The translations under genes were made by a program, and so were the position numbers. A stretch of DNA of 42,961 nucleotides from Oscillospiraceae bacterium (GTDB lineage: Bacteria; Bacillota; Clostridia; Oscillospirales; Acutalibacteraceae), in assembly GCA_015066515.1 (NCBI GenBank), contig SVOH01000017.1:1-42961 (forward strand), given 5' to 3'. The notes beneath the pieces were generated by a model, which saw only the letters and a program-made list of their open reading frames with translations, made no database searches and had not been told where the DNA came from. This document shows positions 1-42,961 of the stretch, piece after piece. Within the stretch, counting starts at the first letter, position 1. Each line of letters starts with the position of its first letter.

Positions 1-119
1 ATATTAGCAGGAATACGAGCCACGAAAAAATATCGTGTTCGTTAGAAAACCCAGTAATATCAAGGGTTTTCAGCGTCGTGATAGACCAAACCGTATTAGG
101 AGAAAACGTCTCGGTTTTA
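1..119. other. Probable end of an integrated element (no gene seen)
   Basis: This stretch lies to the left of a tRNA-Arg 3' half and does not supply the tRNA's 5' half. A tyrosine-recombinase element inserted in a tRNA gene leaves the 3' half duplicated at its far end, so this is inferred to be the last part of such an element. A short open frame (1-45) ends here but is too short to identify. No coding gene is supported. Confidence 0.4.
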
Positions 120-126
120 CTCCTAA
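96..126 (+). other. Candidate tyrosine-recombinase core site (att)
   Basis: An imperfect inverted repeat is visible: TTAGGAGAAAAC (96-107), a 6-nt centre GTCTCG (108-113), then GTTTTACTCCTAA (114-126). The right arm runs into the anticodon loop of the tRNA-Arg 3' half. Inverted core arms around a short overlap at the anticodon loop are typical of tyrosine-recombinase attachment sites. The assignment is inferred; the integrase is not in the window. Confidence 0.45.
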
Positions 127-163
127 GACTTAGATGTGCGTTCGATTCGCGCTACGGGTGCCA
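120..163 (+). tRNA. tRNA-Arg(CCU), 3' half only
   Basis: Bases 120-126 are the anticodon loop CTCCTAA with anticodon CCT. They are followed by the anticodon-stem 3' strand (127-131), a 4-nt variable loop, a T arm (GTGCG 136-140, loop TTCGATT, CGCGC 148-152), the acceptor 3' strand TACGGGT (153-159), discriminator G and encoded CCA (161-163). The spacing matches bacterial tRNA-Arg(CCU). The sequence upstream cannot form the matching anticodon stem or D arm, so this is not a complete tRNA. It is most likely the duplicated 3' end left by element integration. Confidence 0.65.
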
Positions 164-166
164 AAA

Positions 167-202
167 ACGCCGTAAGGAACATTTTTCCTTACGGCGTTTT
201 TT
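167..202 (+). terminator. Intrinsic terminator after the tRNA-Arg remnant
   Basis: A 13-bp perfect stem (167-179 with 185-197) with a 5-nt loop is followed by a T run (197-202). An A run at 163-167 lets it also serve the convergent gene on the minus strand. Confidence 0.85.
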
Positions 203-223
203 AGAAAATTCATATAAAAACCC

Positions 224-1510
224 TCACCCGTTTTGTGATGAGATTTTTGTTATTGCTATTGGATGTCGAGGATTGTTACATACGGTATTGTCATACAACT
301 TAACGTTTTCACATTTGATTTCGACCACAGGATACATTATTTCTTCTGTTTTATCCGTTACCTCAAAACGCAGCCTTGAGGTACCAAAATCAATGTTTTT
401 TAGCGTTACGTTTTCGGTTGGATAATTTGAATGAAGTAGGGTGTCAATGTTATTTTCGACCGTTACATTTTGAAGCGTTATATTGCTGTGTGGCACAGGC
501 GCACAGCCCGGATAATGACTGCGAGCGTAGGTGTCGTAATTAAGGCTTATCGAAACGCCAATACTTCGCCTTTTTTGTAGTCGACAATCTTTTATAACAA
601 TATTTCGGCATCCGCAGTCAAGCTCCTCGCTATCGCGCACTGCTACCCAGCTTATTCCATCGTATTCCGCTACACCGCTGCTGTGACAAGGCGCGGTATT
701 TGATGTGTAAAGTTTACCGTCTTGTGGGTTCATAACCACGCGATAGGTATGTCCGTTTGCTGCAACCGTATCGGAATGTTGCACGCGCATACCCTTATAC
801 CATCTGCACCAAGCACCGCCAAGAATACGGCAAAAATACCCAACCGTAGAGTCGGCATCAAGATCACAGCAATTTTCTATAACACCGTTTTCGATCCAAC
901 CAACGTGTGTATTAGACGTGGAATAATCAAAGGCGTTAAGCGCAATCGGGTCGTCAAAGGTACAAAATTTACCGTTTTTTATTACAAAACCGTCACCCCA
1001 GCCCAGATGCACGCCGTCCTTGTTGCCTATAACGCACAGGTTTTCAAGATAAATATTTTTAAATGCAGATATTTGAATAGCGTAGTCTTTAACACCCAAT
1101 CCCGTGCATTCAAAATCGATGATTTTGAGGTTTTCTACGTATATAAAACCAATTTGTGCACGAAGCCCTACAATGCGGCTATTTACACCAAAGTCGTCGC
1201 TTTCAACACCATTACAGTCGATATGCAATCCATTTATGGTTATATTTTTATTGTGTTGACCTGTAAAAGCGCCCTTGTTGATAAACGCATTTCCGTTTTT
1301 ACCACTGTCGCTTTTATTTCTACAAAGCAGAACACCCTGTGCAAAATTAATGGTGGTATCGTCACCTATCGTGATTTGCTCACAAAGGTTATAAACGCCC
1401 GGCATATCTACGTTTATTATACCGCCCATATTTACCGCCCTTTGCAGCGCTGCCGAATTTTCTTTTGCCGAAGCAGATGGTAAAAATCCGTACTCGTTGG
1501 CATTTATCAT
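224..1510 (-). CDS. Right-handed beta-helix (GH28/pectate-lyase-like) protein, cytoplasmic
   Basis: A 428-residue protein. The start chosen is the ATG at 1508-1510, which sits behind AAGGAGGGTGACAAA; the longer frame has no ribosome site. The repeated short strands (NITINGLHI, NIYLENLCVI, NITLQNVTVEN) are typical of pectate-lyase-superfamily beta-helices. The segment KDGVHLGWGDGF...TFDDPIAL resembles the NTDG/GDDCIA region of GH28 polygalacturonases, but the catalytic residues are not a clean match. There is no signal peptide, so it probably acts on imported oligosaccharides. It is transcribed divergently from a second beta-helix gene and an L-rhamnose mutarotase, which suggests pectin or rhamnogalacturonan breakdown. 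The exact substrate is unknown. Confidence 0.75.
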   Translation of the reverse strand: MINANEYGFLPSASAKENSAALQRAVNMGGIINVDMPGVYNLCEQITIGDDTTINFAQGVLLCRNKSDSGKNGNAFINKGAFTGQHNKNITINGLHIDCNGVESDDFGVNSRIVGLRAQIGFIYVENLKIIDFECTGLGVKDYAIQISAFKNIYLENLCVIGNKDGVHLGWGDGFVIKNGKFCTFDDPIALNAFDYSTSNTHVGWIENGVIENCCDLDADSTVGYFCRILGGAWCRWYKGMRVQHSDTVAANGHTYRVVMNPQDGKLYTSNTAPCHSSGVAEYDGISWVAVRDSEELDCGCRNIVIKDCRLQKRRSIGVSISLNYDTYARSHYPGCAPVPHSNITLQNVTVENNIDTLLHSNYPTENVTLKNIDFGTSRLRFEVTDKTEEIMYPVVEIKCENVKLYDNTVCNNPRHPIAITKISSQNG

Positions 1511-1584
1511 TTTGTCACCCTCCTTAAAAGGTAAATAAAACAGTCGAGGCAAATCCCCTATACACTTTTTTAGCTTACGAACGA

Positions 1585-1612
1585 ATTATATCATTTTTTA
1601 ATTAAAATGCAA
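1585..1612 (-). promoter_or_regulatory. Promoter of the 224-1510 gene
   Basis: Reading the minus strand, TTGCAT (1607-1612), a 16-nt spacer and TATAAT (1585-1590) form a sigma-A-type promoter divergent from the one at 1630-1658. Confidence 0.6.
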
Positions 1613-1629
1613 GTTTTTTTAAAAAAATA

Positions 1630-1658
1630 TTGACCTTTGTTAGCAAAACAATTAAAAT
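1630..1658 (+). promoter_or_regulatory. Promoter of the beta-helix/rhaM operon
   Basis: TTGACC (1630-1635), a 17-nt spacer and TAAAAT (1653-1658). The 18 bases ending in the -35 (1617-1634) are identical to those before the promoter of the PocR-AraC regulator (4541-4558), which suggests shared control. Confidence 0.65.
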
Positions 1659-1688
1659 TTATATAAATTCCTATTAAGGAGATTTTAT

Positions 1689-2903
1689 ATGGGTGCTACA
1701 TATTACATAGATAATATCACGGGCTCCGCCCACAATAACGGACTTAGTCCCGAAACGGCCGCAAAAAGCTACAAAACCTTACCTATTTGCGCAGGCGATA
1801 CGGTTTTGTTCCGTAGAGGTTGTGTTTTTTATGAAACGCTTAATACGGTTAGCGGCAGCCCCGACGGCGACACGATATATTCTGCTTATGGCGAAGGCGC
1901 GTCGCCCGAATTCTCGCACGCATTGTTGCTCGACAATCCGCAAGATTGGCGTGAGTTTGCGCCTAACGTATGGCAGTTTAAAGGTAGGATAAACGGCGAA
2001 GTAGGTTGCTTGTTTTCTGACTATGATAATATAGGCAGGCTTTGTTGGGAGTATAGCGATTTGCAAAATAACGGCGACTGGTATTTCAGCGAATATGCCA
2101 CCGTTGTAAAAGGACTTAACGTGTCCGAAAATGCCACTCTATATATCTACTGCCAAGGCAATCCCACAAATATATACAAAAAACTTAAAGCCTCACTGTA
2201 TTTTGGTAGAGGTATTGTCACCGCAAAACACTTTGTTACACTTAAAGGACTTAATTTTTCGTTTGGCGGTTGTCACGGCTTTGCAACGATTGATGCCACC
2301 AACATAAAAATTATGGATTGCGGCTTCAAAAACATTGGCGGCGCCGTATGGAACAAAGAACGTAGAGTTCGTTTTGGCAACGCTATTGAGTTTTGGGAAG
2401 AAGCCGAAAACATCCTTGTAGAAGGCTGCTCTGTCGATAACGTTTACGACTCTTGCATAACGCATCAAGGCGGAAAAAATTATAAAACGCCAAAAAATAT
2501 CGTTATTAAAAACAATCGTTTTTCCAACTTTGGTATGGCTGCCTACGAGCTTCGCGATAAAATAACCTATGATACGTATTTTACCAACAACGTATGCGAA
2601 AATGCGGGTGTGGGGCTATGCGTTGACTATGACACTCCACCACGTCAGTCTGAAATTTATCCTCAGCCTATGGGACACCACCTGTTTATATGGCGGATAA
2701 ACAAGCCCACGCAGGATGCTTATTTTGAAATTTCGGGCAATACTTTTGGGTTTGTAGCCTGTGGCTCGGCAATTTACTCTATAATAAATCAAGAAGCCTT
2801 TGACCAAATAATATTTAAAAATAATAATTTTATTTTTTCAAACGAGCAATCAATATACATAAACGATAGATACATATCCTTAAATGAATTTAACGAAAGG
2901 TGA
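1689..2903 (+). CDS. Right-handed parallel beta-helix repeat protein, cytoplasmic
   Basis: A 404-residue protein starting at an ATG behind AAGGAG (1676-1681). The N terminus YYIDNITGSAHNNGLSPETA is the usual opening of secreted-type beta-helix carbohydrate-active proteins (YYV..GSD.NDG.SP..), but no signal peptide precedes it. Short helix rungs follow from about residue 165 (HFVTLKGLNFSF, NIKIMDCGFKNIG, NILVEGCSVDNVY, NIVIKNNRFSNFG). It overlaps the upstream region of rhaM and shares its promoter, so a role in metabolising rhamnose-containing pectic oligosaccharides is inferred. Lyase or hydrolase activity cannot be decided from the sequence. Confidence 0.75.
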   Translation: MGATYYIDNITGSAHNNGLSPETAAKSYKTLPICAGDTVLFRRGCVFYETLNTVSGSPDGDTIYSAYGEGASPEFSHALLLDNPQDWREFAPNVWQFKGRINGEVGCLFSDYDNIGRLCWEYSDLQNNGDWYFSEYATVVKGLNVSENATLYIYCQGNPTNIYKKLKASLYFGRGIVTAKHFVTLKGLNFSFGGCHGFATIDATNIKIMDCGFKNIGGAVWNKERRVRFGNAIEFWEEAENILVEGCSVDNVYDSCITHQGGKNYKTPKNIVIKNNRFSNFGMAAYELRDKITYDTYFTNNVCENAGVGLCVDYDTPPRQSEIYPQPMGHHLFIWRINKPTQDAYFEISGNTFGFVACGSAIYSIINQEAFDQIIFKNNNFIFSNEQSIYINDRYISLNEFNER

Positions 2904-2907
2904 TTTT

Positions 2908-3225
2908 ATGGAAAAATACGCATGGAAAGCAATTATTTTAGACGGCAAACGCGACGAATATATTAAAAGGCACAATGAAATTTGGCCCGAGCTTGTTAAA
3001 GTTTTAAAGGATGCGGGTATATGCAACTACTCTATATGGAACGTGGGCAATGAGCTGTTTGGATATTACGAGTGTGAAAAAGGCGTTGCCTATGCTGCCG
3101 AGGTACAAGCAAAAAGCTCGGTGGTAGATAAATGGAACGAATATATGAAGGACGTTATGATTATGGAAATGGACGAAAAAACCGGTGCGCAGCCCCTTAT
3201 GGAGCAGGTTTTTTATCTTGAGTAA
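2908..3225 (+). CDS. rhaM: L-rhamnose mutarotase family protein
   Basis: A 105-residue protein of the RhaM/DUF718 family, which interconverts alpha- and beta-L-rhamnopyranose before isomerisation. Family features seen are the N-terminal AWKAIILDGKRDEYIKRH, the central AGICNYSIW, the LFGYYE strand and the C-terminal W...MKDVM region. The ATG at 2908 is preferred because AAAGGTG lies 6 nt upstream; an in-frame ATG at 2884 has no ribosome site. It is the last gene of the short operon begun at 1689. No rhamnose isomerase, kinase or aldolase genes lie in the window. Confidence 0.85.
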   Translation: MEKYAWKAIILDGKRDEYIKRHNEIWPELVKVLKDAGICNYSIWNVGNELFGYYECEKGVAYAAEVQAKSSVVDKWNEYMKDVMIMEMDEKTGAQPLMEQVFYLE

Positions 3226-3233
3226 AACATCGC

Positions 3234-3280
3234 AAAAAAACAGGTCGAGTCATTAAGACAAGACCTGTTTCTTGTTTTTA
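3234..3280. terminator. Bidirectional terminator between rhaM and the ECF gene
   Basis: A 9-bp stem AAACAGGTC (3238-3246) pairs with GACCTGTTT (3262-3270). T-rich sequence follows on the plus strand, and seven A's (3234-3240) give a U run on the minus strand. Confidence 0.7.
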
Positions 3281-3281
3281 T

Positions 3282-3797
3282 TCATTTCAAATATTTATCT
3301 GTTTGTTTTATGATTTTTGTCATTGGATATATAAGCAATGAACCTAACACCAAATTTCCTATTCCGTGTAGCATATCAAAATAAAATCCAGCCGCTATCC
3401 ACGCAAGTGTTCCTTTAAAATCAAGGCCAAACAACAGCGCTTGCGCAGGAGCGTAAAGTATGCCAAACATAAATCCGTGCAGTGCGCATACAGCCACATA
3501 TAAGATATACTTTATATTTTGCGGCAGTTTTTGCGGTATTAGCATAACCGCACCCCAGAGAATTGCCCATATATAAATATAAGCCATCCACCAAGGACTG
3601 AAACCGCCAAGCAATCCCTGAATAAAAACATACACATAAATTGGCAACAACGCCCATTTTCGATAAACTGCTGTAGTTATAACTATAAATACGCCCACAA
3701 AATGAACGTTTGGCAGCCACTCCATAGCGAAGTCGCCAACGCACATCAGCGCGGCAAGTAGCGACAGCAAGGCAATATCTTTAAGTTTAAGCTTCAT
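3282..3797 (-). CDS. ECF transporter S component, probably for cobalamin
   Basis: A 171-residue, very hydrophobic protein with about five or six membrane spans. The opening KLKDIALLSLLAALMCVGDF is the alanine-rich first helix typical of energy-coupling-factor S components, which bind a vitamin in the membrane and use a shared EcfA/A'/T module encoded elsewhere. Its start follows the stop of the DUF4430 lipoprotein gene by 1 nt, and both are transcribed behind a cobalamin riboswitch. The substrate is therefore inferred to be cobalamin or a precursor. A bidirectional terminator follows. Confidence 0.75.
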   Translation of the reverse strand: MKLKLKDIALLSLLAALMCVGDFAMEWLPNVHFVGVFIVITTAVYRKWALLPIYVYVFIQGLLGGFSPWWMAYIYIWAILWGAVMLIPQKLPQNIKYILYVAVCALHGFMFGILYAPAQALLFGLDFKGTLAWIAAGFYFDMLHGIGNLVLGSLLIYPMTKIIKQTDKYLK

Positions 3798-3798
3798 T

Positions 3799-4227
3799 TT
3801 ACTCCGCCTTAAAGGAATATGTTTCGCCGTCTACTATTTCGGTAGTATCTACACCCGCTGTGGCATACTGGTCATTTACATAAAATGCCCAATACTTACC
3901 GTCGGTATCAAAATCGAGGGTAATACCGTTTACGGTTTTTACATACAAGCCGTACTGACCGTCTTCGCCTGCGATAAGTCCTTCGTCTAAAAGGGCATCG
4001 CCAACGATAGATTTGTCGGTGCTGATTTCAAAGCTTGTCTCTTTGCCGGTGGTATCAACCACAACAAAGGTAAAGCTTTTTTCTGTCTTTGGTGTTTCGG
4101 TAATGCCCGATGATACGGGGTTTGATGTGGTAGTGTTATCGTTACATCCCGCAAGTAGTGCCATAGCCGCAATAAGCACGATGCAAAGAAGTACCGACAA
4201 CAATTTAGTAAATTGTGTCTTTTTCAT
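3799..4227 (-). CDS. DUF4430-domain lipoprotein, likely cobalamin-capture protein
   Basis: A 142-residue protein with a lipoprotein signal (ALLAGC, Cys near residue 27). A Thr/Ser/Pro spacer is followed by a DUF4430 fold similar to the C-terminal domain of transcobalamin/intrinsic factor, seen in FTFVVVDTTG, DALLDEGLIAGEDGQYGLYVKTVNG and GKYWAFYVNDQYATAGV. The start at 4225-4227 is chosen because TTAGGAG lies 10 nt upstream; the ATG at 4236 is only 1 nt from that site. It sits directly between a cobalamin riboswitch and an ECF S component, so surface B12 capture is inferred. Confidence 0.75.
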   Translation of the reverse strand: MKKTQFTKLLSVLLCIVLIAAMALLAGCNDNTTTSNPVSSGITETPKTEKSFTFVVVDTTGKETSFEISTDKSIVGDALLDEGLIAGEDGQYGLYVKTVNGITLDFDTDGKYWAFYVNDQYATAGVDTTEIVDGETYSFKAE

Positions 4228-4259
4228 AATTCGCATTCTCCTAAATAATATTTTATTTT

Positions 4260-4298
4260 ACCTTTTGGGTTGGCTACCGCAACCATTTTAAAAAAGGT
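4260..4298 (-). promoter_or_regulatory. Expression-platform hairpin (P13) of the cobalamin riboswitch
   Basis: On the minus strand an outer pair ACCTTTT/AAAAGGT (4292-4298 with 4260-4266) encloses GGTTG/CAACC (4280-4284 with 4268-4272). Its apical bases TTGCGGT (4276-4282) complement the riboswitch L5 loop. The hairpin lies just before the ribosome site, so translational control is likely. Confidence 0.6.
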
Positions 4299-4299
4299 A

Positions 4300-4465
4300 T
4301 TTTGTTCAAAAAATATTCCGACTTCGACGCTGTTGCCTTTCGCCTTCTCGGATTTATCCAATGGCGTGTCCTCTTGTTGCGGCCAAGAGTAGAAAAACAA
4401 CGTTATATGCGTCTTACGGCGACGGGCTCGTACAGGATTTTCACCTGTTTCCTCTTTGAACAAAA
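4300..4465 (-). promoter_or_regulatory. Cobalamin riboswitch aptamer
   Basis: Read on the minus strand, the aptamer has an exact 11-bp P1 helix (TTTTGTTCAAA 4455-4465 with 4300-4310). It also has a B12-box-type core (GGAAACAGGTGAAAATCC and GCCCGTCGCCGTAAG), a P5 hairpin (4371-4389) with loop GCCGCAA, and a downstream GCC...TTGG...GAGAAGGCG segment. The P5 loop complements the P13 hairpin (4276-4282), forming the kissing loop typical of this RNA class. It controls the DUF4430 and ECF genes. Confidence 0.88.
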
Positions 4466-4468
4466 TTC

Positions 4469-4497
4469 ATTTTACAATACACCGCACAAAAAGTCAA
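4469..4497 (-). promoter_or_regulatory. Promoter of the riboswitch-controlled B12 operon
   Basis: On the minus strand, TTGACT (4492-4497), a 17-nt spacer and TAAAAT (4469-4474) lie just before the riboswitch P1 helix. Confidence 0.7.
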
Positions 4498-4553
4498 TTA
4501 AATGTCTTGCACATGCACAGAAATAGCATTTTTGTTCGGATTTTAAAAAAATA

Positions 4554-4582
4554 TTGACATTTTTGTCGTTTGCGAGTAAAAT
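4554..4582 (+). promoter_or_regulatory. Promoter of the PocR-AraC regulator (predicted leaderless)
   Basis: TTGACA (4554-4559), a 17-nt spacer and TAAAAT (4577-4582). The ATG at 4590 lies only 7 nt beyond the -10 box, so the predicted transcription start coincides with the start codon. Confidence 0.65.
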
Positions 4583-4589
4583 TTAGACT

Positions 4590-5420
4590 ATGGAAACATA
4601 TATATTTGACAAAGAAAAAATCGAAGCGCTAATTTTGGATTTTTATATAAGCACCGGTATAGTTATAACACTTTATGACATAAACCAAAACGCTATTGCC
4701 AGTTCCGGTAAGCACACCGACTTTTGCGCTTTAATAGGACGAATCCCCGAGTTAAAAAAGCTCTGCAGACTTTGTGACGTAGAGCACATTGAGCTTGCCA
4801 AAAAAAATCGCACGGCGGTATACTATACGTGTCACGCAGGAAACATCGAGGTTATAACACCTATTTTTTACGAAGATACAATAATAGCATATCTTCAGAT
4901 AGGGCAATTCCGTACAACCCACGCCACATACCAAGATGCATTAAAGCTTATGGACCTGGGCTATACAAATTTCAGAAGAATTGATTCAGTTTTAAACGAC
5001 ATCCCCATTGTATCAAACCAAAAGCTTACTTCGTTGCATAATTTATTAAATATAATTATTAAATCCTTCTGGGAAGACGGTCTTATCAAATGCAAACGTA
5101 GTATGCTTTCGGTAAAAATTGAGCAGTATATACTCGAAAATATACATCAAAAAATATACATTGATGAGCTTTGCGAGCAATTTAATATTTCTCGCAACTC
5201 GTTATATGATTTGTTTTACAAGGAATTTGGTCTTGCCATAAATGAATTCATAATTTCAAAACGTATTGAATGCGCAAAAGAGTATCTACGAACCAGCAAC
5301 AAAAGTGTTTCGGAAATTTCTAGCCTTTGTGGATTTACTGACTACAACTACTTTATACGTATATTTAAATCACAGTGCAACACAACTCCACTTAAATATC
5401 GCAAGGGTTATTCCGAATAA
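4590..5420 (+). CDS. AraC-family regulator with N-terminal PocR sensory domain
   Basis: A 276-residue protein. Residues 5-150 match the PocR ligand-binding domain (LILDFYISTGIVITLYDINQNAI, a Cys-rich CRLCDVEH segment, YYTCHAGNIEVITPI, AYLQIGQF). Residues 175-276 are an AraC double helix-turn-helix (IYIDELCEQFNISRNSLYDLFYKEFG and SVSEISSLCGFTDYNYFIRIFKSQ). PocR domains sense small metabolites such as propanediol. No ribosome site precedes the ATG, and the -10 box is 7 nt away, so the mRNA may be leaderless. The sequence before its promoter is shared with the beta-helix/rhaM promoter, so it may control that locus and itself. Confidence 0.88.
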   Translation: METYIFDKEKIEALILDFYISTGIVITLYDINQNAIASSGKHTDFCALIGRIPELKKLCRLCDVEHIELAKKNRTAVYYTCHAGNIEVITPIFYEDTIIAYLQIGQFRTTHATYQDALKLMDLGYTNFRRIDSVLNDIPIVSNQKLTSLHNLLNIIIKSFWEDGLIKCKRSMLSVKIEQYILENIHQKIYIDELCEQFNISRNSLYDLFYKEFGLAINEFIISKRIECAKEYLRTSNKSVSEISSLCGFTDYNYFIRIFKSQCNTTPLKYRKGYSE

Positions 5421-5451
5421 TATCTTAATAAAAACTTTAATTGTTTTTTGT

Positions 5452-5479
5452 TTACTTTTAATATTTTATGTGCTACAAT
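5452..5479 (+). promoter_or_regulatory. Possible promoter of the small membrane protein
   Basis: TTTACT (5452-5457), a 16-nt spacer and TACAAT (5474-5479). The -35 is a partial match. Confidence 0.4.
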
Positions 5480-5506
5480 AAAGCAAATTTTTGAATGGGT
5501 ATCACT

Positions 5507-5884
5507 ATGAATAATTTAAAAGAAAAAATAAAATATTGGTTAAAAACAATAATTCAGTTTATTCTTAACCCGCGTTTGCTTTTATGTTTTGGGATTGCAT
5601 GGATTATAACAAATGGGTGGGCGTATATTACCGTAGCTATATCGGCGTATTTCAAATTGGAGTGGCTCGCCGCAATTGCGGGAGGTTATCTTGCGGCACT
5701 GTGGATTCCCTTTACCCCGGAAAAGATAATTACCGTAATTATAGCGATATTTTTGCTCAAGCTTTTGTTTCCAAATGATAAAAAGACACTTGAAAAACTT
5801 CACAATATGAAAGAAAAAGCCAAGGAAGAAATTAAAAAACTTAAAATTAAGCATAAAGAAAACAAAGACCTTCGGGATAAATAA
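5507..5884 (+). CDS. Small membrane protein of unknown function
   Basis: A 125-residue protein not assigned to a named family. It has a basic N terminus, two hydrophobic spans (about residues 22-45 and 50-85, the second interrupted by PFTPEK), and a highly charged C-terminal helix (KKTLEKLHNMKEKAKEEIKKLKIKHKENK). The start is uncertain: ATG 5507 has a weak GGG 7 nt upstream, and ATG 5495 would add four residues. The stop codon lies inside the loop of the terminator hairpin. Confidence 0.6.
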   Translation: MNNLKEKIKYWLKTIIQFILNPRLLLCFGIAWIITNGWAYITVAISAYFKLEWLAAIAGGYLAALWIPFTPEKIITVIIAIFLLKLLFPNDKKTLEKLHNMKEKAKEEIKKLKIKHKENKDLRDK

Positions 5885-5903
5885 TCCCGAAGGTCTATTT
5901 TTT
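5866..5903 (+). terminator. Terminator overlapping the end of the small membrane protein gene
   Basis: A 13-bp stem (5866-5878 with 5884-5896) with a 5-nt loop is followed by a T-rich tract (5898-5903). The TAA stop lies across the loop. Confidence 0.8.
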
Positions 5904-7407
5904 ATTCGTTAGAATTATCGTTAATATCTTGTGTTCCCGAATCACCCATAATAAATCCGTTACCCGTATCCGAAGCATACGACTCATCATCGTCAAAATC
6001 ATCATTTCTCGAAGAAACAATCTTAACGACTATAAGCACGGTGATAAGTATAAGCATTAACGCTACTACAACAATCATTATAAATACCGTTTTGCCGGTT
6101 TTATTCATGGTGTTAAAGCCTATAACCTTGTCGGTGTCTTGCGGCTCGTCATCTATAATATCGCTATCCGTTTGATTTGCAGCAAAATTATATTCTGCAG
6201 CACGTTGCATTGTGCCCTCTACGGTGTCATAGCGGTAAAATGCATTTTCGCTTTGGCCCGAAACATAGCAATTAAAGATATAAAAATCTTTATACGCCTC
6301 GTTTAGATGCTGTATGGCATCAACCTTGCTACCGTCGATTTCATAGCTTGCTCTTACAAAGCCCGACGGCATTTGCGCCTCGTCGTCAATGCTTTCGATA
6401 ATATACATAACGTCGTTTGAATTTATGTATGCAAGCTTAGTAAAGTTATCGTTTTCATCTCTACGATAGAAAGCTCCGTTCTCACCCGCGGCATCAACAA
6501 GCCAACAAAGCTGATACTTACCGTCTGCACTGTTAAGTACAGCGATTTCGGTCTCTTTTCTGGTAGCAGTGCCCTGTGTAAAGCCTGCAGGAATGATAAT
6601 ACCTTCAAAACTGTTAACTATTGTATAGTCGGCATCATTCAGTACAACAAGCAACGGATTAGCATCGCGTGCAGCCTGCTCGGCATCGGCGGTTTCTTGC
6701 TCGGTCATACGCTTAATATTTACAGTGTATGACTTTTTGGTACCATCCTGTGCAGTTACGGTTAACACACGGCTATTGTCACCAACATTCAGTGCAAATG
6801 TTCCACCGCCGGTATAGGTAGCACCGCCATCAGCGACAGCGCCTGTGATGGTAATGCTGTCAACGCTGTATTTCACGGTTGCAGTATAATTTGTAGTGTT
6901 TGGATTAAACGCAGGAGAAAGCGCGCCCGAACTCAACTTGATAGAAGCAAGATTAGCGTTTGAAGATGGTTTTGGCGTAACAACCGTTACAGCCGCCGAA
7001 CCCGATGCATAAGAATCTCCTTCGCCGCCGCCTACGACAGATACCGAAATATTAGAATTGCCTGCAGCAATAGCTGTAAAATTCAATGTGTAAGAACTAG
7101 TTTTAGATGGCTTTTCAGGCGTGAAAGCCTCATCATAAATTTTAATGGTTCCATTGTTTTCTGTATAATCCGCACCGGTAACCTTATTAAGTCTTAATAC
7201 ACTTTTGTTGTAACTAATTTTAGCATCAACAACATACAAAGTTGCATCCGCATTAAAGCGAACCGTAACATTAAATGACTTGCCAACCTCATACTCGCCT
7301 GTGCCACTTATAGAGGCACTCGCCGCTGAGACATTAAACCCAAAAGCAGAAACAGCAAGAGAGACAATTATAAGACATAATAATATTTTTTTAAATAACT
7401 TCTTCAT
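5902..7407 (-). CDS. Membrane-anchored cohesin-like / cadherin-like surface protein
   Basis: A 501-residue protein. Residues 1-28 are a signal peptide. Residues 31-143 resemble a cohesin fold (NVTVRFNADATLYVVDAKISYNKSVLRLNKVTG, then a strand-rich end YTLNFTAIAAGNSNISV). Residues 151-233 are a cadherin-like beta-sandwich repeat (LASIKLSSGALSPAFNPNTTNYTATV...YTVNIKR). A globular region with no recognised family follows, then a transmembrane span at about 440-463 and a short acidic cytoplasmic tail. It starts 13 nt after the dockerin-bearing hydrolase gene with its own GAGGTATTAAAATG. The obvious inference is that its cohesin tethers the neighbour's dockerin at the membrane. The type and specificity of the cohesin are not determined. 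Confidence 0.75.
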   Translation of the reverse strand: MKKLFKKILLCLIIVSLAVSAFGFNVSAASASISGTGEYEVGKSFNVTVRFNADATLYVVDAKISYNKSVLRLNKVTGADYTENNGTIKIYDEAFTPEKPSKTSSYTLNFTAIAAGNSNISVSVVGGGEGDSYASGSAAVTVVTPKPSSNANLASIKLSSGALSPAFNPNTTNYTATVKYSVDSITITGAVADGGATYTGGGTFALNVGDNSRVLTVTAQDGTKKSYTVNIKRMTEQETADAEQAARDANPLLVVLNDADYTIVNSFEGIIIPAGFTQGTATRKETEIAVLNSADGKYQLCWLVDAAGENGAFYRRDENDNFTKLAYINSNDVMYIIESIDDEAQMPSGFVRASYEIDGSKVDAIQHLNEAYKDFYIFNCYVSGQSENAFYRYDTVEGTMQRAAEYNFAANQTDSDIIDDEPQDTDKVIGFNTMNKTGKTVFIMIVVVALMLILITVLIVVKIVSSRNDDFDDDESYASDTGNGFIMGDSGTQDINDNSNE

Positions 7408-7420
7408 TTTAATACCTCAA

Positions 7421-8950
7421 CTAACCAATTTTTTTAAGATCAAGTATATCCATTTTCACTGCTGCAGCATCTATAGCGTTAATCACGCCATCGTTATTTA
7501 TATCAGCCGCTTTAAATTTATTTCCTTCGAGCTTTTTCAAATCTAAAATATCCATTTTGATCGCCGCAGCATCTATAGCGTTTATTACACCATCACTATT
7601 TATATCACCTTTTTTTATCACCGGTTCGGGTGGTGTGGGGGTTGGAGTAGGTGTAGGTGTGGGGGTGGGGGTTGGTTTTGGAATTTCGGCAACAGTTGGT
7701 TTGGGGCTTGCTGTGTCGCCCATGTTTTTAAATACTGGTATTTTAAAGGTTGCTGTGCCGTTGGTGTTATCGACGAACCCAACACAAATACGTTCTGAAT
7801 CTTTTTGCGAGCCGTATACCGATTCGGCGAACTGATGGTTTACCGATTGTTGGGTTACATAGTTAAAGTTTTTGTAATAATATGAATCCTGCCCAGCATT
7901 CACATAGCCATCGGCATAAAGTTTTGCGCCGCCCACAATAGCCCCTTCACGCGTGTTCCACTCGGGGTCTTTCTGTTCCTTTGCAAATTTCAATGCATTG
8001 CCAATTACATCACTACCTGTTGCATTCCAGTTATAAAAGTTATAATATCCCTCGTAGCCTGCGTATGTGCCAGATGTAACAGTGCTTCCGTTTGCACCCA
8101 CCTCGAGTATTATTGCCGCCGCCAAAACATATGGACTTATACCCGATTTCTCGGCCGCGAGCATCAAATCGTCAATATAAGCATCGGCGTCATTATCATA
8201 ACCTTTGGCTAAAAATGTGTTTGCCACAACCGTGCGAAGGCCATCTTTGGTTTGTAACTCTTTGTTATATGACTGCTCTAAAAAGGCAAATATGTGTCTT
8301 TCGTTCAAATAATTTCTGGGGTCTACAAAATAAGCAATCGCCGCGCGTGACGCATAAGTCCAACCCTTGTATGTTTCAACCCAGACCTGCTTTTCACTGT
8401 CGTACGAGCGTATATCGCGCCATTCATTACCGCCATAGACGAGTTCCACCATCTTTTTTCTCTTAGATGCATCTGAGGGACTATACTGTAGGTCTACTGC
8501 CGCATTTAAATCTATATCAAGATTGTGCGCTACAAACTGCCAGTTTGGATATTTTGAGTGCAATGCTCTTAAAGCGTCACGATAACTTTCGGGAAAGTTT
8601 TCAAGATTTTTTTCGAAATCCTCGTCATAAACGTAGTCGTCACTTGATGGAGGAAACGAAATATAAGCTCCGTATATGTATCCTTGAATCTCGCCATATT
8701 TAACCTTATACCAAATTTTTGTTCCTCCGGATTCTGCCTGCTCTCCTTCAACGGAATCGAGCGTTATAACAGTAACGTTTGAAACACGGGCCAAAACGGT
8801 TGATGTTTTTGTGTTGGGCTCGGTACGAATTGCAATACCCGTACCAACAACGTTAGCCTTTTTTTCTTCTGCCGAAACAGTAAAGCCCATCATGCTAACA
8901 GTAATTACAATACATAAAAGCAATGATAAAAGTCTTTTTACTTTATGCAC
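7421..8950 (-). CDS. Secreted SH3-glucosaminidase with C-terminal dockerin
   Basis: A 509-residue secreted protein with a GTG start behind GAGGTG. Residues 1-27 are a signal peptide and 30-97 a bacterial SH3 domain. Residues about 115-400 resemble an endo-beta-N-acetylglucosaminidase (peptidoglycan hydrolase), with Glu283 in ILEVGANGS as a likely catalytic acid. Residues 424-442 are a Thr-Pro linker. Residues 448-509 are a type I dockerin made of two nearly identical 24-residue calcium loops (GDINSDGVINAIDAAAIKMD and ADINNDGVINAIDAAAVKMD). Dockerins bind cohesins, and a cohesin-like protein is the next gene in the operon. It probably remodels the cell wall. It is read from a consensus promoter. 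Confidence 0.85.
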   Translation of the reverse strand: MHKVKRLLSLLLCIVITVSMMGFTVSAEEKKANVVGTGIAIRTEPNTKTSTVLARVSNVTVITLDSVEGEQAESGGTKIWYKVKYGEIQGYIYGAYISFPPSSDDYVYDEDFEKNLENFPESYRDALRALHSKYPNWQFVAHNLDIDLNAAVDLQYSPSDASKRKKMVELVYGGNEWRDIRSYDSEKQVWVETYKGWTYASRAAIAYFVDPRNYLNERHIFAFLEQSYNKELQTKDGLRTVVANTFLAKGYDNDADAYIDDLMLAAEKSGISPYVLAAAIILEVGANGSTVTSGTYAGYEGYYNFYNWNATGSDVIGNALKFAKEQKDPEWNTREGAIVGGAKLYADGYVNAGQDSYYYKNFNYVTQQSVNHQFAESVYGSQKDSERICVGFVDNTNGTATFKIPVFKNMGDTASPKPTVAEIPKPTPTPTPTPTPTPTPPEPVIKKGDINSDGVINAIDAAAIKMDILDLKKLEGNKFKAADINNDGVINAIDAAAVKMDILDLKKIG

Positions 8951-8998
8951 TTTTTATTTTCACCTCGAACGGATAATATCCCATTATAATACAAGTAC

Positions 8999-9027
8999 AT
9001 TATATATTTTGTGTCGTATTATGTCAA
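8999..9027 (-). promoter_or_regulatory. Consensus promoter of the dockerin/cohesin operon
   Basis: On the minus strand, TTGACA (9022-9027), a 17-nt spacer and TATAAT (8999-9004): a perfect sigma-A consensus. Confidence 0.85.
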
Positions 9028-9031
9028 TTAT

Positions 9032-9068
9032 AAAAAAATGGATAGAGATTTACCATCTCTATCCATTT
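9032..9068 (-). terminator. Terminator of the MBOAT/DHHW operon
   Basis: On the minus strand, a 14-bp perfect stem (9055-9068 with 9036-9049) is followed by a seven-U tract (9032-9038). It lies just after the DUF4358 gene. Confidence 0.88.
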
Positions 9069-9071
9069 AAA

Positions 9072-9578
9072 CTATTTTTTCAGGTTTTCTATAGCATTTA
9101 CCACAGACGCATTATCTTCGGTTATCAATAGCATAACAAATTTTTCATCGGTTATAATTTTACAGTTTGACATAAGCTTTTTAAAATCGGGATCGTATTC
9201 TGCCTTGTCGCCCTGTGATAAGGTTTGCTTTCGACGTTCTAAAAGGTCTTGTAGCCTCGCCACATCATCAGTTTTTTCTGCCCTTAAAATTGCTATTTCA
9301 AAGGTTTTATTATCGTTGCTGTAACATATAGCATAATCCGAAATCAAGTCAAACTCCTGACACTCTTCAAAGCTTCCGTCTGCCCACAACGACATAAAAA
9401 AGGCATCGAGTTCAACCTTTCCTTTTATATATGTTTTTACGTTACCGTAAGACTGCGCAGATGTTGCCGCGGTTAAAATTTGCTCGCAGGTAGTGGTCTC
9501 TGGTAATGATTTACCCCCGCACGCTACACAAAAAGTTAACGCAAGAACTAAAAAAACAACCATTATTTTTTTAATCAT
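9072..9578 (-). CDS. DUF4358 lipoprotein
   Basis: A 168-residue protein with a lipoprotein-type signal (FCVACGG) and a DUF4358 body (QILTAATSAQSY, CYSNDNKTFEIAILRAEKTDDV, ARLQDLLERRKQTL). The ATG overlaps the stop of the DHHW gene (ATGA), and AAGGAGG lies 8 nt upstream. DUF4358 proteins are commonly found with MBOAT and DHHW genes, as here. The function is unknown; an accessory role in surface-polymer acylation is inferred from position. Confidence 0.75.
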   Translation of the reverse strand: MIKKIMVVFLVLALTFCVACGGKSLPETTTCEQILTAATSAQSYGNVKTYIKGKVELDAFFMSLWADGSFEECQEFDLISDYAICYSNDNKTFEIAILRAEKTDDVARLQDLLERRKQTLSQGDKAEYDPDFKKLMSNCKIITDEKFVMLLITEDNASVVNAIENLKK

Positions 9579-10687
9579 TCAATCGGCCTCCTTAAATATG
9601 ATATGTTTTTAGCGCTAGCGAATTCGCCTATGCTTTCAAGCACTAAAATTTTATCTATTTCTTCTTTCTTTACAGTTTGGGCAACGTTATCGGTAAAATA
9701 GCGCAAATCTATAAGTGTCAAGTCGTAATGTATTGCCAAAAACGGAACCAAACTGTCAGCGAAGCTGTCGCGTATTATAAGCAGTTTTGGTCGGTCGACA
9801 CCAACACTTATATCAACCCGCGCGTGATTGCCACCCAAAAACACTGCATATTTATCGGTGGTGTCGAGCTTTGAAAAATCGTATAAATCTATCTGCTTTC
9901 CGTCGGCCATCACCTTATACTCGGTATCGCCATCATAGCGAAAAAGTGTTATTTTATCCTTTGAAGCAAGATAAAAGCCCGATGCACGCATCGATGTACC
10001 ACAAAAATCTTCTGCGACCTTCTCTTTTTTAAAAAACTTTATATCCTTTGGTGTGTAACCAAGACTGTCACCAAGCAGATTGTATGTTTGATAAGCGCCG
10101 TATGTGTTGTAATGATGATCGGTTAGGTAGTAGTTGTTTTGCTCGCATAGCGGTTCATAAAGATTTGGAACAATAAGTTCGCTTTTCTTCAGACATTCAA
10201 AATATTGTTTCCACAGGCTACTGTTGTTGTCAATCGGATAACTTTGTGGCAAGTATTCGCTGAATACATCTATAGTACGAGGCAATATTCCAAGATAAAC
10301 CGGTACTTGTGTAGCAGTAGCGAAGTCACTTACTGCTTGAATGTTTTCTTTAAGTCGATTTTCGGTCATATTATCACGTGCAATAAGCACTCCGCCCTTG
10401 CCGTATACAACCCCGTTATTTTCGAGTTTACCGACAAGCAACTCGCTATAGGCTTTAACCGACACAAACGTATCACGCAGCGGAAACTGATCGCTTATAT
10501 AATCGGCCAAATCGGCGGTATACTCGCCTGAAAACAGTTGCGCTATATTAAATTTTGGAGCAAGAGTAAGACTACGGTTTTCTTTTTGAGAAAGTTCTTT
10601 ATCCGGCACTATAAAAAACATTGTTGCAAGCAAAACCAACACAAGAGAGCACGACAATATGTTTATAATATTTGTTTTGTTTTTCAT
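9575..10687 (-). CDS. DHHW-family (AlgX-like) membrane-anchored protein
   Basis: A 370-residue protein with one N-terminal membrane anchor (residues 8-27). The family motif TDHHYNTYGAYQ (D190-H191-H192) and a C-terminal RDSFADSLVPFL segment match SGNH/GDSL-type acetyltransferase partners such as AlgX/AlgJ. These take an acyl group carried across the membrane by an MBOAT protein and place it on a polysaccharide. The gene starts 2 nt after the stop of the preceding DHHW-like gene with no strong ribosome site, so translational coupling is likely. The polymer acted on is not known. Confidence 0.8.
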   Translation of the reverse strand: MKNKTNIINILSCSLVLVLLATMFFIVPDKELSQKENRSLTLAPKFNIAQLFSGEYTADLADYISDQFPLRDTFVSVKAYSELLVGKLENNGVVYGKGGVLIARDNMTENRLKENIQAVSDFATATQVPVYLGILPRTIDVFSEYLPQSYPIDNNSSLWKQYFECLKKSELIVPNLYEPLCEQNNYYLTDHHYNTYGAYQTYNLLGDSLGYTPKDIKFFKKEKVAEDFCGTSMRASGFYLASKDKITLFRYDGDTEYKVMADGKQIDLYDFSKLDTTDKYAVFLGGNHARVDISVGVDRPKLLIIRDSFADSLVPFLAIHYDLTLIDLRYFTDNVAQTVKKEEIDKILVLESIGEFASAKNISYLRRPIE

Positions 10688-10689
10688 AA

Positions 10690-12195
10690 TTATTGAAGCA
10701 GTACCAAGGCAATATCCTTGTTGTTTAGCATAACCTTAACTAAGTTTCTTTCAGACACAACATAAATAACATAATTAGGGTTGTTTTTATATATTTCTCC
10801 TATTACACTTGCATAGTCACCCTCGGCTAGCCAAGTGGTTTTAGAGAAGCGGTCGTTAATCATATCATAAGCAGTTCTGCCAAAAGAATCACGCACTATT
10901 ACCGCAGTTGGAAGTCCCAATACAGCTTGGTTGGTTTCGGTTTTGGCGGCGGCATTATCTTTGGTAAGATAAACGCTTTTTTTGCCACGGGTTATTTTGC
11001 TTAAGGTATCTGTTGGCATTTTAAGATTATATAAAGTGGTTAATTCCTTTATGCCTGTAATTTTTGTTTCGCCGTTTGTTGCGGCCGCTTGGGAGTAATT
11101 CTCGAAGCCCCTATTGTCGTCAAACGAAAACAACGCATCACCCGCATATAGCTCGGCAGTGTAAAATCCCATATCCTCTACCGTGCGCGGAGCGGCTGAC
11201 GGATATTTTTCTGAAATATGGTTCATAAGGGAATTCACGCCCCAATATGCACCGTAGGTGGTCCAATGCGAGTCGGTGTGGCTATAAATTTTATAACCGT
11301 CGCCGTCGTTTTTGTGCGCCTTCATTGTGTTGAGCGGATATATAACCTTTGCACCGCTTTGTGTTGCGATGCTTTCAAACACATTATAAATTGACTCGCC
11401 CGTTGCCGCTTTATATTCGGTAGGTACAGTTTCGGGATAAACCGCTGCAGAAGACGGAACCACAAGATATATAACCTCGGCTCCCACGCTCTTAGCGGCT
11501 TCAACCGTAGCGGCTATATTACTTTTTCCCATTTGCTTTATACCGGAATCAAGCTTGTTTGATAGTGTATAGCTCAAAATAGCGCTGTAATAGTGCATAC
11601 GGTTATCTAATCCAAAAACGGGGCGGTAATCATTTTCGGTCATCAGATTCTTCATACCCATATTTGTAGTTGCAAAGGTAGTCACCTTGCTTGACAAGTT
11701 TTTACCCGTTTCTTTACCCTGAACCTCAATAATGGTCGCAAAATCTATTTTTACCTGAGTGATAAAGTAATTATTGTCTTTTCCCTTTACGGGGGTTATT
11801 TTCTCGTTCTGGACACCTGCACCGCCAATAGTTATATATTCGGTAGAGGCCGAACACACACCGCCTATTATGTATATATTGCTCGCTACCCGTGCACACA
11901 GTGTAACCGACGGCGATTTACTTGCGTTTGGATCAGGCTTTGAGGAAGTAGTATCCTGCGAGGGTGTAGATGTATTGCCCGAAACGGATGCATCGTCGAC
12001 ACTTGATGTATCATCGCTTGAAGTTTGCTGAACACTCTCGTTGTTACTTGTATTTGATTGATTGCTCTGAATTTCAATAATTTCTTCCGAAACAAATATA
12101 TCGCTGACCGTAGAATTCTTGTCGGTTGACTTGCTACATCCACAAAGAGTTATCAGCAAAACAAACGTTAGCATAGCAGATAAAAATCTTTTCAT
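10690..12195 (-). CDS. DHHW/AlgX-like lipoprotein
   Basis: A 501-residue protein with a lipoprotein signal (LLITLCGC). A long Ser/Thr/Asp-rich spacer (about residues 22-95) is followed by a beta-sandwich-like segment and then an SGNH-like acyltransferase region with SHTDSHWTTYGAYWGVNSL and VIVRDSFGRTAYDMI, the equivalents of the DHHW and Ser-Asp motifs. It starts with AAGGGGG before the ATG, just after the MBOAT gene, and is followed by a second DHHW gene. Two DHHW-type partners for one MBOAT suggest two acceptor sites or successive steps. Confidence 0.8.
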   Translation of the reverse strand: MKRFLSAMLTFVLLITLCGCSKSTDKNSTVSDIFVSEEIIEIQSNQSNTSNNESVQQTSSDDTSSVDDASVSGNTSTPSQDTTSSKPDPNASKSPSVTLCARVASNIYIIGGVCSASTEYITIGGAGVQNEKITPVKGKDNNYFITQVKIDFATIIEVQGKETGKNLSSKVTTFATTNMGMKNLMTENDYRPVFGLDNRMHYYSAILSYTLSNKLDSGIKQMGKSNIAATVEAAKSVGAEVIYLVVPSSAAVYPETVPTEYKAATGESIYNVFESIATQSGAKVIYPLNTMKAHKNDGDGYKIYSHTDSHWTTYGAYWGVNSLMNHISEKYPSAAPRTVEDMGFYTAELYAGDALFSFDDNRGFENYSQAAATNGETKITGIKELTTLYNLKMPTDTLSKITRGKKSVYLTKDNAAAKTETNQAVLGLPTAVIVRDSFGRTAYDMINDRFSKTTWLAEGDYASVIGEIYKNNPNYVIYVVSERNLVKVMLNNKDIALVLLQ

Positions 12196-12207
12196 TTTTA
12201 ATCCCCC

Positions 12208-13614
12208 TTAAAATCTAAAATACAAAAACGGATTATACGACGAATCTACAAGATATGCGGTGCACAATAAAATTGTAATTGGTATAGCAACGCACATTAT
12301 TACCCTGAAAAATTTTCTTTTATAAAGATGCAAATATACTTTGTGCGGTAAATTTGTTGATGCAAGCACCAAGATTACTAAAAACAATATTCCTCTTATA
12401 CAATCATATATAGCAGTAGATGAAACTACAGGCGACATAAACATTGCTGATAGATATCCAAAAGGATTATCAAGGTCGCACCATATAAAAATAAACCAGC
12501 CAAACACAATAAATATCAAAGCATATAAATGTGATATTATTTGAGGAAGTCTTTCGAGTACCTTCCCCAAAAATGCTTTTTCTACAATTAATAACAGAGC
12601 AAAATACAGTCCCCAAACCACAAAATTCCAACTGGCGCCATGCCAAAGACCTGTTAAAAACCAAACTATTATAAGATTTATAAAAGTTCTTAATTTCCCC
12701 TTTCGATTGCCGCCAAGCGGTATATACACATATTCACGAAACCAGGTTGACAAAGTTATGTGCCAACGACGCCAAAAATCTGTGATGCTTTTAGATAGAT
12801 ATGGATAATTAAAGTTTTCAGGAAAATTAAATCCCATAATAAGCCCAAGTCCTATTGCCATATCGGAATAACCCGAAAAATCAAAATAAATTTGAAAGGC
12901 AAAAAACACAATGCCCATCCACGAGCCCAAAATACTTGGCGTTTCGCCTACACCTTGAACAAAGCTGTTATAAAAAACACCTGCCGTGTTTGCAAGAAGT
13001 ACTTTTTTGGCAAGTCCGCACACAAAACGCCTAACTCCGCGAGCCGCATTTTCAATGGTATGAAAACGCTGTCTAAGTTCATTATCAACATCACGATAGC
13101 GCACAATAGGCCCCGCTATAAGCTGCGGAAACATTGTAACATACGAGCCAAAGGTGGCTACATTTTTTTGAACTCTGGCCTTGCCCAGATAAACATCAAG
13201 TGTATATGACATTGTCTGGAAGGTGTAAAACGAAATACCGACAGGCAACGCAATACCTATAGGTTTTAGGTGTGAAAGTGCCGGTATATGAGATAGATTT
13301 TTTATAATAAAGTCAGCGTATTTAAAAAATCCTAATATGCTCAAATTGATAACAACACTTGCAATAAGAGCCGCTTTTGCCTTTTTGGGCGAAGATTCCC
13401 TATACTTTCCTATAAGTCTACCGCAAGTATAGTCAACCGTGATTGAAAGCAACATTATCCATATGTATGTTGGTTCACTCCAGCCATAAAACAAAAGGCT
13501 CACTATAAGTAGCGCAAAATTACGGGCTGCAAGATACCTTGACGGTATTAAAAAATAAATAGCAAGAACCGTCGGTAGATAAAAAAATAAAAACTCAAGC
13601 GACGAAAACACCAT
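12208..13614 (-). CDS. MBOAT-family membrane O-acyltransferase (AlgI/DltB-like)
   Basis: A 468-residue polytopic membrane protein. Family motifs are FSGYSDMAIGLGLIMGF, DFWRRWHITLSTW (His285) and GLWHGASWNFVVWG (His325, the invariant MBOAT histidine). These proteins pass acyl groups across the membrane to extracellular acceptors. It is the first gene of a four-gene operon with two DHHW proteins and a DUF4358 lipoprotein. The ribosome site is GAGGAGG, 8 nt before the ATG. The promoter carries a dyad (13641-13659), so the operon is probably regulated. Confidence 0.9.
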   Translation of the reverse strand: MVFSSLEFLFFYLPTVLAIYFLIPSRYLAARNFALLIVSLLFYGWSEPTYIWIMLLSITVDYTCGRLIGKYRESSPKKAKAALIASVVINLSILGFFKYADFIIKNLSHIPALSHLKPIGIALPVGISFYTFQTMSYTLDVYLGKARVQKNVATFGSYVTMFPQLIAGPIVRYRDVDNELRQRFHTIENAARGVRRFVCGLAKKVLLANTAGVFYNSFVQGVGETPSILGSWMGIVFFAFQIYFDFSGYSDMAIGLGLIMGFNFPENFNYPYLSKSITDFWRRWHITLSTWFREYVYIPLGGNRKGKLRTFINLIIVWFLTGLWHGASWNFVVWGLYFALLLIVEKAFLGKVLERLPQIISHLYALIFIVFGWFIFIWCDLDNPFGYLSAMFMSPVVSSTAIYDCIRGILFLVILVLASTNLPHKVYLHLYKRKFFRVIMCVAIPITILLCTAYLVDSSYNPFLYFRF

Positions 13615-13640
13615 ATTGCAGCCCTCCTCTTCTTATATCA

Positions 13641-13669
13641 AGTCTATCACATATAGACTAAAATGTCAA
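13641..13669 (-). promoter_or_regulatory. Promoter with operator-like dyad before the MBOAT operon
   Basis: On the minus strand, TTGACA (13664-13669), a 17-nt spacer and TAGACT (13641-13646). A perfect inverted repeat AGTCTAT-cacat-ATAGACT (13641-13659) covers the -10 and part of the spacer, where a repressor could bind. Confidence 0.6.
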
Positions 13670-13690
13670 TTGTTTGTTGTTTAAAACTAT

Positions 13691-13733
13691 AATACCCCTT
13701 TTATCCTACGCAAGTCAAGATAAAAGGGGTATT
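13691..13733 (-). terminator. Terminator-like hairpin after the DUF1015 gene
   Basis: A 15-bp perfect stem (13691-13705 with 13719-13733) with a 13-nt loop lies downstream of the DUF1015 stop. Only a short T tract follows on the minus strand. Confidence 0.65.
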
Positions 13734-13749
13734 GTAACAACATTGTAAA

Positions 13750-14937
13750 CTATTTAATTTTTCTTGCTTCTATATAAAAGCGCTTATCGTCGGCGTGACC
13801 CATTGAAAAGGTTTTTCGCGGTAGCGAGCCGTCGGCATTAACGGCTGGAAAAAGCTCGCCTTTTTGCATACCGTCAAAGATAAATCCAATAGCATTATCG
13901 CGTGAAGCCAACTTTTTAAGCGAATCTTCGCCATGAATATAGTCAATCTCTGATTCGGGATGATTTTTTACATATTCATCAAGGAAAGCTTGCAACGTGC
14001 CAACCGCCAATTTAGCAGTTGGATTTACACCAATTTCAATTTCGGTATCGCCGTAATAACACTTAAACTTTTGACTACCCGCACCCACAGCCTTAACAAA
14101 ATCGTTTATAAGGCTTTGAGGCTCTACTCCAAATACTATGCGGTAAATCGGCTCAAACTCGAGAGCCGTGTCATGAATATTTACAATCTCGGTAAGAGCG
14201 TAACGGGAAGCTTCGCTTGGATTTTGATTGTAGCATTCCTTTGCCGTAGCAAGCGAATGATTGCCGTCCCCCACACAAAACAAAAATCCGTCATTTTGCC
14301 GCTTTAGTTCTGATAAAATTGATAAAACAGTGTCTTTTGCCGACTCATCTAAAAGATAGCCTGTGATACTACCGGCATTACACATAAGCGTAAAATCATA
14401 TATCTTTTCAAATCTTTCCTTGCTTGCACACAGATATGAAAAGATTTGGTCCTTCACATCATCAAAAAGCAACATTACGTGAGGTAGTTCAAGCGGAGCA
14501 TTTTTACGAATTTCTACACGTGGAGGAATTCGTGAAAGCACTGTTTGCTCGGTGGCGCGTATCTCTGCATTGGTGCCCGAACGATAATCGTAACATTCGA
14601 GATCAATTTTACCCACTATACCACGGCGGCACTTACCATCAGACTGTATGCGTTCAACAAATATAAGCGCATCAAAATATTTAGCAAAAATATTATCGTC
14701 TAAATAACGCTGCATATTTTTGTTTATGGCATCAATTTTTTCGCTGTTATCCGCCGAAAGATAAACCTCAGGCAACACGATATTAAGTGCCGATGGTTTG
14801 TCGCCTGCGGCAACCCTTGCTTTGTCCCAATATTCAGGCTCGGAAGTATATTGGTCACAGGCAATTACTGCCCAATTTTCAAAATCTTTTTTAGGCAACA
14901 AAATATCTGCAACCGAAAAAGAATGATTATATTTCAT
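13750..14937 (-). CDS. DUF1015 family protein
   Basis: A 395-residue cytoplasmic protein of the DUF1015 family. Conserved stretches are WAVIACDQYTSEPEYW near the N terminus, the central VGDGNHSLATAKECY motif (the family's DGNHR-like signature) and IGFIFDGMQKGELFPAVNADGSLPRKTFS at the C terminus. The biochemical function is not established. The ribosome site AGAGG precedes the ATG. The gene follows a lipoprotein gene and the ribF end of the housekeeping operon on the same strand with a 12-nt gap, so it is probably read through from there. Confidence 0.8.
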   Translation of the reverse strand: MKYNHSFSVADILLPKKDFENWAVIACDQYTSEPEYWDKARVAAGDKPSALNIVLPEVYLSADNSEKIDAINKNMQRYLDDNIFAKYFDALIFVERIQSDGKCRRGIVGKIDLECYDYRSGTNAEIRATEQTVLSRIPPRVEIRKNAPLELPHVMLLFDDVKDQIFSYLCASKERFEKIYDFTLMCNAGSITGYLLDESAKDTVLSILSELKRQNDGFLFCVGDGNHSLATAKECYNQNPSEASRYALTEIVNIHDTALEFEPIYRIVFGVEPQSLINDFVKAVGAGSQKFKCYYGDTEIEIGVNPTAKLAVGTLQAFLDEYVKNHPESEIDYIHGEDSLKKLASRDNAIGFIFDGMQKGELFPAVNADGSLPRKTFSMGHADDKRFYIEARKIK

Positions 14938-14949
14938 ATTTTTACCTCT

Positions 14950-15678
14950 TTAATAATACGAAAACTCAATAGAATCAATACGATCCTCTGCAGTATCAAC
15001 ATAAATTGTTATTCCGCTACGGCGGTCTTTTTCGCTTATAAACCAATCAAGATAATACTTGTTTTCAGCCACACGGTAAAAATGTGACGGCGAACCAAGT
15101 CGCTCGATAATATCGGTTATTGCCGAAACGTTATTTACACCGTTAACAAAGAACTGTCCGTACGGAGCGTTTGCGTCGATAATATTTTCTTTAACTATGA
15201 ACTTAACTATCGAACACTTTTTAAGTGGCACCGAGGATTTTTTACTGTTATAAAAAACTGCGGTTATTTTTTTATTGTATTCATTTATAAATTCAGTCGT
15301 TATAGACTTTCCTGCCAAGATTTGTGAATTTTCATCATATTCCGGTGATTCCACGAGGGACCAACCCTCTTGTGTCATATTTTTATAGGTGGTTGGAACC
15401 TCCAAAGCGCTACCGACATATGTGATTTTATATTTAAAATCTTTACCTAGATATATGTCGGCATAGTTTTCTTCATCGTAAAGGCTTATGTCAACGTAGG
15501 TAGGCATAATTTCGTCATCGGATTTAATCTCGGGTATTTTGATTTCTTCGCTTGAAGTCTTGTTTTCACTCTTTTCGGGACGGGCCGATGATTTTCCGTA
15601 ATTTTCATCAAACTTTTCGCAGGCCGAAAGGCAAAACAAAAACACACAACACAACACCATACTAAATATTCGTTTCAT
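14950..15678 (-). CDS. Lipoprotein of unknown function
   Basis: A 242-residue protein with a clear lipoprotein signal (FLFCLSAC). A charged Ser/Glu/Lys spacer is followed by a domain I do not recognise (residues about 60-242), with an apparent repeat of aromatic strands ending in DSIEFSYY. The start at 15676-15678 is chosen because AGGAGG lies 6 nt upstream. This overlaps the 3' end of ribF by 17 nt, so the two are translated together. Confidence 0.7.
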   Translation of the reverse strand: MKRIFSMVLCCVFLFCLSACEKFDENYGKSSARPEKSENKTSSEEIKIPEIKSDDEIMPTYVDISLYDEENYADIYLGKDFKYKITYVGSALEVPTTYKNMTQEGWSLVESPEYDENSQILAGKSITTEFINEYNKKITAVFYNSKKSSVPLKKCSIVKFIVKENIIDANAPYGQFFVNGVNNVSAITDIIERLGSPSHFYRVAENKYYLDWFISEKDRRSGITIYVDTAEDRIDSIEFSYY

Positions 15679-16531
15679 TGTCTTCCTCCTGTTTTTCAAT
15701 TAATTTAATATCGTTTAAGATCGCATTTTTAAGTTCTGCAGCAGACGAAAACTTTTTCTCTTCTCTGACAAACTTCAAAAGCTCTGTAGTAATTTCTTTG
15801 CCATAAATATTGGACGAAAAATCCTTTATATAGGTTTCGCAACCTATAGTATTTGTTTTAAAAGTAGGTCGTATACCAACATTTGTAATAGCATCATACT
15901 TATTGCCGTCTATTGTGACACGAGAAATATAAACACCAAATTTTGGACTTATCATTTCTTTGGGATATTGCTGATTAGCCGTGGGAAACCCAAGTGTTCG
16001 CCCACGAGCATCACCGTGAATTACCGGTGCCGTAAACGAAAAACCGCCAAAGATTTGTGTAGCAGCTTTATCCACCTTTCCCTCACGCAAAAGCCCACGC
16101 AAGTATGTCGATGAAAGCACAGTTTTATCTTCTGTTATAGGCTCAACACAAATAAACTCTATATCATTATCAACACAAAACTTGTTTATTAACTCTGTGT
16201 CCCCGTTGGCATCCTTGCCAAAGCGGTAATTAAAACCACAAACTATTCTTTGCGGATTGTATTTCTGCTTTAGCCCAAAAAGATAATCCAACGCCTCAAT
16301 GTTTTTAACATCAAAAAAGTGCTGAACATCTACTCTGTCAATACCAAGCATTTTTAAGCGCTCTACACGCGAAGCTGTCTGCATTAAAAGCTGTGGTTCG
16401 AGTGTAAAATAGCTTTTGGGTGGCATATCAAATGTAACTGCAACGCTGTAAAAGCCCTTTGCTTTATCAATTACAGCACGGTGACCCGCATGCAAGCCGT
16501 CAAAGGTACCAAGCACTATTGCAGTTTTCAT
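15662..16531 (-). CDS. ribF: Bifunctional riboflavin kinase/FAD synthetase
   Basis: A 289-residue protein making FMN and then FAD from riboflavin. The N-terminal nucleotidyltransferase part has GTFDGLHAGHRAVI (an HxGH-type motif) and STYLRGLLREG. The C-terminal flavokinase part has GRTLGFPTAN and FGVYISRVTIDG...NVGIRPTF. The length is usual for the family. The ribosome site AGGAGG lies in the end of truB, 3 nt away. It is the last classical gene of the nusA-infB housekeeping operon. Confidence 0.95.
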   Translation of the reverse strand: MKTAIVLGTFDGLHAGHRAVIDKAKGFYSVAVTFDMPPKSYFTLEPQLLMQTASRVERLKMLGIDRVDVQHFFDVKNIEALDYLFGLKQKYNPQRIVCGFNYRFGKDANGDTELINKFCVDNDIEFICVEPITEDKTVLSSTYLRGLLREGKVDKAATQIFGGFSFTAPVIHGDARGRTLGFPTANQQYPKEMISPKFGVYISRVTIDGNKYDAITNVGIRPTFKTNTIGCETYIKDFSSNIYGKEITTELLKFVREEKKFSSAAELKNAILNDIKLIEKQEEDNETNI

Positions 16532-16534
16532 TTT

Positions 16535-17425
16535 TTACACCCTCCTATCTACCAAACATTCGATTTTTAAAATATTGTCTTTTTTATCGGCGCGACCAAG
16601 ACCTAAGAACTTTTCACCAAAATATACTCGGTATATGCCGTTATGGGTAAAATCCAAATATTTTATGCGGTCAAGGCTTAACTGTCCGCCATTAGTAAAG
16701 CGTGTAGATTGCTTTTCACTTACAAAAATTTGCGGCAAATAGTCTACAACCTTATCGCACGGTAAAATATAATCGCTTACATTTTGCGGTGTTAAATCAT
16801 CAAGACTTACACACTGCGAAATATCAAAGCCGGCGGTTTTTGTACGACGCAAGCTTGTAAGCGTAGCACCACAACCCAAAATCTCGCCAATATCGCGGCA
16901 AAGAGAACGAATATAAGTGCCCTTCGATACAGTACATTCTATAACAAATTCGTTTTGCTCGTTCAAACAAGATTTTTTATCAAGAGAAAAAACCTCTATT
17001 TCGCGGGCTGGTATGTCGACAACCTCACCTCGACGGGCGAGCTCGTACATACGTACACCGTTTTGTTTTATTGCACTAAACATAGGTGGTGTCTGCATTT
17101 GACGCCCTAAAAACTGCCTTAAAACACATTCTATATCATTGTCTTTGCAATTAACGTCGCTTTGCGAGATAACATTACCCGTAATATCGCAACTATCGGT
17201 AGCAATACCCAATTTTATAGTAGCGTTATAGCTTTTATCGGCTTCTATAAGATACTGCGACAACACGGTTGCTCTGCCAATAAGTATTGGTAAAACACCC
17301 GTAGCCATAGGGTCAAGTGTTCCGGTATGGCCTACGCGTTTTTCGCCCGTAAGTTTTTTTGTTTTTGCTACCGCACCAAAAGATGTTATGTCCTTTGGTT
17401 TATCTAGCAGCAGAAGTCCAAGCAT
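16535..17425 (-). CDS. truB: tRNA pseudouridine(55) synthase
   Basis: A 296-residue protein modifying U55 in the T loop of tRNA. The catalytic motif GHTGTLDPMATGVLPILIG contains the active Asp, and QTPPMFSAIKQNGVRMYELARRG and KGTYIRSLCRDIG are further family motifs. A PUA-like C terminus follows. The ATG lies behind GGAGG and overlaps the end of the nrnA gene by 26 nt, within the usual rbfA-nrnA-truB-ribF order. Confidence 0.95.
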   Translation of the reverse strand: MLGLLLLDKPKDITSFGAVAKTKKLTGEKRVGHTGTLDPMATGVLPILIGRATVLSQYLIEADKSYNATIKLGIATDSCDITGNVISQSDVNCKDNDIECVLRQFLGRQMQTPPMFSAIKQNGVRMYELARRGEVVDIPAREIEVFSLDKKSCLNEQNEFVIECTVSKGTYIRSLCRDIGEILGCGATLTSLRRTKTAGFDISQCVSLDDLTPQNVSDYILPCDKVVDYLPQIFVSEKQSTRFTNGGQLSLDRIKYLDFTHNGIYRVYFGEKFLGLGRADKKDNILKIECLVDRRV

Positions 17426-18389
17426 TTGTTTCCTCCATTTGCCGCTTTATAGCATTTAAGATTTTTTCCTTTACTTCATTCAAGCTACCGCGCAATATTA
17501 CTGCGGCAGCATTTTTATGTCCGCCACCGCCAAGGCTTACACATATTTGTGATGCGTTTAGAGGCTCGTAGGTTCTAACCGACACTTTGTAGGTGTCATC
17601 ACCGGTTTGCTTTATGGTAACACCGGCAAGCACACCGTCAACACTACGCGAAATATTGGTTATACCTTCAAGCTGAGTTCCCTTGCAACCGGTTGCTTTA
17701 AGCATTTCTGCCGTAACCGTAACTATCATACATTTATCATCAAAATGATATTCTGCAGTATCAAGCACCATTCGTTCAAGAGATAAAAGCGCCTTGCTTT
17801 TTGTGTCAAACATTACTTTATTTATAACGTCGGCTTCTATGTTATAGCTATATAGTGCCGCCGCTATTTTGTGAGTTCTTGCTGTAACACACGAATATTT
17901 AAAACATCCCGTATCGGTAGAAATACCGGTATAAATTGCCTTTGCTATTGTATCGTTTATTTTAACCTTAAGGGCGGATAGTATTTCATATATAATTTCG
18001 CATGTAGCCGAAGCGTCAGCATCGAGATAAAGTGATTTTGCATATCGTGTATTTGAAATGTGATGATCTATATTAAGGTCAATCACATCACCAAAATCTT
18101 CCTCTAAAGCACCAAGCAAGCGTTTATCGGCAATATCAACCGCAATAAGCGTTGCGCCGTCACGGCTAATGTGGTCAGTATCACACAAAAAGTATGAATA
18201 CTCTTGAGGAATTACATCAGGACAAATAACCTCAACCTGTTTGCCAAGCTGCTTTAGTCCGTAATATAGTGCATAGCCGCTCCCCAATGTGTCACCATCG
18301 GGTGATGCGTGGGTTAAGATGATGTAATTGTCGTTTTTCTTCAAAAACTTTACTGCGTTTTTAAACGAAACGTCAATACAACTATTCAA
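17400..18389 (-). CDS. nrnA: DHH-family phosphoesterase (NanoRNase/pAp phosphatase)
   Basis: A 329-residue protein likely to degrade short RNA oligonucleotides and pAp. DHH motifs seen are THASPDGDTLGSGYAL, LIAVDIADK, LNIDHHISNTRYA and TGISTDTGCF. A DHHA1 domain ends in GGGGHKNAAAV. I choose a TTG start at 18387-18389 because AAGGAAGTG lies 6 nt upstream. An upstream ATG (18428) that overlaps the rbfA stop would add 13 residues. Confidence 0.88.
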   Translation of the reverse strand: MNSCIDVSFKNAVKFLKKNDNYIILTHASPDGDTLGSGYALYYGLKQLGKQVEVICPDVIPQEYSYFLCDTDHISRDGATLIAVDIADKRLLGALEEDFGDVIDLNIDHHISNTRYAKSLYLDADASATCEIIYEILSALKVKINDTIAKAIYTGISTDTGCFKYSCVTARTHKIAAALYSYNIEADVINKVMFDTKSKALLSLERMVLDTAEYHFDDKCMIVTVTAEMLKATGCKGTQLEGITNISRSVDGVLAGVTIKQTGDDTYKVSVRTYEPLNASQICVSLGGGGHKNAAAVILRGSLNEVKEKILNAIKRQMEETNAWTSAAR

Positions 18390-18424
18390 ATGTGTCACTT
18401 CCTTTCGCAATATCTTTTGATAAA

Positions 18425-18769
18425 TCATTTATCAAAAGATTCTATAATTTTTGAAATGTGAGCGCTATTTTCGATAGAATTATCGGCAATAAAGCGAAGC
18501 TCAGGCACCTTGCGAAGCTTGAGTCGGCTTCCAAGTTCGCGACGGATATAACCCGCCGCGGACTTGTTAAGTGCTTTTACAGATTCGGCCGTTTTCTCAC
18601 TGCCCTCTATTGCGCTTACGTAAACAGTAGCATAAGACATATCACCCGTAACATCGAGCTTTACAATGCTTAGCATTTTACTCACTCTTGGGTCCTTTAC
18701 CCCACGCAAAAGCTCAGAAAGGCAAAGCCTTATATCACTGGTTACACGGTTTATTTTAAATCCAGCCAT
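18425..18769 (-). CDS. rbfA: 30S ribosome-binding factor RbfA
   Basis: A 114-residue protein needed for late 16S rRNA maturation. The KH-like fold is seen in INRVTSDIRLCLSELLRGVKDPRVSKMLSIVKLDVTGDMSYATVYVS and LRKVPELRFIADNSIENS. Its start overlaps the infB stop region, and it sits in the standard infB-rbfA order. Confidence 0.95.
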   Translation of the reverse strand: MAGFKINRVTSDIRLCLSELLRGVKDPRVSKMLSIVKLDVTGDMSYATVYVSAIEGSEKTAESVKALNKSAAGYIRRELGSRLKLRKVPELRFIADNSIENSAHISKIIESFDK

Positions 18770-21357
18770 TAGTCCTTATATTCCTCCATAATAAAGGCTT
18801 CGAATATGTCGCCTTCTTTGATATCGGCAAATTTTTCAAGGCCTATACCACATTCATATCCCTGAGCCACTTCTTTAACATCATCCTTGAAGCGACGAAG
18901 CGATTTAATATTATCTTCACTAATAACTATACCATCACGTACAACACGAATTTGACAAGCACGTGTTACTTTGCCGTTTGTAACATGGCAGCCTGCAATT
19001 GTGCCAACGTTTGAAATCTTGTAGGTATCACGAACCTCAACCGTACCAAGTATAACCTCGCGGAATTTAGGAGCGAGCATACCCTTCATAGCGGCTTCAA
19101 TCTCCTCGATTGCTTCGTAGATTACACGGTAGGTTCTAACATCTACGCCATCGCGCTCGGCAGTAGCCTTTGCAACTGCATCGGGACGAACGTTAAAGCC
19201 TACGATAATAGCGCCCGAAGCCTGAGCAAGCATTACGTCGGACTCGTTAATGGCACCAACACCACCGTGAATAACACTAACCTTAACCTCATCGTTAGAT
19301 AACTTTTGTAGGCTGTCTTTTACTGCCTCTACGCTACCTTGAACGTCGGCTTTAACAATGATGTTAAGCTCTTTAAGGTCGCCGTCGCTAAGCTGGCTAA
19401 AGAGGTTGTCGAGCGTAACCTTTTCTTTAGCGTTAAATATTTCATTCTTAATCTTTTCTTTACGCTGTTCAACAAGCTCACGTGCAAGACGCTCGTCAGA
19501 TACGGCATCAAAGCCGTCACCTGCATCAGGTGTTTCGGCAAGACCGGTAATCTCTACAGGTACGGATGGACCTGCACTCTTTACTACTTTGCCGTTTTCG
19601 TCGGTCATTTGACGAACACGACCAACGGCAGTACCTGCAACGATTATATCGCCTGCGTTAAGTGTACCGTTTTGTACAAGAAGCGTAGCAACAGGACCAC
19701 GACCCTTATCAAGACGCGCTTCGATAACAACGCCCTTAGCTCGACGATCAGGATTTGCCTTAAGCTCGAGCATTTCGGCTACGAGTAATACGTTTTCAAG
19801 CAAATTATCTATACCGTCATGTGTCTTTGCAGATACAGGAACGCATATAACATCGCCGCCCCATTCTTCCGGAACAAGCGAATGCTCGGTAAGTTGTTGC
19901 ATTATTCTGTCAGGATTAGCGGTTGGTTTATCCATTTTATTGATAGCAACAATAATTTGAACTTCAGCCGCTTTTGCGTGGTTTATAGCCTCAATTGTTT
20001 GTGGCATAATACCGTCATCAGCAGCTACTACAAGGATTGCAATATCGGTAGCCATAGCGCCGCGCTGACGCATAGCGGTAAATGCCGCGTGTCCCGGTGT
20101 ATCAAGGAAGGTAATGTCCTGTCCCTTACACTTAACGCGGTAAGCACCTATGTGCTGTGTAATACCGCCGGCTTCCGTATCGGTAACGGCAGTGTCACGA
20201 ATAGCATCAAGCAAAGATGTCTTACCGTGGTCAACGTGACCCATTACAACTACAACAGGGCTACGTGGCTTGAGGTCCTCTGCAGAGTCCTCGGTTACGT
20301 CCATAATCTTTTCTTCAATTGTCACTACAACAGCTCGTTCAATCTTTGCACCCATTTCGGTAACAACAATTTCGGCGGTATCATAGTCAATAACCTGGTT
20401 TACAGTTGCCATCATACCAAGCTTTAATAATTCTTTTATAACCTCGGCGGCAGTCTTTTTAAGAGCGGCAGCCAATTCACCTACGGTAATTTCATCACCA
20501 ACGGTAACTGTAATGGGTGTTTTCTTTATGCGTTCAAGTTGCATACGACGCAACTTGTCTGCCTCGGTCTCACGCTTAGCGCCCTGTGGACGACGGTAAT
20601 CCTGAGATTTTTGTTTAATCTTTTGCTTGCGTGAATAGTTATCGTGCATAGCGTTTGCAGGCGCAATATTCTCGTATTTTTCATTATATTTTTCGATATT
20701 AACGTTTGAAGTACGCATATCTACGTTGCGAAGCTGCGCAGGACCGCGATTTGGAGCCTCGCCACCCTTTTTTTCTTTTTTAGGCGGAGCCACAAGCGGA
20801 CCGTCATAAGGCTTGGTTTCCTTCTTTTCGGCCTTTTTAGGCTCTTCTTTTTTAGGTTGCTCTTTCTTGGTTTCTTTTTGCGGAGTATCCTTTTTAACTT
20901 CTTCCTTCTTTATGGTCTCTTTTTTAACTTGAGGCTTTGTGTCCTCCGGCTTAGCGGCCTTCTTTGGCTCCTCTTTCTTAGGCTCTGCTTTCTTTTCAGG
21001 CGCTTTTTCCACCTTGGGTTCTGCCTTTTTTTCAGGCGCTTTGCCCTCTGCAGCAGCGGCGGCAGCCTTTAACTGCTCAAGTATTGCCATTTGCTCAGCA
21101 AGTTTTCTGTCTTTTTCATCCTGTTTTTTCTTAGCCTGAGCAGCTCGTGTCTCTGCGCCCATTGCAAAATAATCGTCAAAACTTTTTACAGCATTTTGCT
21201 TTGTAAGCGCATCAAAAACCATTGCTATCTCATTTTCGATAAGAACGGTTGAAGATTTCTTTTCTTCTCCGGTGAGTGTGCCAACAAGCGCTATAAGCTC
21301 CTTTGAAGGCATATTAAAATCCTTAGCCAAATCGCTAATCTTATATCTATTAATCAT
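18769..21357 (-). CDS. infB: Translation initiation factor IF-2
   Basis: An 862-residue GTPase that delivers initiator tRNA to the 30S subunit. Residues 1-55 form the N-terminal IF2N module. Residues about 95-200 are a Lys/Glu/Pro-rich low-complexity linker. A second IF2N module lies around 280-335, and the G domain starts with GHVDHGKT (373-380), followed by DTPGHAAF and NKMD. C-terminal domains II-IV end with [23 protein letters not shown]. The long charged linker is normal for the family. It overlaps ylxQ and rbfA. Confidence 0.97.
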
Positions 21358-21673
21358 TTAAGTTCCTCCCTACATTGATTGCCGACAGCAAGCCTTCTGC
21401 AAACGAAGCGTCGTTTACCGAAACTATTCCACATTTGCGTCCTACCGCGTGCGAAAGAGTTTCCATATCATAGTTAGCTAAAACCAAAGCCTTGCTTTTA
21501 AATTTTTCGCTAAAGAATAAAACCTCTTTTTTACTTTTCGGTGAAACATCATTTGCTATCAACACTAATTTACTTTTGCTTTGCGTAAGAGCGGTTTTTA
21601 CAGCATCAAATCCAAAAGAGAGTTTTGCCGCTTTTGAGGCAAATCCTAAAAGTGTTAAAATCTTGTCGTTCAA
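21350..21673 (-). CDS. ylxQ: L7Ae-family RNA-binding protein (YlxQ)
   Basis: A 107-residue protein of the ribosomal L7Ae/L30e family ([50 protein letters not shown]). It lies between rnpM and infB, as in other Firmicutes, and overlaps both genes by a few bases. It probably binds kink-turn RNA; the cellular target is not known. Confidence 0.9.
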
Positions 21674-21936
21674 GAATTTTCACACTCCTTGGCAAGCTGT
21701 GAATAAATTTGCTTGTCTACAGCTATGGAAAAAGTATGCGCCAAAGCATTTGTTTTTTCTGCTTTTTTAAGACAGTCGCCGCATTTACAAATATATGCAC
21801 CACGACCTGAAAGTTTATTTGTTTTATCAATAACAATATTTCCGTCCGGCGTCTTCACTACGCGATATAACTCCGCTTTAGGCTTCATTTCTCTGCAGCC
21901 TATACACATACGAAGCGGTACTTTCTTTGTTGCCAA
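21670..21936 (-). CDS. rnpM: RNase P modulator RnpM (YlxR)
   Basis: An 88-residue YlxR-family protein. RMCIGCREMKPKAELYRVV and KLSGRGAYICKCGDCLKKAEK are the family's conserved RNA-binding stretches. YlxR proteins bind the RNase P RNA and modulate its activity. It lies between nusA and ylxQ in the standard operon. Confidence 0.92.
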   Translation of the reverse strand: MATKKVPLRMCIGCREMKPKAELYRVVKTPDGNIVIDKTNKLSGRGAYICKCGDCLKKAEKTNALAHTFSIAVDKQIYSQLAKECENS

Positions 21937-21972
21937 ATCAAAAACTCTCCTTTATTAATTTGTGTCCATATT

Positions 21973-23058
21973 TTATTCGCCGAAAAAGCCGCTTTCGGGA
22001 TGAATATCGATTTTCCAACCGGTAAGCTTTGCGGCAAGACGAACATTTTGTCCCTTGTTGCCGATAGCAAGGGACAACTGCGATTCAGGAACGCGTGCTA
22101 CACAAACCTTTGGATCAACACTCTGAATTTCAACCGATACAACCTTTGCAGGAGAAAGCGCCTCACTTACAAATGCAACAGGATCCTCACTATATTTAAC
22201 AATATCAATCTTTTCGCCCGATAATTCTTCAACTATTTTGTTAACGCGAGCTCCGCGCTGACCAATACATGCACCAATAGCATCAATTTCGGTATTGCTG
22301 CACCAAACCGCCATCTTTGTGCGCGAGCCTGCCTGACGAGAAATAGACTTAATCTCGATAGTGCCGTCAAAAATTTCAGGAACTTCAGTTTCAAACAAGC
22401 GTTTAACAAGACCCGGATGTGTACGAGAGAGCATAACTCTAGGTCCGCGGTCGGTTTCTTTAACGTCTACAACGTATACCTTGATATGATCGCCCTCATT
22501 TAAAACCTCTTCGGGTACCTGCTCTGCCTTTGGAAGCACTGCCTCGTTAGTACCAATCTCCAAAATAGCATTTCCTGTTTTGGGGTCAATGCGCTTAACG
22601 AGCGCTGTTACAACCTCATGATTGCGGCTTTGGAACTCGGCAAGTGTGTGTCCGCGCTCTACCTCTTTAACGCCTTGACGGAAATTGTTTTTTGAGTTTT
22701 GAGCTACTATTCTGCCAAATTTTTTAGGATCAAGCTTAATGTCGATAAATCCGTTTTCTATCGCTTTAGAATCAATAGCGGCCGCATCCTCACGGCTGAT
22801 TTGTGTATACGGATTTTCAACCTCGTCTACAATTTCCTTTCTGGCAGTAACTCTGAAAATTTCGTTTTCAACATCGATAACGCATGTAACAATCTCGTTG
22901 CCGCCAAAATCCTTCTTTGCCGCTACCGTAATAGCCTCTGCAATTTTTTCGGCAATAAATTCGCATGGAACACCTTTTTCTTGTTCCATAAGTCTAAGAG
23001 CCGCAAAAAGTTCTTTGTTGTCCTTTTTTTCCTTTGCTGTCATTTTTACTCGTGCCAT
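21973..23058 (-). CDS. nusA: Transcription termination/antitermination factor NusA
   Basis: A 361-residue RNA polymerase-binding factor. An N-terminal domain (to about 130) is followed by an S1 domain (VTALVKRIDPKTGNAILEIGTNEAVL) and two KH domains (IGACIGQRGARVNKIVEELSGEKIDIV and LAIGNKGQNVRLAAKLTGWKIDI). The length is typical of Firmicutes NusA, without the proteobacterial acidic repeats. The ribosome site is GAGG. A terminator-like hairpin in the operon leader could allow NusA to control its own synthesis. Confidence 0.96.
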   Translation of the reverse strand: MARVKMTAKEKKDNKELFAALRLMEQEKGVPCEFIAEKIAEAITVAAKKDFGGNEIVTCVIDVENEIFRVTARKEIVDEVENPYTQISREDAAAIDSKAIENGFIDIKLDPKKFGRIVAQNSKNNFRQGVKEVERGHTLAEFQSRNHEVVTALVKRIDPKTGNAILEIGTNEAVLPKAEQVPEEVLNEGDHIKVYVVDVKETDRGPRVMLSRTHPGLVKRLFETEVPEIFDGTIEIKSISRQAGSRTKMAVWCSNTEIDAIGACIGQRGARVNKIVEELSGEKIDIVKYSEDPVAFVSEALSPAKVVSVEIQSVDPKVCVARVPESQLSLAIGNKGQNVRLAAKLTGWKIDIHPESGFFGE

Positions 23059-23087
23059 TTTGTAATTACCTCTATCCTTAATGTATT

Positions 23088-23540
23088 TTAAATTGCTTCA
23101 AATATATAAACCTTTGAAAAAGTACCTTTTTCAAAGTGTATTTCCTCTTTGTCAACCAACATTTTTATTCCACCGTCATAAGCCTGTAGCACACCGGTAA
23201 ATTCCTTCTTACCGTCAATAGCTTTAAACAGTTTTACCGTAATTTCTTTACCCAAAGCATATTCAAAGTGATGTGGGCGATTTAGCTCGCGGTCAATACC
23301 GGGGGAACAAACCTCTAAATAATATGAGCAGTCGATTGGGTCGGCATCGTCAATTACAGGGTCAATAGCGTGAGATACGTCGGTGCAATCGTTGATGCTA
23401 ATACCCTCGGGCTTATCAATAAAAATACGCAAATAGTGTGATACGCCTTCTTTAACAAACTTAACGTCCCAAAGCGTTACGCCACACGATTCTACCGTCT
23501 CTTTAACCAGGTCGTAGACCTTGTCGGCTATACTTGCCAT
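23088..23540 (-). CDS. rimP: Ribosome maturation factor RimP
   Basis: A 150-residue protein for 30S assembly. Family features are GVTLWDVKFVKEGVSHYLRIFIDKPEGISINDCTDVSHAIDPVID, YYLEVCSPGIDRELNRPHHFEYALGKEITVKL and a C-terminal SH3-like domain. It is the first gene of the operon, with AAAGGATG upstream of the ATG and a leader of roughly 75 nt. Confidence 0.95.
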   Translation of the reverse strand: MASIADKVYDLVKETVESCGVTLWDVKFVKEGVSHYLRIFIDKPEGISINDCTDVSHAIDPVIDDADPIDCSYYLEVCSPGIDRELNRPHHFEYALGKEITVKLFKAIDGKKEFTGVLQAYDGGIKMLVDKEEIHFEKGTFSKVYIFEAI

Positions 23541-23568
23541 AAGATTACTTCATCCTTTCTTTGCACAT

Positions 23569-23597
23569 AAAAAGTGAGCGGGAAACCTCCCACTCAC
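23569..23597 (-). terminator. Leader terminator/attenuator of the rimP-nusA operon
   Basis: On the minus strand, GTGAGTGGGA pairs with TCCCGCTCAC (10 bp including one G-U pair, loop GGTT, 23574-23597), followed by five U's (23569-23573). It lies between the promoter and rimP, so it can stop operon transcription early. Confidence 0.75.
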
Positions 23598-23622
23598 CTT
23601 TCTAAATCAATATGCTAAATGT

Positions 23623-23650
23623 ATTATAACACAAAATAAAATAAAATCAA
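23623..23650 (-). promoter_or_regulatory. Promoter of the rimP-nusA-infB operon
   Basis: On the minus strand, TTGATT (23645-23650), a 16-nt spacer and TATAAT (23623-23628). Confidence 0.75.
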
Positions 23651-23667
23651 GTGTTTTTTATTAATAA

Positions 23668-24735
23668 TTACTCAACCACAACCTCTATTGTATCTTCCGA
23701 TACAGAAACGTTTGAAACAAATTGATTAAAAAACACTTCCAGACCGGATCCGCCAATATCTATCGCTACGTCTGATATTTCATCGTATGTTCCTGCAAAA
23801 ATATGATACGCATAATCACCCGTGAGCGGAATTATTAATTCATAATCTTTTTCATCAATTATCTGCTCACCATAAAAGGTAGGCGCTTCATCAAACCACA
23901 ACTCAATGTAGTCATCACTGCCCCATGCAGTTTCAAGCGGAATTTTGCCAACTGTTTTTGTTGCTATGGTATCTTTTTTATAAAACCAGGATTCAATTTT
24001 CAATGCAATTTCGCGGTTAAACGCATAACCCTTCATATCCCTCGACTCACCTACAAGTTTGCCGCCGGAATAAAACTTAATGCCGCCCGGTGTGCTAACC
24101 GTGCTACGCCAACGTAATTCTTCTTCGGTAAGCGGGGTGAAGTCAACCTCTTCAAAAAACTTTTCAAGTCCCCTATCGCCACCTATTGGACCGCCCCAAT
24201 AATCCGGTGAAGATATTGTATTATTAAATATCAAGCCTTTATATTTACCTGTAATCGGCAAAAACAGTGTACGTGTGCCTTTATAAAAAACACCGTTTTT
24301 GTCATTTATCTCACGGTCAAAGTTAAGCTCTATTGCCCATTCGCTACGCTTTGTTTCTCTTATAAGATCGGTGGTTGCCGCAAGATTTGTCTCGGCTATC
24401 ATATCTTTTCCGTTAAACCAAGCCTCTATATGTTGGGCAATTCTTAAATTTAACTCTTTATCGGTGGATATAGTCTCCATACCGCTTTTATAAAAGCGCA
24501 CTTCATATGGTGTTGTAACGGTACTTTTAATACTTTGGGGTGTTTCGGTTTTAGAAGATTCCTCTTTTTTCGGCGCGTCTTCTATTTTTGAAACCTCAGA
24601 TGTTGAGATTATTGGTTTTAGTGGTTTAACCGTTTCACTGCTGTCCAAATACGACGTCACGGTATCATCCTTGCGACAGGCGGCAAGCGAAAGCAATAAA
24701 ATAATCACTAAAAATATTGATATATATTTTTTCAT
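23668..24735 (-). CDS. Lipoprotein with two tandem repeat domains, function unknown
   Basis: A 355-residue protein with a lipoprotein signal (LLSLAAC) and a Ser/Lys/Glu-rich spacer. Two diverged copies of a roughly 130-residue domain follow (about 75-200 and 214-345). Each copy reads x-x-FY-x-x-G..., a helix ending in ESWF/EAWF-x-x-KD, a strand W-x-IELxFD, IPLTGxY and a GG-x-GLExFF end. I do not recognise the family. The start at 24733-24735 is chosen because AGAGGTG lies 6 nt upstream. It stands alone after a leader with a strong promoter and terminator. Confidence 0.75.
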   Translation of the reverse strand: MKKYISIFLVIILLLSLAACRKDDTVTSYLDSSETVKPLKPIISTSEVSKIEDAPKKEESSKTETPQSIKSTVTTPYEVRFYKSGMETISTDKELNLRIAQHIEAWFNGKDMIAETNLAATTDLIRETKRSEWAIELNFDREINDKNGVFYKGTRTLFLPITGKYKGLIFNNTISSPDYWGGPIGGDRGLEKFFEEVDFTPLTEEELRWRSTVSTPGGIKFYSGGKLVGESRDMKGYAFNREIALKIESWFYKKDTIATKTVGKIPLETAWGSDDYIELWFDEAPTFYGEQIIDEKDYELIIPLTGDYAYHIFAGTYDEISDVAIDIGGSGLEVFFNQFVSNVSVSEDTIEVVVE

Positions 24736-24812
24736 GTCATACACCTCTTTCAATTATATAGTACCATTTACTGCTCGTGCGGTCACATTTATATAATTAA
24801 ATTTAAAAAATC

Positions 24813-24840
24813 AAAAAAGCGACCTGTAACAACAGACCGC
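24813..24840 (-). terminator. Terminator or attenuator upstream of the lipoprotein gene
   Basis: On the minus strand, GCGGTCTGT pairs with ACAGGTCGC (9 bp with two G-U pairs, loop TGTT) and is followed by six U's (24813-24818). It lies about 75 nt after the promoter at 24896-24924. Confidence 0.75.
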
Positions 24841-24889
24841 CTTAATGCCAAACCATATTAAATTATCACAGATAACGATCTGTTATTGC
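24813..24889 (-). ncRNA. Candidate small RNA or attenuated leader, about 77 nt
   Basis: The segment runs from the predicted start of a perfect-consensus promoter to an intrinsic terminator. It contains a small hairpin ACAGAT-CGTT-ATCTGT near the 5' end and no convincing reading frame. It could be an independent small RNA or the leader of the downstream lipoprotein gene. Confidence 0.45.
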
Positions 24890-24895
24890 TTGATT

Positions 24896-24924
24896 ATTAT
24901 ACCATGATTAAGCGCCGTTGTCAA
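24896..24924 (-). promoter_or_regulatory. Perfect-consensus promoter at the end of uppP
   Basis: On the minus strand, TTGACA (24919-24924), 17 nt and TATAAT (24896-24901). The -35 box overlaps the uppP stop codon (24921-24923). Confidence 0.85.
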
Positions 24925-25766
24925 CAAAACGAAAAATAAGCAATTACTGCGATACCCAGAATTATTCTATACACGCCAAATACTTTGAAATCGTGCTTTT
25001 TGATATAAGATACCAAAAATTTGATTGCAAGAATTGATACCACAAAAGACACCACGCAACCAACAATAAGTATTATGATTTCGGCAGTTGTAAAGCTAAG
25101 TCCGTCAGCAAAGAATTTTAGTAGCTTTATTGCGCTTGCGCCAAACATAGCAGGTATTCCTAGAAAGAAGGAAAATTCCGCTGCAACGGTACGTGACGTA
25201 CCGAGTAGCGATGCACCCAAGATGGTAGAGCCGCTACGCGATGTACCAGGCACTAATGACAAGCACTGAATAAGACCTATATATAATGCTGTGCGATACG
25301 GCATTTTATTAAGGTCGGTAATTTTTTCTTTTTTCTTTAGGCTTTCTATTACTATAAACAATATACCATAAGCTATAAGCGCGCCTGCAACAACAAATGC
25401 TCTGGCGTCACCTGTAAGCATTGCGTCAATCTGGTCATCAAATGCAAGACCTATTATTGCCGCAGGAACACTTGCGATAAGAATTTTTACCCAAAGTAAA
25501 ATTTTATCTGTATCGACAATTTTTTTACCCTCTTGACGTTTTAAATTAAACGGCCACAGCTTGCTCCAAAAGAGTATTACTACCGCCAAAATTGCGCCAA
25601 GCTGGATTACCACCAAAAAGATATCCATAAACTCATTGCGCACATTAAGTTTCATAAACTCGTCAACCAAAATCATATGACCTGTACTGCTTATTGGTAG
25701 CCATTCGGTAATACCCTCAACAATACCAAGTATTACCGTTTTAATTATTTCAAAAATATTTGGCAT
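24921..25766 (-). CDS. uppP: Undecaprenyl-diphosphate phosphatase
   Basis: A 281-residue polytopic membrane protein of the BacA/UppP family, which recycles the lipid carrier for peptidoglycan synthesis. Catalytic motifs are EGITEWLPISSTGHMIL at the N terminus and LVPGTSRSGSTILGASLLG in the centre. About eight hydrophobic segments are seen and the length is usual. It lies after the glycogen operon with a GC-rich hairpin between them. Confidence 0.95.
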   Translation of the reverse strand: MPNIFEIIKTVILGIVEGITEWLPISSTGHMILVDEFMKLNVRNEFMDIFLVVIQLGAILAVVILFWSKLWPFNLKRQEGKKIVDTDKILLWVKILIASVPAAIIGLAFDDQIDAMLTGDARAFVVAGALIAYGILFIVIESLKKKEKITDLNKMPYRTALYIGLIQCLSLVPGTSRSGSTILGASLLGTSRTVAAEFSFFLGIPAMFGASAIKLLKFFADGLSFTTAEIIILIVGCVVSFVVSILAIKFLVSYIKKHDFKVFGVYRIILGIAVIAYFSFC

Positions 25767-25788
25767 AAATTATGTACCTCATTAAACT

Positions 25789-25811
25789 GCAGGGCGTGTT
25801 ATACGCCCTGC
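25789..25811 (-). terminator. Hairpin between glgA and uppP
   Basis: A 9-bp GC-rich stem GCAGGGCGT/ACGCCCTGC (25789-25797 with 25803-25811) with a 5-nt loop. The U tract behind it is short, so termination may be partial and uppP may be reached by readthrough. Confidence 0.5.
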
Positions 25812-25823
25812 AATAATTAAAAT

Positions 25824-27248
25824 TTATTTTTTACCTACAAGCTCTTTATAAAGACCTATATACGCACCTGCAGATGCACCCCAACTGTTATTACAGTTCA
25901 TACCGCGTCGGCGCAGTATATCCCAACCTTTTTTATCGCTATAGCCCTGAAGCGCACGCCAAACCGACTCTTGCATTTCGTGGGCATTGAAGTTTTTAAA
26001 GGTAAAGCCGTTGCCCTCGCCGTCGCCACTATCAGTAATTGTGTCGTTAAGACCGCCCGTTTCACGAACGATAGGCACAGTGCCGTAGCGCAAAGCCACC
26101 ATTTGTGCAAGGCCGCACGGCTCGCTTTTACTAGGCATTAAGAATATATCGGCTCCTGCATAAATGCGGTGAGCAAGAGTTGCGTCAAAGCCGATTTTAA
26201 GACCAACCTTTTCAGGATATTTTTGTGACATTTCATAGAAAAAGCTTTCAAATTCGTATTCTCCCGAACCTAAAATTACAAACTGAACGTCCGCCTGCAA
26301 AATTTCTTCAAAAACGTGCTTTACAAGGTCAAGTCCCTTGTGCTTTACAAGTCTGGTAACAATACCAATAAGCGGCGTATCTGCCTTTTCGGGAAGTCCC
26401 ATTTGTTTTTGAAGCTCTGATTTGTTTATCGCCTTATCAGATAGCGTATCAACCGTAAAGTTTTTAAATATCATTGGGTCGGTTTCGGGGTTATAAACAT
26501 CATAGTCAATACCGTTTACGATACCCGTTAACTTATACGTAAACTGCTTTAGAATGTTATCAAGTCCGTGCGAATAGTAGGGCTCTAATATCTCACGAGC
26601 ATAGGTAGGTGATACAGTTGTAACCTTATCAGCGCACTGGATAGCGCCCTTCATAAGATTAACGCAGCCGTCATATTCAACCAAGCTCTCTCTTCCCGGA
26701 AGAAGACCAAGCAGGTCGTTGTAAAGCTCCATACCGTACTTGCCCTGATACTGAATATTGTGAATAGTAAATACCGTTTTTATATCGCTATAAAGCGGAT
26801 CAGCCTTGTAATACTCATTCAAATACACCGGCACCATTGCGGTCTGCCAGTCATTACAATGAATTATATCGGGCTTAAAGTTAATATACGGTAATATTTC
26901 AAGTACTGCGCGCGAGAAAAAAGCATAACGCTCGGCGTCATCATAGTGGCCGTAAAGCATATCACGTTTAAAGTAATATTCATTATCCAAAAGATAATAA
27001 ATAACGCCATCCATATGCGCTTCAAATATTCCGCAGTATTGGCGCCGCCAAGAAACCGGCACGGTAATACTTCCTACAAAGGTCATTTTTTCACGAAGCT
27101 CTGGCTTTATGGTACTGTAAAGCGGCATAACCACACGACAACCAACCAATCTTTTGCGTAGTGCCTTTGGCAGTGCGCCCGAAACATCGGCAAGACCGCC
27201 CGACATAGCAAATGGCAGGGCCTCGCTTGTTGCAAATAATATTTTCAT
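25824..27248 (-). CDS. glgA: Glycogen synthase (ADP-glucose type)
   Basis: A 474-residue GT5 enzyme extending alpha-1,4-glucan from ADP-glucose. Motifs are SEALPFAMSGGLADVSGALPKALR at the N terminus, the central HCNDWQTAMVP, IGIVTRLVKHKGLDL, and SKSEPCGLAQMVALRYGTVPIVRETGGL in the C-terminal Rossmann domain. The Lys that contacts ADP-glucose in the usual KxGGL motif is Met15 here (codon ATG). It is the last gene of a glgB-glgC-glgD-glgA operon. The ribosome site is GGGAG, 6 nt before the ATG. Confidence 0.95.
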   Translation of the reverse strand: MKILFATSEALPFAMSGGLADVSGALPKALRKRLVGCRVVMPLYSTIKPELREKMTFVGSITVPVSWRRQYCGIFEAHMDGVIYYLLDNEYYFKRDMLYGHYDDAERYAFFSRAVLEILPYINFKPDIIHCNDWQTAMVPVYLNEYYKADPLYSDIKTVFTIHNIQYQGKYGMELYNDLLGLLPGRESLVEYDGCVNLMKGAIQCADKVTTVSPTYAREILEPYYSHGLDNILKQFTYKLTGIVNGIDYDVYNPETDPMIFKNFTVDTLSDKAINKSELQKQMGLPEKADTPLIGIVTRLVKHKGLDLVKHVFEEILQADVQFVILGSGEYEFESFFYEMSQKYPEKVGLKIGFDATLAHRIYAGADIFLMPSKSEPCGLAQMVALRYGTVPIVRETGGLNDTITDSGDGEGNGFTFKNFNAHEMQESVWRALQGYSDKKGWDILRRRGMNCNNSWGASAGAYIGLYKELVGKK

Positions 27249-27262
27249 AAATTTCTCCCAAC

Positions 27263-28381
27263 TTATAGCGTCTGATACTTTTCTACAAAAAATGCTTTAT
27301 CATCAGTTCCCTTTACAACCATTCCTGCGCTTACAGTTGCATTTTTGTCAGAAACTACATTATCAAGCATAGCGTTTTCACAAACAGTAACACCCTGCAT
27401 AAGTATACTGTTTTCTACTACAGCGCCCTTATCTACCTTAACGCCTCTAAAGAGCACGGAATTTTTAACCGTACCTTCAATTACGCAGCCTTCTGCAACC
27501 AAAGAATTTGTAACACTTGACTGTGTGCCATAGCGGGTGGGCATATCATCACGTGTTTTAGTGTAAATTGGACGGTCTGCATTAAACAAGTCTTTGCGAA
27601 CAGCGTTGTCGAGCAACTCAAAGTTTGCTCGACGGTAAGCCTTTGGACAGTCCATAATAGCGGCATAACCGGTATGCTCATAAGCCACAACATTTAAAGT
27701 GTCAAGATTTGCAGAGATAAGGTCGTCGTTTATGGTGTCACCGCCTGTTTCATAAGAATTTTTAACAAGCTCAACCAGCTTTTCACGAGTAAAAACATAC
27801 ACACCCATACTGCGAATATCGTCTGCGGCAATCTTTTCCGGAAAGCCTGTAAGCACTACCTTGCCCTCTTTGTTTACATCAAGAGCCATTGTGTTATCGC
27901 CGTTGGTGATTTTAAGGCCCTTACGACAAACAACAGTGATGTCGGCATTTGAATCTATGTGCTGTTTTACTACCTCGCGAATATTTATATTAGCAACGGT
28001 GCGAGCATCATAAATAACAATATATTTTTCTTTGCAACGGGTCATAAAATCCATTGCGCCATAAAGCGCCTCAACATGATTTTGATAAAGACGCACGCGT
28101 CTAGCGTTAAAAGGAGGCAATATTCTTATACCACCGCTTTTACGGTCAAGATCCCAATGCATACCGCTACCGAGATGATCCATAAGTGAACGGTATTTTT
28201 CTTTTGTTATTATACCGATGTTTGAAACACCTGCATTTACAAGGTTAGAAAGGCAAAAGTCTATTAATCTATATCTACCGCCAAACGGTACCGACGCAAT
28301 AGAACGCTTTTGGGTTAATTTTTCTATTGCCTCGTCATGAGCGTTTGCAAAAACAATGCCTGCTACACTTGATGAAATCAT
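27263..28381 (-). CDS. glgD: Glucose-1-phosphate adenylyltransferase subunit GlgD
   Basis: A 372-residue GlgC paralogue found in Firmicutes as the partner subunit of GlgC. The N-terminal pyrophosphate-binding motif GGxGxRL is replaced by FANAHDEAIEKLT, whereas FGGRYRLIDFCLSNLVNAG, SGMHWDLDR and the C-terminal left-handed beta-helix (KNSVLFRGVKVDKGAVVENSILMQGVTV) are kept. It is therefore probably regulatory. It starts inside the stop of glgC (shared base). Confidence 0.95.
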   Translation of the reverse strand: MISSSVAGIVFANAHDEAIEKLTQKRSIASVPFGGRYRLIDFCLSNLVNAGVSNIGIITKEKYRSLMDHLGSGMHWDLDRKSGGIRILPPFNARRVRLYQNHVEALYGAMDFMTRCKEKYIVIYDARTVANINIREVVKQHIDSNADITVVCRKGLKITNGDNTMALDVNKEGKVVLTGFPEKIAADDIRSMGVYVFTREKLVELVKNSYETGGDTINDDLISANLDTLNVVAYEHTGYAAIMDCPKAYRRANFELLDNAVRKDLFNADRPIYTKTRDDMPTRYGTQSSVTNSLVAEGCVIEGTVKNSVLFRGVKVDKGAVVENSILMQGVTVCENAMLDNVVSDKNATVSAGMVVKGTDDKAFFVEKYQTL

Positions 28382-29589
28382 TATGCTTCCTCCTTTACGT
28401 CTTCTGTTATCATTTCTTTAGCGCCTACCGTGGCACCCTTGCCCACCGTTACGCCGCTACCGATAACTGTAATACCAAAGTCATCGGGCGATAATTCGGT
28501 AGGATCTTTACCTATTACGGCGTTTTCTTCTACTACAACATCTTCAGCAATTATAGAGTACTTAACCTTGGCACCTTTTTTGATTACAGCACCCGGCATT
28601 ACGAGAGAATACTCAACCGTTGCACCCTCTTCCACTATAACGTTTTCAAAAAGAATTGAGTAATCCAGTGCACCCGCAACCTCACAACCGTCGGTTATAA
28701 GCGAGTGTTCAACCTTTGCAGTATCTGCAATATACTGTGGTGGAAGCGCTACTGTACGTGAATAAATGCGCCAATCCTTGTCAGAAAGATTAAGGTCAAT
28801 TTTGGGATTAAGCAGGTCAAGGTTTGCCTCCCAAAGAGAGTCAACCGTACCAACGTCTTTCCAGTAATCACTAAAGCGGTAAACCATCATAAGCTCACCA
28901 TTATTAAGCATCAACGGAATTACATTTTTACCAAAATCGTTATCGGAGTCGGGATTTTCATTATCTTCGGTAAGATACTTTTTAAGTTTTTCCCAAGTAA
29001 ATACATAAATACCCATAGAAGCTAGCTGACTCTTTGGATTCTTAGGTTTTTCCTCAAACTCGTAGATGCTGCCGTCCTCATTGGTGTTCATAATGCCAAA
29101 ACGTGACGCCTCTTCAAGTGATACCTCTAATACAGAGATTGTACAAGCGGCACCTGTAGCCTCGTGTTGTTCAATCATTTTAGAGTAGTCCATTTTATAA
29201 ATATGGTCACCCGATAAAATAAGCACGTACTCAGGATTATATCTTTCAATAAACTCAAGGTTTTGATAGATAGCATTAGCGGTACCCTTATACCAATCAC
29301 CGCCCTTTTGACCCTGATAAGGCGGCAAAATATGCACACCACCGTTAAGGCGGTCTAAATCCCACGGCTTACCTGAGCCTACGTAATCGTTAAGCTCAAG
29401 CGGCTTATACTGAGTAAGAATACCCACGGTATCTATACCCGAATTTGTGCAGTTAGAAAGCGGAAAGTCGATAATACGATACTTACCGCCGTACGGTACT
29501 GCAGGTTTTGCTATTTTGCCTGTAAGCACTCCAAGGCGGCTACCCTGCCCACCGGCAAGAAGCATTGCAACACATTTTTTCTTAATCAC
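28381..29589 (-). CDS. glgC: Glucose-1-phosphate adenylyltransferase GlgC
   Basis: A 402-residue catalytic subunit making ADP-glucose. Motifs are [57 protein letters not shown] and [11 protein letters not shown], with a C-terminal hexapeptide helix ([34 protein letters not shown]). The start codon is GTG behind AAGGAGATG. It sits between glgB and glgD. Confidence 0.96.
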
Positions 29590-29626
29590 AAAAACATCTC
29601 CTTTTTTGTTTTGCTCTTAATATGAT

Positions 29627-31501
29627 TTATTTTTTTGCATTTTTGTTCTTCTTGGGCACTTTATAGTATGTTACCGAAAGGCCCGGTATGTCAAGCGAAA
29701 TAGAATTTTCATACCCGTGCATAGCGGTGTTGTCACTCTTATAAGAATCGGCCACGCCGCCCGAACCGCCGTATTTTTGGTCTGCAGAGCTAAACAGCTT
29801 TTTGTAACTGCCGCTTACGGGTACGCCTATACGGTAATCGTGACGGTCGACAGGTACAAAGTTGCAAACGCATATAATTTCATCGCCTGCTTTGTTAATT
29901 CTTCTGAAAGAAATTATACTCTGCGCATAGTCATCATTAGATATCCAGCTAAAGCCTTCCCAAGAATAATCTATCTCCCAAAGCTGACTGTTTTTAAGAT
30001 AGAATTTATTAAGGTCTTTAACATATTCGTGCATTTGTTTATGTGCATCATAATCCAGCAACAACCAATCAAGCGCTGAATCATACTTCCACTCAATAAA
30101 CTGAGCAAACTCTTGACCCATAAACAACAGTTTTTTACCGGGGTGTGCCATCATATATGCGTAAAAAGCGCGTAGATTATCAAACTTTTGGCTGTATTCG
30201 CCCGGCATTTTATTTATAAGCGAGCATTTACCGTGTACTACCTCATCGTGTGAGATAGGTAACACAAAGTTTTCGCTAAATGCGTAAAAGAACGAGAAGG
30301 TCAAGCAGTCATGATTGTGTTTTCTAAAAAATGGGTCAAGCGACATATAGCGAAGCATATCATTCATCCAACCCATATTCCATTTAAAGTTAAAACCAAG
30401 ACCACCATCAAATGCGGGCTTTGTAACCATTGGCCAAGCGGTTGATTCCTCAGCGATCATCATAACGTTAGGATTTACGCTAAACGCCGCTTCATTCACT
30501 CGCCTCAGCAGCTCAATAGCCTCTAAATGCTCCCGTCCACCGTAGCTGTTTGGTAACCATTCGCCACCGTTTCTGCCGTAGTCAAGGTAAAGCATAGATG
30601 CCACAGCATCAACGCGAAGACCGTCTATATGATATTCTTTTAGCCAGAACACCGCGCTCGAAATAAGGAAGTTCATAACCTGAACCTTACCATAGTCAAA
30701 TACGCAGGTACCCCACTCTTTATGCTCGCCCTTACGGTCGTCAGCATACTCGTAGCACGGTGTGCCGTCAAAACGGTATAGACCGAATTCATCTTTAGGA
30801 AAATGAGCAGGCACCCAGTCAAGTATGACACCAATTCCCGCTCCGTGCATAATATCTACAAACTTTTTAAAATCGGTAGGTGTGCCAAAGCGTGAGGTTG
30901 GCGCAAAATAGCCCGTCACCTGATATCCCCACGAGCCCTCAAAAGGATGCTCAGTAAGGGGCATCAGCTCTATATGGGTGTAACCCATTTTTTTTACATA
31001 CTTAGAAATCTCTTTAGCGGCGGTTACATAGTCATAGGTGTTACCGTCGTCAAAGCGGTTCCAAGAGCCTAAATGCACCTCATAAATATTTACGGGCGAA
31101 TTCATTATATCTTTTTCGCTTTGTGCCGCTTTCCACTCGTCATCGCCCCAAACGTAGTCGTCAAAAGCATATACCTTTGACGCATTGGCAGGTGCCGTTT
31201 CAAAATGGCGAGCGTACGGGTCACTTTTGAGTGTAACCTTACCGTCAGACGACGTTACCGCATATTTATAAACTTCATAGTTACTAATTCCGTCTATTTG
31301 AGTCTCCCAAACACCGTCGGCAATACGCATCATAGGGTTGGCCGAGGCGTCCCAATCGTTAAAATTACCAACAACACTTACCGACTGAGCTGCCGGTGCC
31401 CACACTCGAAACGTAGCCCTGTCCCCAGTTAAAAACGAGCCCAAATATTCATAAGCGTTATTCGTTATTTGACAGTTAAACGCATTATCAAAATCCCTCA
31501 T
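29627..31501 (-). CDS. glgB: 1,4-alpha-glucan branching enzyme
   Basis: A 624-residue GH13 enzyme that introduces alpha-1,6 branches. An N-terminal CBM48-like domain (FRVWAPAAQSVSVVGNFNDW) is followed by a TIM barrel with the catalytic DGLRVDAVASMLYLDYGR, VMMIAEESTAWP and ISHDEVVHGKCSL regions, and a C-terminal beta domain. The length is that of the shorter branching enzymes. It is the first gene of the glycogen operon, with AAAGGATAT before the ATG and a promoter at 31543-31571. Confidence 0.96.
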   Translation of the reverse strand: MRDFDNAFNCQITNNAYEYLGSFLTGDRATFRVWAPAAQSVSVVGNFNDWDASANPMMRIADGVWETQIDGISNYEVYKYAVTSSDGKVTLKSDPYARHFETAPANASKVYAFDDYVWGDDEWKAAQSEKDIMNSPVNIYEVHLGSWNRFDDGNTYDYVTAAKEISKYVKKMGYTHIELMPLTEHPFEGSWGYQVTGYFAPTSRFGTPTDFKKFVDIMHGAGIGVILDWVPAHFPKDEFGLYRFDGTPCYEYADDRKGEHKEWGTCVFDYGKVQVMNFLISSAVFWLKEYHIDGLRVDAVASMLYLDYGRNGGEWLPNSYGGREHLEAIELLRRVNEAAFSVNPNVMMIAEESTAWPMVTKPAFDGGLGFNFKWNMGWMNDMLRYMSLDPFFRKHNHDCLTFSFFYAFSENFVLPISHDEVVHGKCSLINKMPGEYSQKFDNLRAFYAYMMAHPGKKLLFMGQEFAQFIEWKYDSALDWLLLDYDAHKQMHEYVKDLNKFYLKNSQLWEIDYSWEGFSWISNDDYAQSIISFRRINKAGDEIICVCNFVPVDRHDYRIGVPVSGSYKKLFSSADQKYGGSGGVADSYKSDNTAMHGYENSISLDIPGLSVTYYKVPKKNKNAKK

Positions 31502-31542
31502 TTTTATATCCTTTCTTTAAAATCATACATTTTTACTCATTT

Positions 31543-31571
31543 ATTATATCAAAACATCGTTTTATTTTCAA
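31543..31571 (-). promoter_or_regulatory. Promoter of the glycogen operon
   Basis: On the minus strand, TTGAAA (31566-31571), 17 nt and TATAAT (31543-31548). Confidence 0.75.
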
Positions 31572-31584
31572 TAGTTTTTGTTAA

Positions 31585-31613
31585 AAAATGGGAAATATTT
31601 TTATTTCCATTTT
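31585..31613 (-). terminator. Terminator after ylmC
   Basis: A stem with GGAAATA/TATTTCC at its core, flanked by AAAATG/CATTTT on either side, is followed by a U-rich tract on the minus strand. Confidence 0.55.
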
Positions 31614-31669
31614 ATGTTTTTTGTGTAAAATATACAAAAAATTGCCATTTTTCTACACAAAGAAATTGC

Positions 31670-31945
31670 TCAATTGAACTTTTTTGTCTTTTCTTGCAAT
31701 CTAGGTGGCGCTTCAGTGCTTACAAGAACAGTCTCGTCCCCTATTACTTTAATATCGTTCCAAGGAATTATAATGTCTTCTTCCTTGCCAAAAAGGCCAA
31801 AAAATTTGTACCGACCAAAAATTATAATTGCCGTTAGTGTGCCGTTTAAAGTATCGAGCTCTACATCAGAAACAAAGCCCAATACGCAACCATCCTTTAC
31901 GCAAACCACCTGTTTGTTTTTAAGTTCATCAATTCTACAAAGCAT
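31670..31945 (-). CDS. YlmC/YmxH family sporulation-type protein
   Basis: A 91-residue PRC-barrel protein (LKNKQVVCVKDGCVLGFVSDVELDTLNGTLTAIII and DIIIPWNDIKVIGDETVLV). Members of this family are associated with sporulation in Bacillota. The ATG at 31943-31945 is preferred, with AGGATG about 8 nt upstream; a GTG three codons earlier is too close to that site. It is transcribed alone and divergently from tRNA-Thr. Confidence 0.85.
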   Translation of the reverse strand: MLCRIDELKNKQVVCVKDGCVLGFVSDVELDTLNGTLTAIIIFGRYKFFGLFGKEEDIIIPWNDIKVIGDETVLVSTEAPPRLQEKTKKFN

Positions 31946-31994
31946 ATATATCACATCCTAAAACATAATATGAATATTTATAATACAAAATAAC

Positions 31995-32023
31995 TTGACT
32001 AAATTATTTTGGCTTGATATAAT
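31995..32023 (+). promoter_or_regulatory. Promoter of tRNA-Thr(CGU)
   Basis: TTGACT (31995-32000), a 17-nt spacer and TATAAT (32018-32023), 19 nt before the tRNA. Confidence 0.8.
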
Positions 32024-32042
32024 GTTTTAGCAAATTGAATTT

Positions 32043-32118
32043 GCTGGTGTAGCACAGTCGGTAGTGCATTCGATTCGTAATCGAAAGGTCGACAGTTCGA
32101 ATCTGTTCACCAGCTCCA
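32043..32118 (+). tRNA. tRNA-Thr(CGU)
   Basis: A complete cloverleaf: acceptor GCTGGTG/CACCAGC, D stem GCAC/GTGC, anticodon stem TTCGA/TCGAA with loop TTCGTAA (anticodon CGT), T loop TTCGAAT and encoded CCA (32116-32118). Its acceptor is identical to that of tRNA-Thr(UGU) at 42280. Confidence 0.95.
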
Positions 32119-32120
32119 AA

Positions 32121-32151
32121 AAACTCCTTGAGATTTCTCAAGGAGTTTTTT
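32121..32151 (+). terminator. Terminator of tRNA-Thr(CGU)
   Basis: A 12-bp stem (32121-32132 with 32137-32148), loop ATTT, with a T run to 32151. Confidence 0.9.
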
Positions 32152-32245
32152 CAGTTATATTCGCCTTTTGGTGAGTGATATTGCCCTTTGGACAGTTAAG
32201 AAACTAATATAATATCGTCCTGTGCGAATCACGGAATATCACTAA
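32152..32245. repeat. Decayed hairpin-array element behind tRNA-Thr
   Basis: It contains a CGCC-TTTT-GGTG hairpin (32162-32173) followed by the linker AGTGATATT (32174-32182), and ends with the inverted linker AATATCACT (32235-32243). GGAATATCACTAA (32233-32245) occurs identically at 42697-42709, at the edge of the well-preserved array. No gene is seen. Confidence 0.5.
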
Positions 32246-32249
32246 TACC

Positions 32250-32278
32250 TTGTCTCTTCACCGATTTTATGCTATAAT
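32250..32278 (+). promoter_or_regulatory. Promoter of the PHP hydrolase gene
   Basis: TTGTCT (32250-32255), a 17-nt spacer and TATAAT (32273-32278). Confidence 0.65.
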
Positions 32279-32334
32279 ACACCAAAGCATGTATACACAA
32301 ATTCTTTGCTTTTATGCGAAAGGGAATTTTAATT

Positions 32335-33012
32335 ATGTATAAATATGACTTGCACATTCATACGGCTGAATGTGATAAATACGCGTGGGTCGGCGGAGCG
32401 GAAATTGTAAGACGTTATAAAGGCACAGGTTATGACGGACTTGTTATTACCGACCATTATGAAAGCAGGATGCTCGATTGGTTCAAGGACGAAATCGGTA
32501 CAAATGATAAAGAAAAAATTATTAACCGATATCTGCGCGGATATTATTCTGCACGAAACGAGGCTGAAAAAATAGGCTTTACTGTTCTTTGTGGCGCAGA
32601 GGTGCGCTTTGAAGGTAATATAAATGATTATCTTATCTACGGTCTTGAAGAGCAGGATTTTTATAGCCTACCCCTTTTAAACAAACTGCAAAACATTGAA
32701 GAACTATCAGCCGTACTACCCCAAAATGCCATAATTGTGCAGGCACATCCCTTTAGAAATGGTATGACTGTATGTTCTTCAAATAATATTTTCGGCATAG
32801 AAGGATATAACGGCTGTACCGAAAAATTCCGTAACGAAATGGCAAAAATGTTTGCAAGTCATTACAAAAAAGCGATTACTTCCGGTTCGGATTTTCACGA
32901 GATTTCAAAGCTTGCTAAGGGCGGTATAGAAACACACAAAAAAATCAATTCTCCTATTGATTTAGTTAATATACTAAAAAGCGGTGATTATAAAATAATT
33001 GAAAGCTATTAG
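32335..33012 (+). CDS. PHP-domain phosphoesterase
   Basis: A 225-residue protein of the polymerase-and-histidinol-phosphatase family. Metal-binding motifs are DLHIHTAEC, LVITDHYES, IVQAHPFRNG and TSGSDFHE. Such proteins hydrolyse phosphoesters with a metal cluster; the substrate here is not known. The ATG at 32335 follows AAAGGGAA; an in-frame ATG at 32314 has no ribosome site. Confidence 0.85.
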   Translation: MYKYDLHIHTAECDKYAWVGGAEIVRRYKGTGYDGLVITDHYESRMLDWFKDEIGTNDKEKIINRYLRGYYSARNEAEKIGFTVLCGAEVRFEGNINDYLIYGLEEQDFYSLPLLNKLQNIEELSAVLPQNAIIVQAHPFRNGMTVCSSNNIFGIEGYNGCTEKFRNEMAKMFASHYKKAITSGSDFHEISKLAKGGIETHKKINSPIDLVNILKSGDYKIIESY

Positions 33013-33064
33013 ACTGAAAATAAAAATTATTTTTGTCAATACTAAAATTGGACTTGATATATTG

Positions 33065-33093
33065 TTGAATTATGTCAAAAAATATGATAAAAT
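33065..33093 (+). promoter_or_regulatory. Promoter of the asparagine-synthetase-like gene
   Basis: TTGAAT (33065-33070), 17 nt and TAAAAT (33088-33093). It places the gene start at 33132 with a leader of about 30 nt, so the short N terminus is native. Confidence 0.6.
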
Positions 33094-33131
33094 GTTTTTA
33101 TTAAAACTTAGACCGATGGGAGTCTAACTAA

Positions 33132-34670
33132 ATGATAGAAATTAAAACATATTGCGGTCATATCCGCAATCATAAATCTTTATGTGAACAATTAGGTATT
33201 GACACTGCCTTGCCACGCGAAGAAAAAGAGAGTCAAATAATCATTGCCGCTTATAAAAAATGGGGCGGCGATATGGCAAATCACATCTACGGTATGTTTA
33301 GCTTTGCTTTATACGACACCGATACCGATACCCTGTTTTGCATGCGTGACCAGTTTGGCACAAAGCCGTTTTATTATTACGTTACCGATAGCGGCGAGCT
33401 GCTTTACGGCACCACCATACGTGAGATTATGGAAAGTGACGGCTTTAATAAAAAACTCAATCAAAAAATGCTTCAGATATATCTCACTATGACCTACACC
33501 ACGGGTGAGGAAACCTTTTTTGAGGGCGTTAAAAAGTTATTGCCGGGGCGTTTTATGACCTTTAAAAACGGTGAAATTAAAATCACCCGCTATTTCCGCC
33601 CTACATTTGAACCCGACAATTCAAAAACACTTGACGAGTGGGCAGACGATATTCACAACACCCTCGAACAAATTATGACCGAGGTTAAATCAAGCGACGA
33701 ATACGTTGAGTCATTCCTTTCGGGAGGCGTTGATTCGTCTTATGTTTTAGCGGTGTCTGATGCGCCTGCAGCTAATAGCTGTGGCTATGACGACAGCCGA
33801 CTTGACGAATCGGGGCTTGCACGCGAAACGGCCGATATTTTGGGTCGCAAATTTAACCGCTGTGTTATTACACCCCAAGAGTATTTCGACATAGTGCCCT
33901 ACGTTATGTATAATATGGAGCAGCCTTTGGGTGATGCGTCGGCTGTGGCGTTCGCCTTGGGTTGTATTGCTACCGCCAAGGGTACAGGTATTTGCTATTC
34001 GGGCGAGGGCGCCGACGAATTTTTTGGCGGATACAATATGTACCGCAATGCCGAGCGCTACGGCGATAATCTTAAAACCTTTTACGTCGGCAACACCAAC
34101 ATTATGAAGGAAGACGAAAAGCGCAAAATTCTTAAAAAATATTATGAAAACTTTGAGCCGATTGATTTAGTTCGCGATATTTACGAGGGAAATGAGGGCC
34201 TTGACCCCCTTTCAAAAATGTCGGACGTAGATATTCAGGTTTGGCTTGAGGGCGATATTTACCTAAACGTTGACAAAATGAGCCGCGCCGCAGGGCTGGA
34301 AGTTCGTATGCCGCTTACCGATATGCGTATCTTTGATATAGCGCGCCATATGCCGTCAATCCACAAGGTAAACGACGAGCAAAACAAGGTGGCTCTTCGC
34401 ACAGCCGCCGCAAAGGTGTTGCCTGAAGAAATCGCATTCCGTAAAAAACTCGGCTTTGTAGTGCCGATACGTATGTGGATGGCAGACGAGCGCTATAACA
34501 GCGACGTGATTCGCCTTTTTAACAGCGATATTGCGGACAAGTTCTTTAACCGTGACGAAATAAACAAAATATTTAACAATTACCTAAACGTTGACTCTGA
34601 CAACTGGCGCAAGGTGTGGACAATTTACACCTTCCTTGTATGGTATGAGGAGTATTTTGTAAAAAGATAA
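33132..34670 (+). CDS. Asparagine-synthetase-like protein lacking the N-terminal glutaminase Cys
   Basis: A 512-residue AsnB relative. The first 160 residues match the second half of the class II glutaminase domain (YKKWGGDMANHIYGMFSFALYDTDTDTLFCMRDQFGTKPFYYY). The usual first ~60 residues, including the nucleophile Cys in MCG, are absent. The synthetase domain is intact, with the ATP PP-loop SGGVDS (197-202), CYSGEGADEFFGGYNMYR and NVDKMSRAAGLEVRMPLTD. The promoter and GGGAG ribosome site fit the short form. It could use ammonia directly or adenylate another carboxylate; asparagine synthesis is not proven. A strong terminator follows. Confidence 0.85.
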   Translation: MIEIKTYCGHIRNHKSLCEQLGIDTALPREEKESQIIIAAYKKWGGDMANHIYGMFSFALYDTDTDTLFCMRDQFGTKPFYYYVTDSGELLYGTTIREIMESDGFNKKLNQKMLQIYLTMTYTTGEETFFEGVKKLLPGRFMTFKNGEIKITRYFRPTFEPDNSKTLDEWADDIHNTLEQIMTEVKSSDEYVESFLSGGVDSSYVLAVSDAPAANSCGYDDSRLDESGLARETADILGRKFNRCVITPQEYFDIVPYVMYNMEQPLGDASAVAFALGCIATAKGTGICYSGEGADEFFGGYNMYRNAERYGDNLKTFYVGNTNIMKEDEKRKILKKYYENFEPIDLVRDIYEGNEGLDPLSKMSDVDIQVWLEGDIYLNVDKMSRAAGLEVRMPLTDMRIFDIARHMPSIHKVNDEQNKVALRTAAAKVLPEEIAFRKKLGFVVPIRMWMADERYNSDVIRLFNSDIADKFFNRDEINKIFNNYLNVDSDNWRKVWTIYTFLVWYEEYFVKR

Positions 34671-34675
34671 GATTA

Positions 34676-34712
34676 AACCACCCAAACCATTTGGTTTGGG
34701 TGGTTGTTTTTT
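34676..34712 (+). terminator. Terminator of the asparagine-synthetase-like gene
   Basis: A 13-bp perfect stem (34676-34688 with 34693-34705), loop ATTT, then GTTTTTT. Confidence 0.92.
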
Positions 34713-34741
34713 AAGATTATATTAAATATCTTTTAACCTGC

Positions 34742-34770
34742 TTGTCCGCACACTTTTTATGAGTTATAAT
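34742..34770 (+). promoter_or_regulatory. Promoter of the YdcF-family gene
   Basis: TTGTCC (34742-34747), 17 nt and TATAAT (34765-34770). Since the -10 box lies inside the longest open frame, the start must be downstream, supporting ATG 34786. Confidence 0.75.
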
Positions 34771-34785
34771 ATGCGTGGTGATTAT

Positions 34786-35514
34786 ATGAAAACTATTTTA
34801 AAAATAATTGTTGCCGCTATTGGCGCGGTTATTACACTAAACGGCGCGGCGCTGTTTTTTGTATCAAACGTAAACCTTGGCAATTTTTTAAGTATTGGCT
34901 TGGGTGCTGTAATTATTTTGATAGCACTACTCTTTAATAAGCTTGCTCAGTGGCTTAAAATTTTGTTGCTGTCGGGCATCGGTGTGGCGGTTGTTTTATC
35001 ATCGATTTTAATTGCGGACGGCAAAAACGATACCGTTACCTACAGCGAAGATGCTATTATAGTTCTGGGTGCGGCAGTACATGGCAAAACTCCAAGCCGC
35101 ACGCTAAGATACAGGCTTAAAAAGGCTGTAGAATATCATGAACAAAATCCTGATGCCATAATTATAGTTAGCGGAGGTCAAGGCGCGCAAGAGGATATAT
35201 CTGAAGCCGAGGCTATGAAAATATATCTGATAGAAAATGGTGTAGCGAGTGATAAGATCATAAAAGAAGATAAATCGACAAGTACAACCGAAAACTTTGC
35301 CTTTTCAAAAGAAATATTAGATAAAACCTTCGACAACGATTATGCCGTAGCGTTTGTTACAAACGAATATCACATATTGCGCGCTTCACTTTGTGCCAAA
35401 CGCGCAGGTCTTGAAAACACAACTCATCTACACTCAAACACAACCCTTTCTTATCTAATATCCGGAACGCTTCGCGAATGTTTGGCTGTAGTAAAATACA
35501 TTATATTCAAATAA
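34786..35514 (+). CDS. YdcF/SanA-like DUF218 membrane protein
   Basis: A 242-residue protein with three N-terminal membrane helices (about residues 5-80) and a DUF218 domain. Conserved parts are IIVLGAAVHGKTPSRTLRYRLKKAVEYH, IIVSGGQGAQEDISEAEAMKIYLIENGV, STTENF and FVTNEYHILRASLCAKRAG. The family is linked to envelope integrity but the reaction is not known. The start was chosen from the promoter position and the GTGGTG before the ATG. Confidence 0.85.
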   Translation: MKTILKIIVAAIGAVITLNGAALFFVSNVNLGNFLSIGLGAVIILIALLFNKLAQWLKILLLSGIGVAVVLSSILIADGKNDTVTYSEDAIIVLGAAVHGKTPSRTLRYRLKKAVEYHEQNPDAIIIVSGGQGAQEDISEAEAMKIYLIENGVASDKIIKEDKSTSTTENFAFSKEILDKTFDNDYAVAFVTNEYHILRASLCAKRAGLENTTHLHSNTTLSYLISGTLRECLAVVKYIIFK

Positions 35515-35515
35515 C

Positions 35516-35549
35516 AAAATTCTCCCTTCTTGTAAGGGAGAATTTTTTT
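35516..35549. terminator. Bidirectional terminator between the YdcF and GreA-family genes
   Basis: A 10-bp stem ATTCTCCCTT/AAGGGAGAAT (35519-35528 with 35534-35543), with a T run on the plus strand and A's before it for the opposite strand. Confidence 0.85.
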
Positions 35550-36051
35550 AATACTTTCTTATTTCCAAAGAATCATCATCGGTGCCTTTTTCTATTTTGC
35601 GAATAACAATATAGTAGCTGTAATCGGAATTTACCTTTACCTCTACCCTGTCGCCCACTCGCTTACCCATTATTGCGCTGCCCAGAGGTGACTCTTTGCT
35701 TATGATACTTTGAAACGGGTCACGGCGAAGCGAGGTGGCAATACGCACCGTTTCTTCCTCGGCATCTTCTTCTACATAATAGGTCACAGTATCAAATAAA
35801 CCTACTACGTCGTCGGCACTTTCGGTATCAATAATAATTGCAGTCTTAATCATATTTCGCAAATATCTTATACGGCTCTCGTTTTTGCCGCGCTCTCGTT
35901 TTGCGGCGTGGTACTCAAAATTTTCGGACAAGTCGCCAAAGCTGCGGGTAAATTTTACCTCTTCAATTATTTTGGGGCGCAAAACGCCTATGCGGTAATC
36001 AAGCTCATCCTGCATCTTTTTTATATCTACTTTTGTAAGTTCGTCATACAT
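35548..36051 (-). CDS. GreA/GreB-family transcription elongation factor
   Basis: A 167-residue protein with an N-terminal coiled coil containing the tip motif GDLSENFEYHAAKRERG (usual GreA form DLSENAEYDAAK). The C-terminal FKBP-like domain has IATSLRRDPFQSIISKESPLGSAIMGKRVGDRVEV. It rescues backtracked RNA polymerase by stimulating transcript cleavage. It could be the main GreA or a second paralogue, so no symbol is given. AGGTG precedes the ATG. It follows the PnuC gene with a 49-nt gap. Confidence 0.85.
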   Translation of the reverse strand: MYDELTKVDIKKMQDELDYRIGVLRPKIIEEVKFTRSFGDLSENFEYHAAKRERGKNESRIRYLRNMIKTAIIIDTESADDVVGLFDTVTYYVEEDAEEETVRIATSLRRDPFQSIISKESPLGSAIMGKRVGDRVEVKVNSDYSYYIVIRKIEKGTDDDSLEIRKY

Positions 36052-36100
36052 TTAATATCACCTATCTTTTAAAACAGTATAACATTATAAGACTTTAATT

Positions 36101-36781
36101 TCAAGCCGATTGCCGCCTTTGCATCCTTTTCCAACTGATAAAGCCGTACAAATCGTTAAACAAAAATATAATAAAGCATACCACTGTCGAAACGTAAGAC
36201 GTATCACTAAATGATGCCAGCACCCACAGCACAATAAGAACGACGTCGTTCATAGCATATACAAGTGCGTAATACGGACTGCGCCTAAAGGTTAGATATG
36301 CCGCTATAAAGCTTGTGGTGACAGACACCGTGCTTGGCAGCAAATTCGCCGTGCCCAATGCTTTTAATATAAAATAAAAAATTATTGTTACCACAGCAGA
36401 TAAGCACAGCATAAAAACAATTTCTTGCTTGCTGATTTTATTTACGGCAACCTCGGATTTATTGTTTTTGTACGGATTTTTAAGCCATGTAACAAGCGCT
36501 ACTATAGCCATTGGCACCGTCATACCAAGATATGTTATCATCTCACCAAAGTAGGCAAACGAATAAGAGATAACGCCATAAAGCGCACCAAAAATTATCA
36601 TTAAAACCTGACCTATAGGATTGCCCTTTGCGCAGTATATAAGAGAGGTTGCGCCTACAAGTGACGCTACCAAGGTCAAATATCCGTCACCGCCAAACGC
36701 AAAAAACGATATTATTATAAACAAAAGTGAAGACATCCATAACGCCCACTCAACTTTTGAAAAATATTTTAATTTCATCAT
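36101..36781 (-). CDS. PnuC-family vitamin/nucleoside transporter
   Basis: A 226-residue membrane protein with about seven hydrophobic segments. PnuC features are SLVGATSLIYCAKGNPIGQVLMIIFGALYGVISY and the C-terminal W..ND..Y-type stretch FLFNDLYGFISWKRMQ. PnuC transporters take up nicotinamide riboside, and relatives take up other vitamins; the substrate is uncertain here. The start is ATG 36779-36781 behind GAGGTG. The leader has a terminator and a competing hairpin, so expression is probably attenuated by a ligand. Confidence 0.8.
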   Translation of the reverse strand: MMKLKYFSKVEWALWMSSLLFIIISFFAFGGDGYLTLVASLVGATSLIYCAKGNPIGQVLMIIFGALYGVISYSFAYFGEMITYLGMTVPMAIVALVTWLKNPYKNNKSEVAVNKISKQEIVFMLCLSAVVTIIFYFILKALGTANLLPSTVSVTTSFIAAYLTFRRSPYYALVYAMNDVVLIVLWVLASFSDTSYVSTVVCFIIFLFNDLYGFISWKRMQRRQSA

Positions 36782-36791
36782 AAAACACCTC

Positions 36792-36849
36792 AAAAAAAGT
36801 ATCCGTACTATACATCTTCAAAGACCTAACGATGTATAAACGGATACTT
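36792..36849 (-). terminator. Leader terminator of the PnuC gene
   Basis: On the minus strand, AAGTATCCGT pairs with ACGGATACTT (36840-36849 with 36797-36806). An inner TATACATC/GATGTATA pair completes the stem, followed by seven U's (36792-36798), all upstream of the ribosome site. Confidence 0.8.
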
Positions 36850-36874
36850 ATGTATCTCACTACCCGGTGGCAGT
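36843..36874 (-). promoter_or_regulatory. Antiterminator-like hairpins in the PnuC leader
   Basis: GATAC-ATAA-GTATC (36843-36856) occupies the 5' arm of the terminator, so the two folds exclude each other. Just upstream is ACTGCC-ACCG-GGTAGT (36859-36874). This arrangement is like a small riboswitch or protein-controlled attenuator; no known class was matched. Confidence 0.5.
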
Positions 36875-36892
36875 AATTATTCTGTTTTAGAC

Positions 36893-36920
36893 ATTATATC
36901 ATCTTTTTTAAAAAATTCAA
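36893..36920 (-). promoter_or_regulatory. Promoter of the PnuC gene
   Basis: On the minus strand, TTGAAT (36915-36920), 16 nt and TATAAT (36893-36898). Confidence 0.6.
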
Positions 36921-36929
36921 TCCCTTTAA

Positions 36930-38177
36930 TTATAAAGCGGGAATTTGCACTATAAATTCCACAAATCCGTCATAGCAATTCACTTTGATATTGCCTTTGT
37001 GTGAAGTGGCTATTGCCTTTGCAATGGCAAGGCCAAGCCCGTAGTGCTTGCCATCACCGTTACGGGCGGTATCCACACGGTAAAAACGTTCAAAAATCTG
37101 CTCGCGTTGTTCTGCGGGAATTTCATCGCCTTTATTGATTACAGAGAGCTTCGCAAAACCGTGTTCTTTTGTTAAAGTCAACCAGACTTCACTCGCGCCT
37201 TTACCGTGACGAATAGCGTTATCAAGCAATATGGACACGATTTGTTTTAACTGTGTGCTATTGCCAATCACACCGACATTGCTTGTAATGTTTGTGTTCA
37301 AAGCAAGTCCCTTTTCAAAGGCAACACTTTCAAACGGGAGCGATTCGCCGGCAACAAGACGGCTAAAATCTATACGTTCCGTCCGTGGTGTTACATTCTC
37401 GGTTCGCGCGAGGTCAAGAAGCTGACCTACAAGAATTCCCATACGCTCATTTTCGTATTGAATATTCTGCAGCCACTGATTGTCCCCCAACTCACGTGAA
37501 AGCAGCTCCGCATTGGCGCCTACAACTGATACAGGTGTTTTAAGCTCATGACCCGCGTCAGATATAAACTGTTTTTGTTTTTTATAGCTATCTTCCAACG
37601 GGTTTACAATTTTTCGGGCTAAAAACACCGCCAAAAAGAAAAACGCAACAAGTGCAACTGCACCAAATATTAGCGTATAGCGAAACAGCGTCATTGCGCT
37701 TTCATTTACGACGGTATTATCCATAAAAGCGACAAGGGTATATCCGCCCTTATCCACCTTGTAAAAAGTAAGATTATTTTCTTTCCCGCTTGTTTTTTCA
37801 CCTTTTATAATGCGTTGAGCCAATTTGCCCAGATCATCATCAGTATGAACCGTGGGTGAATTGTTTTTTGTTTCAAGTATTTCGCCCTCATATGAAACCG
37901 CTACCGAATAAAACGTAGACAGCTTAAATTTTGGCGAGTCGGGATCAAATTCTGAATTAAAATTTGGATTCCCGTCAGGTCGCGGTCTTGCCGACGGAAA
38001 CTGATTTATTGATTGCTGAAGGGTGTACATTTCCGCATGGACTTTCAACATACGGTTGTTTTGATTTTTCATTTCCAAATAGCTGGATGTGTAAATCACA
38101 CCAAGCGTTCCGACCCACAAAAGCACCAATATAGACATAATGGCGGCAACGATTTTTCTTCTTGATTTTTTAAACAT
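36930..38177 (-). CDS. Sensor histidine kinase
   Basis: A 415-residue membrane kinase. Two membrane spans (about residues 11-33 and 163-188) flank an extracellular sensor loop with an Asn/Pro/Asp-rich segment (PRPDGNPNFNSEFDPDSPKF). The kinase core has the H box SDAGHELKTPVSV, the N box LLDNAIRHGKG and the G box HYGLGLAIAKAI. The ATG is behind GAGGTG and overlaps the stop of the response regulator gene. The pair lies downstream of an ABC exporter-like pair, which it probably regulates or is regulated by. The signal is unknown. Confidence 0.92.
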   Translation of the reverse strand: MFKKSRRKIVAAIMSILVLLWVGTLGVIYTSSYLEMKNQNNRMLKVHAEMYTLQQSINQFPSARPRPDGNPNFNSEFDPDSPKFKLSTFYSVAVSYEGEILETKNNSPTVHTDDDLGKLAQRIIKGEKTSGKENNLTFYKVDKGGYTLVAFMDNTVVNESAMTLFRYTLIFGAVALVAFFFLAVFLARKIVNPLEDSYKKQKQFISDAGHELKTPVSVVGANAELLSRELGDNQWLQNIQYENERMGILVGQLLDLARTENVTPRTERIDFSRLVAGESLPFESVAFEKGLALNTNITSNVGVIGNSTQLKQIVSILLDNAIRHGKGASEVWLTLTKEHGFAKLSVINKGDEIPAEQREQIFERFYRVDTARNGDGKHYGLGLAIAKAIATSHKGNIKVNCYDGFVEFIVQIPAL

Positions 38178-38853
38178 CGTCACACCTCAATTCGTACCCT
38201 ATACCTCGCACCGCCTTTATCTCGGTTTTTGCTTCAACAAAGTTGAGTTTTTTTCGCGTGAAAGACATATATACCTCTACATTGTTATATTCGGCTTCAC
38301 TTTCAAAGCCCCAAATTTTTACCGCCAATTGTTCACGGGTAAGAATTTGCCCGCCGTTTGCTATCATATATTCGAGTATGCGATACTCTTTTTCACCCAA
38401 TCTTACACTCAGCCCATTGGTTGCACAAGACAAAGTAAGAGTATTTATATCTAAGATAACATCACCAAAACAAAGATTGCCGTCTGCGGTTCCAAGTGTT
38501 CTTCTGCCAAGAGCACGCAGCCTTGCAAGAAGCTCCTTTGTCATAAAAGGCTTAGTAAGATAATCGTCGGCTCCGCTGTCAAGACCTGTAACCTTGTCGT
38601 CAAGTTCGGCCTTAGCGGTGAGCATAAGTATAGGGGTGGTGATAGCTTCATTGCGAACGCGTTTTGCAATTTCATATCCATTTATTCCGGGAATCATAAC
38701 ATCAAGAATTACAATATCGTAAATATTGCTTTTTATTGCGGCAAGACCATCAAGACCATCGGCAAAATGGTCTACCTCATAATTTTCAAGGCGAAGTATT
38801 TCACACAACGCCTGTGCCATTCTTTTTTCATCCTCAACAAGTAAAAGCCTCAT
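38170..38853 (-). CDS. OmpR-family response regulator
   Basis: A 227-residue protein. The receiver domain has MRLLLVEDE, the phosphoacceptor Asp51 in VILDVMIPG, MLTAKAE and YLTKPF. The winged-helix DNA-binding domain has LGEKEYRILEYMIANGGQILTREQL and EVYMSFTRKKL. The ATG at 38851-38853 follows GGGAGG. A promoter (TTAACA 38900-38905, 18 nt, TATAAT 38876-38881) lies in front, so regulator and kinase can be expressed apart from the transporter genes. Confidence 0.93.
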   Translation of the reverse strand: MRLLLVEDEKRMAQALCEILRLENYEVDHFADGLDGLAAIKSNIYDIVILDVMIPGINGYEIAKRVRNEAITTPILMLTAKAELDDKVTGLDSGADDYLTKPFMTKELLARLRALGRRTLGTADGNLCFGDVILDINTLTLSCATNGLSVRLGEKEYRILEYMIANGGQILTREQLAVKIWGFESEAEYNNVEVYMSFTRKKLNFVEAKTEIKAVRGIGYELRCDDV

Positions 38854-38875
38854 CCTTATACCTCCCAGCAAAACA

Positions 38876-38905
38876 ATTATATCATAAAAAACATATAAAT
38901 GTTAA
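38876..38905 (-). promoter_or_regulatory. Possible internal promoter of the regulator/kinase pair
   Basis: On the minus strand, TTAACA (38900-38905), an 18-nt spacer and TATAAT (38876-38881). Confidence 0.5.
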
Positions 38906-38920
38906 ATGTTTTTTAAGCAA

Positions 38921-39097
38921 TCATTTTACTTTATATCCCCAATATGTTTTACGATAATAATATTCCTGAAATTCCGAAAAATCATCAAACTCTTTAAGCT
39001 CGTATTTATCGATATAACTAAAAGAAATAATTCTATCGTCATCGCTTATCCAACACTGATATTTTTTGTTCTCTGCCCTGCTTTTATCTTTCAACAC
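38921..39097 (-). CDS. Small 58-residue acidic/aromatic protein, function unknown
   Basis: A short open frame between the ABC ATPase and the response regulator with a GTG start (39095-39097) and AAGGGG 5 nt upstream. The product starts MLKDKSRAENKKYQCW and continues with many Asp, Glu, Tyr and Phe (SYIDKYELKEF, EFQEYYYRKTYWGYK). There is no signal peptide or membrane span. It begins 30 nt after the ABC ATPase stop, so it is likely co-transcribed. I do not recognise a family; it may be an adaptor of the transporter or kinase. Confidence 0.6.
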   Translation of the reverse strand: MLKDKSRAENKKYQCWISDDDRIISFSYIDKYELKEFDDFSEFQEYYYRKTYWGYKVK

Positions 39098-39127
39098 TGT
39101 TTCCCCTTCGTTATGTTTTGAAAAGCG

Positions 39128-39778
39128 TTATTTAGCACGATTTTGTTTTATCAGTTCATATCGCTCGTCGCACATTGAAGCAACTTCGGGTGAGTGACTT
39201 ACCAAAATAACGCATTTACCTTGATTTGCAAGTTCGCGAAAAATATTCATAATTTCATTTTGTGTCTCGGTATCCAGATTTCCCGTAGGTTCGTCAGCAA
39301 GAATAATATCAGGATTATAAGAAAGAGCTCGAGCGATAGCTACACGTTGTTGTTGACCACCAGACAGCTTTAGAACACGACGATTAGCCTCGTCCTCTTC
39401 GAGTCTAACGCTGCGAAGCAGCTCAATGGCTCTTTGCTTTTTGCTGTTTGTTTTATATCCGGCCACATCCATTGATAAAATAACGTTTTCAAGGGCGGTG
39501 TATTTTGTAATCAAATTAAAGCTTTGAAATACCACGCCGATGTATTTGGAACGGAAGGTATATTTATCGATTTGAGCAACGTTTTTATTATCGTAAATAA
39601 TTTCACCGCTGTTTGGCAATGCCAGTCCGGAAAGAAGCGACAAAAGCGTAGTTTTACCGGCGCCGGATTTGCCTACAATGCAGTACATTTTTCCTTTTTC
39701 AAACTCGTAAGAAACATTTTGTAATACAGGCGTTTTATCATATGAAAAGCAGATGTTTTGAAGTGATAAAATAGACAT
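39128..39778 (-). CDS. ABC transporter ATP-binding protein (MacB/LolD type)
   Basis: A 216-residue ATPase: Walker A GKSGAGKTT, Q loop VVFQSFNLI, signature LSGGQQQRVAIARAL, Walker B IILADEPTGNLD and switch His in VSHSPEVA. The sequence type belongs to MacB/FtsE/LolD-like ATPases that pair with FtsX-fold permeases, as the next gene upstream is. It is part of a transporter/two-component cluster. Confidence 0.93.
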   Translation of the reverse strand: MSILSLQNICFSYDKTPVLQNVSYEFEKGKMYCIVGKSGAGKTTLLSLLSGLALPNSGEIIYDNKNVAQIDKYTFRSKYIGVVFQSFNLITKYTALENVILSMDVAGYKTNSKKQRAIELLRSVRLEEDEANRRVLKLSGGQQQRVAIARALSYNPDIILADEPTGNLDTETQNEIMNIFRELANQGKCVILVSHSPEVASMCDERYELIKQNRAK

Positions 39779-39795
39779 AGCTTTTTTCTCCTTTC

Positions 39796-41448
39796 TTAAT
39801 CTCTGTTTGCAAGAATCTTTAACGGATCATAGCGCATAATGAATGTTACCGATGCCATACTTGCCACTAGTGTCAATAGCAGACCCACGCCAAGCATTTG
39901 AAACACAACGGTCAGATTCATTGCGGAGTTTACTTCGGTAATATAATTCTCGGCACCGCTCAACATATTTTCAAAAGGATTTTTTCTTCCTCCGTCCATA
40001 TCATCGGGCGCATCCGAAGGCGTTGCGCCGGGCATACTGCCTATGTTACCGTTGGGGAAGCCACCGCCAAAATCACCGGGACGACCAAAGTTTTCTTCCA
40101 TTTGTGTTTGCTGTGAATTTTGACTTTCAACTTGACCCGCTAAAAGCGCATTCGTAACAGGAACAGAGCTCACCGCTCCTATACCGGCACCGATGATTAC
40201 GGCAATCATAGTAACAACAAGGATTTCACACATAAACTGTGTGGCAACCTTCCATTTTTTCATACCCATTGCAGTCAGCACGCCAACCTCATATTTACGT
40301 TCACGCACATTAAAGATATTTAGAACAATGAGAATGATTGCGCCGATTATAAGAATAACAACGAGGAACCACCCTGCCATAGTGCTGAGCGTATTTAGTG
40401 GAGTTAAACTGTTTTCAAAAGCGGCAAGGTCAGGAGAAGATACGGCGTAAGAATCATCAAGACCGAGTGTACGAACCTCTTCCTCAAAAGCATAATACTT
40501 ATCGGTATTTGCAAAGACATAGGCAGCCGCGATAGAACCGGTAACGGCACTATCACTTTCTCTACCTGTATTCTCATCGGTAATGGTTGTCGAAACCTCA
40601 TCCGAAGCATCGAGGATTGTCTGCAACGAGGCAGCACTCATATAAATTTGGTTGGCAGGATCTTGGCTCTTGCCAAACATAGACATAGAAAAGTCGTTGT
40701 TTGCACTGCTCGTATAAAGTCCTACGATTTTGAGTTCATAGGTTTCGGTCTCTACAGACGGGTTTGTAAGGATAATCGTATCACCTACAGACAACTCATT
40801 GAAAATTGCAAGTTCTTCAGAGATAACACATTCTTTCTCGGTTGTGCCTTCCTCGAACATCGTACCGCCTTCCAAAACGGAAGCCGTACCGTCAATAAAG
40901 GCAGTCATAGAACTGTCGCTGCTGTAACCTATAACGGAGAAATCCGACGAGCTTAACATTCCTTTGCCGCCACGATCACCGCCGGGAAAACCCTTTCCAC
41001 CGCCGAAGCCACCAAGATTGGAGTTTGATTCGCTTTCCTCGTCCTCGGTTTCATCGGTTACAGGTTCTAAATCGTCATTGCCGTTAAAAGCGGTGGTAAG
41101 GGTATAATAAAAATCCTGCACCGACTCAGCATCTGCGTATGTTTGATATTCTTCAAGGGTCAGCGAAGACGCATTCCCCATCATATCTTTAAACTGGTCA
41201 CGGTCAAAGCCGCCTCCCTGACCTTTTTCGCCGCCCATCATATCGTTCATCATAGAGCTTCTATCATACGATATGGTAGCGGTAATATTCAGTTCTGCAA
41301 GTGTGTTTTCTTTTGCACTTTCAGCAGCCTGCCTGATAGATAAACCCAAACAGGCCGAAACAGAAATCACAAGAACAATAATGCCTATTAAAATGTTGCG
41401 CCCCTTTGATCTTGAGATACATCTTACTGCGTTTTTTATAATGTACAT
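39796..41448 (-). CDS. FtsX/MacB-fold ABC transporter permease with Gly/Met-rich insertions
   Basis: A 550-residue permease. One membrane helix lies at about residues 18-38, a large extracellular MacB-like domain follows, and three membrane helices are in the C-terminal part (about 355-380, 400-440, 515-540). The extracellular part holds unusual low-complexity segments rich in Gly, Met, Asp and Pro (MMNDMMGGEKGQGGGF, GGFGGGKGFPGGDRGGKGM and, in the last loop, FGRPGDFGGGFPNGNIG). Function may be export of, or resistance to, a peptide or another envelope-active compound, inferred from the neighbouring kinase and regulator. The ribosome site is GAAAGGA. Confidence 0.88.
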   Translation of the reverse strand: MYIIKNAVRCISRSKGRNILIGIIVLVISVSACLGLSIRQAAESAKENTLAELNITATISYDRSSMMNDMMGGEKGQGGGFDRDQFKDMMGNASSLTLEEYQTYADAESVQDFYYTLTTAFNGNDDLEPVTDETEDEESESNSNLGGFGGGKGFPGGDRGGKGMLSSSDFSVIGYSSDSSMTAFIDGTASVLEGGTMFEEGTTEKECVISEELAIFNELSVGDTIILTNPSVETETYELKIVGLYTSSANNDFSMSMFGKSQDPANQIYMSAASLQTILDASDEVSTTITDENTGRESDSAVTGSIAAAYVFANTDKYYAFEEEVRTLGLDDSYAVSSPDLAAFENSLTPLNTLSTMAGWFLVVILIIGAIILIVLNIFNVRERKYEVGVLTAMGMKKWKVATQFMCEILVVTMIAVIIGAGIGAVSSVPVTNALLAGQVESQNSQQTQMEENFGRPGDFGGGFPNGNIGSMPGATPSDAPDDMDGGRKNPFENMLSGAENYITEVNSAMNLTVVFQMLGVGLLLTLVASMASVTFIMRYDPLKILANRD

Positions 41449-41489
41449 AACTTTTCTTCCTTTCTTGGAATTTGATCCTATGTTGCATC

Positions 41490-41521
41490 ATTATACAAAG
41501 TAACATTGAAGAAAGATTGAA
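41490..41521 (-). promoter_or_regulatory. Promoter with direct repeats before the ABC permease
   Basis: On the minus strand a TATAAT (41490-41495) lacks a good -35. In its place lie two TTCAAT repeats (41516-41521 and 41505-41510) exactly 11 bp apart, the spacing used by OmpR-type regulators. Binding by the regulator at 38170-38853 is inferred. Confidence 0.5.
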
Positions 41522-41533
41522 ATGAAATGTAAT

Positions 41534-41561
41534 TATAAAAACAAAAAGCGCACCCAAAAGG
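41534..41561 (-). terminator. Duplicate tRNA-Ser terminator hairpin (remnant)
   Basis: AAAAGCG pairs with CGCTTTT (41534-41540 with 41555-41561). The loop shares CCCAAAAGGAT with the terminator at 41716-41739, showing they are copies. Confidence 0.6.
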
Positions 41562-41577
41562 ATACGCTTTTAAATCC

Positions 41578-41597
41578 GGCGGAGTAGGAGAGACTTG
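41578..41597 (-). pseudogene. tRNA-Ser(GCU) 3'-end remnant
   Basis: These 20 bases are identical to the 3' end of the intact tRNA-Ser(GCU) (41748-41767), covering the acceptor and part of the T arm. The rest of the tRNA is replaced by palindromic sequence. A partial inverted copy (CAAGTCTCTCC) lies at 41683-41693. Confidence 0.7.
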
Positions 41598-41682
41598 CTC
41601 GGCGACAACGTCGCCGACACGCACCCGAACTTTTTAAATGTCCACCGGACATTTAAAATCGACTAAAGCCGACCGTTCTTTT
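41598..41682. repeat. Palindromic hairpin insert within the tRNA-Ser remnant
   Basis: Two strong hairpins with 3-nt loops: an 8-bp TCGGCGAC-AAC-GTCGCCGA (41599-41617) and a 12-bp stem around loop ACC (41632-41658). They are enclosed by inverted copies of GGAGAGACTTG (41587-41597, 41683-41693). No coding potential is seen. Confidence 0.6.
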
Positions 41683-41715
41683 CAAGTCTCTCCAACCAAA
41701 AATACAAAAGCAAAG

Positions 41716-41739
41716 AAGCATACCCAAAAGGATATGCTT
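41716..41739 (-). terminator. Terminator of tRNA-Ser(GCU)
   Basis: AAGCATA pairs with TATGCTT (41716-41722 with 41733-41739), with a 10-nt loop. Only a weak U tract follows on the minus strand. Confidence 0.55.
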
Positions 41740-41746
41740 CATTACT

Positions 41747-41836
41747 TGGCGGAGTAGGAGAGACTTGAACTCTCGCGCCGGTTACCCGACCTACGCCCTT
41801 AGCAGGGGCGCCTCGTCACCACTTGAGTACTACTCC
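41747..41836 (-). tRNA. tRNA-Ser(GCU)
   Basis: A complete class II tRNA on the minus strand: acceptor GGAGTAG/CTACTCC, anticodon stem CGCCC/GGGCG with loop CTGCTAA (anticodon GCT), a long variable arm, T loop TTCAAGT, discriminator G and encoded CCA (41747-41749). Confidence 0.95.
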
Positions 41837-41879
41837 AAATGCTTACGCTCTATTTAATATTTGATTGTGCACCACTTTA

Positions 41880-42013
41880 ATATTTTATAGGTTCCTCGGC
41901 TTCGTGCCCTCTTGCGGTGCCCGATGACTCGATGCTGCCGCATCTCACTTATCGACCGCTGCGCCAACAAATACTCGCTGTATCGTCCACCGGACGCGCT
42001 CGTATGTGTTGCC
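41880..42013. repeat. Palindrome-rich non-coding segment between tRNA-Ser genes
   Basis: Hairpins include GATGC-TGCC-GCATC (41931-41944) and CGTCC-ACC-GGACG (41984-41996). The core GTCCACCGGAC of the latter also occurs in the stem-loop at 41641-41650. It leads directly into the 5' remnant of a tRNA-Ser. No gene is seen in 41837-42071. Confidence 0.45.
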
Positions 42014-42042
42014 CGTCACCACCCCAGTACTACTCCAAATGC
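42014..42042 (-). pseudogene. tRNA-Ser(GCU) 5'-end remnant
   Basis: CGTCACCAC (42014-42022) and GTACTACTCCAAATGC (42027-42042) match the 5' end of the intact tRNA-Ser(GCU) and its flank at an offset of 200 bp; only four bases between the blocks differ in part. The rest of the tRNA is lost. Confidence 0.65.
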
Positions 42043-42071
42043 CGAACGGTTAAACCTTATAAAATAAAAAA

Positions 42072-42158
42072 TGGCGGAGAGGAAGGGATTCGAACCCTTG
42101 TGGCTTGCGCCAAACGGTTTTCAAGACCGCCTCGTTATGACCGCTTCGATACCTCTCC
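42072..42158 (-). tRNA. tRNA-Ser(UGA)
   Basis: A complete class II tRNA on the minus strand: acceptor GGAGAGG/CCTCTCC, anticodon loop CTTGAAA (anticodon TGA), a long variable arm with TTGGC/GCAAGCC, T loop TTCGAAT and encoded CCA (42072-42074). Confidence 0.95.
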
Positions 42159-42171
42159 GTGTGCAAAAGCC

Positions 42172-42200
42172 ATTTTAACATAAACAAAATCAATTGTCAA
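42172..42200 (-). promoter_or_regulatory. Promoter of tRNA-Ser(UGA)
   Basis: On the minus strand, TTGACA (42195-42200), 17 nt and TAAAAT (42172-42177), 13 nt before the tRNA. The intact tRNA-Ser(GCU) may be read from it too. Confidence 0.75.
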
Positions 42201-42233
42201 CAATAACTTTATTATTTTTTTGAAAATTTTGCT

Positions 42234-42262
42234 TGACATTACCTTTCAAGTGTGGTATATTA
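42234..42262 (+). promoter_or_regulatory. Promoter of the tRNA-Thr/tRNA-Tyr operon
   Basis: TTGACA (42234-42239), 17 nt and TATATT (42257-42262), divergent from the tRNA-Ser promoter. Confidence 0.75.
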
Positions 42263-42279
42263 TTCAAGCACGAAAAAAC

Positions 42280-42355
42280 GCTGGTGTAGCTCAGTTGGTA
42301 GAGCAGCTGATTTGTAATCAGCAGGTCGGGGGTTCGAGTCCGTCCACCAGCTCCA
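42280..42355 (+). tRNA. tRNA-Thr(UGU)
   Basis: A complete cloverleaf: acceptor GCTGGTG/CACCAGC, D stem GCTC/GAGC, anticodon loop TTTGTAA (anticodon TGT), T loop TTCGAGT and encoded CCA (42353-42355). Confidence 0.95.
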
Positions 42356-42377
42356 CCCTTTTTCGTGAATTTAATAA

Positions 42378-42462
42378 GGGAGATTTCCCGAGTGGCCAAA
42401 GGGGACAGACTGTAAATCTGCTGGCTAAGCCTTCGGTGGTTCGAATCCACCATCTCCCACCA
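42378..42462 (+). tRNA. tRNA-Tyr(GUA)
   Basis: A complete class II tRNA: acceptor GGGAGAT/ATCTCCC, anticodon stem CAGA/TCTG with loop CTGTAAA (anticodon GTA), variable arm with GGCT..AGCC, T loop TTCGAAT and encoded CCA (42460-42462). It follows tRNA-Thr by 22 nt, so the two are co-transcribed. Confidence 0.95.
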
Positions 42463-42471
42463 AACAAAAAG

Positions 42472-42497
42472 AGATTTGCTTCGGCAAGTCTTTTTTT
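42472..42497 (+). terminator. Terminator of the tRNA-Thr/tRNA-Tyr operon
   Basis: An 8-bp stem (42472-42479 with 42484-42491) with a TTCG tetraloop and a seven-T run. An outer 13-bp stem CACCAAACAAAAA/TTTTTGTTTGGTG (42458-42470 with 42493-42505) extends it back into the tRNA's 3' end. Confidence 0.9.
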
Positions 42498-42510
42498 GTT
42501 TGGTGGAATG

Positions 42511-42709
42511 AAGCGTTCCCTTACGGGAACATTAAGCAGCCTTCGGCTATGAAGACGCTTACGCTAATGAAGTGTGCCTACGGCACGATAAGGAACGCTT
42601 TGCTTCATAAATTCGTAAAGCGAATTTGCATCATGGCGGCAACGCCGCCGCTTCATATTTGCGGAGCAAATGCTTCATTATCACTCCGCCAACGGTGGAA
42701 TATCACTAA
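42511..42709. repeat. Array of short variable hairpins with recurring linkers
   Basis: Seven hairpins with unlike stems: GTTCCC-TTAC-GGGAAC (42515), AGCC-TTC-GGCT (42538), GTGCC-TAC-GGCAC (42574), AAATTCG-TAAAG-CGAATTT (42609), GGCGGC-AAC-GCCGCC (42635), ATTTGC-GGA-GCAAAT (42657), TCCGCC-AAC-GGTGGA (42685). Linkers read ATGAAG in the left half and CTTCAT in the right half, so the array is itself roughly symmetrical. AAGCGTTCC (42511-42519) can also pair with GGAACGCTT (42592-42600). It lies behind the tRNA-Tyr terminator and encodes nothing convincing. Confidence 0.75.
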
Positions 42710-42793
42710 AATTTCCGTCAAGATGAATTTGAAACACCGAAACATAATAATAGGCAGATTTAGCAATTAATAATTACTAAGTCCGCCCTTTTT

Positions 42794-42961
42794 CTATTTG
42801 TTTTTATCTTTCAATCTTGCTTTTGCTTCTTCAACAGTTTCGCCGTCTTTTGTGAGGTAGGCATCGACAAACTTATCTTCGAGCTTGGTGTAACCACCTA
42901 CAACCCCTTGTTCGATTTTTTTGTAGCCTTCTACCACACCTTTTTCAATTTTTTTGTAACC
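42794..42961 (-). CDS. C-terminal part of a small repeat protein (cut by the window edge)
   Basis: The last 55 residues are visible, with the stop at 42794-42796 and the 5' end outside the window. The sequence has 11-residue repeats (GYKKIEKGVVE, GYKKIEQGVVG, GYTKLEDKFVD), then YLTKDGETVEEAKARLKDKNK. Such repeats predict an amphipathic helix. I believe similar small proteins are common in Clostridia, but no function is known to me. Confidence 0.7.
   Translation of the reverse strand, partial: GYKKIEKGVVEGYKKIEQGVVGGYTKLEDKFVDAYLTKDGETVEEAKARLKDKNK

Follow-up and report, generated by a model that had tools for sequence, protein, structure and literature searches.

The row of hairpins behind a tRNA-Thr/tRNA-Tyr operon near the end of the window (the whole stretch of 42,961 nucleotides analysed here) belongs to a widespread, largely undescribed cassette family of gut Clostridia, in which a hairpin array is combined with the gene of a small helix-bundle protein (PF05635) and often with an exchangeable passenger gene. 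In such a small gene cassette, the array makes up the 5' part; cassettes follow terminators, those of tRNAs and others, and tandem arrangements occur. The family is only partly new, since Rfam already contains, as Gut-1, the left half of one of its linker classes. A first-pass annotation, made from the sequence alone, had proposed that the array belongs to a family which may be undescribed or poorly described. A poorly described family is in line with our data. The PF05635 gene, the passengers, the matching of linkers and proteins and the identity of Gut-1 with half of one class were not foreseen in it. The features of the window are the following:

32152..32241, no strand: second, degraded array of class GTGATAT/ATATCAC behind tRNA-Thr (CGT), followed by a promoter-like site and a gene
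42280..42355, plus strand: tRNA-Thr (TGT), first gene of the host operon (ARAGORN, Rfam)
42378..42462, plus strand: tRNA-Tyr (GTA) (ARAGORN), elsewhere followed by arrays whose class differs per genome
42457..42506, plus strand: terminator hairpin immediately 5' of the array, arms 42457-42479 and 42484-42506, 91% complementary
42508..42591, no strand: left half, linkers ATGAAG/ATTAAG/ATGAAG/ATGAAG, hairpins 42514-42530, 42537-42548 and 42573-42587
42592..42608, no strand: centre, GGAACGCTTTGCTTCAT, inverted copy of the first linker and the 5' arm of the first hairpin (inverted repeat I17)
42603..42678, no strand: right half, linkers CTTCAT/CATCAT/CTTCAT/CTTCAT, hairpins 42609-42628, 42635-42650 and 42657-42672
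42679..42706, no strand: apparent remnant of an older ATATCAC-class array, last hairpin (42685-42699) and linker, from comparison with locus L128
42718..42741, minus strand: decayed inverted fragment of the tRNA-Tyr 3' part, better kept in locus L067

The array extends from 42508 to 42678, with the older remnant reaching 42706, and the terminator of the tRNA operon runs directly into it, as had been noted in the first-pass annotation. Seven hairpins of 4-8 bp were found between 42508 and 42706, in agreement with the several palindromes described before; the loops are as short as claimed, while their count was different, a 3-nt loop being possible in six hairpins instead of five and a 4-nt loop in the first. 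The flip in linker orientation was found as described, with ATGAAG at 42508, 42549 and 42567 (variant ATTAAG at 42531) on the left and CTTCAT at 42603, 42651 and 42673 (variant CATCAT at 42629) on the right. The segment 42555-42566, located between two linkers, has no proper stem in the window copy. The final six bases of the centre double as the first right linker, and the same centre layout was read by eye in the arrays of relatives. Judged by sequence, the stretch from 42679 looks like the end of an older ATATCAC-type array; a remnant-like block is also found in L064-L066 and L057. It is followed in the window by the decayed inverted tRNA-Tyr fragment and a convergent gene. The region 42500-42720 folds as RNA with a z-score of -4.7 on the plus and -3.5 on the minus strand, and none of 200 dinucleotide shuffles folded as well on either strand. 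An Rfam scan of the window array gave no family at the gathering score and none convincing up to E 1, and no match to PF05635 was obtained in the window. The array is not a decayed gene, which had been put forward as the contrary outcome. Elsewhere in the window, a cobalamin riboswitch is located on the minus strand (4291-4501), and an array-like 6-mer score (AAAACG) at 103-309 in a scripted scan is probably a false match. The last 127 bases of the contig (42835-42961) are identical to the start of contig C22, so that the two contigs are probably neighbours.

With the window region as query, arrays of the same architecture with other linkers were found among 60 relatives, 45 of which contain PF05635 homologues. 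Further loci, the best 80 of 296, were taken from metagenome-assembled genomes (MAGs), for the most part from Clostridia/Oscillospiraceae of rumen and gut; removal of duplicates left 147 of 150 loci, and the genomes are mostly fragmented MAGs. The array lies directly upstream of the gene in all of the 16 nearest PF05635 homologues (read by eye). The 340 nt upstream of the gene were scored for a 6-mer that recurs in the left part while its reverse complement recurs in the right part; the cut-off of 7 was reached by 108 of 134 PF05635 loci, compared to 2 of 1340 dinucleotide shuffles, and the other 26 loci were below it. The common order in the relatives is terminator hairpin, left half, right half, promoter-like site, PF05635 gene and, often, an overlapping passenger. 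In 89 arrays, the linker consensus is RTGA(A/T)(G/A)T, with mostly 2-4 exact linkers on the left, 3-4 on the right and a median spacing of 22 nt; in L088 and in simple arrays the linker orientation is reversed. Sixty-three of 136 loci could be classed from the left half alone, 57 of them into four main classes. In these four classes, the reverse complement that matches the left core occurs in the right half at 3.7-4.5 copies per array, compared to 0-0.67 for other cores; the covarying pairs are TGAAG-CTTCA, TGATG-CATCA, TGAAA-TTTCA and GATAT-ATATC. The left-right fit is poorer in six loci of rare or simple class. Segments between linkers (92 arrays) form stems of at least 5 bp in 264 of 398 cases (66%) versus 6% after shuffling, so that the combination of conserved linker and variable palindrome, described previously for the single array, applies to the whole family. 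Among 309 stems of at least 4 bp, 187 distinct 5' arms were counted. Three tandem copies of approximately 202 bp, each comprising terminator and array, are present in the 900 nt before the ORF at 6001 in L147, and the right half occurs in three copies behind the gene in L058.

The gene beside the arrays belongs to the four-helix-bundle family PF05635/TIGR02436 (family E-value 1.4e-27), named after 23S rRNA intervening sequences (IVS). In the accessible parts of the literature, PF05635/S23p proteins are known from rRNA intervening sequences and termed functionally uncharacterised. The structure model (mean pLDDT 95) matches the S23-family structures 2rld and 2gsc; with Avd, TM values of 0.75-0.82 were obtained at E 0.06-0.4. 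The L073 protein has a slight positive excess only (K+R 16, D+E 13). Within the phylum, TIGR02436 was detected in 35 of 199 genomes, as against none of 14 control genomes, and homologues are found in 25 plasmid and two phage records. A 'phage' record from human faeces (L313, MT835815.1) carries tRNA-Arg, a terminator, a GTGATAT array and a PF05635 gene and may be bacterial DNA. Of 30 TIGR02436 loci from the phylum search, 15 have a period-7 repeat upstream (shuffles 0.6%); three of the 30 interrupt 23S rRNA and two RNase P RNA. PF05635 inserts in 23S rRNA are confined to L252, L258 and L259, and the RNase P RNA gene of L264 and L267 (minus strand, 1247-2021) is interrupted, in the manner of an rRNA IVS, by a PF05635 gene and its heptad repeats. 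From these sequences, a 7-nt repeat beside the PF05635 gene seems to be the common denominator, with the hairpin arrays as its elaborated form. On a protein tree of 147 rows, eight linker classes were assigned to 118 labelled rows, up to 14 of them by eye. The linker class changes nine times on this tree (minimum 7; shuffled mean 48.9, none of 200 as low), which indicates matched descent rather than binding, since the tree is short and poorly resolved and near-copies favour a low change count. Co-variation of linker and protein can result from joint descent without binding.

A passenger ORF (at least 60 codons, start between -25 and +160 nt from the stop of the PF05635 gene; some possibly spurious) was found in 86 of 116 loci with at least 600 nt downstream, and its start overlaps the stop codon in 31 of the 86. 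Pfam was run on 73 of these passengers, 13 short or doubtful ones being omitted, and gave 82 families including overlapping ones, none with more than three members. GNAT was found three times, histidine phosphatase, deaminase, nucleotidyltransferase, MazG and pyrophosphatase twice each, and NUDIX, GrpB, VanZ, methyltransferase and others once; no recombinase is among the 25 Pfam families listed for the 73 passengers. The passengers of L147 (tRNA-Pro, GTGAAG class) and L302 (tRNA-Gly, TGAAAT class) are 98% identical, whereas their PF05635 genes are alike only in roughly the last 17 codons. This points to the exchange of a passenger between classes, which can be due to ordinary homologous recombination in the conserved gene end. 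Common flanks behind different passengers were found in L165/L171, L103/L128 and L301/L306. A second array follows the passenger in L134, L177 and L186 (other class) and in L302 (same class); these tandem examples are taken from loci that were read, and a scripted count (33 of 116 loci with at least two matches) was discarded, as it included false matches such as AAAACG and ACGGCG. Some cassettes end with one of two short conserved tails (9 of 116 loci by motif), on which the cassette 3' ends rest.

Some arrays precede other genes or none, including the window copy, which has neither promoter nor protein gene nor passenger. The array of L128, from a sheep-colon MAG, differs from it by five substitutions and one indel (by eye) and has a promoter-like site and then an intact PF05635 gene behind it; the likeness ends right after the last CTTCATT. 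The host gene adjoining the window array is also present further down in L128, where no tRNA gene precedes the array and only the outer arms of the terminator are shared with the window. In genome G023 (L069, tRNA-Tyr site), the left half is fused to the 3' end of the PF05635 gene. With the near-identical gene-bearing L128 array and the G023 fusion, the window copy is most simply read as a gene-less deletion derivative at a repeatedly used site.

For 132 loci with at least 400 nt upstream, a tRNA gene that ends no more than 450 nt upstream of the PF05635 gene was found on the same strand in 90 cases and on the opposite strand in none; the tRNAs cover 19 amino acids. In 77 of 94 arrays, compared to 0 of 94 ORF controls, a hairpin with a score of at least 10 has its end in the 45 nt that precede the first exact linker, and the commonest junction of terminator and array is TTTTG or TTTTC followed by AACTAAG or AATGAAG. 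Reading by eye gave further locations, where the array follows the end of a protein gene, of 5S rRNA or of RNase P RNA, the RNA genes being confirmed by a separate search. Of 30 loci at the tRNA-Tyr site, 24 were readable, with arrays in 13 (own genome included) of types ATGAAG, TGAAG, TGATG, GATAT, TGAAAT and simple, some truncated. The other 11 are without an array, three of their contigs ending within about 140 nt; a remnant may be present in L034. No clean pair of empty and filled site with exact ends was obtained among the loci compared. The window's own genome has arrays at 9 of 31 tRNA/5S operon ends (by eye, one tRNA at a contig end being left aside), among them the second array of the window (32152-32241); at least five linker types are represented, and two of the array-bearing ends have the PF05635 gene intact. 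When this genome was searched with ATGAAG-N(8-36)-ATGAAG, 26 matches were obtained (0 with the pattern backwards), three of them in the window array and none of the others array-borne by eye. The expected recurrence of the same linker was thus not found, which is the wrong test for the family, since each array class has its own linker. Mobile behaviour, as proposed in the first-pass annotation, is supported at the sequence level by similar arrays behind many tRNA genes, occupied and unoccupied copies of a site and exchanged passengers; the accompanying idea that the element builds itself by hairpin-primed copying found no support. In simple arrays (17 of 21 collected, four without upstream tRNA being dropped), the centre matches the arm of its own terminator with a mean of 11.7 and those of others with 6.8, the own arm being best or tied in 11 of 17. 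The centre as copy of a host target was rejected, as similar terminators occur behind different tRNAs, and for the same reason the terminator is more likely part of the element. The terminator hairpin probably travels with it, its outer arms being present in L128 even though the tRNA gene is not.

The two halves differ in the strand that appears to be folded. With identical segments counted once and kinship ignored, 42 of 52 left-half loops on stems of at least 5 pairs are TNC/TNNC and none GNA/GNNA, while 76 of 166 right-half loops are GNA/GNNA and none TNC/TNNC, the rest being of other types. Loops of the type C(GNA)G are very stable in DNA hairpins. An earlier reading of the loops as UNCG tetraloops was dropped, as they are mostly triloops, C(TNC)G on the left and C(GNA)G on the right. 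Single mismatches, small in number, are seven A.C and no G.T on the left and 21 G.T and eight A.C on the right (P 0.0008); with stems of at least 6 pairs the difference is weaker (left 2 A.C and 0 G.T, right 5 A.C and 17 G.T, P 0.08). In loops and tolerated mismatches, the left half on the bottom strand equals the right half on the top strand. These patterns suggest two inverted half-sites which fold on the outward-running strands. The folded strand thus looks to switch at the array centre, which would speak against a single RNA and for a two-sided DNA site.

The comparison with Gut-1 (RF01706) fits this switch. According to the accessible part of the report, it was filed in 2010 as noncoding RNA of human gut sequences with no function given (PMC2864571). 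Its 77-nt consensus equals the left half of a TGAAAT-class array, with the UGAAAU linker between three hairpins. The gathering score was reached in 5 of 20 loci (L099, L203, L217, L220 and L287) and in both arrays of L302. At E 0.01, the model matches both halves on opposite strands in all four arrays tried (L287, L099, L220 and L203). The window array gave no Gut-1 match up to E 1. In 20 further loci, mainly of TGAAG and TGATG classes, no array before the gene was matched; in L123 and L156 a match is located about 5 kb further on. Gut-1 therefore shares the alternating linker/hairpin layout of one array half, while the arrays described here are two-sided, comprise several linker classes and are tied to tRNA ends and PF05635 genes.

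We assign a probability of about 0.5 to an explanation in which the array is the 5' part of a cassette, its linkers are bound by the PF05635 protein and its half-sites are folded single-stranded DNA marking the end used for insertion or exchange. Each linker class would be bound by an oligomer of one protein clade. The left half would act as a folded bottom strand and the right half as a folded top strand, in the manner of an opened or cruciform site, and the protein-DNA complex would mark the end where cassettes insert behind a terminator or are exchanged. A wider version, proposed tentatively and at slightly less than even odds, is that of a hitherto unrecognised mobile cassette system of gut Clostridia, whose PF05635 oligomer would read clade-specific heptads alternating with freely variable DNA hairpins, insert cassettes behind intrinsic terminators of tRNA operons, stack them in tandem and swap passengers between classes. 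If the array were instead transcribed, by read-through or on its own, it could act as folded RNA (noncoding RNA, insulator or RNase III substrate). The strong folding energy and the location of protein relatives in 23S rRNA and RNase P RNA inserts are in line with this, as are the Rfam entry of Gut-1 as noncoding RNA (PMC2864571, accessible part) and the excision of the Coxiella IVS by RNase III (PMC4990558, accessible part). We regard it as unlikely, given that the array is located by eye between the terminator and a separate promoter-like site, that loops (42:0 left, 0:76 right) and G.T/A.C mismatches (0:7 left, 21:8 right) indicate opposite strands, and that a single transcript offers no explanation for Gut-1 matches on both strands of one array.

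As a by-product without function, linkers and hairpins might also be made and homogenised during replication, through template switching and the correction of quasi-palindromes. The linker class tracks the protein tree, the halves differ in loop choice and many genera have one layout, which renders this origin improbable, even though the hairpins are often perfect yet unrelated, the simple-array centre copies a neighbouring hairpin arm (own 11.7, others 6.8) and L147 has the tandem copies of about 202 bp. Two movers in trans were considered and rejected, as neither is associated with the PF05635 gene. A Y1 (HUH) transposase, moving a non-autonomous repeat as RAYTs move REPINs, is suggested by the inverted pairs of linker-plus-hairpin units, which resemble the REP/BIME layout; Y1_Tnp was found in 29 of the 45 genomes that have a PF05635 gene and in 9 of the 15 that lack it, and the stems are not conserved, making this mover very improbable. 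A retroelement moved by a reverse transcriptase would agree with the terminator as target, which group IIC introns also prefer, and with the predicted Avd-like fold, for which the TM of 0.75-0.82 comes with E 0.06-0.4. As RVT_1 was found in only 12 of the 45 genomes that carry the gene and in 4 of the 15 that do not, many of them incomplete, and a group II reverse transcriptase in 15 of 60, it is likewise considered highly improbable.

Compared with known systems, the cassettes are similar to 23S rRNA intervening sequences in the PF05635 protein and in the mostly 7-nt repeats with reverse-complement partners beside the ORF; heptamer repeats are reported for the Coxiella IVS in the accessible part of one source (PMC4990558). 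The cassettes differ in that they sit behind the ends of tRNA, 5S and protein genes instead of inside an RNA gene, variable hairpins separate the repeats, both halves are upstream of the gene, and there are an own promoter-like site, passenger genes and tandem cassettes. Integron cassettes are small, with diverse passengers and in tandem, and their attC site is a folded single strand in which the layout is conserved and the sequence is not. The small tandem cassettes described here, with diverse passengers (GNAT, NUDIX, MazG, nucleotidyltransferase) and a putatively folded single-strand site of conserved layout, resemble them, while here the array, which has a strict linker and several hairpins, occupies the 5' end, and the promoter-like site and the PF05635 gene lie inside the cassette. 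REP/BIME/REPIN elements combine a conserved short motif with a hairpin in inverted pairs, as do the arrays, which differ by non-homologous stems (187 distinct of 309), many hairpins per array and PF05635 in place of RAYT as partner. PF05635 has been likened to Avd (PMC10053308, accessible part), and the predicted fold is similar to this protein of diversity-generating retroelements; in contrast to these and to group II elements, RVT_1 was found in only 12 of 45 carrier genomes. CRISPR, with its long identical repeats and unique spacers, differs from the arrays, in which the repeats are 6-7 nt long, the spacers palindromic and the halves inverted. Apart from Gut-1, no description of the arrays or cassettes was found in the literature searched. 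Gut-1, an orphan since 2010, is here joined with PF05635 by a readable code of one heptad per protein clade, and the odd rows of hairpins behind tRNA genes are accounted for by cassette arrays. If the cassette-system reading is true, it provides the first function for the uncharacterised IVS protein family, and the Gut-1 'RNA' becomes one half of a DNA site. The results suggest that rumen and gut Clostridia have a hidden route for exchanging genes, and the heptad repeated on both sides of the array makes binding, mobility and passenger exchange directly testable.

A different, second repeat family is located at tRNA 3' ends in the window (41561-41700 and 41850-42040). It consists of a tRNA end, terminator and inverted tRNA end, an insert with the hairpin GTCCGGTGGAC and another tRNA 3' end, and was found at 6 of the 31 tRNA/5S operon ends of the own genome as well as in L033, L049, L055, L091 and L092.
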